Shown in pieces: positions 1-64,000 of a stretch of 64,000 bases of DNA. The DNA is from Streptomyces celluloflavus (lineage in GTDB: Bacteria > Actinomycetota > Actinomycetes > Streptomycetales > Streptomycetaceae): NCBI GenBank assembly GCA_000720995.1, contig JOEL01000026.1, positions 17,565 through 81,564 of the forward strand, read 5' to 3'. A model generated the notes under the pieces. The model worked only from the letters and a program-made list of their open reading frames with translations. It had not been told where the DNA came from and made no database searches. Both the position numbers and the translations under genes were made by a program. How positions within the stretch are numbered: position 1 is the stretch's first letter; each line of letters begins with the position of its first letter.

Positions 1-382
1 CCGGCAGGTCGGAGACGGTGGCGTGGCAGGGGCGGCCGAAGACATGGGCGCGCCCGGGGTTGACGGGGTGCAGCCGGGCGCCGACCCGCTCCGCCCAGGC
101 GATCAGCTGGCGGGTGATACCGGTGTTGGGGCGGCCCTCGGCGTCGGAGGCGCCGATGACGGCCACCGACTCGGGCCGGAAGAAGCGGTCCAGGTCGGGC
201 ACCGGGGCGTGCAGCGGGCGGCCGCTGACATCCCGGTCGGCCGTGCCGTCGGCCCGCTGTCCGCCGCTGCCGCCCTGCGGATCGGTCATGCCGTGGACGG
301 TGTGCGGTCGCTGCTCCCCGCAGGCCACGACGCGGGCCGGCCGGGAGTGCGTGGTGAGGGTGCCGTGAGTCGATCCAAGCAT
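1..382 (-). CDS. ADP-forming acyl-CoA synthetase, N-terminal part (runs off left edge)
   Basis: Only the first ~127 codons are inside the window; the gene continues past base 1. The start of a Rossmann CoA-binding domain is visible: FRPESVAVIGASDAEGRPNT about 40 residues after an internal Met, then VNPGRAHVFGRPCHATVSDLP. This is the N-terminus of the acetate/acyl-CoA ligase (ADP-forming) alpha part, which couples acyl-CoA formation to nucleotide phosphorylation. The ATG at 382 is preceded by AGGAG about 10 nt upstream. An alternative in-frame ATG at 289 begins nearer the domain, so the first ~31 residues could be untranslated. A palindromic operator (416-430) lies about 35 nt upstream of the ATG. 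The acyl-CoA theme matches the neighbouring units that carry the same operator. Confidence 0.75.
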   Translation of the reverse strand, partial: MLGSTHGTLTTHSRPARVVACGEQRPHTVHGMTDPQGGSGGQRADGTADRDVSGRPLHAPVPDLDRFFRPESVAVIGASDAEGRPNTGITRQLIAWAERVGARLHPVNPGRAHVFGRPCHATVSDLP

Positions 383-415
383 CGCAGACCCGCTCCTGTG
401 TGACGGCGCTAAAAC

Positions 416-430
416 CTGACGCCCAGTCAG
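416..430. promoter_or_regulatory. TetR-type operator, copy 1 (CTGACGCCCAGTCAG)
   Basis: A 15-bp palindrome, CTGACG-CCC-AGTCAG, sits inside a larger perfect 8-bp inverted repeat (413-420 and 426-433). It lies between the partial acyl-CoA synthetase and its likely promoter. A weaker relative, CTGTCAGCACGTCAG, follows at 440-454. Related 15-mers occur at 643, 6169, 6330, 17277, 27900 and 31730. The shape (6-bp arms, 3-bp spacer) suits a TetR dimer; the binding protein is inferred. Confidence 0.65.
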
Positions 431-642
431 GTTACTGAACTGTCAGCACGTCAGGAATGGCCCTGCACGGTAAAGCTTCGGGTGAGGTGCTGTGTACGAC
501 CTGAGGGGAGGGTGTGCGGTGCCCGGCTGCGGGTGGGGTGGGTGGGTGCGGACGGGTGCGTGTCTTCGGGGCGTGCGGGGCGATTGCGTCCACCCCTTGC
601 GCGGCCACGCCCGTATCCGCTGAACTGGTGGACCCCGAAGAA

Positions 643-657
643 CTGACGCATCGTCAG
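643..657. promoter_or_regulatory. TetR-type operator, copy 2 (CTGACGCATCGTCAG)
   Basis: A perfect palindrome with 6-bp arms CTGACG/CGTCAG and spacer CAT. It lies about 60 bp upstream of the ATG of the DoxX-like gene at 718, a normal position for a promoter-overlapping operator controlling the DoxX-DUF35 pair. Confidence 0.7.
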
Positions 658-717
658 AAGCTGTATGCGGTGGGTCCGGGGCCGGTAGGCATGGTGAGGC
701 AGCAGGAGGCGTGCGGG

Positions 718-1170
718 ATGCAGACGATCTGGCTCAGCGGGGCCGAATGGCTGGCCGTGCTCCGTATCGGCCTCGGCCTGTGGTGGCTGGAGAGCTGGCG
801 GCACAAGGACAAGAAGAGCTGGTTCGAGCGCGGTACGGGCATCGCCTGGGCGGCGGATGTGGCCGCCCATCACCGTTGGGGCGCGGTGCGCGTCGGCTTC
901 GACAAGGTCGTCCGGCCCAGGCCCAAGGTGATGGCGTATGTCGTGGTCCACGCCGAACTGGCCCTGGGGCTCGGCCTCGTTCTCGGCTTTCTCACACCGG
1001 TCGCGCTGGCCGGCGGCCTGCTGCTCAATCTGCTCTACCTCGTCCTGATGATGCACGACTGGGCCGAGCAGGGGCAGAACGGGATGATGGCGCTGATCTC
1101 CCTGGTCGCCCTGTTCGCGATGAGCTGGCAGACATGGTCACTCGACGGTGTGGTGGGGGTGTTCCAGTGA
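718..1170 (+). CDS. DoxX-like integral membrane protein
   Basis: A 150-aa protein starting MQTIWLSGAEWLAVLRIGLGLWW. It has about four hydrophobic helices, including VVVHAELALGLGLVLGFLTPVALAGGLL-type segments and a final ALISLVALFAMSW helix. This is the layout of the DoxX/DoxD quinone-linked membrane family. The ATG at 718 has AGGAGG 8 nt upstream (704-709), the best ribosome site in the area; the open frame extends further upstream but lacks a comparable site. Its stop overlaps the GTG start of the next gene (GTGA), so the two are translationally coupled. A palindromic operator lies at 643-657. Its role is unproven; it may be a membrane redox partner of the DUF35/acyl-CoA enzymes. Confidence 0.7.
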   Translation: MQTIWLSGAEWLAVLRIGLGLWWLESWRHKDKKSWFERGTGIAWAADVAAHHRWGAVRVGFDKVVRPRPKVMAYVVVHAELALGLGLVLGFLTPVALAGGLLLNLLYLVLMMHDWAEQGQNGMMALISLVALFAMSWQTWSLDGVVGVFQ

Positions 1171-1733
1171 CCGCCGGGGCCGGTGGGGCGGTCCGGTTCG
1201 ATCTGCCGGAGGCGGATGACTTCACCCGCCCCTACTGGGACGCGGCCGCCGAAGGGCGGCTGCTGCTGCGCCGCTGCCGGGCCGAGGGATGCGGTGCGGC
1301 GCACCACTACCCGCGCGAGTTCTGTCCGTACTGCTGGAGCGAGGACGTCGGCTGGGAGCGGGCCACCGGCCGCGCCACGCTCTACACCTGGTCCGTCGTG
1401 CACCGGAACGACCTCCCGCCCTTCGGCGGCCGGGTTCCGTACATCGCGGCGGTGGTGGACCTCGCCGAGGGGCCCCGGATGATGACCGAGATCACCGACT
1501 GCGCCGAGTCCGAACTGCGTATCGGCATGCCGCTCGTGGTGCACTTCCGTGAGGTGGGCGCGGAAAGTGCGGCGAACGTAGTAGGTACGGCGAGCGCGGT
1601 AGGCGCTGCGAATACGGCGAGCGCGGGAGTGGCGCGGGGTGAGGCCGGGGGCGGTGTGCGGGGTGGGACGGCGGGCGGGGTGCCGGGTGGCGGCGGGGCC
1701 GTGGTCGCGGTTCCCGTCTTCCGGCCCGCTTGA
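1167..1733 (+). CDS. DUF35 OB-fold acyl-CoA-associated protein (zinc ribbon + OB fold)
   Basis: A 188-aa protein from a GTG that overlaps the DoxX stop. An N-terminal helix (FTRPYWDAAAEGRLLLRRC) leads into a rubredoxin-like zinc ribbon with cysteines in the pattern CRAEGCG...FCPYC, then an OB fold (GRATLYTWSVVHRND...PYIAAVVDLAEGPRMMTEI). DUF35 proteins are acyl-CoA-binding partners of thiolase-like or MaoC-like enzymes in steroid, polyketide and fatty acid metabolism. A thiolase-like gene lies 3 kb downstream on the opposite strand. The last ~55 residues are an Ala/Gly/Val low-complexity tail, absent from typical members, that may be disordered. Confidence 0.8.
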   Translation: MTAGAGGAVRFDLPEADDFTRPYWDAAAEGRLLLRRCRAEGCGAAHHYPREFCPYCWSEDVGWERATGRATLYTWSVVHRNDLPPFGGRVPYIAAVVDLAEGPRMMTEITDCAESELRIGMPLVVHFREVGAESAANVVGTASAVGAANTASAGVARGEAGGGVRGGTAGGVPGGGGAVVAVPVFRPA

Positions 1734-1887
1734 TTCCGGCCCGGCTGATCTACGTGGTGGACCTGGTCCGGCTGATCGCGGTGGTGGGCCGGGGCCCGGT
1801 GGCGCGTACGGAGACGCGGCGCGGGGCATGGGGCCGGAGGGGCGTGGCACGTTGGTGGTGCGGGTGTGCTCGCGGCAGGCTGTGGCG

Positions 1888-2376
1888 ATGCTGATCCGAG
1901 AGGCGAACGCGGCCGACTGGCCCGCCATCTGGCCGTTCTTCCACGAGATCGTCGCGGCCGGTGAGACCTACAGTTACCCCCGCGACCTCGGGGAGGCGGC
2001 GGCCCGGGAGCTGTGGCTGCTCCGGCAGCCCGGCCGTACGGTCGTCGCCGTCGACGACGCCGGTACGGTACTGGGCTCGGCCAAGATGAACCCCAACCAC
2101 CTGGGCGGTGCCTCGCATATCGCCGGCGCCAGTTTCATGGTCGATCCGCGGCACGGCGGGCGTGGCGTCGGCCGGGCGCTGGGCGAGTACGCGCTGGCGT
2201 GGGCCCGCGCCGAGGGCTACCGCGCGATGCAGTTCAACGGGGTGGTGGAGACCAACACCGCCGCGGTCGCCCTCTGGGAATCCCTGGGCTTCCAGATCAT
2301 GACCACCCTCCCCGAGGGCTTCCGGCACCCCACCCGGGGCTATGTGGGGCTGCACATCATGTACCGGCTGCTGTGA
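1888..2376 (+). CDS. GNAT-family N-acetyltransferase
   Basis: A 162-aa protein from ATG 1888 (MLIREANAADWPAIWPFF). The acetyl-CoA pyrophosphate-binding loop is seen as DPRHGGRGVGRALGEYAL around residues 88-105, and a C-terminal beta strand/helix follows (TNTAAVALWESLGF), standard for GNAT enzymes. The nearest family relatives acetylate small amines or antibiotics, but the substrate cannot be told from sequence. The gene stands about 150 bp after the DUF35 gene in the same direction. The 228 bp that follow, up to the convergent PNPOx-like gene, are GC-rich low-complexity sequence with no gene. Confidence 0.85.
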   Translation: MLIREANAADWPAIWPFFHEIVAAGETYSYPRDLGEAAARELWLLRQPGRTVVAVDDAGTVLGSAKMNPNHLGGASHIAGASFMVDPRHGGRGVGRALGEYALAWARAEGYRAMQFNGVVETNTAAVALWESLGFQIMTTLPEGFRHPTRGYVGLHIMYRLL

Positions 2377-2604
2377 GGCGGGGACGGGGCGGGACGGCGA
2401 CGGCGACGGCGGTGACCGCGGCGTGGGACGGGCCGCTGCGGGCTCTACCGGCCCCGCGCGACGCCGGCCCGTCCGGTGCCGGCCGGTCCGACACCCCGGC
2501 CGCCGCCGCGCCCCCGGCCGCCGCCGCGCCCCGGTCGCCGCCGCGACGTACCGGCCCCCGCCGTGTACCGCCTCCCCCGCCGCATAACGCCCCCCCGCGA
2601 AGCC

Positions 2605-3354
2605 CTACGGCCAAAGCAGCTCCCGCCACCAACAACCACCCCCATAGCGGTAATTGAGGCGCACATGGCGCCGCCTCGCGTCGCCCTGGAAGAACTCGAC
2701 CTCCTCGGCGCGCAGCACATAGAGCGTCCAGCTCGGTACGGGGGCGTCCGGTTCGCGCCGGGCCCGTTCCCACGCGGCGTCCGAGGCGCGGGCCAGTTCC
2801 CCGGTGGAGCCGAGGACCTCGCTCTGCCGTCCGACCAGCGCGGCGGCCAGCGCCCCCGGGGAGCGGCGGTGCAGATCGGCCGCGCTCTCCTCGGGGCCCG
2901 CCGCGGTCACCGTCCCGCGGATACGGACCTGGCGGCCGACCGCCGCCCAGTAGAAGCCGAGCGCCGCCCGGGGGCGGGCGGCCAGCTCGCGGCCCTTGCG
3001 GCTGCCGCGGTGCGAGGCGAAGTGCCAGCCGCGCTCGTCGGCGTCGTGCAGCATCAGGGTCCGTACGGAGGGGTCGCCGGCCGCGTCCGCCGTCGCGAGC
3101 GTCATGGTGTGCGGCTCGGGGACACCGGCCTCGGCGGCCTCCCGCAGCCACCGCCGGAAGAGCGGCAGCGGCTCGGCCGGGGCCCGCGCCGGATCGAACG
3201 CGGGCAGCTCGGCCTCCCAGACCCGCAGCCCGCGCAGCAGCTCGCGGAACGCGCGGGCGTCGTCATCGGCGTCGGGACGGACGTCACTGTCGGCGGGTCG
3301 GGTGCCGCCGCCCGCGGGGCGGGCTGCGTCGTGGTGCGTGGGGTGCTCGGCCAT
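2605..3354 (-). CDS. Pyridoxamine 5'-phosphate oxidase-like FMN protein
   Basis: A 249-aa protein starting MAEHPTHHDAARP at ATG 3354. The PNPOx split-barrel fold is recognisable: PEPHTMTLATADAAGDPSVRTLMLHDADERGWHFASHRGSRKGRELAARP corresponds to the FMN-binding strands and the SxKGxxL loop of PdxH. WxLYVLRAEEVEFFQGDARRRHVR corresponds to the C-terminal substrate region. The N-terminal ~40 residues are polar and probably disordered. PdxH oxidises pyridoxamine phosphate to PLP; members this divergent in actinobacteria may instead be F420- or FMN-dependent reductases. The start is chosen at the first ATG close to the conserved region; the frame stays open upstream to 3468. Confidence 0.75.
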   Translation of the reverse strand: MAEHPTHHDAARPAGGGTRPADSDVRPDADDDARAFRELLRGLRVWEAELPAFDPARAPAEPLPLFRRWLREAAEAGVPEPHTMTLATADAAGDPSVRTLMLHDADERGWHFASHRGSRKGRELAARPRAALGFYWAAVGRQVRIRGTVTAAGPEESAADLHRRSPGALAAALVGRQSEVLGSTGELARASDAAWERARREPDAPVPSWTLYVLRAEEVEFFQGDARRRHVRLNYRYGGGCWWRELLWP

Positions 3355-3465
3355 GCCAGGCAGCGTACGACTCGGCGCGTCCGGACCGGTGCGGGCAGGG
3401 ACGGCCTGGTGGCACGGGCGGAAAAACCGCTGGCCCGACTCCCGACCCCCCGTTACGCTCCACCG

Positions 3466-3492
3466 CATGCACCTCTTCCAGATCTACGGCTG
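3466..3492 (+). other. Possible leaderless 8-residue leader ORF (MHLFQIYG) ahead of mgt
   Basis: ATG-to-TGA mini-ORF encoding MHLFQIYG. There is no Shine-Dalgarno; a TACGCT (-10-like) element ends 9 nt before the ATG, as expected for leaderless initiation. A hairpin follows the stop at 3503-3519. It lies 165 bp upstream of a macrolide resistance-type glycosyltransferase. This is an inference only. Confidence 0.25.
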
Positions 3493-3502
3493 ACAGCCCC
3501 GA

Positions 3503-3519
3503 GGGCGGTTCCACCGCCC
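3503..3519 (+). terminator. Hairpin in the mgt leader, possible attenuator
   Basis: A perfect 7-bp stem GGGCGGT/ACCGCCC with a 3-nt loop, 10 nt after the stop of the mini-ORF and 138 nt before the mgt ATG. There is no U-tract, so it would be a Streptomyces-type non-canonical terminator or a pausing hairpin. Confidence 0.3.
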
Positions 3520-3657
3520 CGCCCGCACCCTGGTGTGCCCCGCCCGCGCCCAAGTGCGCCCGGCGCGCGACCGGCTCCGCAGCCGTCGCCGCGCGGTGCC
3601 GCCCGGGTCGTCGGGCTGTCGTGTCATTCGCCGTAGCTCTGCGCAGAAGGAATCCCC

Positions 3658-4905
3658 ATGACCAGCAACACCCATCCCACCCATGCCACCCGACCCAGCC
3701 GTGCCACCCGGGCAGGAACCCCGTCCCCCGGCCCCCGGCGGCCCGCGCATATCGCCATGGTCGGCACGCCCATGGTCAGTCATGTGCTGCCCAGCCTGGC
3801 GATCGTGCGGGAGCTGGTGGACCGTGGCCATCGGGTGACGTACGCCAACACCGACCACGCCGCCGAGCTGATCGCCACCACCGGCGCCGAGTTCGTGCGC
3901 TACACCTCCACCCTCCCGGTCGTCGACAACAACTGGCCGCAGGACCCCGTCGCCGCGTCGTCGCTCTTCCTGGACGACGCCATCGAGGTACTGCCGCAGC
4001 TGCGGGCCGCGTACGACGACGACCCCGCCGACCTCTACCTCTACGACATCGGCGCCTACGCCGCCCGCGCGCTGGCCGAGGCGCAGGGGCGGGACCTCGT
4101 CCAGCTGTCGCCGACCTTCGTGGGCTGGGAGGGTGCGCAGGAGGAGTTCGGCGCGGCCTTCGCGGCGCTGCCGGGGGGCGATGTCTACCGGGCGCGGTTC
4201 GCGGACTGGCTGGCCGGGTGCGGTGCGCGCACCACGGATGTGGACGAGTTCTCCGGCCACCCGCGACGGGCGCTGGCGATGATCCCGCGGGCCATGCAGC
4301 CGCACGCGGACCGGGTCGACTCCGACGCGGTGACGTTCGTCGGACCGTGCTTCGGCGACCGTGCGGAGCAGGGCGGCTGGGACCGGCCGGCCGGGGCCGA
4401 GAAGGTGCTGCTGGTCTCGCTGGGCTCGGCGTTCACGCGGCAGCCGGAGTTCTACCGGCGGTGCCTGGCGGCCTTCGGCGGTCTGCCGGGGTGGCATGTG
4501 GTCCTTCAGATCGGCAAGTACCTCGATCCGGCGGAGCTGGGCGACGTACCGGCCAACATCGAAGTCCGGTCGTGGATACCGCAGTTGGCGATTCTGGAGC
4601 AGGCGGACGCGTTCGTCACGCACGCGGGGATGGGCGGCAGCAGCGAGGGGCTGTTCACCGGTGTGCCGATGATCGCCGTACCGCAGGGCGCCGAGCAGTT
4701 CGTGAACGCCGACCGGCTGGTCGAGCTGGGGGTCGCCCGCCGTCTCGACACCGCGGACGCCACGGCGGACGCGCTGCGTACGGCGCTGACGGAGCTGACC
4801 GCGGATCCGCGGGTCGCCGAACGCGCGGCGCGGCTGCGCGCGGACGCCCGGTCCGAGGGCGGCGCCCGCCGGGCCGCCGACCTCATCGAGGAGCGGCTGG
4901 GCTGA
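3658..4905 (+). CDS. mgt: Macrolide glycosyltransferase (MGT/OleD-OleI family, GT1)
   Basis: A 415-aa GT-B enzyme, the usual family length. It is strongly similar in pattern to the Streptomyces macrolide-inactivating transferases, which move glucose from UDP-glucose onto the desosamine 2'-OH. The catalytic His is in VSHVLPSLAIVRELV (H42), aligned with the second His of HGHVNP in OleI/OleD. The partner Asp is in DLYLYDIGAY. The UDP-sugar site is the C-terminal SWIPQLAILEQADAFVTHAGMGGSSEGLF and PQGAEQFVNADR. The first ~30 residues are an extra Pro/Thr/Arg-rich tail. ATG 3658 follows AAGGA by 6 nt. A mini-ORF and hairpin lie upstream. It ends against a convergent thiolase gene, with a shared terminator. 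Confidence 0.92.
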   Translation: MTSNTHPTHATRPSRATRAGTPSPGPRRPAHIAMVGTPMVSHVLPSLAIVRELVDRGHRVTYANTDHAAELIATTGAEFVRYTSTLPVVDNNWPQDPVAASSLFLDDAIEVLPQLRAAYDDDPADLYLYDIGAYAARALAEAQGRDLVQLSPTFVGWEGAQEEFGAAFAALPGGDVYRARFADWLAGCGARTTDVDEFSGHPRRALAMIPRAMQPHADRVDSDAVTFVGPCFGDRAEQGGWDRPAGAEKVLLVSLGSAFTRQPEFYRRCLAAFGGLPGWHVVLQIGKYLDPAELGDVPANIEVRSWIPQLAILEQADAFVTHAGMGGSSEGLFTGVPMIAVPQGAEQFVNADRLVELGVARRLDTADATADALRTALTELTADPRVAERAARLRADARSEGGARRAADLIEERLG

Positions 4906-4931
4906 CGCCGGGCGCCCCGGGCGCCTGACCG

Positions 4932-4968
4932 GGGGAGGGAGTGGGGGGGAAACCCTTACTCCCTCCCC
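4932..4968. terminator. Bidirectional terminator between mgt and thiolase
   Basis: An 11-bp perfect inverted repeat, GGGGAGGGAGT (4932-4942) and ACTCCCTCCCC (4958-4968), between the convergent genes. The right arm overlaps the last codons and stop of the thiolase-like gene. Confidence 0.6.
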
Positions 4969-6164
4969 AGCACCACCGTCCCCGACGAGCAGAACCAGCC
5001 GCCCGTGCCGGAGGCGACGGCGAGTTGCGGGAGGCGGCCGTCGCGGCGGTGGACCTGGCGGTCCTGGCCGGCTTCGCCGCGGAGCTGGCGTACCGCCTCG
5101 ACCAGCAGGAACAGCCCGCGCATACCGGGGTGGCAGGCGGCCAGCCCGCCACCGTCGGTGTTGACCGGCAGGGCGCCGTCCCGCAGCAGGCGGCCCCCCT
5201 CGACGAACGCGCCGCCCTCGCCCTTCGCACAGAACCCCAGGTCCTCCAGCGTCACCAGGGTCATATAGGTGAAGGCGTCGTAGATCTCGGCGAGGTCGAT
5301 CTCCGACGGGCGGACGCCGGCGCGGGCGAAGGCCAGCCGGCCGGAGACCGCTGCCGGTGAGACGGTGAAGTCGTCCCACTCCGACATGGTGGTGTGCGAG
5401 ACGGCGGTGCCGGAACCGAGCACCCAGACCGGGGGTTTGGCGAGGTCGGGGACGTGGTCCTCGGCGACGAGCAGGACCGCGCAGCCGCCGTCGGAGCGGA
5501 TGCAGCAGTGCAGTTTGGTGAACGGATCGGCGATCATCGGGCCGTCGAGGACCTCGTCGACGGTGATCGGATCGCGGTACATGGCGTCCGGGTTGGCCGC
5601 CGCGTTGGCGCGCGCCTGGACGGCCACCTGGGCCAACTGCTCCAGGGTCGTGCCGTACTGGTGCATATGGCGGCGGGCGGCCATGGCGTATTTGGCGATC
5701 AGGGTGTGCCCGTAGGGGGCCTCGAACTGGAGCGGGCCGCGGGTGCCGAAGGAGAGGTTGGCGGTACGGCGCCCGGCCTTGAGATCGGCGCGGGCGGTGG
5801 AACCGTAGACGAGGAGTACGGCGTTGGCGTGGCCCGCGGCGATCGCGTCGACGGCGTGCGCGGTCAGTACCTCCCAGGTGGCGCCGCCGACCGAGGTCGA
5901 ATCGACCCAGGTGGGGCGGAGACCCAGATATTCGGCGACCTCGACGGGCGCGAGGGTGCCGAGGCCGGCCGACGCGAAGCCGTCGATCACCGAGCGGTCC
6001 AGACCCGAGTCGGCGAGCGCCCGGCGGGCGGCCTGGGCGTGCAGGGTGTAGGGGGTGGCGCCGTCCACGCGTCCACCGTCGGACAGGGCGACTCCGGCGA
6101 CGGCGACCTTGCGAACCCCGGCGACCTTGCGATTCCCGGCGGGGATGCGGCTCCCTGAAGTCAT
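4956..6164 (-). CDS. Thiolase-like / lipid-transfer (SCP-x, Ltp-type) protein
   Basis: A 402-aa protein of the non-specific lipid-transfer thiolase subfamily. Landmarks are DGATPYTLHAQAARRALADSGL near the N-terminus, STSVGGATWEVLTAHAVDAIAAGHANAVLLVYGS, DPFTKLHCCIRSDGGCAVLLV, EIDLAEIYDAFTYMTLVTLEDLGFC and GEGGAFVEGGRL, then NTDGGGLAACHPG. Related enzymes act either as beta-ketothiolases or, with a DUF35 partner, as retro-aldolases in steroid side-chain removal (Ltp2 type). Which applies is not decidable here, since the classical nucleophile context is altered. The ATG at 6164 sits only 4 nt from an operator palindrome (6169-6183). Divergent from the acyl-CoA dehydrogenase. Confidence 0.82.
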   Translation of the reverse strand: MTSGSRIPAGNRKVAGVRKVAVAGVALSDGGRVDGATPYTLHAQAARRALADSGLDRSVIDGFASAGLGTLAPVEVAEYLGLRPTWVDSTSVGGATWEVLTAHAVDAIAAGHANAVLLVYGSTARADLKAGRRTANLSFGTRGPLQFEAPYGHTLIAKYAMAARRHMHQYGTTLEQLAQVAVQARANAAANPDAMYRDPITVDEVLDGPMIADPFTKLHCCIRSDGGCAVLLVAEDHVPDLAKPPVWVLGSGTAVSHTTMSEWDDFTVSPAAVSGRLAFARAGVRPSEIDLAEIYDAFTYMTLVTLEDLGFCAKGEGGAFVEGGRLLRDGALPVNTDGGGLAACHPGMRGLFLLVEAVRQLRGEAGQDRQVHRRDGRLPQLAVASGTGGWFCSSGTVVLGRE

Positions 6165-6168
6165 GAAT

Positions 6169-6183
6169 CTGACGGTACATCAG
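6169..6183. promoter_or_regulatory. TetR-type operator, copy 3 (CTGACGGTACATCAG)
   Basis: A palindrome with one arm mismatch, placed 4 bp upstream of the thiolase ATG (minus strand). It is one of two copies in the divergent promoter region shared with the acyl-CoA dehydrogenase. Confidence 0.6.
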
Positions 6184-6329
6184 ATATGCGGGGGTGGGCC
6201 GGGTCTCGCGCGATCCGGCTCGGGCGGGTGCGGCCGCGTACTCGCGTGTACCGGCGCAGGTCTGCGGGTGGCCGCACGTGGCTGCACGTGGCTGCGCGTG
6301 CCTAGGAAAGTCAGCCGTTCGTGCTTAAT

Positions 6330-6344
6330 ATGACGGCCCGTCAG
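6330..6344. promoter_or_regulatory. TetR-type operator, copy 4 (ATGACGGCCCGTCAG)
   Basis: TGACG-GCC-CGTCA is a perfect 5-bp-arm palindrome. It is 82 bp upstream of the acyl-CoA dehydrogenase ATG, in the divergent region 6165-6425. The rest of that region holds GTGGCTGC-type short repeats and no gene. Confidence 0.62.
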
Positions 6345-6425
6345 AAAAGTTGATGTGCGATGTGTGATGTCGGCGCGCCCGTCGGACCGGACGGGCGTGG
6401 TGGTACGGCCGGGAGGAGCCCGCCG

Positions 6426-7730
6426 ATGGATGCCGCGTTCACCGAGGAGCAGGACGAGATCCGCCGCACGCTGCGCGAACTGCTGCACAAATACTGCGGC
6501 GGGGACGAGGTCAAGGCGGCGGCGCGGACCCCGGCGGGCTACGACGAGGCGCTCTGGCGCAGGCTGGCCGGGCAGCTCGGGCTGCCGGGGCTCGCGCTGC
6601 CCGCCGCGTACGGCGGGGTCGGCTGCGGGCCCACCGAACTCGCCCTGATCTGCGAGGAGACCGGCCGCGCGGTGCTGCCGTCACCCCTGATCGCCACCGC
6701 CGCGCTCGCCGCGCCGCTGATCCTGGCGCTGGGCAGCGAGCGGCAGCGCACCGCACTGCTGCCCGGTATCGCCGCCGGGGAACTGACCGCGACGCTGGCC
6801 GTACCGGGCGACCGGCTGGCCACCGCACTCGCGCTGACCGGGCCGAACGACGGCGACTGGGCGGGCGGCGGCCGGGCCGGGGGAATCCAGGCGCGGGCGC
6901 ACGAGGGGGGCTGGCGGCTGTACGGGGAGGCCGGGCAGGTACTCGACGGGCACACCGCGGAGGTGCTGCTGGTGGCGGCGCACACCGGCGGTTTCGCCCG
7001 TGGCCGCACACTGCTCTTCCTCGTACGGGCCGGGCGGGGGGAGAGCCCGGACGGCCGGGCGGCCGGGCCGGGCGAGGTGCCCGGACTGGTGCGGACCCGG
7101 CAGACCGTGCTGGACGAGACCCGACCGCAGGCGCGGATAGAACTGCGCGACGTGCCCGCCGAGTTGCTGGGTGAGGGGGACGGGGACGGGGCTGCGGTGG
7201 CGGCCGCGCTCGCGGCGACCGGGGCGGTGGCGGCCGCGGCGCTGGCGGCCGAGGCGGTCGGTACGGCCGATACGGCGCTGGCCCGTACCGTCGCGTACGT
7301 CCGGGAGCGCGAGCAGTTCGGCCGGGCGATCGGCTCCTTCCAGGCCGTACAGCACCGGCTCGCCGACCTGTACGTACGAGTGCAGGCGGCGCGCTCGGCG
7401 GCGTACTACGCGGCCTGGTCGGCGGGGGCCGCGCCGCCGCGGGCGGCGGCGGATGCCGGACGGGGCGGGGTGCTGGTGCGGCGGGCGGCCGAACCGGGGG
7501 TGGGCGCGCTGGCGCTCGCGCAGGCGCTGGAGGCGCTGCGCGCGGTGGCGGCCGAGGCGGTGCAGTTGCACGGCGGTATCGGCTTCACCTGGGAGCACGA
7601 CGCGCACCTCTACTTCAAGCGGGCGACCTGCGACGAACTGCTGCTGGGGCCCGTCCACCGGCTGCGGGCGCGGGCGGCGGAGGAGGCCGGGCTCTTCACG
7701 GCCGGGACGCGAGAGGCGGCCGGTGCGTGA
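6426..7730 (+). CDS. Acyl-CoA dehydrogenase (FadE-like)
   Basis: A 434-aa FAD enzyme introducing the alpha-beta double bond into an acyl-CoA. The N-terminal helical domain has MDAAFTEEQDEIRRTLRELL and GLPGLALPAAYGGVGCGPTELALICEETGRAVLPSPL. The C-terminal domain has TVAYVREREQFGRAIGSFQAVQHRLADLYV and the signature AVQLHGGIGFTWEHDAHLYFKRA. The middle beta domain contains Gly-rich insertions (GPNDGDWAGGGRAGG) not expected to be catalytic. ATG 6426 follows GGAGGAG by 7 nt, so it is preferred over upstream in-frame starts. Its stop overlaps the GTG of the next gene. The actinobacterial FadE subset with this C-terminus often works as heteromers in steroid and branched acid degradation. Confidence 0.9.
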   Translation: MDAAFTEEQDEIRRTLRELLHKYCGGDEVKAAARTPAGYDEALWRRLAGQLGLPGLALPAAYGGVGCGPTELALICEETGRAVLPSPLIATAALAAPLILALGSERQRTALLPGIAAGELTATLAVPGDRLATALALTGPNDGDWAGGGRAGGIQARAHEGGWRLYGEAGQVLDGHTAEVLLVAAHTGGFARGRTLLFLVRAGRGESPDGRAAGPGEVPGLVRTRQTVLDETRPQARIELRDVPAELLGEGDGDGAAVAAALAATGAVAAAALAAEAVGTADTALARTVAYVREREQFGRAIGSFQAVQHRLADLYVRVQAARSAAYYAAWSAGAAPPRAAADAGRGGVLVRRAAEPGVGALALAQALEALRAVAAEAVQLHGGIGFTWEHDAHLYFKRATCDELLLGPVHRLRARAAEEAGLFTAGTREAAGA

Positions 7731-8209
7731 GGCCATCAGAGGAGTGGTCGGCGCGGATGGTGCAGCGGGTCTCCTCGACCCGGGCGTTCGCGCGGCTCGC
7801 GCCGCATGTCGTCCCCGCGCTGGACCGTACGGTGCACCGGCTGACCCGGGGCAGGGTGCTGCTCAGCGCGCGGCTGCTGCCCGGGGCGATCCTGACCGCG
7901 ACCGGCGCCAGAAGCGGCCTGCCACGGCGTACGCCATTGGCGTGTCTGCCGGACGGGGACGGCGGCTGGCTGCTGATCGGCAGCAACTTCGGCCGGCCGG
8001 GGCATCCGGCCTGGACCGGCAATCTCCTCAAGCATCCGGAGGCGGAGATGAATTGGCGGGGCCGGGACATTCCCGTCCGGGCCCGGCTGCTCACCGGTGC
8101 GGAACGGGCGCGGGCCTGGCGGGCGGCGGTCGCGCGCTGGCCCCCGTACGCCGCGTATCAGGCGCGGGTGGCGCGGGAGATCCGGCTGTTCCGGCTGGAG
8201 CGGCGCTGA
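7727..8209 (+). CDS. Deazaflavin (F420)-dependent nitroreductase family protein
   Basis: A 160-aa DDN-family (PF04075-type) split beta-barrel protein. The diagnostic stretch is ILTATGARSGLPRRTPLACLPDGDGGWLLIGSNFGRPGHPAWTGNLLKHPEAEMNWRG, where TxGRKTG..R.TPL and SN.G....P.W..NL..NP bind F420 or menaquinone-like substrates. The GTG start at 7727 overlaps the acyl-CoA dehydrogenase stop (GTGA), so the two are coupled and probably act in one pathway. The N-terminal ~45 residues include a short amphipathic helix. Confidence 0.85.
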   Translation: MRPSEEWSARMVQRVSSTRAFARLAPHVVPALDRTVHRLTRGRVLLSARLLPGAILTATGARSGLPRRTPLACLPDGDGGWLLIGSNFGRPGHPAWTGNLLKHPEAEMNWRGRDIPVRARLLTGAERARAWRAAVARWPPYAAYQARVAREIRLFRLERR

Positions 8210-8637
8210 CCGGACCGGCGGTGCCGGGCCGTCACTCCGGTGCCACACCCGTCCACCGCGGTGCCGTGCTCGCCGGTGGCGGGGGCCGGTGGGCCGCGGC
8301 GTCGGCCGCGGATGCGCAGCGGGTGCCGTGCGTACCCCGGCGGGGCCGGGGGACACCCGCCGTGTGTGCAGTTGTGAAGCCATGTCAGGACGGATGCGGG
8401 GTACGTGCGGGGCGGTATGCGGGGCGGACGGCGAAACTGCCCCGCGCGGTGATTCCGCCGGTGATTCCGGCAGCGTTTCCGTTGGCGATTACGTAAGCGA
8501 TTCCGTGGGGAATTCCGGCAGCTCGGCCGGCTCCGTCGGCTTCGCTGATTCCGGCCGCTCGACCGGCTCCGCCGATTCCGGATCCGCTGATTCCGGGGTG
8601 GTGCCGCCTGTGCGGGCCGTGCCGGCGCTGCCGCCGA
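8210..8637. other. Intergenic, with degenerate GATTCCG repeat tract
   Basis: No supported gene in 428 bp between convergent genes. From about 8450 to 8597 the motif GATTCCG (or AATTCCG) recurs seven times at irregular spacing of roughly 10-50 bp. Frames across it give Ser/Asp/Gly-rich repeats on the + strand but lack a ribosome site and family likeness. Confidence 0.4.
8450..8597. repeat. Imperfect repeat tract, core GATTCCG x7
   Basis: Seven (G/A)ATTCCG cores in 148 bp, several preceded by GCTG or GGTG and followed by GC. It lies just downstream of the TetR stop codon and could be decayed coding sequence or a structured 3' region. Confidence 0.5.
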
Positions 8638-9285
8638 TTATTTCGTCGGCTTCTTGCCGGTGACGCCGAAATGCACCAGCAGCGCCAGATTGGGCTTGAG
8701 TTCGGTCTGTTTGACGCCCCAGCTCTGGAAACCCTTCTGGTGCCCGGCGACCGCGGCCAGCATCGCGACGATCGATCCGGCCATGGCCGCCGCGCTGACG
8801 TCCTTGTCGACCTTGTTCTTGCTCTGGAGCTCCTTGATGGAGTCCGTAAGGGAGTTGGTGACGGCATTGAGGATCTTCATGCGGATCTTGTAGAACCGCT
8901 TGTCGCCCTCGGCCGCTCCCAGGTCGACGACGCGCAGAATGGCGTCGTGGCTGCGCCAGAAGGAGAGGAAGCCGTCGACCAGCTCCTCCGCCGCCTGCCA
9001 GCCGGACTTTCCCACCCAGGAACGTCCCGCGACAAGGCCGGTCAGCTCGGCGCCCTCTTTGGCCATCTCCTCGGCGATTTCGAGGACGGCGCCTTCCACG
9101 TCGGGGAAGTACTGATAGAAGGTAGCGGGTGAAGTGCCCGCTTTTCGGGCCACGTCGATGACCTTGACGTCCCGGTACGGGGATGAACTGAGCATTTCGC
9201 TGAGGCAGTCGAGCAGCTTCTGCCGCGTCGCCTGTCCACGGCGGCCGGCAACTCTGCCGTCGACGGTTCGAACTTGTCCTGTCAT
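8638..9285 (-). CDS. TetR-family transcriptional regulator
   Basis: A 215-aa repressor-type protein. Residues ~18-65 are the HTH: RRGQATRQKLLDCLSEMLSS followed by KVIDVARKAGTSPATFYQYFPDVEGAVLEI. The remainder is an all-helical ligand-binding domain (SGWQAAEELVDGFLSFWRSHDAILRVVDLGA...) with a Lys-rich C-terminus (GVTGKKPTK). Such regulators commonly sense acyl-CoA thioesters. A diverged operator (CTGACGGCATGACAG on the coding strand) covers its ATG, suggesting autoregulation and linking it to the 15-bp palindromes at the acyl-CoA genes. That link is inferred. Convergent with the nitroreductase gene. Confidence 0.88.
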   Translation of the reverse strand: MTGQVRTVDGRVAGRRGQATRQKLLDCLSEMLSSSPYRDVKVIDVARKAGTSPATFYQYFPDVEGAVLEIAEEMAKEGAELTGLVAGRSWVGKSGWQAAEELVDGFLSFWRSHDAILRVVDLGAAEGDKRFYKIRMKILNAVTNSLTDSIKELQSKNKVDKDVSAAAMAGSIVAMLAAVAGHQKGFQSWGVKQTELKPNLALLVHFGVTGKKPTK

Positions 9286-9293
9286 GCCGTCAG
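9279..9293. promoter_or_regulatory. Diverged operator over the TetR start codon
   Basis: CTGTCATGCCGTCAG on the + strand. One arm matches CGTCAG exactly and the other differs at two positions. It spans the initiation codon of the TetR gene. Confidence 0.4.
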
Positions 9294-9663
9294 CTTACCG
9301 AGGGGTGATCGGAGCGCGATTTGACTGCCTGCAAATGGGGAGCGGGGAGTTCGGGATACGGAACCCGGCTTACCGCCCCGGTGGTGGTGCGGGCGGCGCC
9401 CTCGCGTACGGTACCGGCTCTCGGCGGAACCCTTTGGTCCGAACCGGTGAATGGTCTTATCAACAGGCTGTGGACAGTCATGGTGGATAAGTGTGCGGTC
9501 TGTGTGTGCGGTGTGTGTGCGGTGCGTCGGTAAGTCCGCGCGGAAGGTGATGTGTTGGGTGTCGATGTACGACACGCGGTTTCGGTGATCTCATTCTGAG
9601 ATATAGATCACGCGTTCGGATTCCCGTCGGGCGGGGTCCGTGAACCGGCGCTAGCTTGGGCAT
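9294..9663. other. Intergenic between TetR and VOC genes, with nested dyads
   Basis: No gene seen. It contains a TGTG-rich stretch around 9490-9530. Nested inverted repeats also occur: GTGATC/GATCAC (9585-9590 and 9606-9611) enclosing ATCTCA-TTC-TGAGAT (9588-9602). A TAGCTT hexamer 6 nt before the ATG at 9664 suggests a leaderless promoter for the VOC gene. Confidence 0.4.
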
Positions 9664-10428
9664 ATGGCTGCATATGCGGAGGGTGCCCCTTGCTGGGCGG
9701 ACGTCATGCTGCCCGATCTCGGCAAGGGCAAGCGCTTCTACGGCGAACTCTTCGGCTGGACCTTCTCCGAAGGCGCCCCCGAGTTCGGCGGATACACCCA
9801 GGCATTCCGCAACGGCAAAAGGGCCGCCGGGCTGATGCCCCGGGAAAACGCGTCGATGCCGACCGCCTGGGGGCTGTACTTCGCGACCGATGACATCCGG
9901 CGGACCGGCGCCGCGATCTGCGAGGCGGGCGGACGGATCTTCGCCGAGCCGATGCGGCTCGGCGACCTCGGCTCGATGCTGATCGCCGTGGACCCGGCCG
10001 GTGCGGTCTTCGGCGCCTGGCAGGCCGGTACGCACCAGGGCTTCGAGACGGCGCAGGAGCCCGGCGGATACCTCTGGATGGCGCTCCACACCCGCCACCC
10101 CGACGCGTCCGACGCCTTCTACGGGAAGGTCTTCGGCTTCGAGGGCGTCCCCGACAGCCCGATGGCGCGCCCCGGTTTCCTCCCCTGGCGGCTGGCCGGG
10201 CGGCCGGGTGAGATCGGCTGCCGCATCACCATGGGCGAGGGGTTCCCGGCACATGTGCCGGCGCATTTCACCGTCTCCTTCCTCGTCGCGGAGCTGGCGG
10301 CCGCGGTACGGACCGCGACCGGCCTCGGCGGCAGCGTCGTCGTCGAGCCCACGGAGACGCCGGGCGGCCCGTACGCGGTCCTCCGGGACGATCAGGGCGC
10401 CACCTTCGGCGTCATGGCCCCGAAATAA
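9664..10428 (+). CDS. Two-domain VOC (glyoxalase/bleomycin-resistance fold) protein
   Basis: A 254-aa protein made of two tandem VOC modules. Module 1, about 8-120, is CWADVMLPDLGKGKRFYGELFGWTF ... GSMLIAVDPAGAVFGAWQ. Module 2, about 130-254, is GGYLWMALHTRHPDASDAFYGKVFGFEG ... GPYAVLRDDQGATFGVM. This matches the actinobacterial CFP30B-like hydroxylase/glyoxalase family, whose exact reaction is uncertain. There is no Shine-Dalgarno before the ATG; a -10-like TAGCTT ends 6 nt upstream, so translation is probably leaderless. It is monocistronic by spacing. Confidence 0.88.
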   Translation: MAAYAEGAPCWADVMLPDLGKGKRFYGELFGWTFSEGAPEFGGYTQAFRNGKRAAGLMPRENASMPTAWGLYFATDDIRRTGAAICEAGGRIFAEPMRLGDLGSMLIAVDPAGAVFGAWQAGTHQGFETAQEPGGYLWMALHTRHPDASDAFYGKVFGFEGVPDSPMARPGFLPWRLAGRPGEIGCRITMGEGFPAHVPAHFTVSFLVAELAAAVRTATGLGGSVVVEPTETPGGPYAVLRDDQGATFGVMAPK

Positions 10429-10825
10429 CCCCCGGCCGCGCGGAATTACGCCGGTGGCGGCACCGGCCCCGCGGGCGGGTACGGCGGTGCGCCGACGGGA
10501 ACGGCCGGACCGGTGGGACGGGCGGCATACGGGTGGCATACGGGCCCGAACCGGCCGGTATCCCCTCGCGTCCGCTCCCGCCGGATGTATCGCAGCACGT
10601 CGGGCGGGGACCGGGCGTCCGGGGTGACGGGCGGGCCGAGGGCGGCGCGGGAGTGATCCGTGACACGGCGGGCGGCCCCCGGGTTCGCAACCGGTGGCCC
10701 GGCCAGGAAGAATCAGCACCCGTACGGCCGTTTCGGCCGAGCGGTGAGACGCTGCACGGGGCAGGGGCTCTCGGTGGCTTGTGGCTTTGAGAGTCGTTTT
10801 CGCCCCACGGGGAGGTGGCAGGCAA
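10429..10825. other. Intergenic upstream of the kinase gene
   Basis: 397 bp of GC-rich sequence without a supportable gene on either strand; frames crossing it have no ribosome site or family signature. It must contain the kinase promoter, which I could not place. Confidence 0.4.
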
Positions 10826-13441
10826 ATGGTGGAGCAGCTGACGCAGCTGACGCAGCACGATCCCCGGCGGATCGGCCCGTTCGAGGTGCTCGGCCGTCTC
10901 GGGGCCGGCGGCATGGGGCTGGTCTATCTGGCGCGTTCGGCGTCCGGCCGGCGCGTCGCGATCAAGACGGTGCGCACGGAGCTGGCCGAGGACCAGCTGT
11001 TCCGGGTGCGCTTCACCCGCGAGGTCGAGGCGGCCCGCGCGGTCAGCGGCTTCTACACCGCCGCGGTGGTGGACGCCGACCCCCGCGCGGCGGTGCCGTG
11101 GCTGGCGACGGCCTACGTCCCCGCCCCCTCGCTGGAGGAGATCGTCAACGACTGCGGGCCGCTGCCGGCCCAGGCGGTGCGGTGGCTGGCGGCCGGTATC
11201 GCCGAGGCGCTCCAGTCCATCCACGGCGCGGGGCTGGTGCACCGGGACCTCAAACCCTCGAACGTCCTGGTCGTCGAGGACGGCCCCCGGGTGATCGACT
11301 TCGGGATCGCCTCCGGGGTCTCCAACACCCGTCTGACGATGACCAATGTGGCCGTGGGCACTCCGGCCTATATGTCGCCCGAACAGGCCCGCGACTCGCG
11401 CAGCGTGACGGGCGCGAGCGATGTCTTCTCCCTCGGCTCGACGCTCGTCTTCGCCGCCACCGGCCACGCCCCCTTCCACGGCGCCAACCCCGTCGAAACC
11501 GTCTTCATGCTGCTCCGGGAGGGCCCCGACCTGGCCGGGCTGCCGGACGAACTGCGTCCGCTGCTGGAGTCCTGTATGCAGAGGGAGGCGGCCCACCGGC
11601 CGTCGCCCGCCGACCTCCAGTCCCAGCTCGCACCGCATCTCTTCGGCTCCGGCAGCGACGACAGCGGTACGGCCTCGGCCTGGCTGCCGGCCGGTGCGGT
11701 CGCCCTGATAGAGGGGCGGCGCGGCGGCCGTACCTCCCTCCCCAAGGACGACCGGCGCGGCTCGGGAGGCGGTCAGGCGCCGCCGCCGCGGCCCGCGCAC
11801 GCCCCGGCGGGCGCCGCCGACCGGTCCGGCTGGCCCGGTCACGTCGGCGCGGGCCCCGGTGCGCACCGCGGCGGCGATCCCCGGGGCCCGGCGATGCCGC
11901 AGGCCGCGTCGTTCGGCCCGGACCTGTCGCCGGCGCGCGCCACTCCGGTCTCCGCGGCCCCGCCGGCCGCCGCACCACCGCTCGCCCCGCCGCCCGCAGC
12001 GCCTTCCGTACCGCCGCCGTCCGTCGCGCCCGCCGCTCCGGCGGACGGGCCCGGCGGTCCGGTCCGGCTCGGCGGCTCGCCCGCCCCGATAGGGCCGGGG
12101 CCGCGCGCCGCGGACGGCCGCGACCCGCAGCCGCGCGGGCAGGCCGGTGCCGCGACGAACTGGGTACGGCCGCCCGGCGGCAGCCCCCCGGCCGGGGCGC
12201 CGCAGCCCGGGGTGCCGCAGCAGGGCGCCGCCAACGGCGTCCCGGTGGGCGGGGGCCCCGGCGCCGCACCGCAGCACGGCGCACCGGCCGAGCCGCCCGC
12301 CGCCGAACCGGGCCGCTGGCGCCCCTGGCGGTTCCGGATGTCGAACGAGGTGTGGGGCACCCCCGCCGTCGCGGGCGACCGGCTGTACGTCACCTCCTTC
12401 GAGGTGCACGTCCTCGATGTGGCCAGTGGGCGGCGGCAGTTCAAGACCCGGGACGTGGCCTGGACGATGGCCGTCGCCGACGGCCGCATCCACGCGTCGG
12501 ACGGTCCGAGCCTGTACGCCCTGGACGCCGCGGACGGTACCGACCGCTGGCGGCTGAACACCGAGGGCTGGGTCTACGCCCTCCAGGTGGACCGCGGCAC
12601 GGTCGTCACCGGTATGCGCGGTGGCGGCGTCCAGGCGTGGGAGGCCGCCAACGGTGAGCTGCTGTGGGAGATCGGCGGCGCCCAGACCGATTTCGAGACG
12701 GCCGAGGCCGGGCCCGTGGTGCACGACGGCACGGTGTTCGTCCGGGCCGATACGCGGCTCAGGGCGCTGGAGGCGCGGACCGGCGCCGAACGCTGGTCGT
12801 ATCCGGTGGGCGACGCGGCGTCCTGCGGCGGGGTGCCGGTACGGCTGCTGCCCGCACCGGACGGTGTGGTCTACGTCGTGGCCGGCACCCGGGTGCTGGC
12901 CCTCGACATCGCGCGCGGTGAGCTGCGCTGGCATTTCGAGGCGCCCGCGGCGTTCGTGAGCCCGCCGGCCTTCGCGCCGGGTCCGGCCGTCGCCGGCGGC
13001 GGGGTCTACCTGGCCGACTATCTGGGCACGGTCTACGCGCTGGACGCGGCGGACGGCCGCGAGCGCTGGCGGATCGCCACCGAGCCGCGGCAGTCGACCG
13101 AGCCGGTGCTGATCGCGCACGGCGCCGTCCACCTGGGCAGCGGCCACGCCCTCTACACGCTGGACGCGGTGACCGGTACGCCCCGCTGGCGGTTCCAGGC
13201 GGGCGCCGAGGTGATCGGCGCACCGGTCGTCGCCGAGGGCCGGGTGCACTTCGGCTCGGCCGACCACTGCCTCTACACGCTCGACGCGATGGGCGGGCAG
13301 CTCCGCTGGAAGCTGGCGACCGGCGGTGAGATCACCGGCTCGCCGGTGGCGGTCGGCGGTGTGGTCTACGCGTGCAGCAAGGACCGCTGCGTCTACGCGC
13401 TGGACGCGGCGAAGGGGACGGGGATGGCGCGGCGGCCGTAG
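10826..13441 (+). CDS. Ser/Thr protein kinase with C-terminal PQQ-like beta-propeller
   Basis: An 871-aa protein. The Hanks-type kinase domain spans about residues 14-280: GAGGMG glycine loop (26-31), VAIK lysine (47), HRDLKPSN catalytic loop (139-146), DFG (158-160), and [10 protein letters not shown] activation segment end. A ~220-residue Pro/Ala/Gly-rich linker follows. Then, from about 500, come repeated W-type blades such as [37 protein letters not shown] and [18 protein letters not shown], a PQQ-like propeller. I see no transmembrane helix, unlike PknB receptors, so the propeller is probably a cytosolic sensing or docking part. ATG 10826 has GGGAGG upstream. It likely phosphorylates regulatory partners. 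Confidence 0.92.
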
Positions 13442-13506
13442 GGCGGGTCGCCGGGCGGGCGGCAGAGCGAGACCCTCCTTCCCGTGGCTCCTCGCCGTGG
13501 TGGCCG

Positions 13507-14367
13507 CTACTCCCGGTCGCGGTCCCGGTCCCGGTCGTCCTGCGGCTCCGGGGAGTCGGGGCGGGGCGCCTGCTGTCCGTGGCCCAGGCCCCACTGCACC
13601 GGAGGCGTGGGGGCCGGCGGCCGCCAGGGTGCGGACGGCTCCGGCGCGACATGGGAGCCCCCTACGGGACCGCCCGCGCCTGGGGCCGGCGGAGGCGGAT
13701 AGGGCCCGCGCTCGTCGTGGCCTCCGGGGTGCCCGGCTTGTCCGGGGCCGTACTGCCCACCCCCGTACTGGCCGCCGTCGTACTGTCCACTTCCGTACTG
13801 CCCGCCGCCGTACTGTCCACCGCCGTACTGCTCGCTGCGGAGCTGACCGTCGTCGTACCGTCCGTCGCCGTACGGGCCCTCGCCGTAGCGGCCGTCGTCA
13901 TACCGTCCGCCGCCGTGCCGCTCGTCGGTGGGCCGTCCGTCGGGCCGCTCGCGGGACCGGCGGCCCCCGCCGCGCATGATCAGCGCGCCGAGCAGCATGA
14001 CCGCGCCGCCGCCGAGGGCGTTGGCCGCGCCGACGCCCAGGCCGCCCGTACCGGCGGTGAGCTCGCCCGCGGCCTGCCCCTGGCGGACCATCCACAAGAT
14101 CGTGAAGCCGAGCACCACCAAGGCCGCGAAGCCGACGAGCAGCCGCGAGCGCAGCGCCACGCCGAGCAGGGTCAGCAGGGCGGCGAAGGCCATGGGGAGG
14201 AAGAGGGAGCCGAGGAGCGGGGCGGAGTTACCCGTGAGGCCGTTGAAGAGGTCCTGGATCGGGACATCGCGCCCGTGACGGCCGTCGTACCAGGGACGGA
14301 AGGGGCTCCAGACGGCGGCCGCCGCTCCGATGAGGGCGATGACGGATCCGAGTACGTTGCGCACCAC
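13507..14367 (-). CDS. Membrane protein with QYGGG-repeat C-terminal tail
   Basis: A 286-aa protein from a GTG start at 14367. Four hydrophobic segments occupy the first ~130 residues (VLGSVIALIGAAAAVW, LLGSLFLPMAFAALLTLLGVAL, LLVGFAALVVLGFTILWMV, ANALGGGAVMLLGALIM). The rest is a charged, Gly/Tyr/Gln-rich tail with tandem QYGGG/QYGSG/QYDGG units (about residues 183-212), then a Pro-rich stretch ending DRDRDRE. The architecture is common in streptomycete membrane proteins of unknown function. The tail is expected to be disordered and cytoplasmic. It is convergent with the kinase gene, ending 65 bp from it. Confidence 0.7.
   Translation of the reverse strand: MVRNVLGSVIALIGAAAAVWSPFRPWYDGRHGRDVPIQDLFNGLTGNSAPLLGSLFLPMAFAALLTLLGVALRSRLLVGFAALVVLGFTILWMVRQGQAAGELTAGTGGLGVGAANALGGGAVMLLGALIMRGGGRRSRERPDGRPTDERHGGGRYDDGRYGEGPYGDGRYDDGQLRSEQYGGGQYGGGQYGSGQYDGGQYGGGQYGPGQAGHPGGHDERGPYPPPPAPGAGGPVGGSHVAPEPSAPWRPPAPTPPVQWGLGHGQQAPRPDSPEPQDDRDRDRDRE
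13735..13850. repeat. Coding tandem repeat (QYGGG units)
   Basis: Imperfect 15-bp repeats of the type GTACTG-CCxxCxxCC on the + strand, encoding successive QYGGG/QYGSG/QYDGG units in the membrane protein on the minus strand. Copy number is likely to vary between strains. Confidence 0.7.
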
Positions 14368-14574
14368 TGGCGTGCCTCGCTTCGAGTCGGCCGGACGTCC
14401 TCCGCGAACGACGCTACGCCTGCCCGCCCGCGCCCGCTAGACGGGAACGTCACCACAGGTCAGGCGGTATCCGGAGGGTGCTTCGGGGACGCGGGAGGCC
14501 GGTCCGGCGGACCGTCTGCGGCACCACCCGGACGACCACCGGCAGCACCACCCGTAACTCAGCGCACCCGTAAC

Positions 14575-15357
14575 TCAGCGCACCCGGAAGTCCGGCGCCT
14601 CCGTGCCGGACTGCCGCCGGGCGCGGAACAGCTCCGCCTGGCGGTCCGGCGGCAGGTTTCCGAGCGCGATCAGCTGCGGGGCGTGTGCCAGCGCCTGCGC
14701 GCGGACCGCCTCCTTGGCGGCCCACAGGGCCCGTACGGTGCCCTGGACCGCCTCGGTCGGCTGCGCGGCGAGGACGGCCGCGCAGCGCAGCGCCGCCGCG
14801 GTCACGGCGCCGGGCTCGGCCAGTTCGGAGACCAGCCCGATCTCGTACGCGCGCGCGGCGCCGAGCCGTTCCGCCGTCCCCATCAGGGACATCCTGGCGA
14901 CCTCCCCGAACGGCATCCGCTGCGCCATGTGGATGGCCTCGTAGGCGCTGACCATCCCGTAGGTGGTGTGCGGGTCGAAGAAGGTGGCGGTGGTGGACGC
15001 GACGATGAACTCGGCCTCGCCCAGGAGGTAGAAGGCCCCGCCGCAGGCCATCCCGTCCACCGCGGCGACGACCGGCTTCCACAGGTCGTTCGTCTTCGGG
15101 CCGATGCGGAGCAGCGGGTCGTCCAGGGAGAAGGGCGAGGCCGGCTGGGGGACCTCGACGGAGCGGTCGATACCGGTGCTGAAGGCGCGGCCACCGGCGC
15201 CGGTGAGGACCGCGGCCCGTACCGCGTCGTCGGAGCGGAACGCCCGCCAGGTGGCGGCGAGTTCGCCGGCGGTGGCCAGGTCGATGGCGTTGTGCCGGGC
15301 GGGCCGGTCGAGGGTGACCAGCGCGACCCCGTCCGCGATCTCCGTACGGACCGTCAT
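14575..15357 (-). CDS. Enoyl-CoA hydratase/isomerase family protein
   Basis: A 260-aa crotonase-fold enzyme that hydrates enoyl-CoA. The oxyanion-hole segments are RPARHNAIDLATAGELAATW with TGAGGRAFSTGIDRS (HNA..FSTGID) and VDGMACGGAFYLLGEAEFIVAS. A catalytic-region Glu lies in MPFGEVARMSLMGTAERLGAARAYEIGLVSE. Its ATG overlaps the stop of the DUF35 gene by 4 bp (ATGA), making it the last gene of a thiolase-DUF35-hydratase operon read leftward. The following 200 bp up to the membrane protein hold no gene. Confidence 0.9.
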   Translation of the reverse strand: MTVRTEIADGVALVTLDRPARHNAIDLATAGELAATWRAFRSDDAVRAAVLTGAGGRAFSTGIDRSVEVPQPASPFSLDDPLLRIGPKTNDLWKPVVAAVDGMACGGAFYLLGEAEFIVASTTATFFDPHTTYGMVSAYEAIHMAQRMPFGEVARMSLMGTAERLGAARAYEIGLVSELAEPGAVTAAALRCAAVLAAQPTEAVQGTVRALWAAKEAVRAQALAHAPQLIALGNLPPDRQAELFRARRQSGTEAPDFRVR

Positions 15358-16064
15358 GGCCGCTCCAGGAGCCAGCGGGGCACGGTCATACCGCCCGGCA
15401 GGGTGTGGAACGCGACCTTCACCGGGGCGCCGATGCGCAGCCGCGCCGGATCGACGGAGTCCAGGGCGGCGTCCGCGGCGGTGACGAGGTTGCCGACGAG
15501 CCGGATGCGCGGGGCGTCGGCCAGCTCCACGAGGATCACGTTGTACGGCGCCTGGGCGGCGTAGGCGGGCAGCAGCGGGGGGTGCGGCCGGACGTAGGAC
15601 CAGATGCGGCCGCGTCCGCTCATCCGCCGCCAGTGGCTGTCGAAGGACTGGCAGTGCGGGCAGCAGGGGCGGGGCGGGAAGCGGGGGGCGTCGCAGGCGG
15701 TGCAGGTCTGGACGCGGAGTTCGCCGCGCGCGGCGTACTCCCAGAACGGTGCGCCGTCCTCGTCGGGGACGGGGCTCAGCAGGTCCTCGTCGGGGACGGG
15801 AAGCAGCAGGTCACCGCCGGTCCCGGGCCGATTGTCAGTGGTGGCTGTCACGATCGTGGTCACGGTCGCACGAGGGGGGTCGGGTGCCATGGATTCACGA
15901 GCGGATGCGTCGGCGGGCTCGGGGGAGCCGGCGGTCTTCCGGGCGTCGGCAGCTTTCCGGGAGTCGGCCGTCTTCCGGGCGGCAACGGCCTTCCGGGTGG
16001 TGCTGTCGGTGGTCTTCCGGGTGGTGCCGCGGGTGCTCCGCCGGGCGGGTTCACCAGTGCTCAT
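15354..16064 (-). CDS. DUF35 acyl-CoA-associated protein with basic repeat N-terminus
   Basis: A 236-aa protein. The C-terminal ~135 residues are a canonical DUF35 module: helix DGAPFWEYAARGELRVQTC, zinc ribbon CTACDAPRFPPRPCCPHC, and OB fold GRGRIWSYVRPHPPLLPAYAAQAPYNVILVELADAPRIRLVG. The first ~58 residues are an unusual Arg/Lys/Thr/Ala repeat (RKTADSRKAADARKTAGS), histone-H1-like and probably disordered. An internal ATG at 15890 (MAPDPPRATVTT) could be the true start. It is sandwiched between a thiolase-like gene (6-bp gap) and the enoyl-CoA hydratase (4-bp overlap), the arrangement expected for a thiolase/aldolase-DUF35 complex. Confidence 0.85.
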   Translation of the reverse strand: MSTGEPARRSTRGTTRKTTDSTTRKAVAARKTADSRKAADARKTAGSPEPADASARESMAPDPPRATVTTIVTATTDNRPGTGGDLLLPVPDEDLLSPVPDEDGAPFWEYAARGELRVQTCTACDAPRFPPRPCCPHCQSFDSHWRRMSGRGRIWSYVRPHPPLLPAYAAQAPYNVILVELADAPRIRLVGNLVTAADAALDSVDPARLRIGAPVKVAFHTLPGGMTVPRWLLERP

Positions 16065-16070
16065 CGCGTC

Positions 16071-17222
16071 TCAACTCCTCAGCAGCAGGGCGGAGGTGGG
16101 GACGCCCTCGCCCGCGGTGACCAGGCAGGTGGCGGCGTCCGGGACCTGCGCGGTGCTGGTGCCGCGCAGTTGCTTGACGCCTTCGGTGATGAGGTTGAAA
16201 CCGTGTACGTACGCCTCCGAGAGGCCGCCGCCACCGGTGTTGAGAGGCAGCCGGCCGCCGATCTCCAGGGCGCCGCCCTCGGTGAAGGCCGCGCCCTCGC
16301 CGCGCCCGCAGAAGCCGTAGCCCTCCAGGGAGAGGGGGATCAGGGGGGTGAACGCGTCATAGATCTGTGCCACGTCGACGTCCTGCGGTCCCAGGTCGGC
16401 GCCCTTCCACAGGTGCCGGGCGGCGGTCCAGGCAGGTCCGGTGAGCGGGTCGTCGTTCCAGTAGTTGACCATGCCGTGGTGCTGGGCGGGCAGGCCCTGG
16501 GCCGCGGAGTGGACGTAGACGGGCCGTTGGCGGCAGTCGCGGGCGCGCTCCGCGGAGACGATGACGCAGGCCAGGGCGCCGTCGGTCTCCAGGCAGTTGT
16601 CGAAGAGGCAGAGCGGCTCGCTGATCCAGCGGGCGGTCATGTACATCTCGCGGGTCAGCGGACGGTCGTACATGATCGCGTCCGGGTTCTGGTTGGCCCG
16701 GTTGCGGCAGGCGAGCGCGACATTGAAGAGATGGTCGCGGGTGGCGCCGTACTCGTGCATATAGCGGCGGGCCAGCATGCCGATCTCATCGGCGGGGCGC
16801 AGCAGTCCGAAGGGCCTGGTCCACTGCCCCGGGGTCGGCAGCTGCGCCTGGGTGTTCTTCCAGGGCCGCGGTCCCGAGCCGCGTTTGCGCGACCGCCAGG
16901 CGACGCCGACGCTCGCCTGCCCGGTGGCGATGGCGGCGGCCAGATGCGCCACCGTCGCGCAGGAACCGCCGCCGCCGTAGCCGACCTTGGAGAAGTGCGT
17001 GACCTCGCCGGCGCCGATGGCCTTGGCGATCTCGACCTCGTCGGTCTCCTCCATGGTGTAGGAGGCGAAGGCGTCCACTTCCGAAGGGGCGATACCGGCA
17101 TCGTCCAGCGCCGCGAGGACCGCCCGGCAGGCCAGCGCCTTCTCGGACTCCGGGAGGTGTTTGGCGAAGGGGGTCTGTCCGATGCCGACTATCGCCGTAG
17201 CGTCCTTGAGGGTCGCCCCCAT
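16071..17222 (-). CDS. Thiolase-like / lipid-transfer protein, DUF35 partner
   Basis: A 383-aa protein starting MGATLKDATAIVGIGQTPF at ATG 17222 with GGAGGTG upstream; the frame is open further left of this start but lacks coding likeness. Landmarks are DAFASYTMEETDEVEIAKAIG, VGYGGGGSCATVAHLAAAIATGQASVGVAWRS, LFDNCLETDGALACVIVSAERA, DVDVAQIYDAFTPLIPLSLEGYGFCGRGEGAAF and NTGGGGLSEAYVHGFNLITEGV. This is the SCP-x/Ltp subfamily acting on acyl-CoA chains, either thiolytic or retro-aldol. The immediate DUF35 neighbour favours a two-protein enzyme. It is divergent from an AMP-forming ligase, sharing one operator at 17277-17291. Confidence 0.86.
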   Translation of the reverse strand: MGATLKDATAIVGIGQTPFAKHLPESEKALACRAVLAALDDAGIAPSEVDAFASYTMEETDEVEIAKAIGAGEVTHFSKVGYGGGGSCATVAHLAAAIATGQASVGVAWRSRKRGSGPRPWKNTQAQLPTPGQWTRPFGLLRPADEIGMLARRYMHEYGATRDHLFNVALACRNRANQNPDAIMYDRPLTREMYMTARWISEPLCLFDNCLETDGALACVIVSAERARDCRQRPVYVHSAAQGLPAQHHGMVNYWNDDPLTGPAWTAARHLWKGADLGPQDVDVAQIYDAFTPLIPLSLEGYGFCGRGEGAAFTEGGALEIGGRLPLNTGGGGLSEAYVHGFNLITEGVKQLRGTSTAQVPDAATCLVTAGEGVPTSALLLRS

Positions 17223-17276
17223 CGCCACCTCCGTGCTCGGTCGCCAGTGCTGACAGCGGAGGAGGCTACCGTTAAT

Positions 17277-17291
17277 CTGACGGGTAGTCAG
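17277..17291. promoter_or_regulatory. TetR-type operator, copy 5 (CTGACGGGTAGTCAG)
   Basis: A palindrome with one mismatch, centred between the divergent thiolase operon (ATG 17222) and the fadD-like gene (ATG 17314), so a single bound dimer could silence both directions. Confidence 0.68.
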
Positions 17292-17313
17292 CTCTTTCGC
17301 GGGAGGTAGTGCG

Positions 17314-18951
17314 ATGCGCGAGGAACCGGAAGCGCGGGCGGACCTGGAGTACGGCTCCATCCCCCTGCTGGTGCGCGCGGCCGCGGAGCGGTACGGCCCG
17401 CGGGAGGCGGTGGCCGACGGCCGTGTCCGCCTCTCGTACGCGGAGCTCGGCGAGCGGGTGGAGCGGGCGGCGGCCGCCTGTATCGCCTCCGGCGTGCTGC
17501 CCGGCGACCGCGTCGCCGTCTGGGCGCCCAACACCCTCGACTGGATCGTCTGCGCCCTCGGCGCGGTGACGGCCGGTGCCGTCCTCGTCCCCGTCAACAC
17601 CCGTTTCAAGGGCGCCGAGGCCGCCTACGTCCTGCGCCGCACCCGCGCCAGAGTCCTCTTCGTCACCGGCACCTTCCTCGGCACCTCCTACGTCGCCTCG
17701 CTGCGCCGCGCCGCCCAGGAGGGCGCGGGCGGTGGTCCGTTGCCCGGTCTGCCGCATCTGGAGCGGGTCGTGGTGCTCGCCGACGACGCCCCCGCCGACT
17801 TCACCACCTGGCGGGACTTCCTCGCCGCCGGTGAGGCGGTGCCCGCCGCGATGGTCCGCGCCCGCGCCGACGCACTGCGCCCCGACGCACCCTCGGACAT
17901 CATCTTCACCTCCGGCACCACCGGCCACCCCAAGGGCGCCGTGATCACCCACGCGCAGACGCTCCGCGCCTACGGCGTGTGGAGCGAGCTGGCCGGCCTC
18001 CAAGAGGGCGACCGCTATCTGATCGTCAACCCGTTCTTCCACACCTTCGGCTACAAAGCCGGGATCCTCGCCTGCCTGCTGCACGGCGCGACGATGATCC
18101 CGCAGCCGGTCTTCAGCGTGGCGACGGCGCTCGCCAACATCGCCGCCGAGCGGATCTCCGTCCTCCCCGGACCGCCCGCCCTCCTCCAGCAGATCCTCGA
18201 CCACCCCGCCCGCGACCGGCACGACCTCTCGGCGCTGCGCCTGGTGGTCACCGGCGCCTCCGTCGTCCCCCTGGAACTGGTCGAGCGGCTCCGCGGCGAA
18301 CTGAAGATCTCCACCGTCCTCACGGCGTACGGCCTGTCGGAGAGCTCCGGCGTCGTCACGATGTGCCGCCGCGGCGATCCGCCCGACGTGATCGCCGCGA
18401 CCGCGGGCCGGGCCCTGCCCGGCACCGAGATCCGGGTCGCCGACGCCGGGGGCCGCGCCCTGCCGGCCGGCGCCCCCGGTGAGGTGCTGGTCCGCGGCTA
18501 CCACGTGATGTCCGGCTACTTCGAGGACCCGGCCGGCACCGCCCGCGCCCGCACCGCCGACGGCTGGCTGCGCACCGGCGACGTCGGCGTCCTCGACCCG
18601 GCCGGCAACCTCCGGATCACCGACCGCATCAAGGACATGTTCATCGTCGGCGGCTTCAACGCCTACCCGGCCGAAATAGAGCAACTCCTCGGCCGCCACC
18701 CGGACATCGCCGAGGTCGCCGTCGTCGGCATACCCGACCCCCGCCTCGGCGAGGTCGGCAAGGCGTACGCCGTCCGGCGCGCCCGCTCGTCCCTGACCGC
18801 CGAGGACCTGATCGCCTGGTCCCGCCGCGAAATGGCCAACTACAAGGTCCCGCGGGAGGTCGAGTTCATCACCGCCCTGCCGCGCAACGCGAGCGGCAAG
18901 GTCCTCAAGTCCCGGTTGCGGGAGGTTCGGTGGGGGACTGGAGCCGCCTGA
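17314..18951 (+). CDS. AMP-forming acyl-CoA synthetase (FadD3-like)
   Basis: A 545-aa ANL-superfamily ligase making an acyl-AMP and then acyl-CoA. The P-loop is IIFTSGTTGHPKGAVITH, A4/A5 motifs are TAYGLSESSGVVTM, the hinge is TGDVGVLDPAGNLRITDRIKDMFIVGGFNAYPAEIE, and the C-terminal catalytic lysine lies in PRNASGKVLKSRL. The overall pattern resembles FadD3 and related ligases for carboxylated ring or branched acids, but the substrate is not determinable. ATG 17314 follows GGGAGG. It would start the pathway served by the divergent thiolase, DUF35 and hydratase. Confidence 0.9.
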   Translation: MREEPEARADLEYGSIPLLVRAAAERYGPREAVADGRVRLSYAELGERVERAAAACIASGVLPGDRVAVWAPNTLDWIVCALGAVTAGAVLVPVNTRFKGAEAAYVLRRTRARVLFVTGTFLGTSYVASLRRAAQEGAGGGPLPGLPHLERVVVLADDAPADFTTWRDFLAAGEAVPAAMVRARADALRPDAPSDIIFTSGTTGHPKGAVITHAQTLRAYGVWSELAGLQEGDRYLIVNPFFHTFGYKAGILACLLHGATMIPQPVFSVATALANIAAERISVLPGPPALLQQILDHPARDRHDLSALRLVVTGASVVPLELVERLRGELKISTVLTAYGLSESSGVVTMCRRGDPPDVIAATAGRALPGTEIRVADAGGRALPAGAPGEVLVRGYHVMSGYFEDPAGTARARTADGWLRTGDVGVLDPAGNLRITDRIKDMFIVGGFNAYPAEIEQLLGRHPDIAEVAVVGIPDPRLGEVGKAYAVRRARSSLTAEDLIAWSRREMANYKVPREVEFITALPRNASGKVLKSRLREVRWGTGAA

Positions 18952-19018
18952 CCGCGATGGCGAGGGGACTCAAGTCCGGTGCCCGATCCCGTTCCTCGAA
19001 TCGCGCCCCCAAGTCCCG

Positions 19019-19447
19019 TTAACGGAGACGGGGTTGGGGGATGGTGATGCGTCCGTCCGTCAGTCCCGTCTCCGCCGCGAGCGCCCGCATCCGCGCCGCG
19101 AAACCGTCGTCGACACCCTGTACGCGCTGCGCGCCGAACTGCCGGCCTACCTCGCCGCCCACCACGCCAAGCCGCGCGGCATGGCCGCCGCAGACTTCGC
19201 CGAGCCCGACCCCGCCCGCGCCGTGCACACCGTCGAGCGCGCCCTCGCCGACCGGCTGCCCGCCGAACAGGGCGACGCACTGCGGAAGCGGGGCAGTCTC
19301 GGTGGGCAGGGGGCCGGAGGCGAGGAGGGGCGCGCAATCGGGGCAGGCATACAGCGTCCACCCGGGGCCGCTCGCCCGCTCGACGTAGCGCACCGCAACA
19401 GGGGCGAGGGTCAGCCGCTCGCAGCGACAGCAGACAACGGCGCTCAC
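19019..19447 (-). CDS. Zinc-ribbon protein, C-terminus apparently replaced (mosaic)
   Basis: A GTG start at 19447 overlaps the stop of the preceding small gene. The first ~57 residues are a typical small streptomycete protein with two CxxC knuckles (CCRCERLTLAPV...GPGWTLYACPDC). Beyond about 19275 the reading changes character. Between about 19107 and 19290 the + strand instead shows strong coding bias (TLYALRAELPAYLAAHHAKPRG...), while the last ~28 minus-strand codons (GFAARMRALAAETGLTDGRI) again look coding. I read this as a recombination junction of three gene fragments. The zinc ribbon part may still be expressed with a nonsense tail. Confidence 0.45.
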   Translation of the reverse strand: MSAVVCCRCERLTLAPVAVRYVERASGPGWTLYACPDCAPLLASGPLPTETAPLPQCVALFGGQPVGEGALDGVHGAGGVGLGEVCGGHAARLGVVGGEVGRQFGAQRVQGVDDGFAARMRALAAETGLTDGRITIPQPRLR

Positions 19448-19824
19448 GCTCCCACCACCACCCGGACCGTGCGCGTACCGGCGCCGACGTGCACCCCGTG
19501 AATCACACTCGGCCCCACGTCAATACCGCGTTCCGCCATCTCCAGCGCCCAACGCCGTTCCGCCTGCGCCCGCCGTTCCGGGCTGTCCGGACGCTTGCGA
19601 GGTTCGGCGAGCACGTACGGGCGAACCGGGCTGATGATGTCTGTGAACGGGCGCCGTTCGGCCGCCTCGCGTGCGTACGGGCTCTTGTGCTCCGGCAGCG
19701 TGCTCCGGAGCCGGGGAGACGGAGCGGGCGCCGGTTCCGGCGCGAGGGCGGCACGGTGTTTCCGGCGAGTGGGCAACAGCAGCGAGCACAAGCACGCGAG
19801 AGTGCGCGCGATAAGGTCGGCCAT
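19444..19824 (-). CDS. Hypothetical basic protein
   Basis: A 126-aa protein I do not recognise by function. It has a hydrophobic Cys-containing N-terminus (MADLIARTLACLCSLLLPTRRKHR), a basic/Pro-rich middle, and a C-terminal region with RRAQAERRWALEMAERGIDVGPSVIHGVHVGAGTRTVRVVV. ATG 19824 has GGAG about 10 nt upstream. It overlaps the zinc ribbon gene by 4 bp, so the two are one unit. Such short pairs are frequent in streptomycete accessory islands next to GntR and XRE regulators. Confidence 0.6.
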   Translation of the reverse strand: MADLIARTLACLCSLLLPTRRKHRAALAPEPAPAPSPRLRSTLPEHKSPYAREAAERRPFTDIISPVRPYVLAEPRKRPDSPERRAQAERRWALEMAERGIDVGPSVIHGVHVGAGTRTVRVVVGA

Positions 19825-19907
19825 GTTCGTCAGCTCCGTAATAGCTGATGGGCTCCGCCCCGGTGACGACCTTGCCCGTCGTTGCCGGGGCCTTCTTGTA
19901 GACGAAG

Positions 19908-19934
19908 CTATACCAGTGGTCTCTAGTCGTATAG
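19908..19934. promoter_or_regulatory. Inverted repeat CTATAC-N15-GTATAG before the GntR gene
   Basis: A perfect 6-bp-arm dyad in the divergent region between the hypothetical gene and the GntR regulator. It is a plausible autoregulatory GntR/Kor-type operator, by position only. Confidence 0.35.
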
Positions 19935-19994
19935 CCCGGGGAGTGTACGTAGAGGGGCGAGCAAGCTGGAACCTAGCGCCCTACCCTCTGACGT

Positions 19995-20279
19995 ATGAGC
20001 GACTACGGGCCGGATGACGAAATCGTCCACGGCGGGCCAGTGCCGGTATACGTGCAGATCGCCGGGGTACTGCGCGCCCGCATCAAGCGCGGCGACTGGC
20101 AACCGATGCGTCCCTTGCCGGGCGAGCAGCGCCTTGCCGACGAATTCGGCGTCGCCCGCATGACCGCCCGGAAAGCCGTCCGTGTGCTCGCCGACGAGGG
20201 AACTGTGTTCGTCGTCCCCCAGCGCGGCGCGTTCGTTTCCGCCCCCGACCAGCCCGGCAGCGCGGGCGATGGCGCATAG
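19995..20279 (+). CDS. Single-domain GntR-type winged-helix regulator
   Basis: A 94-aa protein holding only the GntR DNA-binding domain: PVYVQIAGVLRARIKRGDWQPMRPLPGEQRLADEFGVARMTARKAVRVLADEGTVFVVPQRGAFVS. It has no effector domain, as in the short regulators carried by streptomycete plasmids and integrative elements. There is no Shine-Dalgarno; TACCCT ends 7 nt before the ATG, consistent with leaderless translation. A dyad lies about 60 bp upstream and a strong hairpin follows its stop. Confidence 0.85.
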   Translation: MSDYGPDDEIVHGGPVPVYVQIAGVLRARIKRGDWQPMRPLPGEQRLADEFGVARMTARKAVRVLADEGTVFVVPQRGAFVSAPDQPGSAGDGA

Positions 20280-20285
20280 CAGGAA

Positions 20286-20327
20286 GCCCCGCCCATCCGC
20301 CACGGGGGAACGACGGACAGGCGGGGC
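20286..20327. terminator. Hairpin after the GntR gene
   Basis: A perfect 8-bp stem GCCCCGCC/GGCGGGGC whose large loop contains an inner TCCG/CGGA pairing. It starts 6 bp after the GntR stop. Confidence 0.55.
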
Positions 20328-20349
20328 AGCATGGGGTGTCAGCTTTTGG

Positions 20350-20439
20350 TCATGCCCAGGTGAGGCGTTGCCCGTCGGGGCCGACGTGCAGCCACATACA
20401 GCCGGACGACGGGAACTCGCCCAGTAGGCGTCGCATCAT
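20350..20439 (-). pseudogene. Possible remnant of a small gene (29 codons)
   Basis: The frame reads MMRRLLGEFPSSGCMWLHVGPDGQRLTWA and continues upstream as VALDLEAFPRR until a stop. The sequence looks protein-like, but no ribosome site or upstream start exists, so it is probably a 5'-truncated leftover. Confidence 0.25.
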
Positions 20440-20496
20440 TCTGCGGGGGAACGCTTCGAGATCAAGCGCTACGTGCCGGGTTTTGGGTCAGGCCCT

Positions 20497-21021
20497 CTAA
20501 AGCGCCCGGAACCTCTCCTCCATGTCAGTGACGCGTTCGGCCCGTCGGCCCATGAGATAGACCTTGGTGTGCGTGCGCTGTACTTCGTGCACCAGCTTGA
20601 AACCTTGGGTCTCGTTGTACCTCACCAGTTCGGGAAAGTGGCAGCCACGGCGAACCCATGTGCGCCCTTCCTGTGCTGCCCGGTCCACCGCCCACAGACC
20701 CATCACGGTTCCCGGCTTCTTGTCCCGGTAAGCGGGGTCCGTGACTGTCGAGTACAGGTAATGAGCCGACTCGTTCAACTCTCCTTCTGTCCAGCCCCAC
20801 GGGGGGGTCTGTTCCTGAACGGTGGTGTACCCGATGATTCGCCCGTCGTCCGATGCGAGGACCCACACGTCACCATCGGGATTCTTCGCCTGCCGCGCGA
20901 GTTCGGCCGCGTTTTCACGCCAGCTCGGAAGCCCATGTTCCTCCAGCCAGTTGGAGCGGGCGAGGATCATTTCTTCAACTGCGGGAATGTCGTCGGCCGT
21001 GGCCGGGCGCATGGCGAACAC
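20497..21021 (-). CDS. GNAT acetyltransferase of the candidate RiPP cassette
   Basis: A 174-aa GNAT protein. From GTG 21021 (GGAG 5 nt upstream) it reads VFAMRPATADDIPAVEEMILARSNWLEEHG. The cofactor region is STVTDPAYRDKKPGTVMGLWAVDRAAQEGRTWVRRG, and it ends NETQGFKLVHEVQRTHTKVYLMGRRAE. An ATG at 21012 is the alternative start. It lies 25 bp after the asparagine-synthetase-like gene in the same direction and so is probably co-transcribed. A dedicated acetyltransferase beside a cyclase-like enzyme and a short peptide gene suggests modification of the peptide, as in albusnodin-type lasso clusters, or self-protection. The substrate is unknown. Confidence 0.78.
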   Translation of the reverse strand: MFAMRPATADDIPAVEEMILARSNWLEEHGLPSWRENAAELARQAKNPDGDVWVLASDDGRIIGYTTVQEQTPPWGWTEGELNESAHYLYSTVTDPAYRDKKPGTVMGLWAVDRAAQEGRTWVRRGCHFPELVRYNETQGFKLVHEVQRTHTKVYLMGRRAERVTDMEERFRAL

Positions 21022-21046
21022 GCTGTCTCCGGATGTCTGGAAGGGA

Positions 21047-22612
21047 TTACAGGAAGGACTGAGCGGCGAAGTGGAGGTCCAGGACTTCGAGCAACTGCGC
21101 GTCTCCGTCCTCGCGGTACGGCCCTTCGGCCAGTCGACGGACAGCCATCCGAAGACCATCGGGGTCCACCAGCCTCTCGTCGAAGAGCGGCGAGCCGTCA
21201 TGGAGCATCTTGGCGAACAGAGGGCGCGCGATGGTGGTGAGCGAGTGCTGAACGACTTCCGCGAACGACTCCCGCTCTCGGGATTCGGTGACGTCCGGGC
21301 TCAGCCCGAGGGAGACCAGCCGTCGCCGTTGAAGCTGCTTCAGCTCACGCCAGTGCATGGGCAGCCATTCGCCGAGTTGGACCATGCCCGGGTTGGCGAA
21401 CGGGTGCACGGGCCAGATACCTGCCCGCATGAGTACCGGCGCCGTGGTCTCCAGAGAGAGCAAGGTCATCGAGTTGACGGCAGCAGGCGGGGCAATGCCG
21501 TCGTCGGCGAACTCCAGTGCGGCGCGCGCTCGGTCTCCGATCCAGGGCAGGCCGTCGCTGATCTCGCCCATGGACTTGTGCGGATACTCGGCCTGCGACA
21601 GGGCCACCATTTCGTCTCCGCCAAGCCCGGTCACCACCACACGAGCACCACGGTCGGCCAGGACCTCGGTCAGCTTGGTGAACGGCCTGTGGAGAGGCTC
21701 CTCGTACGGGCTGATCTTCTCGCCCTTGACCCGGGCGCACCCCGGCGACAACGGCGCGTGCTCCAGGGCGTCGATCAGGTGATCCGACTCCGCGAACGGC
21801 AGCGCCTTGATGATCTCCGAGCGTCGGCGAATCTGGTGGGCGCGCCCCGGGCCCGCGATCAGGAGAGCGGCCGTTGGGAAGCGACCCGGGTACCGCTCGG
21901 CGAGGCGGGTCCCCACGGTGCCGGAGTCAAACCCGCCCGTGAGGTGCAACACCGTCTCCACGCGGTCTATCGGCCGGAGGCCAAGGGTGTCATCCATCGC
22001 TTCCACGAACGCCCCGAGAACGTCGGCATCAGGGGCCAGTTCGCGCGGCCCGCTATGCAATACCGGCTCGGGGTAGTGCAGGTAGAGATGACCGCCGTAG
22101 ATAGCGGTCGCACGCTCGGTCACGCGGTGAATGCCCCGGAACACCGTCTCGGTGCTGTACCGGGGCCGGTAGATCAGCAGCCGCGCGACTTCACGGGAGC
22201 TGAGGCCATCGGCGTGCCCGGCAAGATCAGCCATGTCCCACGACCCATACAGGCTCGTACGGTCGTGCGCGACGTAGAGCGGCGCGACCCCTCCGGGGCC
22301 GGCGACGACACGGCACGGGTCACCAGGGGCGGTTTCTACGAGTACGTAGTCCGTGGGCCACTGCTCCGCCAGAGTGCGAGCCTCCTCGAACTCACCAGGG
22401 GTGACATCGCGGGGCGCCGGATCAGGCGCTTCCCGGCCCGCGACGCGCTCACGCACCACGAGAAGTGTGCGGCTGCCGTCTGTGACAGCGACATGTTCCA
22501 CCAAGGGGTGATCATATGGAGCGATCTCGCTCGTCCCGTCGGCAGTGACGTACCTGCGCCCGTTCCACGCCCATACGGTGCTCGCATATGGAGTGAGGCG
22601 TAACTTGATCAC
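21047..22612 (-). CDS. Asparagine synthetase-like ATP-dependent amide-forming enzyme (lasso-cyclase-like)
   Basis: A 521-aa protein from GTG 22612, with GGGAGAG upstream. The ATP-pyrophosphatase domain is intact: VLHLTGGFDSGTVGTRLAERY (SGGxDS loop) and VVVTGLGGDEMVALS (GxGGDE). The N-terminal half resembles the degenerate glutaminase-like domain of macrolactam synthetases (LYGSWDMADLAGHADGLSSREVARLLIYRPRYSTETVFRGIHRV) and lacks an N-terminal catalytic Cys. That argues for peptide cyclisation or amidation rather than asparagine synthesis. Codon 4 is TTA (22601-22603), implying bldA dependence. Upstream (70 bp) is a 53-aa peptide gene; downstream is a GNAT gene. No lasso B1/B2 (RRE or protease) gene is in the window. 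Confidence 0.82.
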   Translation of the reverse strand: MIKLRLTPYASTVWAWNGRRYVTADGTSEIAPYDHPLVEHVAVTDGSRTLLVVRERVAGREAPDPAPRDVTPGEFEEARTLAEQWPTDYVLVETAPGDPCRVVAGPGGVAPLYVAHDRTSLYGSWDMADLAGHADGLSSREVARLLIYRPRYSTETVFRGIHRVTERATAIYGGHLYLHYPEPVLHSGPRELAPDADVLGAFVEAMDDTLGLRPIDRVETVLHLTGGFDSGTVGTRLAERYPGRFPTAALLIAGPGRAHQIRRRSEIIKALPFAESDHLIDALEHAPLSPGCARVKGEKISPYEEPLHRPFTKLTEVLADRGARVVVTGLGGDEMVALSQAEYPHKSMGEISDGLPWIGDRARAALEFADDGIAPPAAVNSMTLLSLETTAPVLMRAGIWPVHPFANPGMVQLGEWLPMHWRELKQLQRRRLVSLGLSPDVTESRERESFAEVVQHSLTTIARPLFAKMLHDGSPLFDERLVDPDGLRMAVRRLAEGPYREDGDAQLLEVLDLHFAAQSFL

Positions 22613-22682
22613 GCGTGCTCTCCCTTCGGGTGAGCCCGAGGGAACGGCGGATCCGTCCCCTCGGGCGTTAAGGCCGAACGGT

Positions 22683-22844
22683 TCAGGTGGCGGTGGTGTC
22701 GTACGTCTTGGCACCGTCCGACGAACCCGAAACCTTCTTGTACTCGTGCGTCTCAGCCGGTGACTGCACCCGCCGTTGCGCCTTGGTCATGAACAACTTC
22801 TCGAAGCGGCGAACGCGCTTCGGCGGGGGCTTGAACTCCTCCAC
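22683..22844 (-). CDS. Candidate RiPP precursor peptide (53 aa)
   Basis: GTG at 22844 with an ideal AAGGAGG 7 nt upstream. The peptide begins MEEFKPPPKRVRRFEKLF, a basic leader-like part, continues MTKAQRRVQSPAETHEYKK, and ends VSGSSDGAKTYDTTAT, a small polar Gly/Ser/Asp/Thr segment without Cys. The possible core contains Gly, Asp and one Lys, compatible with an isopeptide ring and a lysine to acetylate, but the cleavage site is not identifiable. It lies 70 bp before the asparagine-synthetase-like gene on the same strand. Alternatively it may be an unmodified small regulatory protein. Confidence 0.6.
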   Translation of the reverse strand: MEEFKPPPKRVRRFEKLFMTKAQRRVQSPAETHEYKKVSGSSDGAKTYDTTAT

Positions 22845-22868
22845 CCCTTTACCTCCTTCAGCTCCGCC

Positions 22869-22891
22869 GATGCCGGGACCGTCCCGGCATC
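22869..22891. terminator. Hairpin upstream of the precursor gene
   Basis: A perfect 10-bp stem GATGCCGGGA/TCCCGGCATC with a 3-nt loop, 10 bp before the precursor's ribosome site. It could end the upstream small-gene operon or attenuate the cassette. Confidence 0.45.
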
Positions 22892-23034
22892 GCTGTGCAC
22901 TTGCGACCCACCCCGGCAACCGGCTGTCCTCTTGCAGCAACCGGGGCGGGAGTCTTCGGGTGGTGCCCGCTCCCTTGCCAGGGGGTGTGCGGGAGAACCA
23001 CTTGACAGGTCATCCCCGGCAGGGCCTGGAGTCT

Positions 23035-23127
23035 TCACAGGTAGAGCTGTCGCTTACAGGCGCGGCAGTAGATTTTGCCGTCGCGCTTCTCGGTCTGCCT
23101 GTGCTCACACGTCTTGGTCTTGGTCAT
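23035..23127 (-). CDS. 30-aa zinc-knuckle peptide
   Basis: ATG at 23127 overlaps the stop of the upstream gene (ATGA). It encodes MTKTKTCEHRQTEKRDGK then IYCRACKRQLYL: a C-x-H...C-x-x-C set that could bind one zinc, as in other tiny streptomycete zinc-ribbon proteins. It is the last of a row of four overlapping small genes reading leftward. Function unknown. Confidence 0.6.
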   Translation of the reverse strand: MTKTKTCEHRQTEKRDGKIYCRACKRQLYL

Positions 23128-23516
23128 CGCGCCGCCCCGAGCGGCAGGGCGGGGTACGGGTCACGCTTGCGACGGGGTGCCCGGTGACGACCGCCGGAAA
23201 CGCCCGCAGGCAGCGCGCGCGGCGGCACGTGGGCAGGAACAGCGAGCGTGGCGGACTGCGCGGCGCGGTCGCCGTACCCGTCCTGCCCGTGCGCCTGGGC
23301 GCGCACCATGTGGTCAAGCTCCGCGATACACGCGCCACAGGCGTAAACGTCCCCCGTCGCGCCGGGCGTGGCCACAGAGCCGACCCACAGCACGGCCACG
23401 CCCTCACGGCGGCAGTACAGCCAACACACCCCCTTCTCCCATGCGTTACCGTCGCTCGTCTGCGCGACCAGGGGCCACGCATCACGCCACGAGTGCTCAA
23501 CAGCCGGGGAGAACAT
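23124..23516 (-). CDS. Hypothetical protein with CxxC, accessory small-gene operon
   Basis: A 130-aa protein starting MFSPAVEHSWRDAWPLVAQTSDGNAWEKGVCWLYCRREGVAVLWVG. It continues GDVYACGACIAELDHMV and ends in an Arg/Pro-rich tail. The Cys pair and the conserved N-terminal half recur in small proteins next to XRE/DUF397 pairs in Streptomyces, but no activity is known. The ATG overlaps the stop of the upstream DUF7848-like frame by one base (TGATG), and its stop overlaps the next start, so translation is coupled. Confidence 0.6.
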   Translation of the reverse strand: MFSPAVEHSWRDAWPLVAQTSDGNAWEKGVCWLYCRREGVAVLWVGSVATPGATGDVYACGACIAELDHMVRAQAHGQDGYGDRAAQSATLAVPAHVPPRALPAGVSGGRHRAPRRKRDPYPALPLGAAR

Positions 23517-23789
23517 CACGCCATACCCCTGTCCGCCCCCAGCAGCGCGCCCGGCTCCGCCGGGGGCCGCATGACCGCGTAGTCGCCGAAGTTCCGGCGG
23601 TACCGCCGGTGTCCGGTCTCCTGCGTGTGCGCGCTGCCACTCCTCGACCGGACGCGGGCCGCTGTGCGTGCCGGACTGCGCGCCGCACTCCGATTCGTCG
23701 CCGGATACGCAGCGCGCTTCGTACTCCGTTTCCGCCGTCTGGTCCTGCTCGATGGTGAACGGGACGTAGCGAAACACGCGCCGGGTCAT
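23516..23789 (-). pseudogene. DUF7848-like small protein, frameshifted
   Basis: ATG 23789 begins MTRRVFRYVPFTIEQDQ and runs through ECGAQSGTHSGPRPVEEWQR with the Cys spacing of the DUF7848 family. At about 23629 the family continuation HTQETGHRRYRRNFGDYAVMRPPAEPG is found one base out of frame, ending in a TGA at 23516-23518. An extra G explains it. Read straight on, the frame instead runs into the next gene. This is either an authentic frameshift or a sequencing error; the intact ends and overlaps with both neighbours favour a recent event. Confidence 0.6.
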
Positions 23790-24040
23790 GCCCCCGCCCC
23801 CTGTCGGCGCGCGTCCCCGGTGGGCCGGAGCACGGCGGCGAGCGCGCGAGCCGTCGCCACGTTGCAGCGCCCCAAGTCGATCAGCGCGAGCGGGTCAGAC
23901 CCCGAGCAGGAAGCGACGTCGAGCCCGAGGGACGGCAGTTTCACCCCCGCCGCCTTGAGCGCGTTGCGCAGCTCGTCGCGCGCCCGCTCAGCGTCTCTGA
24001 CCTTGTCCGTGGCCGTCTGCTGCCTGCCTGCCGTCGCCAT
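23786..24040 (-). CDS. Small helical protein of unknown function
   Basis: 84 aa from ATG 24040 (GGAG upstream; a GTG at 24049 is the alternative): MATAGRQQTATDKVRDAERARDELRNALKAAGVKLPSLGLDVASCSGSDPLALIDLGRCNVATARALAAVL. It is a charged amphipathic helix followed by a compact helical end. This protein type is a regular companion of XRE/DUF397 pairs in Streptomyces. It is the first gene of the leftward small-gene operon and overlaps the next by 4 bp. Confidence 0.65.
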   Translation of the reverse strand: MATAGRQQTATDKVRDAERARDELRNALKAAGVKLPSLGLDVASCSGSDPLALIDLGRCNVATARALAAVLRPTGDARRQGAGA

Positions 24041-24179
24041 GTGTGCCACTCCGTACGCTGATGGATACCCGTCTCACATGCTCTGCGTGACCTTCCGCTC
24101 ACAGAGTGGCCTCGGAGTGCGTACGCTCAACAGGTCTGGAGCCATGCCAACGCAGCAGGAATAGCGGGGAGTTGAACGC
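24041..24179. promoter_or_regulatory. Divergent promoter region of the XRE pair and small-gene operon
   Basis: 139 bp between divergent genes. It contains an imperfect inverted repeat, CTCTGCGTGA (24081-24090) against TCACAGAG about 8 bp later, a plausible site for the XRE protein encoded next door. Confidence 0.35.
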
Positions 24180-25010
24180 GTGAGCGAGGGAGCTGACCAG
24201 GCACGGGAACCCGCGAACGGTGCCGCGTACTTCGGTGAGGAGACAAAGGCGCTGCGGGAGGCCCTGGGGCTGTCACAGGAGAAGTTCGCGGACAAGCTGC
24301 ACTATCAGCAGGCACAGGTGAGCAAGGTCGAGAACGGAACCGTGCTCGCGTCCGCAGCCTTCGCGGAAGCCATGGATCGGGTGGCCGGCACGCCCGGCGT
24401 GTACGCCCGCCTCCGCGCCAAGTTGAGCAAGCACGGATACCCCGATTGGTTCGTGCCGTACATCACCCTTGAAGAGTCCGCGAGCGGGATCACGGACTAC
24501 TCGTGCACGTTCCTCATGGGTCTGTTGCAGACTCCGGAATACGCGAAAGCCGTCTTCCGCGCCGCCCACCCGCGCGAGACAGACGACCAGATCAATGAGC
24601 GCGTGGAGCGACGCATAAGGCGGCAGGAGGTCCTGGAGCGCGACGCGCCCCTACTCTTGTGGGTCGTGATCCATGAAGCCGTCCTGCGTACGTGCGTGGG
24701 TGGGCGGTCCGTCATGATCAGGCAGCTTGAGCACCTGGCCGCGCAGGCGGCCCCACCCCACGTCACGCTACAAGTGCTTCCGTACGAAGCGGGTGCCGCG
24801 CCCAGCCATCTGCCGTTTACGCTGCTCTCGTTGAAGGACGCGCCCCACGCGGTCTACACCGAGACGCCCACCCATGGTGGTCAAGTGGAAGACACCCCTA
24901 GTGTGGTGGCGGCAGCCGTCAGCAAGTTCGATCGGCTTCGGATGGCAGCGCTGTCCGAGGAAGAGTCGCAGACCCTGATTCGCAAGATCATGGAGGATCA
25001 CGCCAGATGA
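24180..25010 (+). CDS. XRE-family regulator with DUF5753 domain
   Basis: A 276-aa protein from GTG 24180 with GGGGAG upstream. The HTH is residues ~20-75: FGEETKALREALGLSQEKFADKLHYQQAQVSKVENGTVLAS. The rest is the DUF5753 effector region (LEESASGITDYSCTFLMGLLQTPEYAKAVFRAAHPRETDDQINERVERRIRRQEVL ... PPHVTLQVLPYEAGAAPSHLPFTLL). In Streptomyces these pair with a DUF397 protein as a regulator/antagonist module affecting development and antibiotic production. Here the DUF397 gene overlaps by 4 bp. Confidence 0.9.
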   Translation: MSEGADQAREPANGAAYFGEETKALREALGLSQEKFADKLHYQQAQVSKVENGTVLASAAFAEAMDRVAGTPGVYARLRAKLSKHGYPDWFVPYITLEESASGITDYSCTFLMGLLQTPEYAKAVFRAAHPRETDDQINERVERRIRRQEVLERDAPLLLWVVIHEAVLRTCVGGRSVMIRQLEHLAAQAAPPHVTLQVLPYEAGAAPSHLPFTLLSLKDAPHAVYTETPTHGGQVEDTPSVVAAAVSKFDRLRMAALSEEESQTLIRKIMEDHAR

Positions 25011-25219
25011 GCAGCACGCCCGGCCCTCAGCCCGTGCGGTGGATCAAGAGCACCTACAGCGGCGGCGACGAGGGACAGTGCATCGAATGGGCTCCCGACC
25101 ACGCACGCGCAACGGGTGAGTTCCTGGTCCGCGACAGCAAGGACCCGGACGGCCCGCACGTGGCCCTGACCGGTGAGGGGTTCGCCGGTCTTGTGGAGCT
25201 CGCCAAGCACCACGGGTGA
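25007..25219 (+). CDS. DUF397 protein, partner of the XRE regulator
   Basis: 70 aa: RWIKSTYSGGDEGQCIEWAPD ... FLVRDSKDPDGPHVALTGEGFAGLV is the full DUF397 signature (W-x-KSSYS, C-V/I-E, VRDSK-P). It overlaps the regulator gene (ATGA). DUF397 proteins are thought to bind and antagonise the XRE partner in a toxin-antitoxin-like or signalling pair. Confidence 0.9.
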   Translation: MSSTPGPQPVRWIKSTYSGGDEGQCIEWAPDHARATGEFLVRDSKDPDGPHVALTGEGFAGLVELAKHHG

Positions 25220-25248
25220 CCCGCGCCCCTACAGGCCCCCGAGTGACC

Positions 25249-25272
25249 GGCCCTCGCCACGCGGCGGGGGCC
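25249..25272. terminator. Terminator after the DUF397 gene
   Basis: A 10-bp stem GGCCCTCGCC/GGCGGGGGCC (one G-T pair) with a 4-nt loop, followed by GTTAT, 30 bp after the stop. Confidence 0.65.
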
Positions 25273-25389
25273 GTTATCATGCCGGCTTACGGCGCGAATC
25301 CCGCGCCGTACCGGCTGACCTGCAATGCCTCACGCTCCGCCACGTTGGTCCTGACGCGGGCGCCGGCCGCGGCCCCCGCCCCCCACGCG

Positions 25390-25983
25390 CTACCCCGGCT
25401 GCGGGGGCGTCCAGGACGGGTGGCGGCCGCTGAGGGCCACCACGCGGTCGAGGAGCGGTGCGTCGTCCGGCACGGGGACGGCCGGGCCGAACAGGGGGCC
25501 GCGCCCCGGATCGTCGGCCGACGGTGCGAGCAGCGCGTACGACACGCCGAGGCTCGCCGCGTCGGGCGCGTACGGCTGCCCCGTGGCGCGGGCGAGGTCC
25601 CAGCCGTGCAGCACGAGTTCGTTGAGTGCGACCCGGCCCGCGATGGCGCCGGGCAGATCGACCCCGCCCGCCCGGGTCTCGCCCTGCCAGGCGGCGGGGG
25701 AGTGCCAGGCCGCCGCCAGTTCGGCGAGGTTGCGGTCCAGTACGCCGCGCCAGTCGGCGGGTACGTCCGGCAGTGCCGCGGTGGGGCTGGTGTCCGTCGT
25801 CGGCCCGAGGTTCTTCCACGCCGCGTCCCGGAAGGCGGTGGTGAGACCGATGAGATGCCCCAGCAGATGGCGTACGCGGTACCTCTCGCACGGCGTGGGC
25901 GCCTCCAGCTCCCCGTCGCCGATGCGCGCCGCGAGCCGTGCCACCAGCCGGGTCTGTGCCGTGAAGTCGATGGTCTCGGTCAT
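25390..25983 (-). CDS. Mycothiol-dependent DinB-like metalloprotein (TIGR03086-type)
   Basis: 197 aa from ATG 25983. The family pattern is clear: TPCERYRVRHLLGHLIGLTTAF (first metal His), LNELVLHGWDLARATGQPY (the HxxD/HGWD motif), and a C-terminal FGPAVPVPDDAPLLDRVVALSGRHPSW, typical of the actinobacterial TIGR03086 group. These four-helix bundle proteins use mycothiol for isomerase or detoxification reactions; the substrate is unknown. It lies just outside the accessory island, convergent with DUF397. Confidence 0.88.
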   Translation of the reverse strand: MTETIDFTAQTRLVARLAARIGDGELEAPTPCERYRVRHLLGHLIGLTTAFRDAAWKNLGPTTDTSPTAALPDVPADWRGVLDRNLAELAAAWHSPAAWQGETRAGGVDLPGAIAGRVALNELVLHGWDLARATGQPYAPDAASLGVSYALLAPSADDPGRGPLFGPAVPVPDDAPLLDRVVALSGRHPSWTPPQPG

Positions 25984-26189
25984 GGTCCGTGCTTCCTTCC
26001 GTCCCGCCGGGGCCGTCCGTCCCTGCCGGCCTGTCCCCAGTGAAGCCCCCCACGGCGCCCGGAACTCACCGCCACACCGCCACCGCTCCACACCACCCGG
26101 ACCCGGTCCCGGCCCGATGGCCGCGCGCACGGCCCCTTCGAGGTGCGTACGGCCCGCGTACGACCCCACTCACCCTCGGTACGGCCCGC

Positions 26190-27806
26190 CTACCGCCCGT
26201 ACCGCTCCCGGAGCGCCGCCTTGAGGACCTTGTGCAGCGGGCCGCCGCGCGGCAGGGCGTCGGTGACCTCCAACTGCTCCGGCAGCTTCTGCGTCATCAG
26301 TCCGGCCGCCCGGAGATGGGCCGTCAGCGTGGCCAGGGTCGGCGCCGGGGCCGCCGGGTCGGTGAGCGTGACCACCGCGCAGACCCGCTCACCGCGCTCC
26401 CGGTCCGGCAGCCCGATCACCGCCGCCTCCGCCACCGCCGGGTGTGTGTGCAGCAGCTCTTCGACCTCCTGCGCCGAGATGTTCTCGCCCTTGCGGATGA
26501 TGATGTCCTTGAGGCGCCCGGTGAGGACGAGATGCCCGTCGGGGCGGAGCAGGCCCAGGTCGCCGGTGTGGAAGTAGCCGTCGGCGTCGAACGCCTCGGC
26601 GGTCAGCGCCGGGTCCGTATAGCGACGGAAGAGCATCGTGCCCTTGAGCGTCACCTCGCCCGGCTCCCCGGTCGCGGCCTCGCTCCCGTCCGGCCGGGCG
26701 ATCCGCACCCGCGCGCCCGCCACCGGCCTGCCCACGGTCCGCGACAGCTGCTCGTCGCTGTCGTACGGAGTGCCCATCGCGATCATCGGGCTCTCCGTCA
26801 TGCCGTACCCGTGCACGATCGCGCACTCCAGTTCCCGGCCGGCCGCCGCGTAGAGCTCGGGCGGCAGCGGCGCCCCGCCGCCGGACAGCAGCCGCAGCGA
26901 CGGAATCAGCCGGCCGGCCGCCGGGTCCGCCCGCCGGTGGCGGCGCGACTCGTCCAGGAACGCCTGGTAGAACGCGGTGCTGCCGCCGGCCATCGTCACC
27001 CCGTGACGGCGGTAGACCGCGGCCGCCTCCGCCGGCCGGAAGGTGTCCAGGACGACCGCCGGGAACCCGCTGACCAGCATGGCGATGACGTAGTCCGGAC
27101 CGGCGATGTGCGCGTACGGGAAGGCGATCGAGCCGATGTCGTGCGCACCCATGCCCAGCGCGGTGGCGAGCCCGACGCCACCGGCGATCAGACCGGCGTC
27201 GGTGTGCTCGACGCCCTTGGGGACGGCGGTGGTACCGGAGGTGTAGTAGATCCAGGCCGTGGCGTCGGCACCGCGGCCCCCGCCGGTACCGCCGTGCTTT
27301 ATCCCCGTCCCGCCGGCCGCCGCCCCTTCACCATCCGCTTCCCGGCCGCCCCCCGCCCCACCCCGCGCCCCGGCCGCCGGCAGCCCGTCCGCCGTCGAGA
27401 TGACCCGCACACCGTCCCCGGCCACCTCGTGTGCCATCGCGGTGTAGTCGAAGCCCCGCCACCGACCCGGTACGAGCAGGTACTCCGCCGCAGAGTCGGC
27501 GAGGATGAAGCCGACCTCGCGCTCCCGGTGGAGGGGGATGACGGGTATCTGTACGGCCCCGAGCCGGGCCAGCGCGAGCGAGGCGATCACCGTCTCGATC
27601 CGGGTCGGCAGCTGCCACGCCACCCGTGTCCCGGCCCCGATCCCCAGCTCCCGGAACCCGGCCGCGGCCCGCAGCGCCTCGTCCCTGACCTCGTCGAAGG
27701 TCACGCGCCGCCCGTCCCCGTCGAAGAACATCGGCGCCCCGTACGAGGCCCGTGCCCGGTAGTCGACCAGTTCCCAGAGCGTCTGTATGCGAGCGGACTC
27801 AAACAC
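26190..27806 (-). CDS. AMP-forming acyl-CoA ligase (cyclohexanecarboxylate-CoA ligase-like)
   Basis: A 538-aa ANL ligase. The P-loop is AWIYYTSGTTAVPKGVEHT, the motif A5 is VHGYGMTESPMIAMGTPYDSDEQL, the hinge is TGDLGLLRPDGHLVLTGRLKDIIIRKGENISAQEVEE, and the catalytic lysine is in RGGPLHKVLKAALRERY, where the usual Gly before the Lys is His. A Gly/Ala-rich insertion (about residues 145-175) precedes the P-loop. ATG 27806 lies 94 bp from an operator copy at 27900-27914. It probably activates a cyclic or branched acid in the same regulon. Confidence 0.88.
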   Translation of the reverse strand: MFESARIQTLWELVDYRARASYGAPMFFDGDGRRVTFDEVRDEALRAAAGFRELGIGAGTRVAWQLPTRIETVIASLALARLGAVQIPVIPLHREREVGFILADSAAEYLLVPGRWRGFDYTAMAHEVAGDGVRVISTADGLPAAGARGGAGGGREADGEGAAAGGTGIKHGGTGGGRGADATAWIYYTSGTTAVPKGVEHTDAGLIAGGVGLATALGMGAHDIGSIAFPYAHIAGPDYVIAMLVSGFPAVVLDTFRPAEAAAVYRRHGVTMAGGSTAFYQAFLDESRRHRRADPAAGRLIPSLRLLSGGGAPLPPELYAAAGRELECAIVHGYGMTESPMIAMGTPYDSDEQLSRTVGRPVAGARVRIARPDGSEAATGEPGEVTLKGTMLFRRYTDPALTAEAFDADGYFHTGDLGLLRPDGHLVLTGRLKDIIIRKGENISAQEVEELLHTHPAVAEAAVIGLPDRERGERVCAVVTLTDPAAPAPTLATLTAHLRAAGLMTQKLPEQLEVTDALPRGGPLHKVLKAALRERYGR

Positions 27807-27899
27807 GGCGCGCCTCCTGGCTGCGAGAGGAGCGGAGCCGGGCGGGACGGGCCCGGGGCGGCTCCGGCGGGGCCGGACGGCGCGACTGTAGCAGCGAAT

Positions 27900-27914
27900 C
27901 TGATGGGGCGTCAG
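27900..27914. promoter_or_regulatory. TetR-type operator, copy 6 (CTGATGGGGCGTCAG)
   Basis: A palindrome with one arm mismatch, 94 bp upstream of the acyl-CoA ligase start on the minus strand. It shares the CGTCAG arm and 3-bp spacer of the other copies. Confidence 0.6.
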
Positions 27915-28005
27915 GAGTCCGGGGCGGGAGCCGACGGCCCGGTGGCCAGGGGTACGGAGGTCCCCGCCCCCGCGGCCTCAGGGGCGAACGGCCCCGGACA
28001 TGCCA

Positions 28006-28055
28006 CAGGGGCCGGTCTCGATGGCCCCCCTCCGTGCCATCGAAACCGGCCCCTG
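28006..28055. terminator. Strong terminator downstream of afsS-like gene
   Basis: A 20-bp inverted repeat with one mismatch (28006-28025 and 28036-28055) and a 10-nt loop, containing GGGGCCGGT/ACCGGCCCC arms. It is located 48 bp past the afsS-like stop on the minus strand. Confidence 0.8.
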
Positions 28056-28102
28056 CGATCCCCCCGGAATGCCCGGTGAACCGGTGACCTGGTGGTGCAG
28101 TC

Positions 28103-28315
28103 TCAGTTCTTCGGGTCGGCAATGGGCCGGTGGCTGTCCTTGGGGACGATGACGGTGTCACCCTGCACCGGAGTCTGCACCGGGGTCGGTGCGGGTGCCG
28201 GCCGGTGGCTGTCAGGCATGATCGCGTCCATGCCGATCAGCGGACGGTGGCTGTCCAGCGGCTTGAGGATGTCCTTGTCCTTCGCCGGCGGCTGGGTCTG
28301 GCTCTCGGTGGTCAA
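28103..28315 (-). CDS. afsS: AfsS-like small regulator with three DSHRP repeats
   Basis: 70 aa. The best start is TTG at 28315, with CAGGAG 9 nt upstream; there is no ATG or GTG nearby. It carries three DSHRP motifs (residues 21-25, 35-39, 60-64) in the contexts LKPLDSHRP, IMPDSHRP and VPKDSHRP, separated by Pro-rich linkers. Small repeat proteins of this type are annotated as sigma-like AfsS proteins, which raise antibiotic production in Streptomyces. It lies directly downstream of the AfsR-type gene in the same orientation, as afsS does in S. coelicolor. A candidate AfsR box (28479-28500) precedes it. No catalytic domain is visible. Confidence 0.72.
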   Translation of the reverse strand: MTTESQTQPPAKDKDILKPLDSHRPLIGMDAIMPDSHRPAPAPTPVQTPVQGDTVIVPKDSHRPIADPKN

Positions 28316-28478
28316 TGCAATCAACTCCTGTATGTGGGCGGTACACGATCCGCCCGGCCGGTAACTCCCCCGAGGATCGCCGGACGGGCGGATCAAGGCC
28401 GATCACCATACGGTGGGGCCACGTCACCGAGCCGCTTGCCCCCCGAGGCGGCGGATCGGGTACGTAGAGAGTGGCCGG

Positions 28479-28500
28479 TGTTGATGAACGATCGATAAAC
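28479..28500 (-). promoter_or_regulatory. Candidate AfsR box in the afsS promoter
   Basis: Minus strand carries two 11-bp-phased direct repeats, GTTTATCGATC then GTTCATCAACA. This is the GTTCAxC-type direct repeat recognised by AfsR (and PhoP) over the afsS -35 region. A TAC-type -10 candidate (CTCTAC/TACGTA, 28461-28469) follows at suitable spacing. Confidence 0.55.
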
Positions 28501-28527
28501 GCCGACGACTATGAGCGGGACCTGCGG

Positions 28528-31464
28528 TTATGCGGCGGAGACGACCGAGAGGAGCTGCTGTACCTTGGCGCTCTCCGTCGACCCGAGCCGTTCGTAGATG
28601 GCCAGGGCCTCCTGCCAGCAGACCCGCGCGCGGCCGATGTGCCCGACGCCGTTCAGGGCTCGGCCCAACGCCGTGAGCGCGTTCGCGCGCCACAGTTCAC
28701 CGCCGGTCACCCGGAGCGTGCCGAGGGCCTGTTCGGCGTGGTTGGCGGCCTGCGCGGGGCGGTGGGCGGCCAGCTCGACCTCGGCCAGCCGGAAGTAGGT
28801 CATGCCTTCCCAGAACCGCTGGCGGCTGTCGCGGAAGATGACCAGCGCCTCGTTGAACTGCTGTGCCGCGTCGGTCAGGCGCTGGGCGAGCGTGAAGGCC
28901 ACGCCCAGCGCGTACATGCCGTTGGCGAGCCGCCGGGTGGCGCCGATCTGCCGGTATATGGCGACGCCCTGTTCGGCCAGCCGGATGGCGCTGTCCACGC
29001 GCCCGGTGTCGAGGTGGACGCGGGAGAGGTTGCACAGCGCGCTCGCCTCGGACTGCTTGTTGTCGTCCGCCCGGAACGCGATGAGCGCCTGGCAGAGATA
29101 CTCCTCGGCGTCCGCGTGACGCCCCTGTTCGCCCGCGATGATGCCGCGGTCGTTGGGCGCGTACGAGGAGGAGAAGGGGTCGTTCGTGGCGACGCCGAGC
29201 AGCATGGCGTGCTTGGCGTTCTCGTCGGCCTCGTCCAGCCGGCCGGCCAGGGTGCGGGCGTAGGTGAGCGCGGTGTGGATGCGCGCCTGCGCGTGCTGGT
29301 CGTCCAGCTCCCGGGCCGCGGCGAGCAGGGACATGTTGGCCTGCTCGTACTGGAGGGCGTAGGCGCCGGACTCGGCGAGGTCCTTGGTGAGCATGAGCAG
29401 ATCAGCCGCGCGGCGCAGGGCGCCCTTGGTGTGGGACTGCTTGGCGCAGGAGAGCAGGCACCCGGCCTCGCTGAACAGCCACTCCAGCGCCGTGGTCCGG
29501 TCGGTGACGTCGAGCCCCGGGTAGTTCGTCGGCTCCATGTGGTCGACGAGGCGGTCGCCGGGGCGTTCCAGCAGGTACACGCGGGCCGCCGTCGCCAGAT
29601 AGAAGTCCAGCAGCCGCGACAGCGCCGCGTCCCGTTCCGTCGGCGGGTGTTCGTCCCGTTCGGCGCAGGAACGCGCGTAGAGCCGGACCAGGTCGTGGAA
29701 GCGGTAGCGGCCGGGGGCGGCGGATTCCAGCAGGCTGGCGTCGACGAGGGATTCGACGAGGTCCTCGGCGGATTCGATGTCCATGTCGAGGAGGGCGGCC
29801 GCGGCGGCGAGCGAGAGGTCCGGGCCGTCGGCGAGGCCCAGCAGCCGGAAGGCGCGGGCCTGGTGGGGCTCCAACTGGCCGTAACCCAGCTCGAAGGTGG
29901 CCTTGACGGCGAGGTCACCGGCGCGCAGCTCGTCCAGCCTGCGGCGTTCGTCGGCGAGCTTGCTGGCCAGGATGGAGACCGTCCACGTACGGCGCGCGGC
30001 CAGCCGGGAGGCGGCGATGCGGATGGCCAGCGGGAGGAAGCCGCAGGCGCCGACGACGGCCATCGCGGCCTGCCGCTCGCAGGTGACGCGCTCCTTGCCG
30101 ACGATCCGGGTGAAGAGGGTCAGCGCCTCCTCGGGGCTCATCACGTCGAGGTCGATGAGGTGCGCGCCGGCCAGGTCGATCAGCCGGGCGCGGCTGGTGA
30201 TCAGCGCGGCGCAGCCCTCCGCGCCGGGGAGCAGCGGGCGGATCTGCGCGGCGTCCCGTGCGTTGTCCAGTAAAGCCAGCACGCGGCGTCCGGCGAGGGT
30301 GGAGCGGTAGAGGGCGGAGCGCTCCTCCAGGCCGTCGGGGATGGAGGAGTCGGCGGTGCCCAGGGCGCGCAGGAAGGCGCCGAGGACGGCCTCCGGTTCG
30401 GACGGGGTGTGGCCGGCGCCCTGGAGGTCGACGTAGAGCTGACCGTCGGGGAAGTGCTCGCGGGCCGCGTGCGCGACATGGACGGCGAGGGTCGTCTTGC
30501 CGACGCCGCCGATGCCGGTGAGCGCCGAGACCGCCATCACGCTGCCCTCGGCGGTGGCGAGCTGTTCGCCGAGCTCCGCGACGAAGGCGTCCCGGCCGGT
30601 GAAGTCGGCGACCGTGGCGGGGAGTTGCTGGGGGCGCACGATGATGTGGTCGGCGGCGTCCGGGCCGTCGCTGACGGCGGGCGGCGCGTCCAGGTCGGGG
30701 TCCGCGCGCAGGATGCGGTGCTGGAGCTCGGCGAGCGAGGCGCAGGGGTCGACGCCCAGTTCGTCGGCGAGCAGCCGCCGGGTGTCGGCGTAGACGGCGA
30801 GCGCCTCGGCCTGCCGGCCACTGCGGTAGAGCGCCAGCATGAGGAGTTCCCGCAGCCGCTCGCGCAGCGGGTGGGCGGCGGTCAGTGCGGTCAGCTCGGA
30901 GACGGCCTCGGCGTGGCTGCCGACCTCCAGGTCGAGTTCGAGGCGGGTCTCCACCAGGGAGAGCCGCCATTCGTCGAGGCGGGTGCGCTGGGTGTCGGCG
31001 TACGGACCGGCGAGGCCGGCCAGCGGTTCGCCGTCCCACAGGGTGAGCGAGGCGTCGAGGAGGGCGCGGGCGCGCCCGCGGTCGCCGGCGGCCTTGGCCT
31101 TCTCCGCCTCGGCGGCGTACTGCTCGGCCTGGTCGAGGTCGAGGTCCAGCGGGCGGCCGTCCGCGGACCGGACCGCATAGCCGCCGGACTCGCTGACCAG
31201 GGCCGCGGCGTCGTCCCCCAGCGCCTTGCGGAGCCGGGAGGCGTAGGTGCGCAGGGCGGCGAGCGCGGCGTGCGGCGGTGCGTCGCCCCAGAGGGCGTCG
31301 ACGAGTTCGGGTGCGGTGGCGGTGCGTCCGCCGCGCAGCAGCAGGGCGGCGAGCAGGGCGCGCTGCTGCGGGGAGCCCGTCGCCAGTGGCGTCTCGCCGC
31401 GCCAGGCCCGCACGGGACCGAGCACGGTGAAGCGGAGCCGCCCCTGTCCCGGACCGTCGTCCAT
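28528..31464 (-). CDS. afsR: AfsR-type SARP regulator (SARP + NB-ARC + TPR)
   Basis: A 978-aa pleiotropic regulator of secondary metabolism. The N-terminal OmpR-like winged helix (LRFTVLGPVRAWRG...QQRALLAALLLRGGRT...LRTYASRLRKALG) and bacterial transcriptional activation domain (ELTALTAAHPLRERLRELLMLALYRSGRQAEALAVY) cover about 1-270. The NB-ARC ATPase follows: Walker A GIGGVGKTTLAVHVAH, Walker B RRVLALLDNA. The last ~350 residues are TPR helices. Sequence and length (about 990 in S. coelicolor) match AfsR, which is phosphorylated by AfsK-type kinases and activates afsS. ATG 31464 follows GGAGGA. The afsS-like gene lies 212 bp downstream. Confidence 0.93.
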   Translation of the reverse strand: MDDGPGQGRLRFTVLGPVRAWRGETPLATGSPQQRALLAALLLRGGRTATAPELVDALWGDAPPHAALAALRTYASRLRKALGDDAAALVSESGGYAVRSADGRPLDLDLDQAEQYAAEAEKAKAAGDRGRARALLDASLTLWDGEPLAGLAGPYADTQRTRLDEWRLSLVETRLELDLEVGSHAEAVSELTALTAAHPLRERLRELLMLALYRSGRQAEALAVYADTRRLLADELGVDPCASLAELQHRILRADPDLDAPPAVSDGPDAADHIIVRPQQLPATVADFTGRDAFVAELGEQLATAEGSVMAVSALTGIGGVGKTTLAVHVAHAAREHFPDGQLYVDLQGAGHTPSEPEAVLGAFLRALGTADSSIPDGLEERSALYRSTLAGRRVLALLDNARDAAQIRPLLPGAEGCAALITSRARLIDLAGAHLIDLDVMSPEEALTLFTRIVGKERVTCERQAAMAVVGACGFLPLAIRIAASRLAARRTWTVSILASKLADERRRLDELRAGDLAVKATFELGYGQLEPHQARAFRLLGLADGPDLSLAAAAALLDMDIESAEDLVESLVDASLLESAAPGRYRFHDLVRLYARSCAERDEHPPTERDAALSRLLDFYLATAARVYLLERPGDRLVDHMEPTNYPGLDVTDRTTALEWLFSEAGCLLSCAKQSHTKGALRRAADLLMLTKDLAESGAYALQYEQANMSLLAAARELDDQHAQARIHTALTYARTLAGRLDEADENAKHAMLLGVATNDPFSSSYAPNDRGIIAGEQGRHADAEEYLCQALIAFRADDNKQSEASALCNLSRVHLDTGRVDSAIRLAEQGVAIYRQIGATRRLANGMYALGVAFTLAQRLTDAAQQFNEALVIFRDSRQRFWEGMTYFRLAEVELAAHRPAQAANHAEQALGTLRVTGGELWRANALTALGRALNGVGHIGRARVCWQEALAIYERLGSTESAKVQQLLSVVSAA

Positions 31465-31765
31465 GGTGTCCTCCTGCCCTGTCCGGTCATTCGCACTGTT
31501 CGCGCCGTTCGCATCGGTCAGTCTGCCTTGTCAGCGGCTTTTACGTCAGTAGGGATCCGGAGCGTGCACAAAGCCTCCCCGCCCGCTGACGGCGCGGTCC
31601 GGTCGGCGTGCGGAGGGGCGCGGGTGGTGTGGCCGCCGGGCCTGCGCACTCTCCCCGCACGGCAACGAGCCCCGCGCGCGCCCCGGCCCGGACCCTCGCC
31701 CGGTGTGCCGTTCGCGCCGTCCCACACTACTGACGGGTCGTCAGATCGGCGCTACCGTGTGGGAC
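31465..31765. other. Divergent intergenic between afsR and amidohydrolase
   Basis: 301 bp with no supportable gene. Besides the operator at 31730-31744 and the afsR ribosome site, I see no distinctive structure. Confidence 0.4.
31730..31744. promoter_or_regulatory. TetR-type operator, copy 7 (CTGACGGGTCGTCAG)
   Basis: A perfect 6-bp-arm palindrome, 22 bp upstream of the amidohydrolase ATG; the clearest copy of the family together with the one at 643. Confidence 0.72.
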
Positions 31766-32998
31766 ATGGAGAGCTTCCCCAAGATCATCTCGGTGGACGA
31801 CCACACGGTGGAGCCACCTCACGTCTGGCGGGACCGGCTCCCGTCGAAGTACCACGACATCGGTCCGCGGATCGTCCGGGCGCCGCTGACGGACATGACG
31901 TTCGTGGGCGGAAAATTCGCCCCGAAGATGGGCGTTGTGGGTGATGACGGGCCGTTGGCCGACTGGTGGGTCTACGAGGATCTGCACCGGCCGCTCACCC
32001 GCCTCGACACCGCCGTCGGCTACTCCCGCGACGAGGTCAGGCTCGAAGGCATCACCTATGAGCAGATGCGCCCCGGTTCGTACAGCGTCCCGGAGCGGCT
32101 GGCCGACATGGACGTCAACCACGTCCAGTCCGCGCTCTGCTTCCCGACCTTCCCGCGGTTCTGCGGCCAGACCTTCACCGAGGCCAAGGACCGCGAACTG
32201 GGGCTGCTGGGGGTGCGCGCGTACAACGACTGGATGGTGGAGGAGTGGTGCGGGCCGCAGGCGGGCGGCCGGCTGATCCCGCTCACCCTCGTCCCGCTGT
32301 GGGACGCCGAACTGGCCGCCGCGGAGGTGCGGCGCAACGCGGCCCGCGGCGTCCGGGCGGTCTGCTTCAGCGAGATCCCGCCGCACCTGGGGCTGCCCAG
32401 CATCCACACCGACGACTGGGACCCGTTCCTGCGCGCCTGCGACGAGACCGGCACCGTCATCGCCATGCACATCGGCTCGTCCAGCAGGATGCCGTCCACC
32501 TCCGCCGACGCACCGCCCGCCGTCGGCTCCACGATCACCTTCGCCAACTGCTGCTTCTCGATGGTCGACTGGCTGATGAGCGGCAAGTTCGACCGCTTCC
32601 CGAACCTGAAGATCATGTACGCCGAGGGGCAGATCGGCTGGATCCCGTACATCCTGGAGCGCGCGGACGTGGTCTGGTCGGAGAACCGCGGCTGGGGCGG
32701 CGTCGCCGACAAGGTGCTCCGCCCGCCCTCCGAACTCTTCGCCGACCACGTCTACGGCTGCTTCTTCGACGACGCCTTCGGCCTGCAGAACCTGGACGCG
32801 ATCGGCGCCGGCAACGTCCTCTACGAGACCGACTACCCCCACTCCGACTCCACCTGGCCCGCCTCGCGGCAGGTCGGCGAAGCCCAGATGGGCCACCTGG
32901 CGGCGGATGTCGTCGAGCGGATCGTCCGGGGCAACGCGATCGAACTGCTGGGGCTGACCGGGGAGGGGCTCTGGGCGGGGGCGGCGGCCGGGGGCTGA
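31766..32998 (+). CDS. Amidohydrolase-family (ACMSD-like) metal-dependent hydrolase
   Basis: 410 aa from ATG 31766. TIM-barrel amidohydrolase-2 features: SVDDHTVEPPHVWRDRLP near the N-terminus (the D-x-H-x-x-EP variant of the first metal motif), VIAMHIGSSSRMP (second His), IMYAEGQIGWIPYILERAD, and VLYETDYPHSDSTWP with the catalytic Asp. This subfamily is widespread in actinobacterial steroid and aromatic degradation clusters and includes decarboxylases and C-C hydrolases; the reaction is unassigned. The perfect operator 22 bp upstream places it in the acyl-CoA regulon although afsR lies between it and the other members. Confidence 0.88.
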   Translation: MESFPKIISVDDHTVEPPHVWRDRLPSKYHDIGPRIVRAPLTDMTFVGGKFAPKMGVVGDDGPLADWWVYEDLHRPLTRLDTAVGYSRDEVRLEGITYEQMRPGSYSVPERLADMDVNHVQSALCFPTFPRFCGQTFTEAKDRELGLLGVRAYNDWMVEEWCGPQAGGRLIPLTLVPLWDAELAAAEVRRNAARGVRAVCFSEIPPHLGLPSIHTDDWDPFLRACDETGTVIAMHIGSSSRMPSTSADAPPAVGSTITFANCCFSMVDWLMSGKFDRFPNLKIMYAEGQIGWIPYILERADVVWSENRGWGGVADKVLRPPSELFADHVYGCFFDDAFGLQNLDAIGAGNVLYETDYPHSDSTWPASRQVGEAQMGHLAADVVERIVRGNAIELLGLTGEGLWAGAAAGG

Positions 32999-33152
32999 GC
33001 GCGCCGGCGCCGAGGGACGCGCGGGCGGGCGGCGACCGTACGGCGGTGCCGGCGCCCGCCCGCGCCGCCGGACCGCCGGGCACCGGGGACCCGGGAAGCC
33101 CGCGAAAAGAAAGAGGGTGACGGGAGGCGCGCGCAGGCGGGATCATAGGGGC

Positions 33153-33581
33153 ATGTCCGGGCCCCATGTCATCCGCGGTTCGGTCGTCCTTCCGGAGGCC
33201 GAGCTCGGCTGGCGGTTCTCGCGCTCCTCCGGTCCGGGCGGCCAGCACGTCAACACCAGCGACAGCCAGGTGGAGCTGCGCTTCGACCTCGCCGCCACCC
33301 AGGCGCTGCCCGAGGTGTGGAAGGAGCGCGCCCTGGAGCGGCTGGCCGGGCGGCTGGTCGACGGTGTGCTGACCGTACGGGCCTCCGACCACCGCTCCCA
33401 GTGGCGCAACCGCGAGACCGCCGCCGTCCGGCTGGCCGGGCTGCTCGCCGAGGCCACCGCACCGCCGCCCAAAGCGCGCCGCAAGTCCCGGATACCGCGC
33501 GGTATCAACGAGCGGCGGCTGCGCGAGAAGAAGCAGCGCGGCGACACCAAGCGCGGACGCTCCGGCCGCGGCTGGGACTGA
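33153..33581 (+). CDS. arfB: Peptidyl-tRNA hydrolase / ribosome rescue factor ArfB
   Basis: 142 aa. The class I release-factor-like catalytic domain holds the GGQ motif in SSGPGGQHVNTSDSQVELRFDL (residues 29-31). The C-terminus is the basic tail that enters the empty mRNA channel (KARRKSRIPRGINERRLREKKQRGDTKRGRSGRGW). It rescues stalled ribosomes by hydrolysing peptidyl-tRNA. ATG 33153 follows AGGGG. Downstream GC-rich inverted sequence around 33585-33622 may terminate it. Confidence 0.95.
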   Translation: MSGPHVIRGSVVLPEAELGWRFSRSSGPGGQHVNTSDSQVELRFDLAATQALPEVWKERALERLAGRLVDGVLTVRASDHRSQWRNRETAAVRLAGLLAEATAPPPKARRKSRIPRGINERRLREKKQRGDTKRGRSGRGWD

Positions 33582-33691
33582 GCCGGGCCGCCGCCGGGGC
33601 ACCACCGGCGACGGCGGCGCCCTCCGGGCACTGCCGGTCGCGGCCGGGCCCGGCGGCTCCCCCGTCGCCGCCGGGCCCGACCGTGCAACGC

Positions 33692-34297
33692 TCAGCCCAA
33701 CTGCCGGTATTTCCCGCGGAAGTACGTCAGCGGGCCGCCGTCGTCGCCCGGGGCCGAGGCGGTCAGCACCCGGCCGATGACGAGGGTGTGATCGCCGGCC
33801 ACCACCCGCTGCTCGGTCCGGCACTCCAGGACCGCCAGCGCGCCGCCGATCAGCGGGGCGCCGGCCGCTTCTCCCCGTACATGAGGAATGTCCGCGAAGA
33901 GGAGTCGGTCGCTGATGCGGCCCTTCATGGCGAATCGCCCGGCAACGTGACGCTGGTTCTCCGACAGCACCGAAACGGCCCAGAGCGGCTGATGCGCCAG
34001 GAGGTCGTCCATCCGCGAGTCGTTGCGAACGCTCACCATCACCAGCGGCGGATCCAGCGAGACGGAGACGAACGCCGTGGCGGTCATGCCGACGTCCTCG
34101 CCGCGCGGTCCGTCGTCCGGATCGTGGGCGGTGATCAGCACCACACCGGCGGCGAGGCGGGACAGGGCGGCGCGGAACTCGTCGTCACTCACCCCCACAG
34201 GATGCGGGATTGCCGCGCCGCCCGGCGTGGGCGCGAGGCGGACGACGGGCGCGGCGGAGCCGGCGGCCGGGATGGTGGCAGGGTTTTTCGTGAACAC
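33692..34297 (-). CDS. Flavin reductase-like FMN-binding protein
   Basis: Up to 201 aa from GTG 34297. The conserved domain begins SDDEFRAALSRLAAGVVLITAHD, then GMTATAFVSVSLDPPLVMVSVRNDSRM, FAMKGRISDRLL, and AVLECRTEQRVVAGDHTLVIGRV: the flavin reductase family that supplies reduced flavin to monooxygenases. The first 35 residues are Ala/Pro-rich and an internal GTG at 34192 is an equally good start. Convergent with arfB. The partner monooxygenase is not in the window. Confidence 0.88.
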   Translation of the reverse strand: MFTKNPATIPAAGSAAPVVRLAPTPGGAAIPHPVGVSDDEFRAALSRLAAGVVLITAHDPDDGPRGEDVGMTATAFVSVSLDPPLVMVSVRNDSRMDDLLAHQPLWAVSVLSENQRHVAGRFAMKGRISDRLLFADIPHVRGEAAGAPLIGGALAVLECRTEQRVVAGDHTLVIGRVLTASAPGDDGGPLTYFRGKYRQLG

Positions 34298-34597
34298 GCC
34301 AGGAACGCTAACGCCGTCCGGCCCCGGCTCGCATCGGGCCTTGGGACCACCCGTGCCCTAGGTCTGACGGCGGAGACGGCGCGGGCCCCGGATTTGCGTT
34401 CAGGAAGTGGAGAAACGCGCCCGCCGAGGCCCCCTCGGGGAGCGTCAACAGGCCCTCACTGTCTGTGACTTGAGTCACAGCGTGCAGTTATTGTTGACCC
34501 TGTGTACCGAGTGGGCAGCTCGCTGTGATTCAGTGAGCGTGGAATCGGACGACAAAGAATCCTGGAGTTGCTGTCGAGGTCTCAGGGGGAGCGAACG
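34298..34597. other. Intergenic upstream of cdgB
   Basis: 300 bp holding the BldD-like palindrome (34463-34480) and a TTGACC element shortly after it (about 34494-34499), probably the cdgB promoter. No small gene seen. Confidence 0.4.
34463..34480. promoter_or_regulatory. BldD-like palindrome in the cdgB promoter
   Basis: A perfect 8-bp-arm inverted repeat, CTGTGACT-TG-AGTCACAG. It fits the GTGAC-n-GTCAC type half-sites of BldD, the c-di-GMP-dependent developmental repressor known to target cdgB. Confidence 0.65.
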
Positions 34598-36274
34598 ATG
34601 GAGACCGAGTCGGAGCCATACGTCCGCCTTGCGGCCCTGCGGCAGTTGCACCAGGCGGTCGCCGAGCTGGCCACCGCACGTAGCCTCGCGGACACCTTGC
34701 AGACGGTCGCCGACGGCGTACTCCGCGGGCTCGGCTTCGAGCTGGCCGCCGTCAATCTGGTCCGCCCGGACGGCGATCTCGTCGTCGCCGCCGTGGCCGG
34801 CAGCCCGGCCGCCGAGGCGCTGATGGCCGGGCGGGTCGGCTCCCGGACGTCCTGGGACCGCAGACTGGCCATGGGGGAGCGGTGGGGCGATCTGTGCTTC
34901 ATCCCGCACACCGAGGGCTGGATGCTGGATGACGACGATGTCCCGCAGTGGCACACCGACGGGCCCGCGCCCCGGTTCCCCGACGAGTGGCACGCCAGGG
35001 ACCGCCTTTTCGCGCCCCTGTACGTGGCGCCCAACGGCGGCGGCGAACTGCTCGGGGTGATCTCCGTCGACCGGCCGCGCAACGGCCGGCGCCCCGGCGC
35101 CTGGGGCCGGGAAGCCCTCCAGATGTACGCCTTCCAGGCCGCCATCGCGATCAGCAACGCCCGGTTGCGGGCCAATATGCAGCGCGCGCTGGTCCGGCTG
35201 GAGCGCGAGCAGCAGGCCCTGCGCGCCAGCGAGGAGAGCTTCCGGCAGGCGTTCGAGTACGCGCCGAGCGGGATGGCGGTCGCCGAGATGGGCGGTGACG
35301 ACCACGGCCGGCTCGTGCGCACCAACGACGCGCTCTGCCGGCTGCTGGGCCGCCCGGCCGCCGCGCTGCGCCGCTCCTCCTTCTCCGACATCGTCCACCC
35401 CGAGGACATCGGCACCCTGCTGCGCACCTCCGCCGAGGGCGGCCGGGCCGAGCTGCGGCTGGCCCGCCGGGACGGCACCTACGTCTGGGTCTCGCTGCGC
35501 AACTCCGTCGTCGCCGACACCACCGACGGGCCCCGGTTCCTGCTCACCCACGTCGAGGACATCGAGGAGCGCAAGCGGCACGAGCTTCAGCTCGCGCACC
35601 GCGCCAGCCACGACTCGCTGACCGGCCTGCCCAACAGCGCCGAGCTGCGGGCCCGGCTCGGCGCCCGGCTGTGCGTCAGCCCGCCGACCCCGCTTGCGGA
35701 GGCGTTCGCCGCCTCGGCCGCGGCCTGCGCCGACCCGAGCGACCCGCGCAGCTTCCGGCCGGGCGGCCCCGAACCGTTCGACGGGCTCGAAGGCTTCGAG
35801 GGCACCAGCCCGGTCCCGTACGACCACCACGTCCATCTCGTGGCGCCGGCCGAGGGCCCCGCGGACGACGGGGCCAAGGGGCTCGCGGTCCTCTTCTGCG
35901 ATCTCGACGGCTTCAAGTCCATCAACGACCGCTTCGGACACCACACCGGCGACGCGGTGCTGATCGAGGTCGCCCGCAGGCTGACCAGCGGCGTCCGGGA
36001 CGGCGATACGGTCGCCCGGCTCGGCGGCGACGAGTTCGTGGTGCTCGCCGACGGCCTCGGTACGGCCGACGCCGAGGACCTCGCGGTCCGGCTGCGGAGC
36101 GCCATCATGCCGCCGATCCGGGTGGACGGCCGGGCGGTCAGGGTGGGCGCCAGCTTCGGCATCGGCTGGGCGAGCTGCGGGATGACCGCCGAGGAGGTGC
36201 TGGCCTCGGCCGACCAGCGGATGTACGTCGAGAAGCGCTCCCGGTCGAAGGGGAACCGGCGGGCGGCGGGCTGA
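34598..36274 (+). CDS. cdgB: Diguanylate cyclase CdgB (GAF-PAS-GGDEF)
   Basis: 558 aa. GAF domain at about 15-190 (LHQAVAELATARSLADTLQTVADGV ... DRLFAPLYVAPNGGGELLGVISVDRP). Coiled linker LRANMQRALVRLEREQQALRASEESFR. PAS/PAC at ~205-325 (FEYAPSGMAVAEMGGDDHGRLVRTND ... HVEDIEERKR). GGDEF domain begins ASHDSLTGLPN and contains FCDLDGFKSINDRFGHHTGDAVL, the inhibitory RxxD (RDGD) five residues before the intact GGDEF. A ~60-residue Pro/Ala-rich insertion separates the first two GGDEF motifs. It makes c-di-GMP controlling development. ATG 34598 follows GGGGGAG by 7 nt. The CBM-sugar kinase-nagA neighbourhood matches that of cdgB in S. coelicolor. Confidence 0.93.
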   Translation: METESEPYVRLAALRQLHQAVAELATARSLADTLQTVADGVLRGLGFELAAVNLVRPDGDLVVAAVAGSPAAEALMAGRVGSRTSWDRRLAMGERWGDLCFIPHTEGWMLDDDDVPQWHTDGPAPRFPDEWHARDRLFAPLYVAPNGGGELLGVISVDRPRNGRRPGAWGREALQMYAFQAAIAISNARLRANMQRALVRLEREQQALRASEESFRQAFEYAPSGMAVAEMGGDDHGRLVRTNDALCRLLGRPAAALRRSSFSDIVHPEDIGTLLRTSAEGGRAELRLARRDGTYVWVSLRNSVVADTTDGPRFLLTHVEDIEERKRHELQLAHRASHDSLTGLPNSAELRARLGARLCVSPPTPLAEAFAASAAACADPSDPRSFRPGGPEPFDGLEGFEGTSPVPYDHHVHLVAPAEGPADDGAKGLAVLFCDLDGFKSINDRFGHHTGDAVLIEVARRLTSGVRDGDTVARLGGDEFVVLADGLGTADAEDLAVRLRSAIMPPIRVDGRAVRVGASFGIGWASCGMTAEEVLASADQRMYVEKRSRSKGNRRAAG

Positions 36275-36606
36275 CCGGCGGGGGTGCGCGGCCAGGGGCC
36301 CGGGTGCGCCGCCGTGGACCGGAGCGCGGCGGTGCGGGCGGCCGTCGTACGATGCCTCACCCCGCGCATCCGCCGCACGCGCCGCAATCCGTACCGGCCT
36401 ACCAGCCGTTCACCGATCTGTAGCGATCTTGTGGCCGCTGCGGCGCGCCGTCCGAAAAGCCGAAAGAGGTAGGCTGCGCCGATGCGGCGCGGCGCCGCCG
36501 GGAGTCCGGATAAGACAGTTCGCGCGGATATGTGCGAACGCGCGGATACCCGCGCACACATACAGGCGCGCACAGACGCGTACAGACCGTTGGGGAGTGA
36601 CACGGA
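36275..36606. other. Intergenic with a candidate promoter for the CBM protein
   Basis: 332 bp without a gene. A TAGGCT hexamer at 36470-36475 is a plausible -10. If used, it leaves a ~125-nt leader rich in GCGCGG/CCGCGC segments that can fold. Confidence 0.35.
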
Positions 36607-37584
36607 ATGACGGCCGGTAAAAACGGCGCGGACACGCCGGAGAACGACGACCCGTTCGCCTACCTCTACCGCCAGGAGGGCGGCGAGGGCGGCACGGCGG
36701 GCTCGGCGGGCGAGGGTGCGCCGACGCGGCAGCCGGGTGTCCCGCGGACCTCTTACAACAACGTGCGCGCGGTCGGCGAGCGGCAGTACGGCGCCCCGCA
36801 GCAGCAGGCCCCGCAGCAGGGCTACGGGCAGCAGCCGGGCTATGGCCAGCAGCCGGGTTACGGGCAGCAGCCCGGTTACGGCCAGCAGAACGCCCACTAC
36901 GCCGCGCCGGAGACGCTGCCCGGCGGCGACCGCACCCGTCCCGCCCCGGGGCAGGGCCACGGTGACCGGCAGTCGCCCCGCCGTCGCAACGGCCTGCTGA
37001 TCGCCGCCGTCGCGGTGGTCGCGGTGGTCTGCGTGGGCATCGGCGTCGCGATGGTCACCAACAACAAGGACGACACCGAGAAGGACGCCCAGAGCACGCC
37101 GGGTCCGACGGCCGCCGAATCGGTCAAGGAGAGCGAGACGCCGTCCCCGTCCGCCAAGCCCACCCCCGGAGAGCTGCCCAAGCTCGACGCGGGCAGCATG
37201 CGGCTGGACGGCGGCGCGAGCTCGGCGAAGGACGTCCCGGGCGCGCGGTCGGCGAGCGGTTCGTACATAGCCGGCATGAACACGCCCGGCGCGTCGGCCA
37301 CGTGGACGCTCAACCTCGAAAAGGCCGGCCAGTACAAGTTCTGGGTCGGCTACGGCGTGCCCGGCAAGGACGCGAACCTCACGATAGGCGTGAACGGCAA
37401 GGCGGAGAGCCGGCCGATCAGCCTGAAGAACTTCGCCGGCGCGAGCGAGGGCGCCTGGGACAAGTGGACCTATTCCTGGTCCCTCGTACATCTCAACAAG
37501 GGCACGAACAACATCCGGCTGTCCTGCGAGAGCGGCAACCAGTGCGATGTGAACATCGACAAGGTCTGGCTGACGGTGCCGTGA
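36607..37584 (+). CDS. Membrane-anchored carbohydrate-binding module protein
   Basis: 325 aa. A cytoplasmic-type N-terminus with four GYGQQP(G) repeats (about 72-94) leads to a basic stop-transfer PRRRN and one transmembrane helix GLLIAAVAVVAVVCVGIGVAMV (about 128-150). A Ser/Thr/Pro linker and an extracellular ~130-residue beta-sandwich follow, with LDAGSMRLDGGASSAKDVPGARSASGSYIAGM ... WDKWTYSWSLVHLNKGTNNIRLSCESGNQCDVNIDKVWLTV, the pattern of CBM35/CBM6-like modules. Type II orientation is predicted. It probably binds wall or extracellular glycans and has no catalytic domain. ATG 36607 follows GGGGAG. Confidence 0.85.
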   Translation: MTAGKNGADTPENDDPFAYLYRQEGGEGGTAGSAGEGAPTRQPGVPRTSYNNVRAVGERQYGAPQQQAPQQGYGQQPGYGQQPGYGQQPGYGQQNAHYAAPETLPGGDRTRPAPGQGHGDRQSPRRRNGLLIAAVAVVAVVCVGIGVAMVTNNKDDTEKDAQSTPGPTAAESVKESETPSPSAKPTPGELPKLDAGSMRLDGGASSAKDVPGARSASGSYIAGMNTPGASATWTLNLEKAGQYKFWVGYGVPGKDANLTIGVNGKAESRPISLKNFAGASEGAWDKWTYSWSLVHLNKGTNNIRLSCESGNQCDVNIDKVWLTVP

Positions 37585-37656
37585 CGCCCGGCGTCCGCGG
37601 GTGACGGGCGGCGGGTGCTCCCCGGCGTCCGCGCCGTGCGGGCCCCGCCCGTTTCC

Positions 37657-38586
37657 TCAGGCCGCCGTCGGACGGTCCGTCACCACGACACCCGGCAGCA
37701 GCTCCGCGTAGACCGCCGGGTCGAATTCGCCCGCCGCCGGGGCCCGTACGGTCGCGGCCGACAGGGCCACCGCGCGGGACAGCCGCTCCGGCCAGGGCAG
37801 ATCCTCCACCAGGCCGGACAGCAGGCCCGCCACCGCCGAGTCGCCGGCGCCGGTCGGGTTCCCCGCGATCCGCCGCGGCGGGGCGGCCTGCCAGGCGCCG
37901 TCGGCGGTGACCAGGAGCATGCCGTCCGCGCCCAGGGAGGCGGCCACCGCATGGGCGCCGCGGCGGCGGGTGTCGCGGGCGGCGCGCAGCGGTTCGGTGC
38001 TGCCGGTGAGGGCGGCGAGTTCATCGGCGTTGGGCTTGGCGAGATCGGGGCGGGCGGCCAGGCCGCGGCGGAGCGGTTCCCCGCTGGTGTCCAGGAGGAC
38101 CGGGACGCCGGCGGTGCGCGCGGCGCGGGTGAGGCGGGCGTAGACATCGACCGGGACGCCCGGCGGCAGACTGCCGCACAGGGCCACCGCACGCGCGTCG
38201 CCCAGCAGTTCGCGGTAGGTGCCGAGGAAGGTGTGCCATTCGGCGGGGGAGACGGTCGGACCCGGTTCGTTGAGCTGGGTGGTGTCGCCGGTGGACTCGT
38301 CGACGACGGCGACGGTGCGGCGGGTCGCGCCGCCGACCGGCACCAGGGCGTCGGCGACGTCGGTCTCCTGGGTGAGCAGGGCGCGCAGCGCCGCGCCGGT
38401 GCCGCCGCCCGCGAACCCGGTGGCGACGGCGCGGTGGCCGAGCGAGGCCAGCACCCGGGCGACGTTCAGCCCCTTGCCGCCGGGGCGTTCGGCGACGTCG
38501 GTGACCCGGTGGGTGCGGTGCGGGTGGAGCCGGGGCACGCGGTAGGTGATGTCCAGGGCGGCGTTCAGCGTGACCGTGAGGATCAT
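37657..38586 (-). CDS. PfkB-family sugar kinase (1-phosphofructokinase/tagatose-6-P kinase-like)
   Basis: A 309-aa ribokinase-fold enzyme. It starts MILTVTLNAALDITYRVPRL, the FruK/LacC N-terminus, with VTDVAERPGGKGLNVARVLASLG (sugar-binding PGGKG.N.A) and the anion-hole/catalytic motif NPTGAGDSAVAGLLSGL. It phosphorylates a hexose phosphate with ATP; fructose-1-P, tagatose-6-P or an amino-sugar phosphate are all possible. ATG 38586 follows GGAGGGGGA. It lies downstream of nagA but a 14-bp hairpin separates them, so it may be a separate unit of the same amino-sugar locus. Confidence 0.9.
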   Translation of the reverse strand: MILTVTLNAALDITYRVPRLHPHRTHRVTDVAERPGGKGLNVARVLASLGHRAVATGFAGGGTGAALRALLTQETDVADALVPVGGATRRTVAVVDESTGDTTQLNEPGPTVSPAEWHTFLGTYRELLGDARAVALCGSLPPGVPVDVYARLTRAARTAGVPVLLDTSGEPLRRGLAARPDLAKPNADELAALTGSTEPLRAARDTRRRGAHAVAASLGADGMLLVTADGAWQAAPPRRIAGNPTGAGDSAVAGLLSGLVEDLPWPERLSRAVALSAATVRAPAAGEFDPAVYAELLPGVVVTDRPTAA

Positions 38587-38687
38587 GGCTCCCCCTCCGG
38601 GCGGTCGTGGACCGGACGGCCGTGGGTCTGGCAACCGCGCGGTGCGGCGGCATACGGACAAGTGCGCGAGCGATCATGCCATCGCGA

Positions 38688-38721
38688 ACGGTGGTTGGCC
38701 CAGACCCGGGCCAACCACCGT
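38688..38721. terminator. Terminator after nagA
   Basis: A perfect 14-bp stem ACGGTGGTTGGCCC/GGGCCAACCACCGT with a 6-nt loop, between nagA and the sugar kinase gene. Confidence 0.85.
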
Positions 38722-38771
38722 GTGGTGCACATCCATCCGGCGGACGGCCGCCGCGCCGCCCTGTCCGGCGC

Positions 38772-39974
38772 TCAGACGCCGTCCGGGCGCACCAGCCACT
38801 CGCCCCGCCGCATGACGCCCACCAGGTCGTATGCCGCGTCCAGCACCACCAGGTCGGCGTCCTTGCCGGTCTCCAGGGAACCGGCCCGGTCGTCGATGCC
38901 CAGCAGCCGGGCCGGATTGGCGGAAAGTGCCTGTACGGCCTGGCCGACCGTCAGCTTGTCGATGGTGACGGCGCGTTTGAAGGCGCGGTCCAGGGTGAGG
39001 GTGGAGCCGGCGATCGAGCCGGCCGTCGGGCCCTCGCTGATCCGGGCGACGCCGTCCTTGACCTCGACCCGCATCGGGCCGAGCGGGTACATACCGTCGT
39101 TCATACCGGCCGCGCCCATCGCGTCCGTGATGAACGCGACGCGCCCGGCGCCCGCGTCGCGGAAGGCCATCTCCAGGATGGCGGGGTGCAGATGGGTGCC
39201 GTCGTTGATCAGCTCGACGGTGATCCGCTCGTCCTCCAGGAGGGCCGCGACCGGGCCCGGCGCGCGGTGCCCCAGGCCGGGCATCGCGTTGAAGAGGTGG
39301 GTGGCGACGGTGGCGCCCGCGTCGATGGCCTCGCGGGTGGCGTCGTAGCCGGAGTCGGTGTGGCCGATGGCGGCGATCACGCCGGCGTCGGCCAGCAGCC
39401 GTACGGACTCCAGACCGCCGGGCAGCTCCGGGGCGATCGTCATCATCGCCGCCGTACCGTGCGCCGCGTCGATGAGCTTGCGGACGTCGGCCGGGTCCGG
39501 GTCGCGCAGCAGCTCGGGCTGGTGGGCGCCGCAGCGGTGCGGGGAGATGAACGGGCCCTCGAAGTGGATACCGGCCAGTTCGCCCTGCTGGACGAGCTCG
39601 GCGAGCACCGCGGCCTGCCGGGCGAGGTCGTCCAGATCGCCGGTGACGGTGGAGGCGGCCATCGAGGTGGTGCCGTGCCGGCGGTGGGTGTCGGCGACGG
39701 TCAGGCACTCCTCGGGGTCGGCGGAGGAGAAGGAGCCGCCGCCCCCGCCGTGCACATGCATATCGACGAAGCCCGGGACGATGAGGTGGCCGGAGAGATC
39801 GACGGTCACCGCAGCGGCGTCCTGACCGCCCTGACCGCCCGAATCGCCGTGGTCGTCGGCGATGCGGGTGCCCTCGATCGCGATCCGGCCGTTCTCGACG
39901 ACACCGGACGGACGGGCGATCCGGGCGCCGGTCAGGAGGGTGCGCCGCTGGTCCGCGGATTGTTGCTGTGCCAT
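38772..39974 (-). CDS. nagA: N-acetylglucosamine-6-phosphate deacetylase
   Basis: 400 aa. Amidohydrolase with GFVDMHVHGGGGGSFSSADPEE (metal HxHG), GIHFEGPFISPHRCGAHQPELL, IAAIGHTDSGYDATREAIDAGATVATHLFNAMPGLGHRAPG and FITDAMGAAGM (catalytic Asp), all NagA hallmarks. It converts GlcNAc-6-P to GlcN-6-P and acetate in the cytosol. ATG 39974 overlaps the stop of the kinase gene by one base (TGATG), so nagK-nagA is one translationally coupled operon, read leftward and preceded by a DasR-type dre site. Confidence 0.95.
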   Translation of the reverse strand: MAQQQSADQRRTLLTGARIARPSGVVENGRIAIEGTRIADDHGDSGGQGGQDAAAVTVDLSGHLIVPGFVDMHVHGGGGGSFSSADPEECLTVADTHRRHGTTSMAASTVTGDLDDLARQAAVLAELVQQGELAGIHFEGPFISPHRCGAHQPELLRDPDPADVRKLIDAAHGTAAMMTIAPELPGGLESVRLLADAGVIAAIGHTDSGYDATREAIDAGATVATHLFNAMPGLGHRAPGPVAALLEDERITVELINDGTHLHPAILEMAFRDAGAGRVAFITDAMGAAGMNDGMYPLGPMRVEVKDGVARISEGPTAGSIAGSTLTLDRAFKRAVTIDKLTVGQAVQALSANPARLLGIDDRAGSLETGKDADLVVLDAAYDLVGVMRRGEWLVRPDGV

Positions 39975-40906
39975 CAGGCGGTTACCTCCGTGGAGAGTAG
40001 ATCCCAGGCGAGCAGTCCTGCGCCCAGGCATCCGGCGGCATCCCCGAGGGCGGCCGGAACGATCGAGGGGAGCCGCTGGAACGTCACGCGCCGGCGGACC
40101 GCCTCCCGCAGCGGTATGAACAGCGTGTCGCCCGCCTCGGCGAGGCCGCCGCCGATGATCATCGTCTGCGGGTCGAGCAGGGTGAGCCCGGTGACCAGCC
40201 CGTCGGCCAGGGCGTCCACCGCGGTCTGCCAGACGGCCAGGGCCCGTTCGTCGCCGGACGCCACGGCCTTGGCGGCGTCCGCGGCGCCGGCCTGCGGATC
40301 GCCGCAGGCCGCGGCCCATTCGCGGCCGACCGCCGCGGCCGAGGCCAGCGTCTCCAGACAGCCGCGCTGGCCGCAGGCGCAGGCGCGCCCGCCGGGCCGT
40401 ACGACGATGTGGCCGATCTCGCCCGCGCTGCCGTGGGCGCCGGCCTCGATCCGGCCCGTGATGCCGATGGCGCCCGCGATACCGGTGCCCAGCGGAACGA
40501 AGAGGAAGCGGTCGGCATCCTTGCCGGCACCTATCCGGCCCTCGGCCAGCCCGCCGGTGCGTACGTCGTGGCCGAGGGCGACCGGGACACCGCCCAGCCG
40601 TTCGGAGAGCAGCGCCCGCATCGGGATGTCCCGCCAGCCGATGTTGGAGGCGTAGACGGCGATGCCGGCGCCTTCGTCGACGATGCCGGGGACCGCGACC
40701 CCGGCCGCCAGCGCGGTACTGCCGAACCGTTCCTGCCCGATGGCGCTCAGCTCGGCGGCGAAGCCGAGTACGGTCTCGACGACCGCGTCGGGGCCGCGCT
40801 CCCGGCCGGTCGGGCGCCGTGCCTCGTACAGCAGCGTGCCGTCCGGCCCGGCGAGGGCGGCCTTCATCCCGGTGCCGCCCACATCAAGGGCGATGACGTG
40901 TTTCAC
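39974..40906 (-). CDS. nagK: ROK-family N-acetylglucosamine kinase
   Basis: 310 aa. ATP-binding loop MKHVIALDVGGTGMKAAL, ROK signature and zinc site GEIGHIVVRPGGRACACGQRGCLETLAS (C-x-C-x4-C-x-x-C-type), with the catalytic Asp in the GHDVRTGGLAEGRIGAG/NIGWRD region. It phosphorylates intracellular GlcNAc to GlcNAc-6-P for the overlapping nagA. The dre site at 40934-40949, immediately upstream, implies DasR repression relieved by amino-sugar phosphates. Confidence 0.92.
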   Translation of the reverse strand: MKHVIALDVGGTGMKAALAGPDGTLLYEARRPTGRERGPDAVVETVLGFAAELSAIGQERFGSTALAAGVAVPGIVDEGAGIAVYASNIGWRDIPMRALLSERLGGVPVALGHDVRTGGLAEGRIGAGKDADRFLFVPLGTGIAGAIGITGRIEAGAHGSAGEIGHIVVRPGGRACACGQRGCLETLASAAAVGREWAAACGDPQAGAADAAKAVASGDERALAVWQTAVDALADGLVTGLTLLDPQTMIIGGGLAEAGDTLFIPLREAVRRRVTFQRLPSIVPAALGDAAGCLGAGLLAWDLLSTEVTA

Positions 40907-40933
40907 GGGAACAGTTTCGCGCGATCTGCCATA

Positions 40934-40949
40934 AAAGGTCTAGTCCACT
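40934..40949. promoter_or_regulatory. DasR dre site upstream of nagK-nagA
   Basis: Minus strand AGTGGACTAGACCTTT resembles the dre consensus ACTGGTCTAGACCANT, with the central CTAGACC intact. It lies 28 bp from the nagK ATG. Confidence 0.7.
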
Positions 40950-41064
40950 CGCGGTGTGGTTCGTCTTTCCGGCCGGGATTTTCGTCACTGTTCCTCCTTC
41001 TGGCGTCCCGTAGCGCACCCCGCTGACCTGCGCAGATGTGGGGTGATATCGAACTGAAACGGTG

Positions 41065-41080
41065 GGTGGTGTAGACCTTG
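41065..41080. promoter_or_regulatory. DasR dre site upstream of the sugar-binding lipoprotein
   Basis: GGTGGTGTAGACCTTG on the + strand keeps TGGT-n-TAGACC of the dre consensus. A second dre in the divergent nagK/lipoprotein region would put both units under DasR. Confidence 0.6.
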
Positions 41081-41187
41081 TGTGGGTACGCGGGGGAGAC
41101 TCGTGGTTCATGGCGGTTGAAAGTGACCCCTGCACCACCGGCATACCCGGCAAGCGTGAATCTTCGGGACAGAAGGCGGTAACGGCA

Positions 41188-42459
41188 GTGCAGCGGCGGT
41201 ATTTGGGCCTGGGGGCGGCGGGACTCGCCACGGCCATGGCACTGACTCTTACCTCCTGTGGCAGCGGTTCGGGCGGCGGCGACGCGGTCACCCTCAAACT
41301 CGTCGCGGCCGACTACGGCGACAGCAAGGCCAACAGCTCCCAGAAGTACTGGGACCGGCTCAGCCGCGCCTTCGAAAAGACCAACCCCAAGATCAAGATC
41401 GATGTCCAGGTCTACAGCTGGACGGAGGTCGACAAGAAGGTCGAGGACCTCGTCAAGGCCGGCAAGGCCCCGGACATGGCGCAGGTCGGCGCGTACGCCG
41501 ACTACGCCGCCAAGGGCCGCCTCTACAGCGCCGACCAGCTGCTCTCGATACCCACCCAGGCCGACTTCACCCCCGCCCTCGCACAGGCCGGCGAGTACCA
41601 GCGCACCCAGTACGGCATGCCGTTCGGCGCCAGCACCCGGCGGCTCTTCTACAACAAGAAGCTGTTCGCCGAGGCCGGTATCACCGACCCGCCGCAGAGC
41701 TGGGCGGACGTCGCCCGCGACGCCGGGCGGCTCAAGGCACGCGGCGTCAAGATGCCGTTCGCGCTGCCGCTCGGCCCCGAGGAGACCCAGGCCGAGACGC
41801 TGCTGTGGATGCTCGGCGGTGGCGGCGGCTACACCGACAGCATCGGCAAGTACGCGATCGACTCGCCGGAGAACGTCAAGACCTTCGAATGGCTCCGCAC
41901 GGAGCTCGTCGGCAAGGGCCTGACCGGTGCGAGCCCCGCCAAGCTCAACCGCGAGGACGCCTTCGCGGCGTTCGCGGACGGCGATGTCGGCATGCTCAAC
42001 GGCCACCCGACGCTGATGAAGCAGGCCGAGGCCAAGGGCATCGACTACGGCACCGTCGAACTGCCCGGCGCCGGCGGCAAGGCCAAGTCCACCATGGGCG
42101 TCGCCGACTGGATGATGGCCTTCAAGCAGAACGGCCACCAGGCACAGGTCGGCAAGTTCCTGGACTTCGTCTACAACGAGAAGAACGTCCTGGACTTCTC
42201 CGGCACCTACGGCCTGCTGCCGGTCACCACCTCCGCCTCCGAGGCGATGCTGGCCGACGGCAAGTACAGCAAGCTGCACAGCTTCCTCAAGCAGCTCAAG
42301 AACGCCGAGTTCTACCCGGCGAACAAGACCTCCTGGCCGCTGGTCTCCAAGACCCTCAAGGCCAAGATGGGCACCGTGGTCGGCCCGCGGGGCAACCCGG
42401 CCGGCGTCCTCACCGACATCCAGCACCTCGCCGACCGGGCGGACAGCGCCGCCGAATGA
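41188..42459 (+). CDS. Extracellular sugar-binding lipoprotein of an ABC importer
   Basis: 423 aa from GTG 41188 (AAGGCGG upstream; an ATG at 41110 is the alternative). Lipoprotein signal: MQRRYLGLGAAGLATAMALTLTSC with lipobox LTSC, then a Gly/Ser linker. The mature part is a CUT1-type solute-binding protein: DVQVYSWTEVDKKVEDLVKAGKAPDMAQVGAYADYAAKG, GMPFGASTRRLFYNKKLFAEAGI, FADGDVGMLNGHPTLM. No permease or ATPase genes follow, so it must use subunits encoded elsewhere. The dre site and nagK/nagA neighbours point to GlcNAc, chitobiose or a wall amino-sugar as ligand. Confidence 0.9.
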   Translation: MQRRYLGLGAAGLATAMALTLTSCGSGSGGGDAVTLKLVAADYGDSKANSSQKYWDRLSRAFEKTNPKIKIDVQVYSWTEVDKKVEDLVKAGKAPDMAQVGAYADYAAKGRLYSADQLLSIPTQADFTPALAQAGEYQRTQYGMPFGASTRRLFYNKKLFAEAGITDPPQSWADVARDAGRLKARGVKMPFALPLGPEETQAETLLWMLGGGGGYTDSIGKYAIDSPENVKTFEWLRTELVGKGLTGASPAKLNREDAFAAFADGDVGMLNGHPTLMKQAEAKGIDYGTVELPGAGGKAKSTMGVADWMMAFKQNGHQAQVGKFLDFVYNEKNVLDFSGTYGLLPVTTSASEAMLADGKYSKLHSFLKQLKNAEFYPANKTSWPLVSKTLKAKMGTVVGPRGNPAGVLTDIQHLADRADSAAE

Positions 42460-42511
42460 GCCCGCTCCCGGTGCACCGGCCGCTGTCCGACCGTGGGCTT
42501 ATCGTGGAAAC

Positions 42512-42880
42512 GTGATGACGAGCGGTACGGGCGGCGGCGCGGAGCACGGCGCCGGAGGCGACGAGACCGCCGGCACCGGCCCGGACGGCGCGCCCGGACC
42601 GGCCGCGGCGGATGCCGCGGCCGGCGGCGTCGCCGCCGCGGCCGGTGCCCGTACGGCGCCCCTCTCCACCCGGGACGAAGCGGTGCTCGCCGTCGAGCGG
42701 CGCTCCTGGCCGAGCCCCGGCGCCAAGGAGCGTGTCATCCGCGAGCGGCTCGGCATCTCCCCGACCCGCTACTACCAACTCCTCAACGCCCTGCTCGACG
42801 ACCCGCGCGCGCTCGCCCACGACGCGGTCACCGTCAACCGCCTGCGCCGGGTACGCGACGCCCGCCGGGCCCGCCGCTGA
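42512..42880 (+). CDS. DUF3263 putative DNA-binding protein
   Basis: 122 aa. The C-terminal ~65 residues are DUF3263: LSTRDEAVLAVERRSWPSPGAKERVIRERLGISPTRYYQLLNALLDDPRALAHDAVTVNRLRRVRDARRARR, which contains a helix-turn-helix-like LGISPTRYYQLLN. The N-terminal 50 residues are a Gly/Ala-rich, low-complexity tail. GTG 42512 or ATG 42515 could start it; neither has a strong ribosome site. Small actinobacterial proteins of this family are nucleic-acid-binding candidates with no defined role. Confidence 0.88.
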   Translation: MMTSGTGGGAEHGAGGDETAGTGPDGAPGPAAADAAAGGVAAAAGARTAPLSTRDEAVLAVERRSWPSPGAKERVIRERLGISPTRYYQLLNALLDDPRALAHDAVTVNRLRRVRDARRARR

Positions 42881-43029
42881 GGCGACCGCGCGCCGCCGGC
42901 CGCCGGACCACCCTGCCGCGCGCGCCATCGGGCCACCCCGCAGCGCGGCCCCGGACCGCCCCGTATCCGCCGTCCCGATGCTCCCGTTCACCCCACGCGC
43001 GCCCACGCGCCACCGATAGGGTCGGCGCC

Positions 43030-43998
43030 ATGGGCAGCCCCCCGAACGCCGCGCCGACGCCGAGCCCCGAGCCGGCCCCGCACCCCCGAGCGACGCCGGA
43101 CCCCGCACCGGCCCCGGACCCGGCACAGCCCCGCAGCTCCGCGCCGCCGGCCGTCCCGGTGCCCGGCACCCGGGCGGGCCGCGACGGGCTCGCCGCGCTG
43201 CTGGCCCGTCCCGAACGCGCCGTCATCGCCATCGACTTCGACGGCACCCTGGCCGATATCGTCCCCGACCCGGCACAGGCCCGCGCCCACCCAGGCGCCG
43301 CCGCCGCGCTCGGCAGGCTCGCCCCGCGGCTGCGCGCCGCCGCGGTGATCACCGGCCGCCCGGCCGGTGTCGCGGTCGCCCTCGGCGGTGTGGCCGGCGT
43401 CCCCGGGCTGGAACGCCTCGTCGTCCTCGGCCACTACGGCGCCGAGCGCTGGGACGCGGCGACCGCCACCGTCCGCGCCCCCGCCCCGCATCCCGGTATC
43501 GCCGCCGTACAGGCCGAACTCCCCGGCGTCCTGGACCGTTCCGGCGTCTGGCGGGGTACCTGGGTCGAAACGGCCGTCGAGACCAAGGGCGGCCGCGCCA
43601 TCGCCGTCCACACCCGCCGCGCCGACGACCCCCAGGCCGCCTTCGACCGGCTGCGGGCCCCGCTGGCCGCGCTCGCCGAACGCCACGGCCTGGTCGTCGA
43701 GCCCGGCCGGCTGGTCCTGGAACTGCGCCCGCCCGGTATGGACAAGGGCGTCGCGCTGGCCGACTGGGTGCGGGAGACCGGCGCCACGACCGTGCTCTAC
43801 ATGGGCGACGACCTCGGTGACCTGGCCGCCTTCGCCGCCGTCGAGGAACTGCGCGCCGGCGGCCTGACCGGTGTGCTGGTGTGCAGCGGCAGCGACGAGG
43901 TCACCGAACTCGCCGAGCGCGCCGACCTGGTGGTCGACGGTCCGCGGGGCGTCGTCAGCCTGCTGACCGCCCTCGCGGACCGGCTCGCCGCCTCCTGA
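43030..43998 (+). CDS. otsB: Trehalose-6-phosphate phosphatase
   Basis: 322 aa. HAD motif I is VIAIDFDGTLADIVPDP (about residues 69-85), then LRAAAVITGRPAGVAVAL, LVVLGHYGAERWD, and motif IV TTVLYMGDDLGDLAAFAAVEEL. It dephosphorylates trehalose-6-P made by OtsA, encoded 2 kb away on the opposite strand. The first ~55 residues are Pro/Ala-rich with no counterpart in E. coli OtsB. ATG 43030 is the first start after intergenic sequence. Confidence 0.92.
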   Translation: MGSPPNAAPTPSPEPAPHPRATPDPAPAPDPAQPRSSAPPAVPVPGTRAGRDGLAALLARPERAVIAIDFDGTLADIVPDPAQARAHPGAAAALGRLAPRLRAAAVITGRPAGVAVALGGVAGVPGLERLVVLGHYGAERWDAATATVRAPAPHPGIAAVQAELPGVLDRSGVWRGTWVETAVETKGGRAIAVHTRRADDPQAAFDRLRAPLAALAERHGLVVEPGRLVLELRPPGMDKGVALADWVRETGATTVLYMGDDLGDLAAFAAVEELRAGGLTGVLVCSGSDEVTELAERADLVVDGPRGVVSLLTALADRLAAS

Positions 43999-44011
43999 GG
44001 CGCTGCCGCTC

Positions 44012-44036
44012 GCCGCGGGTCCACCGGCCCCGCGGC
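44012..44036. terminator. Hairpin between otsB and the HNH-like lipoprotein
   Basis: A perfect 8-bp stem GCCGCGGG/CCCGCGGC with a 9-nt loop between convergent genes. Confidence 0.4.
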
Positions 44037-44058
44037 ACCGCCGGCCGGACCGGTGGAG

Positions 44059-44733
44059 CTACTGGTCGAGACCGAGGACGGACTCCGCCGTCGTCCAGTC
44101 GTGTGCGATGGCCCGCTGCGCCTTGGTCAGCTCGGCCTTGCCCGAGCAGATCGCGGACTTGAGGCGGTTCTCCACCCGGTCCTTGGGGTTGTTGGGGCCG
44201 GAGCCGGGCTTGTGCCCCGGGGACGGGGGCTCGACCCACAGGTTGCGCGGGTCGTTGGGGTCGCCGCCCAGTTCCAGGCTGATGAGGTGGTCGTACTCGG
44301 CGTCGTGCAGGCTGGCGGTGTAGCCGTAGGACGCGGCGTTGGCCTTCTTCTCGCGGCCGGTGATGTTCGCCGGGGGCCGGATGCCGGAGGTATAGCCCTT
44401 GTGGCAGATCGTCGTCTTCAGCGTCGCCGGGGTGACCTTGGGGTTCGTCGCCCCGGGCGTGCACTTCGGGTCGGGGAGCGGCTGTTTGTCGGCGGTGTAC
44501 CGGAAGTGGCAGGAGCCGGGGGCGGGCTGCTGCTGCACCGTGTACGCGGACTGCGGACCGGGCCCCGCCGGTATTGACGGGTCGCTCGCCGCGGGGGAGG
44601 AGGGGGCCATCGCCCCGGGGTGCGGCGAACCGCCCTTCGCATCGGCGGGGGACTGGCCGGACGAGCACCCGGTGACGGCGGCCACGAGCGCGGCGGAGGC
44701 CGCGATGACGGCCCAGCGTGCGGTATTCGACAT
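44059..44733 (-). CDS. Secreted lipoprotein with HNH-nuclease-like domain
   Basis: 224 aa. The signal peptide MSNTARWAVIAASAALVAAVTGC ends in lipobox VTGC. A Pro/Ser linker follows, then a Cys-containing domain ending DAEYDHLISLELGGDPNDPRNLWVEPPSPGHKPGSGPNNPKDRVENRLKSAIC. The D-H-x-I-x-L-x-L-G-G-D-x-x-D-x-x-N-L-W core is the HNH/McrA beta-beta-alpha fold pattern. Several Cys (SCHF, PKC, TICHKG, AIC) could form disulfides outside the cell. It is likely a cell-surface nuclease or a derived binding domain; I would not assert activity. Confidence 0.78.
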   Translation of the reverse strand: MSNTARWAVIAASAALVAAVTGCSSGQSPADAKGGSPHPGAMAPSSPAASDPSIPAGPGPQSAYTVQQQPAPGSCHFRYTADKQPLPDPKCTPGATNPKVTPATLKTTICHKGYTSGIRPPANITGREKKANAASYGYTASLHDAEYDHLISLELGGDPNDPRNLWVEPPSPGHKPGSGPNNPKDRVENRLKSAICSGKAELTKAQRAIAHDWTTAESVLGLDQ

Positions 44734-44829
44734 GACGGAGGATTACCCAGCGGCGGTGCGGCCCAGCCGGGGCGGCGGAAGCGCGGCGGCCGCCACCGCC
44801 CGGTGCACGCGCCGGGCGCACGCCGTCCG

Positions 44830-45900
44830 TCAGCCGCCGCCCCCGCGCCGGAAGCGGTCGCCCACCACGCCCTGGTCGGTCTCCCACCAGGGGCGCGTCA
44901 GCTCCGGCCGCGGTACGGCCGGCGCGTCCGAGGCACGCGTGGCACCCGCATCGCCCGCCGCGTCCGGTACGGCTGTCGCCTCCGGCACACCCGGCACACC
45001 CGCCGCCACCGTCGCCAGTTCGCGGTCCAGGCGGGCGTCCAGCGCCGCCGTCTTCCCGCGCTCGGACCGCACCCACTCCGCGAAGACCGCGATGAGGAAG
45101 GGCAGCCCGACCAGTTCGGCGATGGTCAGCATCAGCCCGCCGCCGATCATCTGGTCGCGCTGCGGAGTGGGGTCCCACGGGCGGTGGTGGGCGGTGTACC
45201 AGCCGCCCGCGATCAGGGTGCCGCTGGTCATCACGACGATGCCGGGCACCGCGTCGACCAGCCCGTCGACCAGCACCAGGAGCGCCCGCACCGGATGGCT
45301 GCACCAGGCGGGCAGCAGCGCCTCGCGGGTGAGCATCGGCAGGACGAAGAGGCAGCCGACGACCAGCAGTTGCAGATACATCAGCTCGTGCAGCGGTCCG
45401 TGCCGCAGTGCCGTCGGGAAGTACGGCGTGAAGTAGATGGCCAGCTCGGAGGAGAGCACCAGCACGGTACTGACCAGCGGGAACGTCAGCAGGCGCAGGA
45501 CGCGGCCGGAGAGCGCGCCGCGCAGCCACCGGGCGGTCGGCGCCCGCTCGTCCAGCGCCCGCAGCGCCAGCGCCAGCGGGTCGCCCAGCGCCAGGCCGAG
45601 CGGGGCGATCAGGTCGAGGACGATGTTCTGCACCGCGGCGGGCCAGAACAGCTCGTGGTCGTAGACCGCCAGCCCGGACATGGTCGCCACCACGATCGCG
45701 CCGAGCCCGATGCCCGCGAACGCCACGCTCCGGGCGACCGGCCACCGCTCACCGCGGCGCGCCAGCCGCACCACGCCCCAGGCGTAGAGGCCGCCCAGCA
45801 GCAGCACCAGGACGAGCGCGTACGGATCCAGCTGCCAGCTGCCTGCCAGCCGACCCGCGGTCAGCTCCGGCAAACCGGCCGAAAGCGTTGTCACTGTCAC
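44830..45900 (-). CDS. ctaG: CtaG-type cytochrome c oxidase assembly / copper-handling membrane protein
   Basis: 356 aa from GTG 45900. About eight to nine hydrophobic helices, with the CtaG (caa3) family marks: AVYDHELFWPAAVQNIVLDLIAPLGLALGDPLALAL, HGPLHELMYLQLLVVGCLFVLPML, DAVPGIVVMTSG, and GWYTAHHRPWDPTPQRDQMIGGGLMLTIAELVGLPFL with conserved His and Gln. Family members help deliver copper to the oxidase CuA/CuB sites. The C-terminal ~70 residues are a cytosolic Ala/Pro-rich tail. Confidence 0.88.
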   Translation of the reverse strand: MTVTTLSAGLPELTAGRLAGSWQLDPYALVLVLLLGGLYAWGVVRLARRGERWPVARSVAFAGIGLGAIVVATMSGLAVYDHELFWPAAVQNIVLDLIAPLGLALGDPLALALRALDERAPTARWLRGALSGRVLRLLTFPLVSTVLVLSSELAIYFTPYFPTALRHGPLHELMYLQLLVVGCLFVLPMLTREALLPAWCSHPVRALLVLVDGLVDAVPGIVVMTSGTLIAGGWYTAHHRPWDPTPQRDQMIGGGLMLTIAELVGLPFLIAVFAEWVRSERGKTAALDARLDRELATVAAGVPGVPEATAVPDAAGDAGATRASDAPAVPRPELTRPWWETDQGVVGDRFRRGGGG

Positions 45901-46005
45901 GGACCACCACGCTAGACCTGCCGCCCGGCGGGCTGCGCGCGGGGCACCCCGTACGCCCGGACACCCCCTACGGACCGCCCGGCCCCGGGTGCCCGGACCC
46001 GCCGC

Positions 46006-47562
46006 TCAGCCCGTCAGCTCCCGCAGCTGGTCCAGGAACCACCGGTCGGGCGGCAGCGCGGTGGCGGCCGCGGCCAGCCGCTCGGTGCGCGCGGCCCGTT
46101 CGCCGTGGGGCATCGTCAGCGCCTCGTGCAGCGCCCGCGCCGTGCCGGTGACGTCGTACGGATTGACCGTCAGCGCGTCCGCGCCCAGTTCCTCGTGGGC
46201 GCCCGCCTCCCGCGACAGCACCAGCGCGCAGCCGCCGTCCGAGACCACCGGGATCTCCTTGGCGACCAGGTTCATCCCGTCCCGGATCGGGTTGACCAGG
46301 GCCACGTCCGCGAGCCGGTAGGCGGCCAGCGAGCGCGCGAAATCGTCCTTGACGTGCAGCACGACCGGCTGCCAGCCGGGTGTGCCGAACTCGGCGTTGA
46401 TTGCCCCGGCGACCCGTTCGACCTCGGCGGTGTAGTCGCGGTAGACGGCCAGGTCCTGGCGCGAGGGGTAGGCGAAGGCGACGTGGACGACCCGTTCGCG
46501 CCACTCGGGGCGGTCGGTGAGCAGCCGGCGGTAGGCGAGCAGTCCGCGCACGATGTTCTTGGACAGCTCGGTGCGGTCGACGCGGACGATGGTCCGGCGG
46601 TCCGGCCCGCCGATCTGGGCGCGCAGTGCCGCCAGCCGCTCGTCCACGTCGGGGCGGTGCGCCCGCTCGCGCAGGAAACCGGCGTCGGCGCCCAGGCCGT
46701 GCACCCCGATCCGGGTCGTGTGCGCCGGCCGCCCGGCGGGGTGCGAGACGAGGGCCGGGGCGTCGGCCGCGTCGGTCGCGGGCGGGACGGGCGCGCAGTC
46801 CGCGCCGAGCGCGGTCGCGGCGCACGCCATGAAGTTCGCGGCCCACCGCCGGGTCAGGAAGTTCGCCCGGTCCGCGCCCAGGATGCCCAGCGCCAGCTGC
46901 CGCTGGATGTCGTCGGGCAGCATCGCGAAGTACTCCGCGGGCGCCCACGGAGTGTGCGAGAAATGCGCGATCCGCAGGTCGGGGCGGCGCTCGCGGAGCA
47001 TCCCCGGCACCAGCGCCAGGTGGTAGTCCTGCACGAGGACGGCTGCGCCGGGCGCCGCCCCGTCGGCGAGCGCGTCCGCGAAGGCCGCGTTGTAGGTCTC
47101 GTACGACGCCCACTGCGCCCGGAACTCCGTATCGAAGACGGGCTCCAACGGTGTCTGGTAGAGCATGTGGTGGACGAACCACAGGACGGAGTTGGCGATG
47201 CCGTTGTAGGCGGCGGCGTGGATGTCCGCGGGGATGTCCAGCATCCGTACCCGCCGCCCGCCCGTATCGGCCGTATCCAGCTCACCCGCCGCCGGGCCGC
47301 CCCCGGCCGGGGCGCCGTGCGCCGCCCGCCGGACGGCCTCCCGGTCGCCGTCGCCGAGCGCGGCGCACACCCACACCGCGTCCGTATCGGGCCCGATGGC
47401 CGACAGACCGGAGACCAGCCCGCCGCCGCCTCGCTTGGCGGTCAGCGCGGGGGCAGCTCCCCGACCGGCCTGCCCGGGGGGCCCGGTCTCGGCCAGGGTG
47501 TAGGAGACCGGGCCGCGGTTGGACGCGACGAGAACCTCGGCACCAGTGCGCTCGGAGACCAT
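46006..47562 (-). CDS. otsA: Trehalose-6-phosphate synthase
   Basis: A 518-aa GT20 enzyme. It has VLVASNRGPVSYTL, AKRGGGGLVSGLSAI, VLVQDYHLALVPGMLRERRPDLRIAHFSHTPWAP (acceptor site), GVHGLGAD, VRVDRTELSKNIVRGLLAYRRLL and the UDP-glucose site DVALVNPIRDGMNLVAKEIPV...VLSREAGAHEELG. It makes trehalose-6-P from glucose-6-P and a nucleotide-glucose, feeding OtsB. It is 49 bp after gpgS in the same direction, suggesting joint control of two glucose-based osmolytes/stress solutes. Confidence 0.94.
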   Translation of the reverse strand: MVSERTGAEVLVASNRGPVSYTLAETGPPGQAGRGAAPALTAKRGGGGLVSGLSAIGPDTDAVWVCAALGDGDREAVRRAAHGAPAGGGPAAGELDTADTGGRRVRMLDIPADIHAAAYNGIANSVLWFVHHMLYQTPLEPVFDTEFRAQWASYETYNAAFADALADGAAPGAAVLVQDYHLALVPGMLRERRPDLRIAHFSHTPWAPAEYFAMLPDDIQRQLALGILGADRANFLTRRWAANFMACAATALGADCAPVPPATDAADAPALVSHPAGRPAHTTRIGVHGLGADAGFLRERAHRPDVDERLAALRAQIGGPDRRTIVRVDRTELSKNIVRGLLAYRRLLTDRPEWRERVVHVAFAYPSRQDLAVYRDYTAEVERVAGAINAEFGTPGWQPVVLHVKDDFARSLAAYRLADVALVNPIRDGMNLVAKEIPVVSDGGCALVLSREAGAHEELGADALTVNPYDVTGTARALHEALTMPHGERAARTERLAAAATALPPDRWFLDQLRELTG

Positions 47563-47611
47563 GCCGCGACACTAACCCGGCACGGATCCGCGCAAACGTA
47601 CGGAGCGCGGG

Positions 47612-48676
47612 TCAGGCCGCGCGTCGCTCCGCGTACTCCGGTATTTCGGCCATCGGAGGGCGCTCCTCGGTGTCCACATCCGTCGTCCGGGGGACGAAAC
47701 CGTTCTCACCGCGGTCGAACTGGGTGAGCCGGGGACGCACCAAGTGGCCGCGGGTGAGCCGGAGTTGGGCGGTGCGGTAGATGGCCGCGGCCATCCGGCC
47801 GAGCGCCTGCCCGTCCTGGTGGCGGTGTTTGCGCACACCCACGTCCACCTGGGCGAGGGCGTCGAGGCCGACCGTGTGGAGCGCGTCCACCAGCAGGCCC
47901 AGCTCCACGCCGTAGCCGACCGGGAACGGCAGCCGCTCCAGCAGCGAGCGGCGGGCCGCGTACTCACCGCCCAGCGGCTGGACGAAACCGGCCAGCATCG
48001 GCCAGTGCAGATTCAGCAGCGGGCGGGCGACCAGCTCGGTGACCCGGCCGCCCTGACCTGCGCCGCCGCCCGGCCCGGCGCTGCCGTCGGCGCCGCCGCG
48101 GCCCGTCTCCAGTGGCCGGTCGTACATCGCCTTCACGAACTGGACGTCCGGTTCGGTCAGCAGCGGCCCGACGATGCCGGAGACGAAGGTGGCCGAGAAC
48201 TCGCGCAGGTCGGCGTCGACGAAGCAGATGATGTCGCCCCGGGTGACCAGCAGCGAGCGCCACAGCACCTCGCCCTTGCCGGGCAGCGCCGGAATGCGCG
48301 GCAGTACGGCGTCCCGGTGCACGACCCGCGCGCCGGCCGCCGCCGCGACCTGGGCCGTCCGGTCGGTGGAACCCGAGTCCAGCACCACCAGCTCATCGAC
48401 CAGGGGGACCGCGTCGGTCATCAGCTCGCCGCGGATCGCCGTGACGATCGCGCCGACCGTCGCCTCCTCGTCGAGGGCGGGCAGCACCACGCTGACCGTC
48501 CGGCCCGTCTGCCGCTTGGCCTCCAGCAGCCGGTCGAGCGGGCGGTCGGCCGCGGACCAGGAGCGGCTGCTGAGCCAGCGCTCCACCTCTTCCAGCACGT
48601 CTACGACTCCCTCGGTGGCCGCCGGTCGGGCGGTCGGTGTGATCCATCTCGCGGTTCGGACGACTATCTCAACCAT
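47612..48676 (-). CDS. gpgS: Glucosyl-3-phosphoglycerate synthase
   Basis: 354-aa GT-A (GT81) transferase: VSVVLPALDEEATVGAIVTAIRGEL, LVVLDSGSTDRT, HRDAVLPRIPALPGKGEVLWRSLLVTRGDIICFVDADLREF (DAD metal motif), and VGYGVELGLLVDALHTVGLDALAQVDVGVRKHRHQ. It transfers glucose to 3-phosphoglycerate, the first step to glucosylglycerate and, in mycobacteria, methylglucose lipopolysaccharide. A Gly-rich loop insertion (RGGADGSAGPGGGAGQGG) is species-specific. ATG 48676 is the annotated start; MVDVL-type internal starts are possible. It leads the gpgS-otsA unit. Confidence 0.9.
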   Translation of the reverse strand: MVEIVVRTARWITPTARPAATEGVVDVLEEVERWLSSRSWSAADRPLDRLLEAKRQTGRTVSVVLPALDEEATVGAIVTAIRGELMTDAVPLVDELVVLDSGSTDRTAQVAAAAGARVVHRDAVLPRIPALPGKGEVLWRSLLVTRGDIICFVDADLREFSATFVSGIVGPLLTEPDVQFVKAMYDRPLETGRGGADGSAGPGGGAGQGGRVTELVARPLLNLHWPMLAGFVQPLGGEYAARRSLLERLPFPVGYGVELGLLVDALHTVGLDALAQVDVGVRKHRHQDGQALGRMAAAIYRTAQLRLTRGHLVRPRLTQFDRGENGFVPRTTDVDTEERPPMAEIPEYAERRAA

Positions 48677-48774
48677 CAGTGGCTTCGGTTACAGTCTTGA
48701 ACAACGCGGAGGACCGCCGCATGCCGGGGGTCACCGCACACAAACGCCTGGGTTTCACCCAGCGCCATACCGCT

Positions 48775-48925
48775 CATCCAGAGGGGCAGAGGGATACGGC
48801 CCGTTGAAGCCCCGGCAACCCTCCAGCCGGTCTCCGCGAAGATCATCGATCACAGCGCGCGAGGCTCCCGGCGGGGAAGGTGCCAAATCCGTCTCGTGGC
48901 GAGATGCGCCGCGAGGAAGATGAGG
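48775..48925 (+). ncRNA. SAM riboswitch (SAM-IV-like) upstream of thrC
   Basis: The conserved core CATCCAGAGGGGCAGAGGGA begins near 48775, followed by TACGGCCC, GAAGCCCCGGCAACC, and later GGTGCCAAATCC with GAGAT elements. These are the S-box family landmarks (kink-turn, GAAGCCCCGGCAACC, GGUGCCAA) in the arrangement common for SAM-IV in actinobacteria. The end abuts the start of the thrC coding region, so control is probably by ribosome access rather than a terminator. Confidence 0.85.
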
Positions 48926-48943
48926 AGAAAGGGCCTCGCCTCC

Positions 48944-50227
48944 ATGGCTGTGCAAGTCACCGAAAGCTCCCCCGCCGTCACTCTCGGTCCCGCCGTCGCG
49001 CTCTCCTGCCGCGAGTGCGGACAGCGCTTCGACCTCGGCCCCCTCTTCGCCTGCCAGGAGTGTTTCGGGCCGCTCGAAGTGGCCTACGACCTGCCGGCCG
49101 GTGACCCGGACGGGCTACGGAAGCGGATCGAGTCCGGCCCGAACAACATCTGGCGCTACGCCCCCCTGCTGCCCGTCCCCGAGGACGTCGCCGGCAAGCC
49201 CAGCCTCAACCCGGGGCTGACCAAGCTCGTCAAGGCCGACAACCTCGCCCGCGAGCTGGGCGTCACCGGCGGTCTGTACGTCAAGGACGACTCCGGCAAC
49301 CCGACGCACTCCTTCAAGGACCGGGTCGTCGCCATCGCCGTCGAGGCCGCCCGCGCCTTCGGCTTCACCACCCTGTCCTGCTCCTCCACCGGCAACCTCG
49401 CGGGCGCGGTCGGCGCCGCGGCGGCCCGCGCCGGATTCCGCTCCTGTGTCTTCATCCCGCACGACCTGGAGGCCGGCAAGGTCGTCATGGCCGCGGTCTA
49501 CGGCGGCGAACTGGTCGGCATCGAGGGCACCTACGACGACGTCAACCGCTTCTGCTCGGAGCTCATCGGCGACCCGCTGGGCGAGGGCTGGGGCTTCGTC
49601 AATGTCAACCTGCGCCCCTACTACGGCGAGGGCTCCAAGACGCTGGCGTACGAGATCTGCGAGCAGCTGGGCTGGCGGCTGCCGGACCAGATCGTCATCC
49701 CGGTCGCCTCCGGCTCCCAGCTCACGAAGATCGACAAGGGGCTCAAGGAGCTGATCGCGCTCGGCCTGGTCGAGGACCGGCCGTACAAGATCTTCGGCGC
49801 CCAGGCCGAGGGCTGCTCGCCCGTCTCCACGGCCTTCAAGGCGGGCCACGACGTCGTACGGCCGCAGAAGCCGGACACCATCGCCAAGTCGCTGGCCATC
49901 GGCAACCCGGCCGACGGGCCGTATGTGCTCGACATCGCGCGCCGTACCGGTGGTGCGGTGGAGGACGTCGACGACGAGCAGATCGTGGCCGCGATCAAGC
50001 TGCTGGCCCGCACCGAGGGGATCTTCGCGGAGACCGCGGGCGGGGTGACCGTCGGCGTGACCCGGAAGCTCATCGAGAGCGGTCAGCTCGACCCGTCGCT
50101 GACCACCGTCGTCCTGAACACCGGTGACGGCCTCAAGACGCTGGACGCCGTGGCCCCCACCACCGGGCCCACGGCCACCATCCGTCCGAGCCTGGAAGCG
50201 TTCCGCGCCGCCGGTCTGGCCGGCTGA
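48944..50227 (+). CDS. thrC: Threonine synthase
   Basis: A 427-aa PLP enzyme converting O-phosphohomoserine to threonine. An N-terminal zinc-ribbon (CRECGQRFDLGPLFACQECFG) is followed by the fold-type II core. The PLP lysine is in DSGNPTHSFKDRVVAIA, the phosphate loop in SCSSTGNLAGAVGAAAARAG, and VASGSQLTKIDKGLKEL and ETAGGVTVGVTRKL close the site. ATG 48944 is chosen; ATG 48920 in frame (MRRKGLAS) is possible and better spaced from a GAGG. SAM control makes sense because phosphohomoserine is the branch point between threonine and methionine in actinobacteria. Confidence 0.95.
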   Translation: MAVQVTESSPAVTLGPAVALSCRECGQRFDLGPLFACQECFGPLEVAYDLPAGDPDGLRKRIESGPNNIWRYAPLLPVPEDVAGKPSLNPGLTKLVKADNLARELGVTGGLYVKDDSGNPTHSFKDRVVAIAVEAARAFGFTTLSCSSTGNLAGAVGAAAARAGFRSCVFIPHDLEAGKVVMAAVYGGELVGIEGTYDDVNRFCSELIGDPLGEGWGFVNVNLRPYYGEGSKTLAYEICEQLGWRLPDQIVIPVASGSQLTKIDKGLKELIALGLVEDRPYKIFGAQAEGCSPVSTAFKAGHDVVRPQKPDTIAKSLAIGNPADGPYVLDIARRTGGAVEDVDDEQIVAAIKLLARTEGIFAETAGGVTVGVTRKLIESGQLDPSLTTVVLNTGDGLKTLDAVAPTTGPTATIRPSLEAFRAAGLAG

Positions 50228-50306
50228 CCCGCCGTACGCGGCGGCCGCGCACGGCTTCCGCAGCAGCTCCCGAACTCGTATCCCGAAGTCGCTGGAAGGC
50301 AGAACC

Positions 50307-50585
50307 ATGAGCGTCAAGGTCCGCATCCCCACCATCCTCCGCACGTACACCGGCGGCCGGGCCGAGGTCCCCGCCGAGGGCGCGACCCTCTCCGAGGTCA
50401 TCGCCGACCTGGAGAAGAACCACCAGGGCATCGCCGCCCGGGTGCTGGACGACGCGGGCAAGCTGCGCCGCTTCGTGAACGTGTACGTCAACGACGACGA
50501 TGTCCGTTTCGATCAGGGCCTGGCGACGGCCACGCCGGACGGTGCGGGCATCTCGATCATTCCCGCGGTGGCCGGCGGCTGCTAA
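50307..50585 (+). CDS. cysO: CysO-like sulfur-carrier protein with C-terminal GGC
   Basis: A 92-aa ubiquitin-fold protein, closely patterned on mycobacterial CysO: VRIPTILRTYTGGRAEV, LRRFVNVYVNDDDVRF, DGAGISIIPAVAGGC. The Gly-Gly end is the site activated as a thiocarboxylate by a MoeB/MoeZ-type enzyme for CysM-dependent cysteine synthesis. Here a Cys follows GG, so it needs trimming (for example by a Mec/JAMM protease) before activation. It lies 79 bp after thrC and probably shares its transcript, with a very strong terminator after it. Confidence 0.88.
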   Translation: MSVKVRIPTILRTYTGGRAEVPAEGATLSEVIADLEKNHQGIAARVLDDAGKLRRFVNVYVNDDDVRFDQGLATATPDGAGISIIPAVAGGC

Positions 50586-50613
50586 TTCAAGCCATCTCTC
50601 TGCTTGCCTGACT

Positions 50614-50653
50614 GGAATTGCCCCGTCCGCCGTAAAGCGGACGGGGCAATTCC
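50614..50653. terminator. Terminator after cysO
   Basis: A perfect 17-bp inverted repeat (50614-50630 and 50637-50653), starting GGAATTGCCCCG, with a 6-nt loop. It is one of the two strongest hairpins in the window. Confidence 0.9.
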
Positions 50654-50998
50654 ATGTGCGGAAAGGGGATACCATTCAGGTGATCCCTCTCCGCAAGCGT
50701 GCTGAACGCATATGAGACCGCGGTGAGTTGTGCCCGAAGTGTGTGCGGTATTTGTCGCATAGGCACGCTATGCCCGGCCCGACTTGCCCGGGAGTATCGG
50801 GAGTTCACCGCATATCGCCGTTTCCCCGGCGCCAGAATTCTCGTCCGATTGACCTGTTGCTCTGGGCAGTGGTGCGGATACATTCAGCGGCGGTCGACGC
50901 GTTCCGGCGCACACCCCACGGGCCTCTCGGGGGGTGAGGTCTGACCCGGGTCCGCGGAGTGCGGTCCTGCGCAAGGGCCAGTAATAGGGGAGTTAGGC
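50654..50998. other. Intergenic upstream of the cold-shock gene
   Basis: 345 bp, somewhat AT-richer than its surroundings, with no supportable gene. It should hold the csp promoter and a structured 5' leader, but I see no diagnostic motif. Confidence 0.4.
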
Positions 50999-51202
50999 AT
51001 GGCTCAGGGCACCGTCAAGTGGTTCAACGCGGAGAAGGGGTACGGCTTCATCGCGGTCGACGGTGGTGCGGATGTTTTCGTCCACTACAGCGCGATTCAG
51101 ATGGACGGCTACCGCACCCTTGAGGAGGGTCAGCGGGTCGAGTTCGAGATCTCGCAGGGCCAGAAGGGACCGCAGGCGGACATGGTCCGGATGGCCGGCT
51201 AG
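50999..51202 (+). CDS. Cold-shock domain protein
   Basis: 67 aa, the full [37 protein letters not shown] contains RNP1 (KGYGFIAV) and RNP2 (VFVHYSAI), and the end is [21 protein letters not shown]. It acts as an RNA chaperone or transcription antiterminator. GGGGAG lies upstream of ATG 50999. It is framed by strong hairpins on both sides, hence monocistronic. It sits between the cysO and groEL units. Confidence 0.96.
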
Positions 51203-51238
51203 GGCGCCGACCGACTGCCGCGTCACAACCGCGTAAAG

Positions 51239-51276
51239 AGGAGGCTCGTACCCCCGCCGGGGGGTACGAGCCTCCT
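51239..51276. terminator. Terminator after the cold-shock gene
   Basis: A perfect 17-bp stem AGGAGGCTCGTACCCCC/GGGGGTACGAGCCTCCT with a 4-nt loop, 37 bp after the stop. Confidence 0.9.
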
Positions 51277-51320
51277 GTCGTGTGCCGACGGTGCTTCCGG
51301 GGTGGCTTCCCCCTCGGCCG

Positions 51321-51347
51321 CTTGCACTCTCCATGGTCGAGTGCTAA
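51321..51347. promoter_or_regulatory. CIRCE element 1 (HrcA operator) of groEL
   Basis: CTTGCACTC-N9-GAGTGCTAA: the right arm is perfect and the left arm differs slightly from TTAGCACTC. It is 205 bp upstream of the groEL ATG. Confidence 0.85.
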
Positions 51348-51355
51348 TCATTGCG

Positions 51356-51382
51356 TTAGCACTCTCCGGGTGAGAGTGACAA
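51356..51382. promoter_or_regulatory. CIRCE element 2 (HrcA operator) of groEL
   Basis: TTAGCACTC-N9-GAGTGACAA: the left arm is perfect and the right arm has two changes. It is spaced 8 bp from element 1, giving tandem HrcA sites. Confidence 0.85.
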
Positions 51383-51401
51383 TCAAGGACCGGGTGGGTG
51401 A

Positions 51402-53174
<1,773 letters not shown>

Positions 53175-53205
53175 TCCTCCCGGATCATCTGTCCTGACGT
53201 TCGTT

Positions 53206-53239
53206 GGGGCGGCACCCTCCTCCCAGGGGGTGCCGCCCC
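53206..53239. terminator. Terminator after groEL
   Basis: A perfect 12-bp stem GGGGCGGCACCC/GGGTGCCGCCCC with a 10-nt loop, 32 bp after the stop. Confidence 0.85.
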
Positions 53240-53447
53240 AGCGGCGTTTCGGCGGGGATGTGCGCCGCCGGGATGTGCGGGGGTTCATGGCCGGATGGCG
53301 GCCTGTGGGGCGATGAGGGACCAAAGTCCCTGTTCGCGGGATTTGGTCCCGGGTGACACTTTTCCGAGCTCAGAGCCGAGCCGCCCCTCCCCATCCTCGG
53401 GTTCGAGGGGGCCCCAGCCCGACCCGACTCCGAGGATGCGGTACCCC

Positions 53448-54953
53448 ATGAGCACGCTCGATTCGCTGATCGTCGATGTCAATGACGGTTTCTGGACCTA
53501 TCTGCTGATCCCGCTGGTGATCTGCGCGGGGCTGTATTTCACGATCCGCTCCAAGGCCGTACAGCTGCGGCTCTTTCCCGAAATGCTGCGGGTGCTCAAG
53601 GACAAGGCGGAGCCGGGTCCGGACGGCGGAAAGACCGTGTCGTCGTTCGGGGCGTTCACCATTTCCGCGGCGGCGCGGGTCGGCACCGGAAATATCGCCG
53701 GTGTCGCGACCGCGATCACGCTGGGCGGCGCGGGCGCGGTCTTCTGGATGTGGGTGATGGCGATCATCGGCGGCGCCTCCGCGTTCGTCGAATCGGCACT
53801 CGCCCAGCTCTACAAGGTCCGGTACGGCGACCGGTCCGGCACTTATCGGGGCGGCCCGGCCTATTACATGCAGCGGGCGCTCGGAAAGCGCTGGCTCGGT
53901 GTGCTCTTCGCGATCACCATCACCGTGACCTTCGGTTTCGTCTTCAACGCCGTGCAGTCCAACACGATCGCCGCGGTCGCCTCCGGCTCGCTGTCCGGCG
54001 GCGAGGCCGAGTGGTTCGCCCCCGCGGTCGGCCTGCTGCTGGCGGTGCTGCTGGGGCTCGCGGTGTTCGGCGGGGTGCGCCGGATCACCTCGGTGACGAC
54101 GGTCCTGGTCCCGGTGATGGCCGTGCTCTACCTGCTGCTGGGCGCGGCCGTGGTGCTGCTCAACGCCGCCGACCTGCCGCGCGTCTTCGGCGACATCATC
54201 GGCGGCGCCTTCGGCTTCCGGGAGCTGGCGGCCGGCGGGATCGGCGCGGCGATCCAGCAGGGCATCCGGCGCGGCATGTTCTCCAACGAGGCGGGCCTGG
54301 GCTCGGCCCCGAACGCGGGCGCCGCCGCCGAGGTCTCGCACCCGGTCAAGCAGGGCCTCGTCCAGTCCCTCGGGGTCTTCTTCGACACCCTGCTGATCTG
54401 CTCGATGACCGCCTTCATCATCCTGACGACCAACCCCGAGCTGGGCGGCCGCCAGGGCGCGGACCTCACCCAGTCCGCGCTGACCGGCAGCCTCGGAAGC
54501 TGGGCCGGTCACGTGCTGACCCTGGTCGTCTTCATGCTCGCCTTCAGCTCCATGATCGGGAACTACTACTACGGCGAGTCCAACATCGGCTTCATGATCG
54601 ACAAGGACGGCAAGGGCGGCGCGCCCGGCAGGAAGTGGGTGCTGCCCACCTACCGGGTGCTGGTGCTGGCCGTGGTCTTCCTCGGCGCGCTCGGCTCGGT
54701 CAGCGTGGTGTGGAACCTCGCGGACGTCTTCATGGGCTTCATGGCACTGGTCAACCTGGTCGCGATCCTGCCCCTGTCGGTGATCGCCTTCCGGCTGCTG
54801 GACGACTACGTCGCACAGCGGCGGGCGGGCCTGGACCCGGTCTTCACCAGGGACCGGATGCCGGACCTGACGGGCGTGGAGTGCTGGGAGCCGCGGACGG
54901 CGACGGGCGCGGTGCCGGTGGCGTCGGCGGGGTCTGCGGGCGAGCGCGGGTAG
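53448..54953 (+). CDS. Sodium:alanine/glycine symporter (AlsT/AgcS family)
   Basis: 501 aa with about ten transmembrane helices. Family signatures are FGAFTISAAARVGTGNIAGVATAITLGGAGAVFWMWVMAIIGGASAFVESALAQLYK near the N-terminus, YRGGPAYYMQRALGKRW, and RGMFSNEAGLGSAPNAGAAAEVSHPVKQGLVQSLGVFFDTLLICSMTAFIIL. It takes up small neutral amino acids with Na+. ATG 53448 (MSTLDSLIVDV) has GAGGA 11 nt upstream; the open frame upstream lacks a ribosome site. Monocistronic between two terminators. Confidence 0.93.
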   Translation: MSTLDSLIVDVNDGFWTYLLIPLVICAGLYFTIRSKAVQLRLFPEMLRVLKDKAEPGPDGGKTVSSFGAFTISAAARVGTGNIAGVATAITLGGAGAVFWMWVMAIIGGASAFVESALAQLYKVRYGDRSGTYRGGPAYYMQRALGKRWLGVLFAITITVTFGFVFNAVQSNTIAAVASGSLSGGEAEWFAPAVGLLLAVLLGLAVFGGVRRITSVTTVLVPVMAVLYLLLGAAVVLLNAADLPRVFGDIIGGAFGFRELAAGGIGAAIQQGIRRGMFSNEAGLGSAPNAGAAAEVSHPVKQGLVQSLGVFFDTLLICSMTAFIILTTNPELGGRQGADLTQSALTGSLGSWAGHVLTLVVFMLAFSSMIGNYYYGESNIGFMIDKDGKGGAPGRKWVLPTYRVLVLAVVFLGALGSVSVVWNLADVFMGFMALVNLVAILPLSVIAFRLLDDYVAQRRAGLDPVFTRDRMPDLTGVECWEPRTATGAVPVASAGSAGERG

Positions 54954-54994
54954 CTCCTGGGCGGCGGCGGGCCGCCCGCGGCGGGCGAACTATT

Positions 54995-55024
54995 GGGGCC
55001 GCACCCTGGCCGGGGTGCGGCCCC
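54995..55024. terminator. Bidirectional terminator after the symporter
   Basis: A perfect 12-bp stem GGGGCCGCACCC/GGGTGCGGCCCC with a 6-nt loop between the convergent symporter and ArsR genes. Confidence 0.8.
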
Positions 55025-55104
55025 GGTCATGGTCGGAGCCTCAGGACGTCCGTACGGGGGTGAGGCCGGCCCACGGACCTCCAGCCTCACCTCTGCCGCC
55101 CCGC

Positions 55105-55515
55105 TCACCCGTCACCTGTCCTCTCCGCCGCCACCTCCGTCTCCGTCCCCACCTCCGTCCTGTCTCGCCCGTCCGTCTCCGTAGCGGCGGGTGGCCCGGG
55201 GTGCGGTGGGCGGTGGCGCGGCGGGTGGGGGATCACGTGGCGGACGACGGCGAGGAGGCCGGGGTCGGCGGCGGTGTAGAGGCGGTGGCGGTCACGGGGC
55301 CGGGAGCGGACCTGTCCGGCGCGTTGCATCGTGGCCAGATGGCGGCTGACGGTGGGGAGCGAGGCGCCGACCCGCTCGGCGAGTTCGGTGACGCTGTGCT
55401 CGCGGGTGCTCAGCAGCCACGCGAGGTGCAGCCGCACCGGGGATGACAGGAGTCGGAACACCGCGGCGGCCTGGGCCAGGGTCGCCGCATCGGGGTCGTG
55501 ATCGTCGGTGGTCAT
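55105..55515 (-). CDS. ArsR-family winged-helix repressor
   Basis: 136 aa from ATG 55515 (GAGGAAG upstream). The HTH is AAAVFRLLSSPVRLHLAWLLSTREHSVTELAERVGASLPTVSRHLATMQRAGQVRSRPRDRHRLYTAADPGL. It has no ELCVCDL-type metal Cys box, so the metal site, if any, is elsewhere, perhaps HVIPHPPRHRPPH, a His/Pro-rich stretch after the wing. It lies 110 bp downstream of the CaCA exchanger in the same direction, suggesting a cation-responsive pair. Confidence 0.88.
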   Translation of the reverse strand: MTTDDHDPDAATLAQAAAVFRLLSSPVRLHLAWLLSTREHSVTELAERVGASLPTVSRHLATMQRAGQVRSRPRDRHRLYTAADPGLLAVVRHVIPHPPRHRPPHPGPPAATETDGRDRTEVGTETEVAAERTGDG

Positions 55516-55625
55516 CTGCTTCCTCGCGTGGACGGTCGGGTCCGGAGGCCGTGACACCCGGCCGGAGGGGCCGGGTGCCTGCCCGTGGGATGGCGTGTGC
55601 GGCCGGGGTACGGCCCCGGGCCGGG

Positions 55626-56708
55626 TCAGGCCAGGATCGGGATGAGGCCGGCGGCGAACAGGACGTAGAAGCCGGCCGCGGCCGCGAGGCGGGCGGGAGT
55701 CAGCTTGTGGGCGCGCATGGTGACCAGCAGGTAGACGATGGCGGCCATGGTGATCAGGCCGGACCACAGCAGGGCGCCGTCGAAGTGCCAGCGGGTGAAG
55801 AGGAGTCCGAGGCCGCTGGGCACGGTGGCCTGGATCATCATGGCACCGGAGATGTTCGCCAGGGCCAGTTTGGTCTTGCCCTGGCGGACCCAGATCACCG
55901 CGTTCATGATCTCCGGCAGTTCCGTGGCGATGGGGGACAGCAGGAGGGCGGTCACGGCGGTGGACAGGCCCAGCATCGGGCCGATGGCGTCCAGCTGCTT
56001 CACGAACAGCTGGGAGGCGAAGAAGATCACCACGAGGGTGGCCAGGGTCTGGACGACCACGGCCCAGGTGGCCGGTGAGGCGGCCTTGGGCTGGAACTTC
56101 AGCGGCTCCAGCGCCTCCTCGCCACCCTCGGCCTCCTCACCCTGACCGCTCCGGATCTCGCGCCAGAAGTAGACCGCGTACGCGGCGAAGAACAGCAGGC
56201 CGAGCGCGGGCTTGAAGGCGAAGGCGACCAGGCCGAGCGCGACCTTGACGATGAAGATGGGCAGGAACCACTGCTGGTCCTTCGCCAGCCGCTTGATGTC
56301 CTTCGCCTCGCCCAGCGTCCGCGCGGTACGCGGCGGGGTCACGGCCGCGCCGGGGCCGCTTTCGAGGCCGGGGACGGTGGCGCGCTCCGTGCGGTGCCGG
56401 AGTGCCTTGCGGTGCTTGAACCAGAGCATCGTGCCGGTGACGCCGTAGGCGACGGTGGCCAGGGCCAGCGGGCCGCCCATGGCGGCTCCGACGCCGATGT
56501 CCTTGGCCTCCGCGGTGGCGCCGGTGGTGACCGCGACCAGCGTCACGACGGACTCGGGCAGTGCGGTACCGAAGGCGGCCAGGATCGTGCCGACCGCCAT
56601 CTTCCCGACGTTGAGGCGCTCGCCCAGCCACTCCACGGCGTTGACGAACCACTCACAGGAGAGGTAGATCGCCACCGCGCACACGATGAGCAGTACGAAA
56701 TGGATCAC
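55626..56708 (-). CDS. Sodium/calcium exchanger-family (CaCA) cation antiporter, probable Mn2+ exporter
   Basis: 360 aa from GTG 56708. Two homologous halves carry the alpha repeats GTILAAFGTALPESVVTLVAVTTG and LSTAVTALLLSPIATELPEIMNAVIWVRQG, with about ten helices and a charged central loop (RSGQGEEAEGGEEALEPLKF). CaCA proteins exchange divalent cations for H+ or Na+. The yybP-ykoY-type riboswitch upstream (56816-56930) responds to Mn2+ in characterised cases, so manganese (or Ca2+/Mn2+) efflux is the likely job. Confidence 0.88.
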   Translation of the reverse strand: MIHFVLLIVCAVAIYLSCEWFVNAVEWLGERLNVGKMAVGTILAAFGTALPESVVTLVAVTTGATAEAKDIGVGAAMGGPLALATVAYGVTGTMLWFKHRKALRHRTERATVPGLESGPGAAVTPPRTARTLGEAKDIKRLAKDQQWFLPIFIVKVALGLVAFAFKPALGLLFFAAYAVYFWREIRSGQGEEAEGGEEALEPLKFQPKAASPATWAVVVQTLATLVVIFFASQLFVKQLDAIGPMLGLSTAVTALLLSPIATELPEIMNAVIWVRQGKTKLALANISGAMMIQATVPSGLGLLFTRWHFDGALLWSGLITMAAIVYLLVTMRAHKLTPARLAAAAGFYVLFAAGLIPILA

Positions 56709-56815
56709 GGGATTCGTTCAGCCTTCCCGCACCGCGGGGGCTTCGAAGAACGAGCGTCGCGAGGAGTGGCGGCACGGCTTCGACCCCGCGACGCGCATCA
56801 GTCGTCGACAAAAAG

Positions 56816-56930
56816 GGCCGAAGGTCTCGCCCGCCCGCCCTCTCACCGAGTGCGGGCCCGGCCACCGGGAACCACGAGGGCTCCAGTGTGTCGACGACCG
56901 GTATTGCGGGGCTACTCCCCTTCGCAGCCT
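56816..56930 (-). ncRNA. yybP-ykoY (Mn2+-sensing) riboswitch
   Basis: On the minus strand: GCGAAGGGGAGTAGCC opens the aptamer (invariant GGGGAGUAG loop), GTCGTCGACA follows, and GGGCGAGACCTTCGG closes it (invariant GAGACCUU), with the CGAAGG/CCTTCG P1 pairing. This matches the yybP-ykoY consensus. A TTTTT run directly after P1 (GGCCCTTTTTG) hints at a terminator-type switch. It is about 105 nt ahead of the CaCA exchanger start. Confidence 0.85.
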
Positions 56931-57127
56931 CCCACCCTACAGGAGCCGGTGGGGACCGCCTTCGGCGTCCGGCGGGGGCGGTAGCGGGGGCCGCCGGTGG
57001 GGGAGCCATCGGGGGCGACGACTCGCCGGGGTGATCGGTGCGCACCTCGCCGGGCTCCTCGAAGCCTCTCCGGCCACGGCACTGACCCCGACCCGACCCG
57101 GCTGTCGACGGCACGTCGAGCCGACAT

Positions 57128-57456
57128 CTCATCCGCAGCCACCACTTCAAGAACGTCCTCGACGACAACGGCAACCAGGCCTCCGCCGACGAGGTGCGCG
57201 AGGTCCCCTGGGTTGCGATCAACGAACGCGTCCGCAAGAGGCCCAGCAGGTGCCCGAGACCGAGAAACGACTCCGCGCGACCGTCGCCAAGCTCAGGAAG
57301 ACCATCACGAACCAGAAGGCAGAGATCGACGAACTGCGCCGTCAGGTCACCACCCTCACCCTTGCCAGCGCGGTCCTCGTCCAAGGGCGGGACACATCGA
57401 CAGAACCGGCCCCGATTCCTGGCAACGTCGTGCCCCTCGCCCCACCGACTGCCTGA
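57128..57456 (+). pseudogene. Remnant of an integrase / DUF6262 mobile gene pair
   Basis: Two protein-like pieces in different frames. The first is about 57128-57240 and reads RSHHFKNVLDDNGNQASADEVREVPWVAINERVRK, resembling the C-terminal part of Tn554-like site-specific recombinases. The second, about 57255-57456, reads VPETEKRLRATVAKLRKTITNQKAEIDELRRQVTTLTLASAVL and ends PIPGNVVPLAPPTA, a coiled coil like DUF6262, the usual partner gene. The frame change and missing N-termini show decay. Sequence from 57457 to 57703 holds no gene. Confidence 0.5.
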
Positions 57457-57703
57457 GGTCTCAGTCCACGGAACCGCCCTGTCACCTCCCCCGCTTCGGG
57501 GACAGTTCCGACTCCGCATCCCGTGGCGTTTGAGGGATCCGGCGGTGATGCATTGCGCGGAGCCGAGATGGGATTCAGCCACCGTGTGGGCCCAGCGGAC
57601 GGGGCGAGTACTACGGCCATATCATCCTCAGTTACGTAGCAAACGGGGACCAGCAGGCTCATAAACGCTATGGGCTGAGCTGGTTGACACACAGGGGGTT
57701 GCC

Positions 57704-58123
57704 ATGTCGACGCCAGTTGAGCTTCTGGCAGCAGCGAGTGGTGCTGTTGCGGGAACGATGGGGAATGACCTTTATGGTTACGCGCGCCAGCGCGTCGTGG
57801 ATCTTTGGCGACATTGCAGGGGTGCAGGAGCCGACGGCGAAGCCGAAGTGCTGGCTCGGCTTGACACGTTGGAACAGGCGGTGGCGGCCATCGAACCTGA
57901 GCAGCGGGCTGCCATGGCCGGAGGCGTGCAGGTGCCGGTGCGGGAGATCCTCGCCGCCTGCGTTGGTGACGATCAGCCCGAAGCGCTGCAGGAACTCATC
58001 GATGCATTGGAAGCACGGGCTGCTGAGACTCCGGTGATCTCACACCAGACGGTGACAGGGAACCTCGTCCTCGGCGGCATCAATGTCGCAGGACGTGACA
58101 ACAACTTGGGGGGCGCTCGCTGA
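57704..58123 (+). CDS. Unknown protein 1 of a three-gene overlapping operon (VAGRDNN motif)
   Basis: 139 aa from ATG 57704 (AGGGGG 6 nt upstream). Not recognised. An Ala/Gly hydrophobic start (ELLAAASGAVAGTMGNDLYGYARQRVVDLW) could be a membrane-associating helix. A helical region with LDTLEQAVAAIEPEQRAA follows. The C-terminus reads VTGNLVLGGINVAGRDNN, which recurs almost unchanged at the N-terminus of the next protein, implying a shared assembly or docking strand. Codon use is less GC3-saturated than the core genes. Its stop overlaps the next ATG (TGATG). Confidence 0.75.
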   Translation: MSTPVELLAAASGAVAGTMGNDLYGYARQRVVDLWRHCRGAGADGEAEVLARLDTLEQAVAAIEPEQRAAMAGGVQVPVREILAACVGDDQPEALQELIDALEARAAETPVISHQTVTGNLVLGGINVAGRDNNLGGAR

Positions 58124-60198
58124 TGTCGTCGCCAACGCCGCCCCTGGACGAACCTACGGTGGAGAGGGACGTCAAGGGCAACGTCGTCCTTGGCGACCAG
58201 AACATCGCCGGCCGAGACAACAACATCACGAACTACCTGACCGGGCTGCGACACTTGCGGCCACACCCGGTAGACCCGGACAAGTTGATGCCGGCGAACC
58301 GCTTCGTCAGCCCTGGTGACAACTTCGCCAGAGCTGCGCAGGCCGTCCGACCGTCCTTCGGGAGCGCGGCGAACGTCCGCGTCGTGGTCCTGCTCGCTCC
58401 CGAGGAACACGGCCGCAAGTCGGCTGGGCTCCGGCTGCTGGCGGCCACGAATGTTGCGAGTGGTCGAGTATCTGAGCTGCTGCCAGACTGGGACGAACCG
58501 GACGTATCCTGCTTGCCGGAAGAGCGCGGCGTGGGTTATCTCCTCAACCTGCGCGGTGTCACTCAGCCTCTCCCTGACGCCTTCTACACCGACCTAGTGA
58601 TTTACGCGTCCGGGCTGCGTAAGACCGGCAGCTACATGGTCATCACAGCTACGAAGACCGTCTGGTCCCAGGCGCGAGCAGGCGGATCCCATCCTGAGAT
58701 TCTCGTGGCGGAGATCGAACGACCCAAGCCCGATGACGTCGTCAAGAGGTACTTGGAGGGTCACGAGAAAACGCAGGGTCGCTCCGACTGGATCGACAAC
58801 AAAGAAGGCGTGTTCTACGGCCTTCTGCCCGAAGACTGCGCACCTGGTGAAGCGGTTCGGCTGGCTTCGATTGTTGCGAAGGCCAAGAACGTCGAGGACA
58901 AGGACGCCCTCGATGAGTTTAAGGGCTGGGAAACCCGCCTGAGTGACTGGTTCAGCGGCGGCGAAGAAGGCGTGAGAACGCGAGCCGTCCGAATCGCGGG
59001 CGCCTACCTCGACAAGGCGCCCTCCACGGTGGTGCTGAGCAGCGCTGACCTTCTGCTCGCCGCGCCGAAGATTAACCTCCCCATGCCCAAGGGCGGGCTC
59101 CTTGCGATGCCAGACGCGCCGAGCCGACTCGAACCGGCAGGCATGTCCTTCGACGGAGCCACAAGCATCGCATCTCTCGTCCACGAGTCTCAAGGGCCTG
59201 CAATCCGGAGATATCTCTGGACTCAGCACACACAGTTGAGTCAAGAGGTGCTGACGCAGTGGCTTCAGGACATCAGTCAGGGCCCAGCCAAGGACCACCT
59301 CGATTCCCTTGCTTCCGCGCTGACGCAGCTAGCGGAGACGGTGGGTATCGCTCCCATCTTCGACCTCGCAGAGGGGTGGCTCCGCAATGGCGGTAAGCAG
59401 CACCTGGACCTTGTTGGAGATCTCCTCTCCGATCTCGCCGTACACGCCAATCTGGGAAGTCAGACAAGGGCCGAGTTGGCCAAATGGGCCGCAGGAAAGA
59501 AGGAGCCGGCACGCCAGCGCGCAGTCGCCCGAGCCTGCTCAGGTTCATTCGGGAAGAAATACCCCAGCCAAGCCCTGACTCGAGCACGCTACATCCTCAG
59601 CTCTCCCGGCTCTGAGGAAGCGCTGAAGGACGCCACCAAGGCCGTGCGCGTGCTGGCGTCTGACGGCGACCTTGCGCCTCTCGTGACCGACACAGTCGTC
59701 AAGTGGATCACGAACTCGGGCAAGTCGACTGGCACGGAACTGAGTGTCTTCTATGACGTCTTCGATGCGCCCTCAGGTGCCGATCAGTTGGAGAAGTCGC
59801 CTCTTGCGGTGGCGCTGGCACAGTCCGGTGAGGCGGGCGACGCGATGCGTCGGCGCCTGCTCGAAGGGTGGCAGCACGTCATCGGGCAAAGCGAGGATGT
59901 CTTCCATTCCCAGCAGACCTTGCTGAACTGGCGTCAGGGGGCCGAAAAGGGGCTTCTCCCGCAGGGCCCGGTCGTCGACATCATTATTGCGCTCGGTCGC
60001 GCCACCGGAATCGTCAACCCTCCGATCAGAGACGTCGTCAAGGAAGAAGGGCCGTTGAGGGACGCTCTGATTGTTGCCCTTTTCACCGAGGTCCAACGGA
60101 CTTACAGGACGGCGGACGGCCCACCTGTCGCGCCGTCCGGAAACGCGCCCGTAGCGCAGAGCCTGCAAGACGTGAATGAGGCGGATCCAAGAACATAA
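58123..60198 (+). CDS. Large unknown protein with degenerate P-loop (conflict/NTPase-like)
   Basis: 691 aa. Residues ~18-35 (GNVVLGDQNIAGRDNN) repeat the tag of the preceding protein. Then ANVRVVVLLAPEEHGRKSAGLRLLAATNV has the position and shape of a P-loop with GRKS retained but the first Gly lost, followed by GYLLNLRGVTQPLPDAFYTDLVIYASGLRKTGSYMVITAT, like strand-4/sensor segments of degenerate NACHT/AAA-type domains in actinobacteria. The C-terminal ~400 residues are helical, possibly repeats. No known effector domain is visible. It overlaps both neighbours by one base. A signalling or defence scaffold is a guess; the function is unknown. Confidence 0.72.
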   Translation: MSSPTPPLDEPTVERDVKGNVVLGDQNIAGRDNNITNYLTGLRHLRPHPVDPDKLMPANRFVSPGDNFARAAQAVRPSFGSAANVRVVVLLAPEEHGRKSAGLRLLAATNVASGRVSELLPDWDEPDVSCLPEERGVGYLLNLRGVTQPLPDAFYTDLVIYASGLRKTGSYMVITATKTVWSQARAGGSHPEILVAEIERPKPDDVVKRYLEGHEKTQGRSDWIDNKEGVFYGLLPEDCAPGEAVRLASIVAKAKNVEDKDALDEFKGWETRLSDWFSGGEEGVRTRAVRIAGAYLDKAPSTVVLSSADLLLAAPKINLPMPKGGLLAMPDAPSRLEPAGMSFDGATSIASLVHESQGPAIRRYLWTQHTQLSQEVLTQWLQDISQGPAKDHLDSLASALTQLAETVGIAPIFDLAEGWLRNGGKQHLDLVGDLLSDLAVHANLGSQTRAELAKWAAGKKEPARQRAVARACSGSFGKKYPSQALTRARYILSSPGSEEALKDATKAVRVLASDGDLAPLVTDTVVKWITNSGKSTGTELSVFYDVFDAPSGADQLEKSPLAVALAQSGEAGDAMRRRLLEGWQHVIGQSEDVFHSQQTLLNWRQGAEKGLLPQGPVVDIIIALGRATGIVNPPIRDVVKEEGPLRDALIVALFTEVQRTYRTADGPPVAPSGNAPVAQSLQDVNEADPRT

Positions 60199-60980
60199 TG
60201 ATTCGGATTCTCGACTGGCTGAAGGAGCGGCGGATCTCTGATCGCCGCTCCTTCTCCGCATCTCTAGAAAGCAAGGATCGCGGGCTGCACTATCGCGCTG
60301 TTATTCGCTATCGGTGGTGGCTGAATCATGACTCTCCAGCCCCTCGCCCTCTTGCCCCGGATGGAATGGCCCGTTACCTCCTCAGGGAAGAGTTGATGAG
60401 GGCGGCCCGCGCGTATCGAGTGCTGGATCGTGCTGCGGCAGAAGACGCCATGAACTCTAAGCTTGGCCAAGAGATTTCGGATCATGAGCAGCGACTCTGG
60501 GTGGTTGGACACGTCCGAATTCGAGTCCCCAAGCCGACGAGAGAGACGGCGCTGCGGCGAGCTGCAGAGGAAGAGGCTCTGCGGTCAGCTCATGCGCGGG
60601 AAACGGTTGAACTTGATCTGCTGCTCGACCGCCTCACGGATCCGGCGCTCGGCCCCGTCTGGTGGGTTCGCCGCTATGCCGATCTGCAGTTCGCGACCGG
60701 CGACCCCGAAACGAAGGTTAAGTCCGTTCTCAAGGCCTTCAAAGAGCTTCAGGAAACGCTCCATGTAGCGAGGATTGATCAGACATCAGATGAGAAGCTG
60801 CTCGTCCGTCGAAAGATCGAGGAAGTGTTCAGCATTATTGAAGACGAGGAGTCATTGTCGCTGGCACTCCAGGTTATGAACCGCACTCTGGACCATCTGG
60901 GAATGAACAGGCCGGAGGTAGGAGAGGTGGGGGAGGTCAGCAGAGTGCGGAATACTCAGGCTGGGCCGCCGCGAGCATAA
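60198..60980 (+). CDS. Unknown protein 3 of the operon (possible SPFH/coiled-coil type)
   Basis: 260 aa; ATG overlaps the previous stop (TAATG). The N-terminal half has a mixed beta region (RRSFSASLESKDRGLHYRAVIRYRWWLNHD) and a helical, oligomer-like segment (RYLLREELMRAARAYRVLDRAAAEDAMNSKLGQ). Then follow a charged helix TRETALRRAAEEEALRSAHARETVELDLLLDRLTDPALGPVWWVRRYAD and a C-terminal helix bundle. The beta-then-long-helix order recalls SPFH/band-7 proteins but the match is by impression only. No catalytic motif or transmembrane helix is seen. It completes the coupled three-gene unit. Confidence 0.65.
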   Translation: MIRILDWLKERRISDRRSFSASLESKDRGLHYRAVIRYRWWLNHDSPAPRPLAPDGMARYLLREELMRAARAYRVLDRAAAEDAMNSKLGQEISDHEQRLWVVGHVRIRVPKPTRETALRRAAEEEALRSAHARETVELDLLLDRLTDPALGPVWWVRRYADLQFATGDPETKVKSVLKAFKELQETLHVARIDQTSDEKLLVRRKIEEVFSIIEDEESLSLALQVMNRTLDHLGMNRPEVGEVGEVSRVRNTQAGPPRA

Positions 60981-61228
60981 CGGTCAGGTGACTTTCTGCG
61001 TAAGGAGTGAAGTGCGGCGCCGCGGAAGAATCCAGTCCGAAGCATCCACTTCCTCCTGGTACCGCGCATGGCGCGGCGTATGCGTCTGTGGACGTTGGAC
61101 AACCCTGGACTGACCTACTCGGCGGCACTGCAATGGGGGGTGCCTGGATCCGTGAGCGTGAACGGACGCGGGATTCTTACGGATGGATGTGGCGTTGAAG
61201 GGCATCACACTAGGTTCCTTCTTCTTGG
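60981..61228. other. Intergenic after the three-gene operon
   Basis: 248 bp with no supported gene or clear terminator. The right end (about 61200 onward) looks like the edge of the IS remnant. Confidence 0.35.
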
Positions 61229-61450
61229 TTAGCGCCGTGCCCAGGCGAGCATGGCGGCGAGGTGGCGTGCGGCCTGGTAGGCGATCGCGAGTTTGTCGAT
61301 GTGTACGGCCAAGCCTGGAACGGGCCGAGCTTGCCGGGCGGGACTCGCCCAGGGCGAGTTGGTGCCGTACTTCCGCATGATGGCCTTGAGCATGTGGCGG
61401 TGATCGGCCCACCGCTATCCCGCGAACCGGATCGGCCGGCATCAGCGGCT
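61229..61450 (-). mobile_element. IS5-family transposase remnant (C-terminal end)
   Basis: The minus-strand frame reads DHRHMLKAIMRKYGTNSPW (with frame breaks), then DKLAIAYQAARHLAAMLAWARR and stop TAA at 61229-61231. This is the characteristic C-terminus of streptomycete IS5-type transposases. The rest of the gene is missing and no inverted terminal repeats are evident, so the element is dead. Confidence 0.65.
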
Positions 61451-61635
61451 CGATTCAGTCCCGCATCACACCAGTGATCACTAATCGGGCAGGCGTATCC
61501 GATCAACTGATGAACCCGCTAAAAAGACACGCTCCAGTTCTGTCACGGATGGCGCCCATGGTCCGGCAACGCTGATCACGGAACTTGAGGCGCAAGGTGA
61601 GAATTTGAACGGAAGAACTTGATAGGGAACTCAAC

Positions 61636-62142
61636 GTCGGGTACTTCCTGCCCCGTTGCGTGACCCTGGGTCTGACGATGGCGCTCGACCAGCTCACGTT
61701 GCGCGCCACCCAGCGCGCCGAGTACCTGGCCGACTCCCTCGCGGCCCGCGCCGGTTCCACCGAGGCCGCAGTGGGCCTGACGGATCGGCTTCTCGTCGCG
61801 CACTCCGCCGAATCCGCGTTGCTGCGCGAGGCGAACGCCGGACAGGTGGTGCGGGGCAAGAGGGCCGCGCGCGCGGAGGCGTGGCGCGGGCTGTGGGAGC
61901 GGCTCGCCGCGCATATGGACTCGATTCCGGAGGGCGAGCACGAGCGTCAGCGGCGCCTCGGCGCCCTGCGGGGGCACAGCGTCGACTCGACCCACCCGCC
62001 GACCCATCTGCGCCGCGCCTCCCTGCTCGCCGGAGCGCCGGTGCCCGCCGCCGTCCACGCGGAAGCCGGTCGGCAGGCCGCGATCGCCGCCGAACTGGCC
62101 GGGTCCCGGGAGCGGTTGGCGCGGTTTGCCCTCCAGTTGTGA
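61636..62142 (+). pseudogene. 5'-truncated M48-family metallopeptidase
   Basis: The frame begins abruptly at VGYFLPRCVTLGLTMALDQLTLRATQRAEYLADSLAARAGSTEAAVGL and runs to a normal stop. RAEYLADSLAAR carries the third zinc-ligand Glu of M48 (HtpX-like) peptidases, and HSVDSTHPPTHLRR is the family's post-catalytic segment. The HExxH helix and all upstream membrane segments are missing. The loss lies exactly where the IS remnant and other decayed sequence begin, so deletion by the element is likely. An in-frame GTG at 61660 could still give a 160-aa inactive protein. Confidence 0.75.
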
Positions 62143-62167
62143 GGGGCGGTCCCCGGGGGCGTCGCAC

Positions 62168-63034
62168 TCACCGCGCGCCGAAACCCGTCCGCCAGGTCGG
62201 TCGCTGAGGGTGCCAACCCCGGCTGTGGGCCAGCGTGTTGAGGGCGCCGCGTTCCCATTCCTGTCGGCCCGGCTCCGGGGCGGGTGCGGGTACGCCGAGG
62301 GTTTGGGCCAGGGCCGGGAGCCACTCGTGGGCGGGGGCGGGTTCGTCGTCCACGATGTTGACCGGTCCGCCCGGCCAGTCGAGTGCGGCCAGCGCCGCGC
62401 CCGCCGCGTCGGCGACGTGGACGAAGGAACTCACCGCGTCGTTCGCCACGGTGCTCCCCAGGAACGGTGCCGCGCGGTCCCCGGCCAGGGCCGCCGCGAA
62501 GGCGCCGCCCGGTGCGTACCAGGTGCCCGGCCCGTACAGCAGGCCGTACCGCAGCAGGACCGCGGTCTCCAGCTCGGCGGCCGTCTCCTCCAGGGCCCGG
62601 ATGCCGGCCACCATGCGGGCGCGGGGCTCGGCCGCCGTGCCGTCGAGCGGTTCGGTCTCCTCGGCCGGGCCGGTGCCCGGTCCGTACGCCCAGGAGATCG
62701 ACTGCGCGACGATCCGGCCGGCCCCGGCCGCCTGCGCGGCCGCCACCAGGTTCCGGGTGCCCTCCCGGCGCAGTCGGCCGTTGGCGGCTCCGTCCGCGGC
62801 GGAGAGGTCGGTGAGCTGGTGGATCACCGCCTCCGGCGCTGCCGCGCGGACCGCGTCCCGCAGCCCCGCCGCGTCCAGCGCGTCCGCCTGGACCCCCGTC
62901 GCCCCGAGGCCCCGGATCCGCTCGGCCCCGGCCGAGGACCGCGACGTCCCGGTCACCTCGTGCCCGGCCGCGACCAGCAGCGGGACGAGCAGCCGGCCGA
63001 CGGCGCCGGTGGCGCCTGCGACGAAGACACGCAT
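62168..63034 (-). CDS. NAD(P)-dependent epimerase/dehydratase (SDR)
   Basis: 288 aa. The Rossmann GxxGxxG is MRVFVAGATGAVGRLLVPLLVAAGHEVTGTSRS at the N-terminus. AVIHQLTDLS and RIVAQSISWAYGPG follow in the positions of the catalytic Ser; the YxxxK motif is altered (the RARMVAGIRALEETA region). RYGLLYGPGTWYAPGG and FVHVADAAGAALAAL are typical of atypical extended SDRs/NmrA-like sugar epimerase relatives. It may be catalytically altered; the substrate is unknown. ATG 63034 starts at the fold. It is convergent with the truncated peptidase, with 25 bp between. Confidence 0.85.
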   Translation of the reverse strand: MRVFVAGATGAVGRLLVPLLVAAGHEVTGTSRSSAGAERIRGLGATGVQADALDAAGLRDAVRAAAPEAVIHQLTDLSAADGAANGRLRREGTRNLVAAAQAAGAGRIVAQSISWAYGPGTGPAEETEPLDGTAAEPRARMVAGIRALEETAAELETAVLLRYGLLYGPGTWYAPGGAFAAALAGDRAAPFLGSTVANDAVSSFVHVADAAGAALAALDWPGGPVNIVDDEPAPAHEWLPALAQTLGVPAPAPEPGRQEWERGALNTLAHSRGWHPQRPTWRTGFGAR

Positions 63035-63456
63035 GAGAGCTCCAGTTCCAGGGGTGCGCGGTGGTGCGGTGGTGCGGTGACGTGGTGGTTCGGTGGTGCG
63101 AGCCCAGCGTAGAGCGGAAGCGACCCGTCATCTTGGGTCAGTTGGGCGACATTGTTATGGGCCAATTGGTCCCCGTGCCGGGGTGCCGTTCGACGATTCC
63201 GGTAGCTCCGACGGCTCTGACTGACAGCTCTGACAGCTCCGGCAGTTGGTCGGCGTCGTGGGGCGCGTACGGCCATTCCGGTACGGCGCTACCCGCAGCC
63301 TCTGCCCCGGGTGGCGCCGGACCGGGACGCTGCCGCATGCACCGTTTGCGGAGCCACATGATGACGGTCGGTACGCGCCGTCCGAGTGGCATCTGCGAGC
63401 ACGAGCGGAGCGCGACGACAGCCGCGAGCATCTGCGGGTGCCCGGCAGCGCAGCGG
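63035..63456. other. Intergenic between the epimerase and the right-edge gene
   Basis: 422 bp. A stretch at about 63330-63450 gives a protein-like frame on the + strand (DDGRYAPSEWHLRARAERDD), but without a start, ribosome site or family likeness. I do not call a gene here. Confidence 0.35.
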
Positions 63457-64000
63457 TCAGGCGCGGCTTCTTTCCGGAGTGCGGGCCGCGTCACGCAGGT
63501 GCTGGATGTGGGCGCGGACCGCGGCGGGTGTGGGGTCGGAGGCGGCGCGGGCCGGTGGGGTCTCGCCACGGCAGGGGGCGCAGAGACCGCCCGGGAGGGC
63601 TTCGGGGCGGCCGGGGGCCCGGCAGACGGTGCACTCCATGATGCGGAGGGGTGAGGGCGCCGAGCGGCGGTGTGGAGCGGCCGGTTCCGGCCCGGCTGGT
63701 TCCGGTTCGGTCCGTTCCGGCTCAGGGGGCAGTTTGCTGACGAGGCGGCTGCGGGCCATCCCGCCCGGGTGGTGGACCTCGGGCGGCAGCCCCGCCGTGA
63801 GGGCACGGTGCAGCTGCGCTGCGGTGGCGCCCCGGGCGAACCACTGCGCGGCCAGCTCTTCGAGCGCGGCGCACTCGGCGGCGGAGAGCGTCATACGGGG
63901 TTCGGCGCGGCCGAGCGCGGCGAGGGCGGCGTAGGCGGCCCTGTGGACGGGAGGGAGCGGGCCGGTCCTGTGGGCGGGAGGGGGCGGGGCGGTCCTGCGG
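63457..64000 (-). CDS. Conserved streptomycete protein, C-terminal part (runs off right edge)
   Basis: The visible frame ends MTLSAAECAALEELAAQWFARGATAAQLHRALTAGLPPEVHHPGGMARSRLVSKLPPEP, a Pro/Glu linker, then a zinc-knuckle IMECTVCRAPGRPEALPGGLCAPCRGE and a helical tail. This is the usual C-terminus of streptomycete helix-turn-helix domain proteins of unknown role. An ATG at 63894 exists, but coding continues upstream (HRAAYAALAALGRAEPR) to the window edge, so the true start lies outside. Confidence 0.7.
   Translation of the reverse strand, partial: RRTAPPPPAHRTGPLPPVHRAAYAALAALGRAEPRMTLSAAECAALEELAAQWFARGATAAQLHRALTAGLPPEVHHPGGMARSRLVSKLPPEPERTEPEPAGPEPAAPHRRSAPSPLRIMECTVCRAPGRPEALPGGLCAPCRGETPPARAASDPTPAAVRAHIQHLRDAARTPERSRA
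63939..64000. repeat. Imperfect ~27-bp tandem repeat at right edge
   Basis: Two units of the type (G)CCTGTGG-CGGGAGG-GCGGG-CG plus the start of a third (GTCCTGCGG), inside the right-edge gene and encoding PPPAHRT/PLPPVHR-like linker repeats. Confidence 0.45.

Follow-up and report, generated by a model that had tools for sequence, protein, structure and literature searches.

A tag-paired three-gene operon of Streptomyces celluloflavus as a candidate unit of a modular anti-phage system

Background

Three tightly linked genes (P1, P2 and P3; Table 1) in Streptomyces celluloflavus raise the question of what is achieved when nearly the same short segment ends one protein and begins the next. They lie in a stretch of 64,000 nucleotides, here called the window, for which a sequence-only reading had suggested a defence or signalling assembly. 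According to the excerpts of PMC7889193 and PMC8086366 considered here, NLR-associated bacterial amyloid signalling motifs (BASS) have BELL, TIR or CHAT partners. Our own reading, to which we give a probability of roughly 0.6, is that the operon is a unit of a modular anti-phage (abortive-infection) system in which P2 and P3 would sense infection and amyloid-like templating between tags would activate P1. The computed part of this model comprises gene order, clade-specific tag pairing, the exchange of partners, a conserved third gene and immune-type partners. We found no description of such a tag-paired P2/P3 system in the open-licence papers searched.

Results and discussion

The window sequence confirms the stop/start overlaps reported earlier, TGATG joining P1 to P2 and TAATG joining P2 to P3, each of 1 nt. 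The low GC3 claimed for the operon relative to core genes is also borne out, with values of 0.64, 0.74 and 0.63 for P1, P2 and P3 versus 0.92-0.95 for three neighbouring genes. The description of the flanks as mobile remnants stands in part. The segment at 61210-61540 resembles an insertion-sequence remnant, since it has matches in at least seven relatives and four copies in one relative, and parts of 56816-57461 match elsewhere in several relatives among the matches listed; the names IS5 and DUF6262 found no Pfam match among eight window ORFs. Profile searches with all three proteins assigned no family: Pfam, NCBIfam and PADLOC returned weak matches only (best E 0.015, also the best value against the PADLOC models, which recognised none of the three), and no PDB sequence fell below E 0.05 with the profiles of P1, P2 and P3.

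Table 1. Positions of the operon genes and of the features discussed, in window coordinates
Feature	Position	Strand	Details
P1	57704-58123	+	139 aa; ORF call
P2	58123-60198	+	691 aa; ORF call
P3	60198-60980	+	260 aa; ORF call
Effector-side tag GNLVLGGINVAGRDNN	58058-58105	+	P1 C-terminus
Receptor-side tag GNVVLGDQNIAGRDNN	58177-58224	+	P2 N-terminus
Degenerate Walker A APEEHGRKS	58396-58422	+	P2 residues 92-100; family alignment A1

The two tags are identical at 12 of 16 residues, as against at most 9 of 16 in the best 16-residue window of 300 shuffled P1/P2, so the near-identical motif first seen by eye is well founded. With copies that start 119 nt apart and are identical at 36 of 48 DNA positions, the motif could be put down to chance or to a recent duplication without function. 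We regard this as highly improbable: half of the identical residues (6 of 12) are differently coded, which together with the 36/48 identity argues against recent duplication of the DNA, paired tags of other sequences occur in most of 13 P2 clades, and the permutation tests given below contradict it.

Relatives of P2 are present in 70 of 392 Streptomyces genomes, that of the window included. A phylum-wide draw, in which two candidates were scored per genome among the matches listed, gave members of the family in 2 of 396 genomes (the window's own and one more of the same genus), and we therefore claim no wide spread; tblastn on a plasmid collection added Embleya and Nonomuraea, and phage records gave no match. 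Outside the window the search gave 77 places, of which 60 were taken for comparison; the other 17 are the weakest or second pieces of included genes. These with L002 and the window made 62 loci, of which 57 were kept (L040, L065, L067, L068 and L073 were dropped). Genes of the relatives were called by a custom codon-score script rather than an annotation pipeline.

Tag pairing recurs across this set. With one locus from each of the 13 clades, the mean score of own pairs was 51.1 versus 27.6 for mismatched pairs, and none of 20,000 permutations did as well. An ungapped repeat confined to the last 45 residues, on 55 loci (L056 and L064, with truncated or misread starts, were left out), drew clade members at random 100 times and permuted each draw 1000 times; the own value was never reached. 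Individually, 32 of the 57 loci outscored all 200 shuffles of their own tail, and within a clade the scores do not separate own from foreign tags (own above foreign in 188 of 322 comparisons). The pattern also holds inside a single genome: that of the window has three tag-paired loci, whose tails score 73, 61 and 49 with their own partners and 19-36 with the others. One of these relatives, L112, adjoins acyl carrier and ketosynthase-like genes, named by eye. No clear pair was seen in the helical2 clade (7 loci; own 25.6, foreign 22.4) or the L077 clade (10 loci; 29.8 and 24.4). Pairs are weak at L035, L039 and L052 (15-26 of 200 shuffles as good) and, without gaps, at L089 (30 shuffles as good), and they are modest in Embleya and Nonomuraea (23 and 22 of 1000 as good); in the L051-L062 and L077-L092 groups, where some pair alignments cross proline-rich linkers, the scores partly reflect low complexity. 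Judged by these comparisons, the tag sequence differs among clades, covaries in both partners and stays paired after the partner domain is swapped.

P2 consists of the N-terminal tag, a degenerate P-loop NTPase-like domain and a helical C-terminal region. The string APEEHGRKSA had been called P-loop-like, and in the family alignment APEEHGRKS indeed falls on the Walker A site. That site reads GRR[TI] in 14 of the 24 aligned members; an intact STAND-type Walker A (GxxxxGK[ST]) is absent from the window P2 and fits one member of the 24, L048, as GPPGTGKT. The long helical C-terminus ascribed to P2 agrees with helices predicted from about residue 240 on, in an AF2 model built from two sequences whose mean pLDDT of 41.8 is too poor for a fold search. 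P2 alone gave no Pfam match up to E 10; among 24 members of its family the matches were weak, to nSTAND3 (three members, best 9.2e-4) and nSTAND_NTPase5 (three members, best 0.035), with AAA as single matches. No NACHT or NB-ARC family was matched, and P2 does not class as an NLR of the NACHT/NB-ARC STAND kind. We propose that it is a sensor or scaffold.

A P3-type gene follows in 52 of the 57 loci and is missing from five. The profile of alignment A6 matches 54 of the 55 downstream genes tested, 26 being members of that alignment, and the gene downstream in L105 matches at 1.4e-45; two other loci of the window's own genome have no P3 match. Among the 26 members no Pfam family recurred in more than two and no NCBIfam family in more than one (best E 0.0028), and P3 is conserved as a component and matches no known family. 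A relation to SPFH/Band-7 proteins, considered for P3 and for the third gene of L113, gained no support from the searches.

For P1, the best of five AF2 models (mean pLDDT 75.8; the other four 44-49) predicts a five-helix bundle (residues 4-108); the tag lies in the tail behind it (110-136), which is predicted to be disordered. A helical bundle would suit a BELL-type effector, yet none of the P1 helices is strongly hydrophobic (maximum KD19 1.29) and Foldseek found no significant fold match in the PDB (best E 0.37). The potato Rx coiled-coil domain, at E 4.3, was dismissed as evidence.

The partner that carries the tag is exchangeable. By sequence signature and by eye, the 57 loci were divided into 26 with a cyclase, 17 with a helical P1-like protein, 7 helical2, 5 TIR, 1 fusion and 1 other; the partner in the window operon is a helical bundle, and sister operons have a class III nucleotide cyclase or a TIR domain instead. 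Exchange occurs even within one supported P2 clade (100/99), in which L039 and L042 are helical and L036-38, L041 and L043 are cyclase loci, all with QV[GAR]-type tags. TIR_2 was found in five partner proteins (best E 6.5e-12), all five with a WxxxE motif, and the cyclase partner profile matches the class III cyclase 3mr7 (1.7e-6).

Neighbouring genes were compared three on each side. Clusters common to at least four loci were Crp, two PycTM-type groups and an HTH group. A cNMP-binding Crp regulator accompanies 24 of the 26 cyclase loci and the single cyclase-helical fusion, and none of the 30 others (Fisher p 3.5e-14, loci treated as independent). By clustering, 12 of the 26 cyclase loci have a PycTM-like gene, as against 0 of 30 loci without a cyclase, and three representatives all exceeded the cut-off of Pfam PF18967 (best 3.1e-18). 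It seems probable that the operon belongs to an unannotated type of bacterial immune system, because the tags of its relatives adjoin known kinds of anti-phage weapons. A reading as vWA-MoxR ternary systems was rejected (neither MoxR nor vWA among the neighbour clusters in at least four loci or in the Pfam search of eight window ORFs), and a Cap4-type nuclease as the Nonomuraea partner (L106) found no confirmation (PDB search negative).

The same neighbourhood allows a different reading, in which cNMP and Crp signalling by the family serves Streptomyces development or secondary metabolism and not defence. Ordinary regulation is also among the roles of nucleotide cyclases and Crp-type regulators, and the surroundings of L112 would suit such a function. 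However, PycTM and TIR partners, patchy presence (70 of 392 genomes) and an accessory setting of low GC3 fit conflict systems better, and we consider a developmental or metabolic role unlikely.

In another reading P1 is an adaptor or an antitoxin-like inhibitor that holds P2/P3, with P2 or P3 as the toxic or acting component. L033 lends this some weight: the P1-like profile detects a helical domain there (residues 235-333, 3e-28) between cyclase and tag, so that a helical domain can act as a linker, and the P3 searches gave no assigned function. However, no P1-like domain was found by profile in the 26 cyclase, 7 helical2 and 5 TIR partners that fill the same place, which makes them true replacements of P1, and mutual replacement of helical, cyclase and TIR proteins suits an output slot. 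We consider an adaptor or inhibitor role improbable, and here we depart from the earlier reading: P1 is more likely an effector than a mere adaptor, its slot being held alternatively by TIR or cyclase proteins.

The composition of the tags bears on how they would work. Effector tails are enriched in N, G, Q and I and depleted in L. A RHIM-like [IVL]Q[IVL][GA] core occurs in 8 of the 57 tails (shuffled mean 0.8, maximum 4) and in just 2 of the 57 P2 N-termini. Its absence from the other 49 tails and 55 N-termini is one argument for plain docking, in which a short beta strand or loop would pair one to one or join a mixed sheet with no amyloid templating; another is that wide divergence among clades with a match within pairs is expected of any homotypic docking code. 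Against this, near-identical, not complementary, sequences on the two sides suit homotypic stacking, disorder is predicted for the P1 tail, tails are rich in N, G and Q, L063 and L066 carry a V/I-Q-V/I-G-x-x-N core, and the known analogues that share the gene layout, in the excerpts of PMC7889193 considered, are amyloid motifs. Plain docking therefore seems to us the less probable alternative, if a serious one, and amyloid signalling motifs offer a closer analogy for the tag than a simple docking strand does.

Binding, templating, amyloid formation, sensing, killing and defence make up the inferred part of the anti-phage model. P2, with its eroded P-loop NTPase and helical region and together with its usual partner P3, would sense an infection cue and assemble. 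The tag exposed at the P2 N-terminus would then act as a template for its counterpart at the C-terminus of P1, the likeliest mode being an amyloid-like beta stacking of the kind seen in bacterial amyloid signalling sequences. P1 would be switched on by clustering; its helical bundle probably harms the cell, and the analogy of BELL/HeLo domains suggests an action at the membrane. This receptor-tag unit may, in sister operons, drive a TIR domain or a cyclase, the latter with a Crp regulator as output and often with PycTM.

Among known systems, BASS come close. They share adjoining or overlapping genes and a motif at the effector C-terminus that recurs near the N-terminus of the protein encoded next, a pairing found here too, and in the excerpts cited above they also have small helical (BELL) or TIR effectors, many motif families and Streptomyces among their hosts. 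P2 differs in having no NACHT/NB-ARC match and an eroded P-loop; P3 is usual here, and among the partners are nucleotide cyclases that have Crp and PycTM as neighbours. Cores of the V/I/L-Q-V-G kind in L063, L066 and the tails of the QVG-tag clade recall RHIM, PP and BASS3, whereas the window tag reads V-V-L-G-D-Q-N and lacks the core Q; we take this relation to be no more than a resemblance to a consensus. Sister operons resemble Pycsar in their class III cyclase and PycTM-like gene, but four sister cyclases matched no PADLOC PycC model and are accompanied by a P2/P3 unit and a Crp regulator, and the window operon has neither cyclase nor PycTM, its three genes giving no PycC match. EAD-coupled and iSTAND or iSTAND2 systems, as far as the excerpts of PMC7159879 and PMC8195603 go, are actinobacterial, encode receptor and effector side by side with a matching small domain on each, have an inactive NTPase as proposed sensor and include cyclase and TIR partners. 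The linker here is instead a short disordered tag rather than a folded EAD (of the Pfam EAD pair, P1 matched EAD2 alone at E 0.11, below the cut-off, and P2 neither), and the MoxR-vWA pair is absent among recurring neighbours.

Conclusions

Recurrent clade-specific tags, partner exchange and immune-type partners give strong comparative support to the defence or signalling assembly first suggested for this operon. It is conceivable, though we hold it tentatively, that P2 and P3 form a new, non-NLR class of immune receptor whose signals pass through homotypic amyloid-like tags, with clade-specific codes that prevent cross-talk and allow several systems per cell, and that this unit provides Pycsar-like cyclases, TIR effectors and helical killers with the infection sensor they have been missing. 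The amyloid-signalling review asks, in the part considered, whether signalling amyloids act in NLR-independent bacterial pathways (PMC7889193), and in the corresponding part of PMC11224242 the way in which the Pycsar cyclase may be activated upon infection is given as a proposal. The P2 family bears on both questions. Its matched tag pairs occur naturally, so that tag swaps should rewire effectors, and the three loci of one strain make tag insulation directly testable.

Gene layout and the shared tag

P1, P2 and P3 lie in a genome of 8.68 Mb and are linked, as the sequence-only reading had claimed, by TGATG and TAATG junctions, each a 1-base overlap. The near-identical motif that it had described at the P1 C-terminus and the P2 N-terminus (here, the tag) also holds up: the P1 copy is GNLVLGGINVAGRDNN and the P2 copy GNVVLGDQNIAGRDNN, with 12 of 16 residues identical versus a maximum of 9 among 300 shuffles of P1. 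Six of these 12 residues are encoded by different codons, and tblastn with P1 as query recovered the P2 tag on its own (E 0.002). GC3 is indeed lower in the operon genes (0.63-0.74) than in three neighbours (0.92-0.95). In the flanks that had been proposed as mobile remnants, 61210-61540 has matches in at least seven relatives, one of which carries four copies, and, among the matches listed, several relatives have DNA like pieces of 56816-57461 elsewhere. A Pfam search of eight window ORFs named neither segment as IS5 or DUF6262.

Features of the window operon and of related loci
Feature	Position	Strand	Length	Description
P1 gene	57704-58123	+	139 aa	
P2 gene	58123-60198	+	691 aa	
P3 gene	60198-60980	+	260 aa	
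L112 (window's genome)	G000:C7:147000-155500			Crp-like, cyclase-like, P2, 327 aa gene, two-helix membrane protein (names by similarity)
L113 (window's genome)	G000:C60:45500-52500			Crp-like, cyclase-like, P2, 357 aa gene (names by similarity)
L033 fusion protein	L033:4793-5917		375 aa	Cyclase and P1-like helical domain (residues 235-333)
L106 upstream protein (Nonomuraea gerenzanensis)	L106:2330-3259		309 aa	A different kind of protein, encoded ahead of a P2 relative

Profile searches of P1, P2 and P3, which the sequence-only reading had proposed, gave no significant match in Pfam, PADLOC or NCBIfam. A scan of 24 P2 and 26 P3 proteins returned weak matches only, the best being nSTAND3 in three P2 relatives (9.2e-4). 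In the AF2 prediction, P1 forms a bundle of five helices followed by a disordered tail that carries the tag (mean pLDDT 75.8 in the best model, 44-49 in the other four), and a PDB fold search with this structure gave no significant match; the P2 model was poor (pLDDT 41.8).

Tag pairing across the P2 family

The tag pair is a trait of the P2 family. We assembled 62 loci, comprising the window, L002 (whose P2 is 69% identical to that of the window) and 60 of 77 further places fetched with flanks, and for 57 of them scored the tail of the upstream protein against the P2 N-terminus. Own pairs scored 50.4 on average versus 29.2 for mismatched pairs; with one locus for each of 13 P2 clades the means were 51.1 and 27.6, an own mean that 20,000 permutations failed to equal. 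The result was confirmed by an ungapped test (55 loci, 100 random draws), and the own tail beat all 200 of its shuffles in 32 of the 57 loci. Tag sequences vary by clade, from GNVVLGDQNIAGRDNN in the window to VVQVGGD, NTNSQVVISGG, SFSHTGEHGIQAYN, SGSVIQVGRDN, GPVHTGSGHLY and QRVGQGNAIGGDV. No clear tag pair was seen in the clade with the second helical kind of partner (helical2, seven loci) or in the L077 clade (10 loci), and weak pairs occur in L035, L039 and L052, where 15-26 of 200 shuffles were equally good. Since the own partner outscored foreign ones in only 188 of 322 comparisons within clades, the code distinguishes clades and not single loci.

The window's genome contains two further tag-paired loci, L112 and L113, neither of which has a P3 match. 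Tails and N-termini in the three loci scored 73, 61 and 49 with their own partner versus 19-36 with foreign ones, and, judged from these sequences, the three appear to use separate tag codes in one cell. The own value was reached by 0 of 1000 shuffles for L112 and 5 of 1000 for L113, the weakest of the three pairs because its alignment is long and gapped. L112 adjoins acyl carrier and ketosynthase-like genes and has its membrane protein at the end. This genome also has an additional short match on contig C9.

Exchangeable partners and their neighbours

The upstream partner of P2 is exchangeable. By signature and by eye, the partners comprise 26 class III cyclase-like, 17 P1-like helical, seven helical2 and five TIR proteins, one cyclase-helical fusion (L033) and one other. 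A tag-free profile built from the P1-like domain detected it in L033 (3e-28) and matched none of the 26 cyclase, seven helical2 and five TIR proteins. The TIR partners match TIR_2 (best 6.5e-12) and all five keep WxxxE; the cyclase profile matches 3mr7 (1.7e-6), and 19 aligned rows all share the G-D of the GDG site. A maximum-likelihood tree of 55 P2 proteins requires four changes for the cyclase label and four for the helical label; at least two of the former and at least three of the latter are imposed by well-supported branches. In one clade (support 100/99) helical L039 and L042 group with five cyclase loci, and every one of these loci has a QV[GAR]-type tag. The L033 fusion ends in a tag and has a Crp gene upstream. 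The tag match of the L106 protein, which may resemble a nuclease, is modest (22 of 1000 shuffles equally good).

The outputs of the partners are immune-type. A gene for a Crp-type cNMP-binding regulator (identified by Pfam in two representatives, 2.9e-18 and 1.6e-18) accompanies 24 of 26 cyclase loci and the fusion locus, versus none of 30 other loci (Fisher p 3.5e-14, uncorrected for relatedness). In 12 of the 26 it adjoins a gene for a two-helix membrane protein, and all three representatives of the latter passed the cut-off for PycTM (3.1e-18, 5.3e-8 and 1.1e-6), in agreement with the PADLOC PycTM models; PycTM is the membrane effector of Pycsar (PMC11224242). An Embleya locus (L105) has the order PycTM-like, Crp-like, cyclase, P2, P3, the first two named by similarity to Streptomyces genes and P3 by profile (1.4e-45). 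PADLOC matched none of four partner cyclases tried, so these are Pycsar-like by neighbourhood only.

P2 and P3

Relatives of P2 were found in 70 of 392 sampled Streptomyces genomes and in two of 396 sampled from the phylum, the window's own included each time, and in 12 entries of a plasmid collection, Embleya and Nonomuraea among them; none of the phage records searched matched. Of 25 P2 loci on contigs longer than 5 Mb, the outermost 15% on either side holds 10 (7.5 expected) and six are within 1% of a contig end, and the excess is therefore only at the very ends. The degenerate P-loop previously ascribed to P2 does fall at the family's P-loop site in a 24-member alignment, where the window has the decayed APEEHGRKS, 14 members have GRR[TI], the L044-L047 and L049 group has GKR[TA], and only L048 keeps an intact GxxxxGK[ST] (GPPGTGKT). 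From these readings, P2 seems to derive from a P-loop NTPase through erosion of its nucleotide site. DNA resembling window 57086-57378, upstream of P1, occurs at G010:C2:2777308-2777468 and 2778527-2778663, about 1-2.3 kb from the P2 locus L051; because of this adjacency, the family and the same mobile element may travel together.

P3 is part of the P2 system. A profile of 26 P3 proteins matches 54 of the 55 genes that immediately follow P2, including 28 that did not go into the profile, and P3 is present in 52 of 57 loci overall (four of five TIR loci included), with matches also in the Embleya locus and a Nonomuraea locus (2.4e-23). Because it usually accompanies P2, P3 would most plausibly act as a co-sensor or regulator. 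In the TIR-type operons L070, L083, L087 and L089 the third gene is longer (357-443 aa), with hydrophobic N-terminal stretches, and still matches the profile; a gene of about 400 aa lies upstream, with HTH domains by Pfam in L070.

Proposed mechanism and classification

In the amyloid signalling pairs called BASS, a small effector (a helical BELL protein or a TIR protein) carries a C-terminal motif that recurs at the N-terminus of the next protein, encoded by an adjacent or overlapping gene (PMC7889193). The window operon matches this layout and probably works like a BASS pair, but it lacks one defining feature, an NLR receptor. Partner tails contain much N, G, Q and I and little L; 8 of 57 have an RHIM-like core, versus a mean of 0.8 in shuffles, but only 2 of 57 P2 N-termini do. 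From this composition and the BASS-like layout we infer sensing, templating, toxicity and a role in defence: P2 and P3 would detect infection and oligomerise, the P2 tag would template that of P1, and clustered P1 would injure the cell, while in sister operons the cluster would make a cyclic nucleotide or consume NAD.

Gene layout, tag pairing, partner exchange and neighbourhood were each observed computationally. We rejected Pycsar because the operon has no cyclase, and found no sign of a MoxR-vWA system. No description of such a system was found in the open-licence literature searched, and some P1-like proteins may already be counted among BASS. Being BASS-like but without an NLR, not Pycsar and with no MoxR-vWA sign, the operon is filed as an effector system with paired tags, in which both the receptor (P2) and a third subunit (P3) are unannotated.
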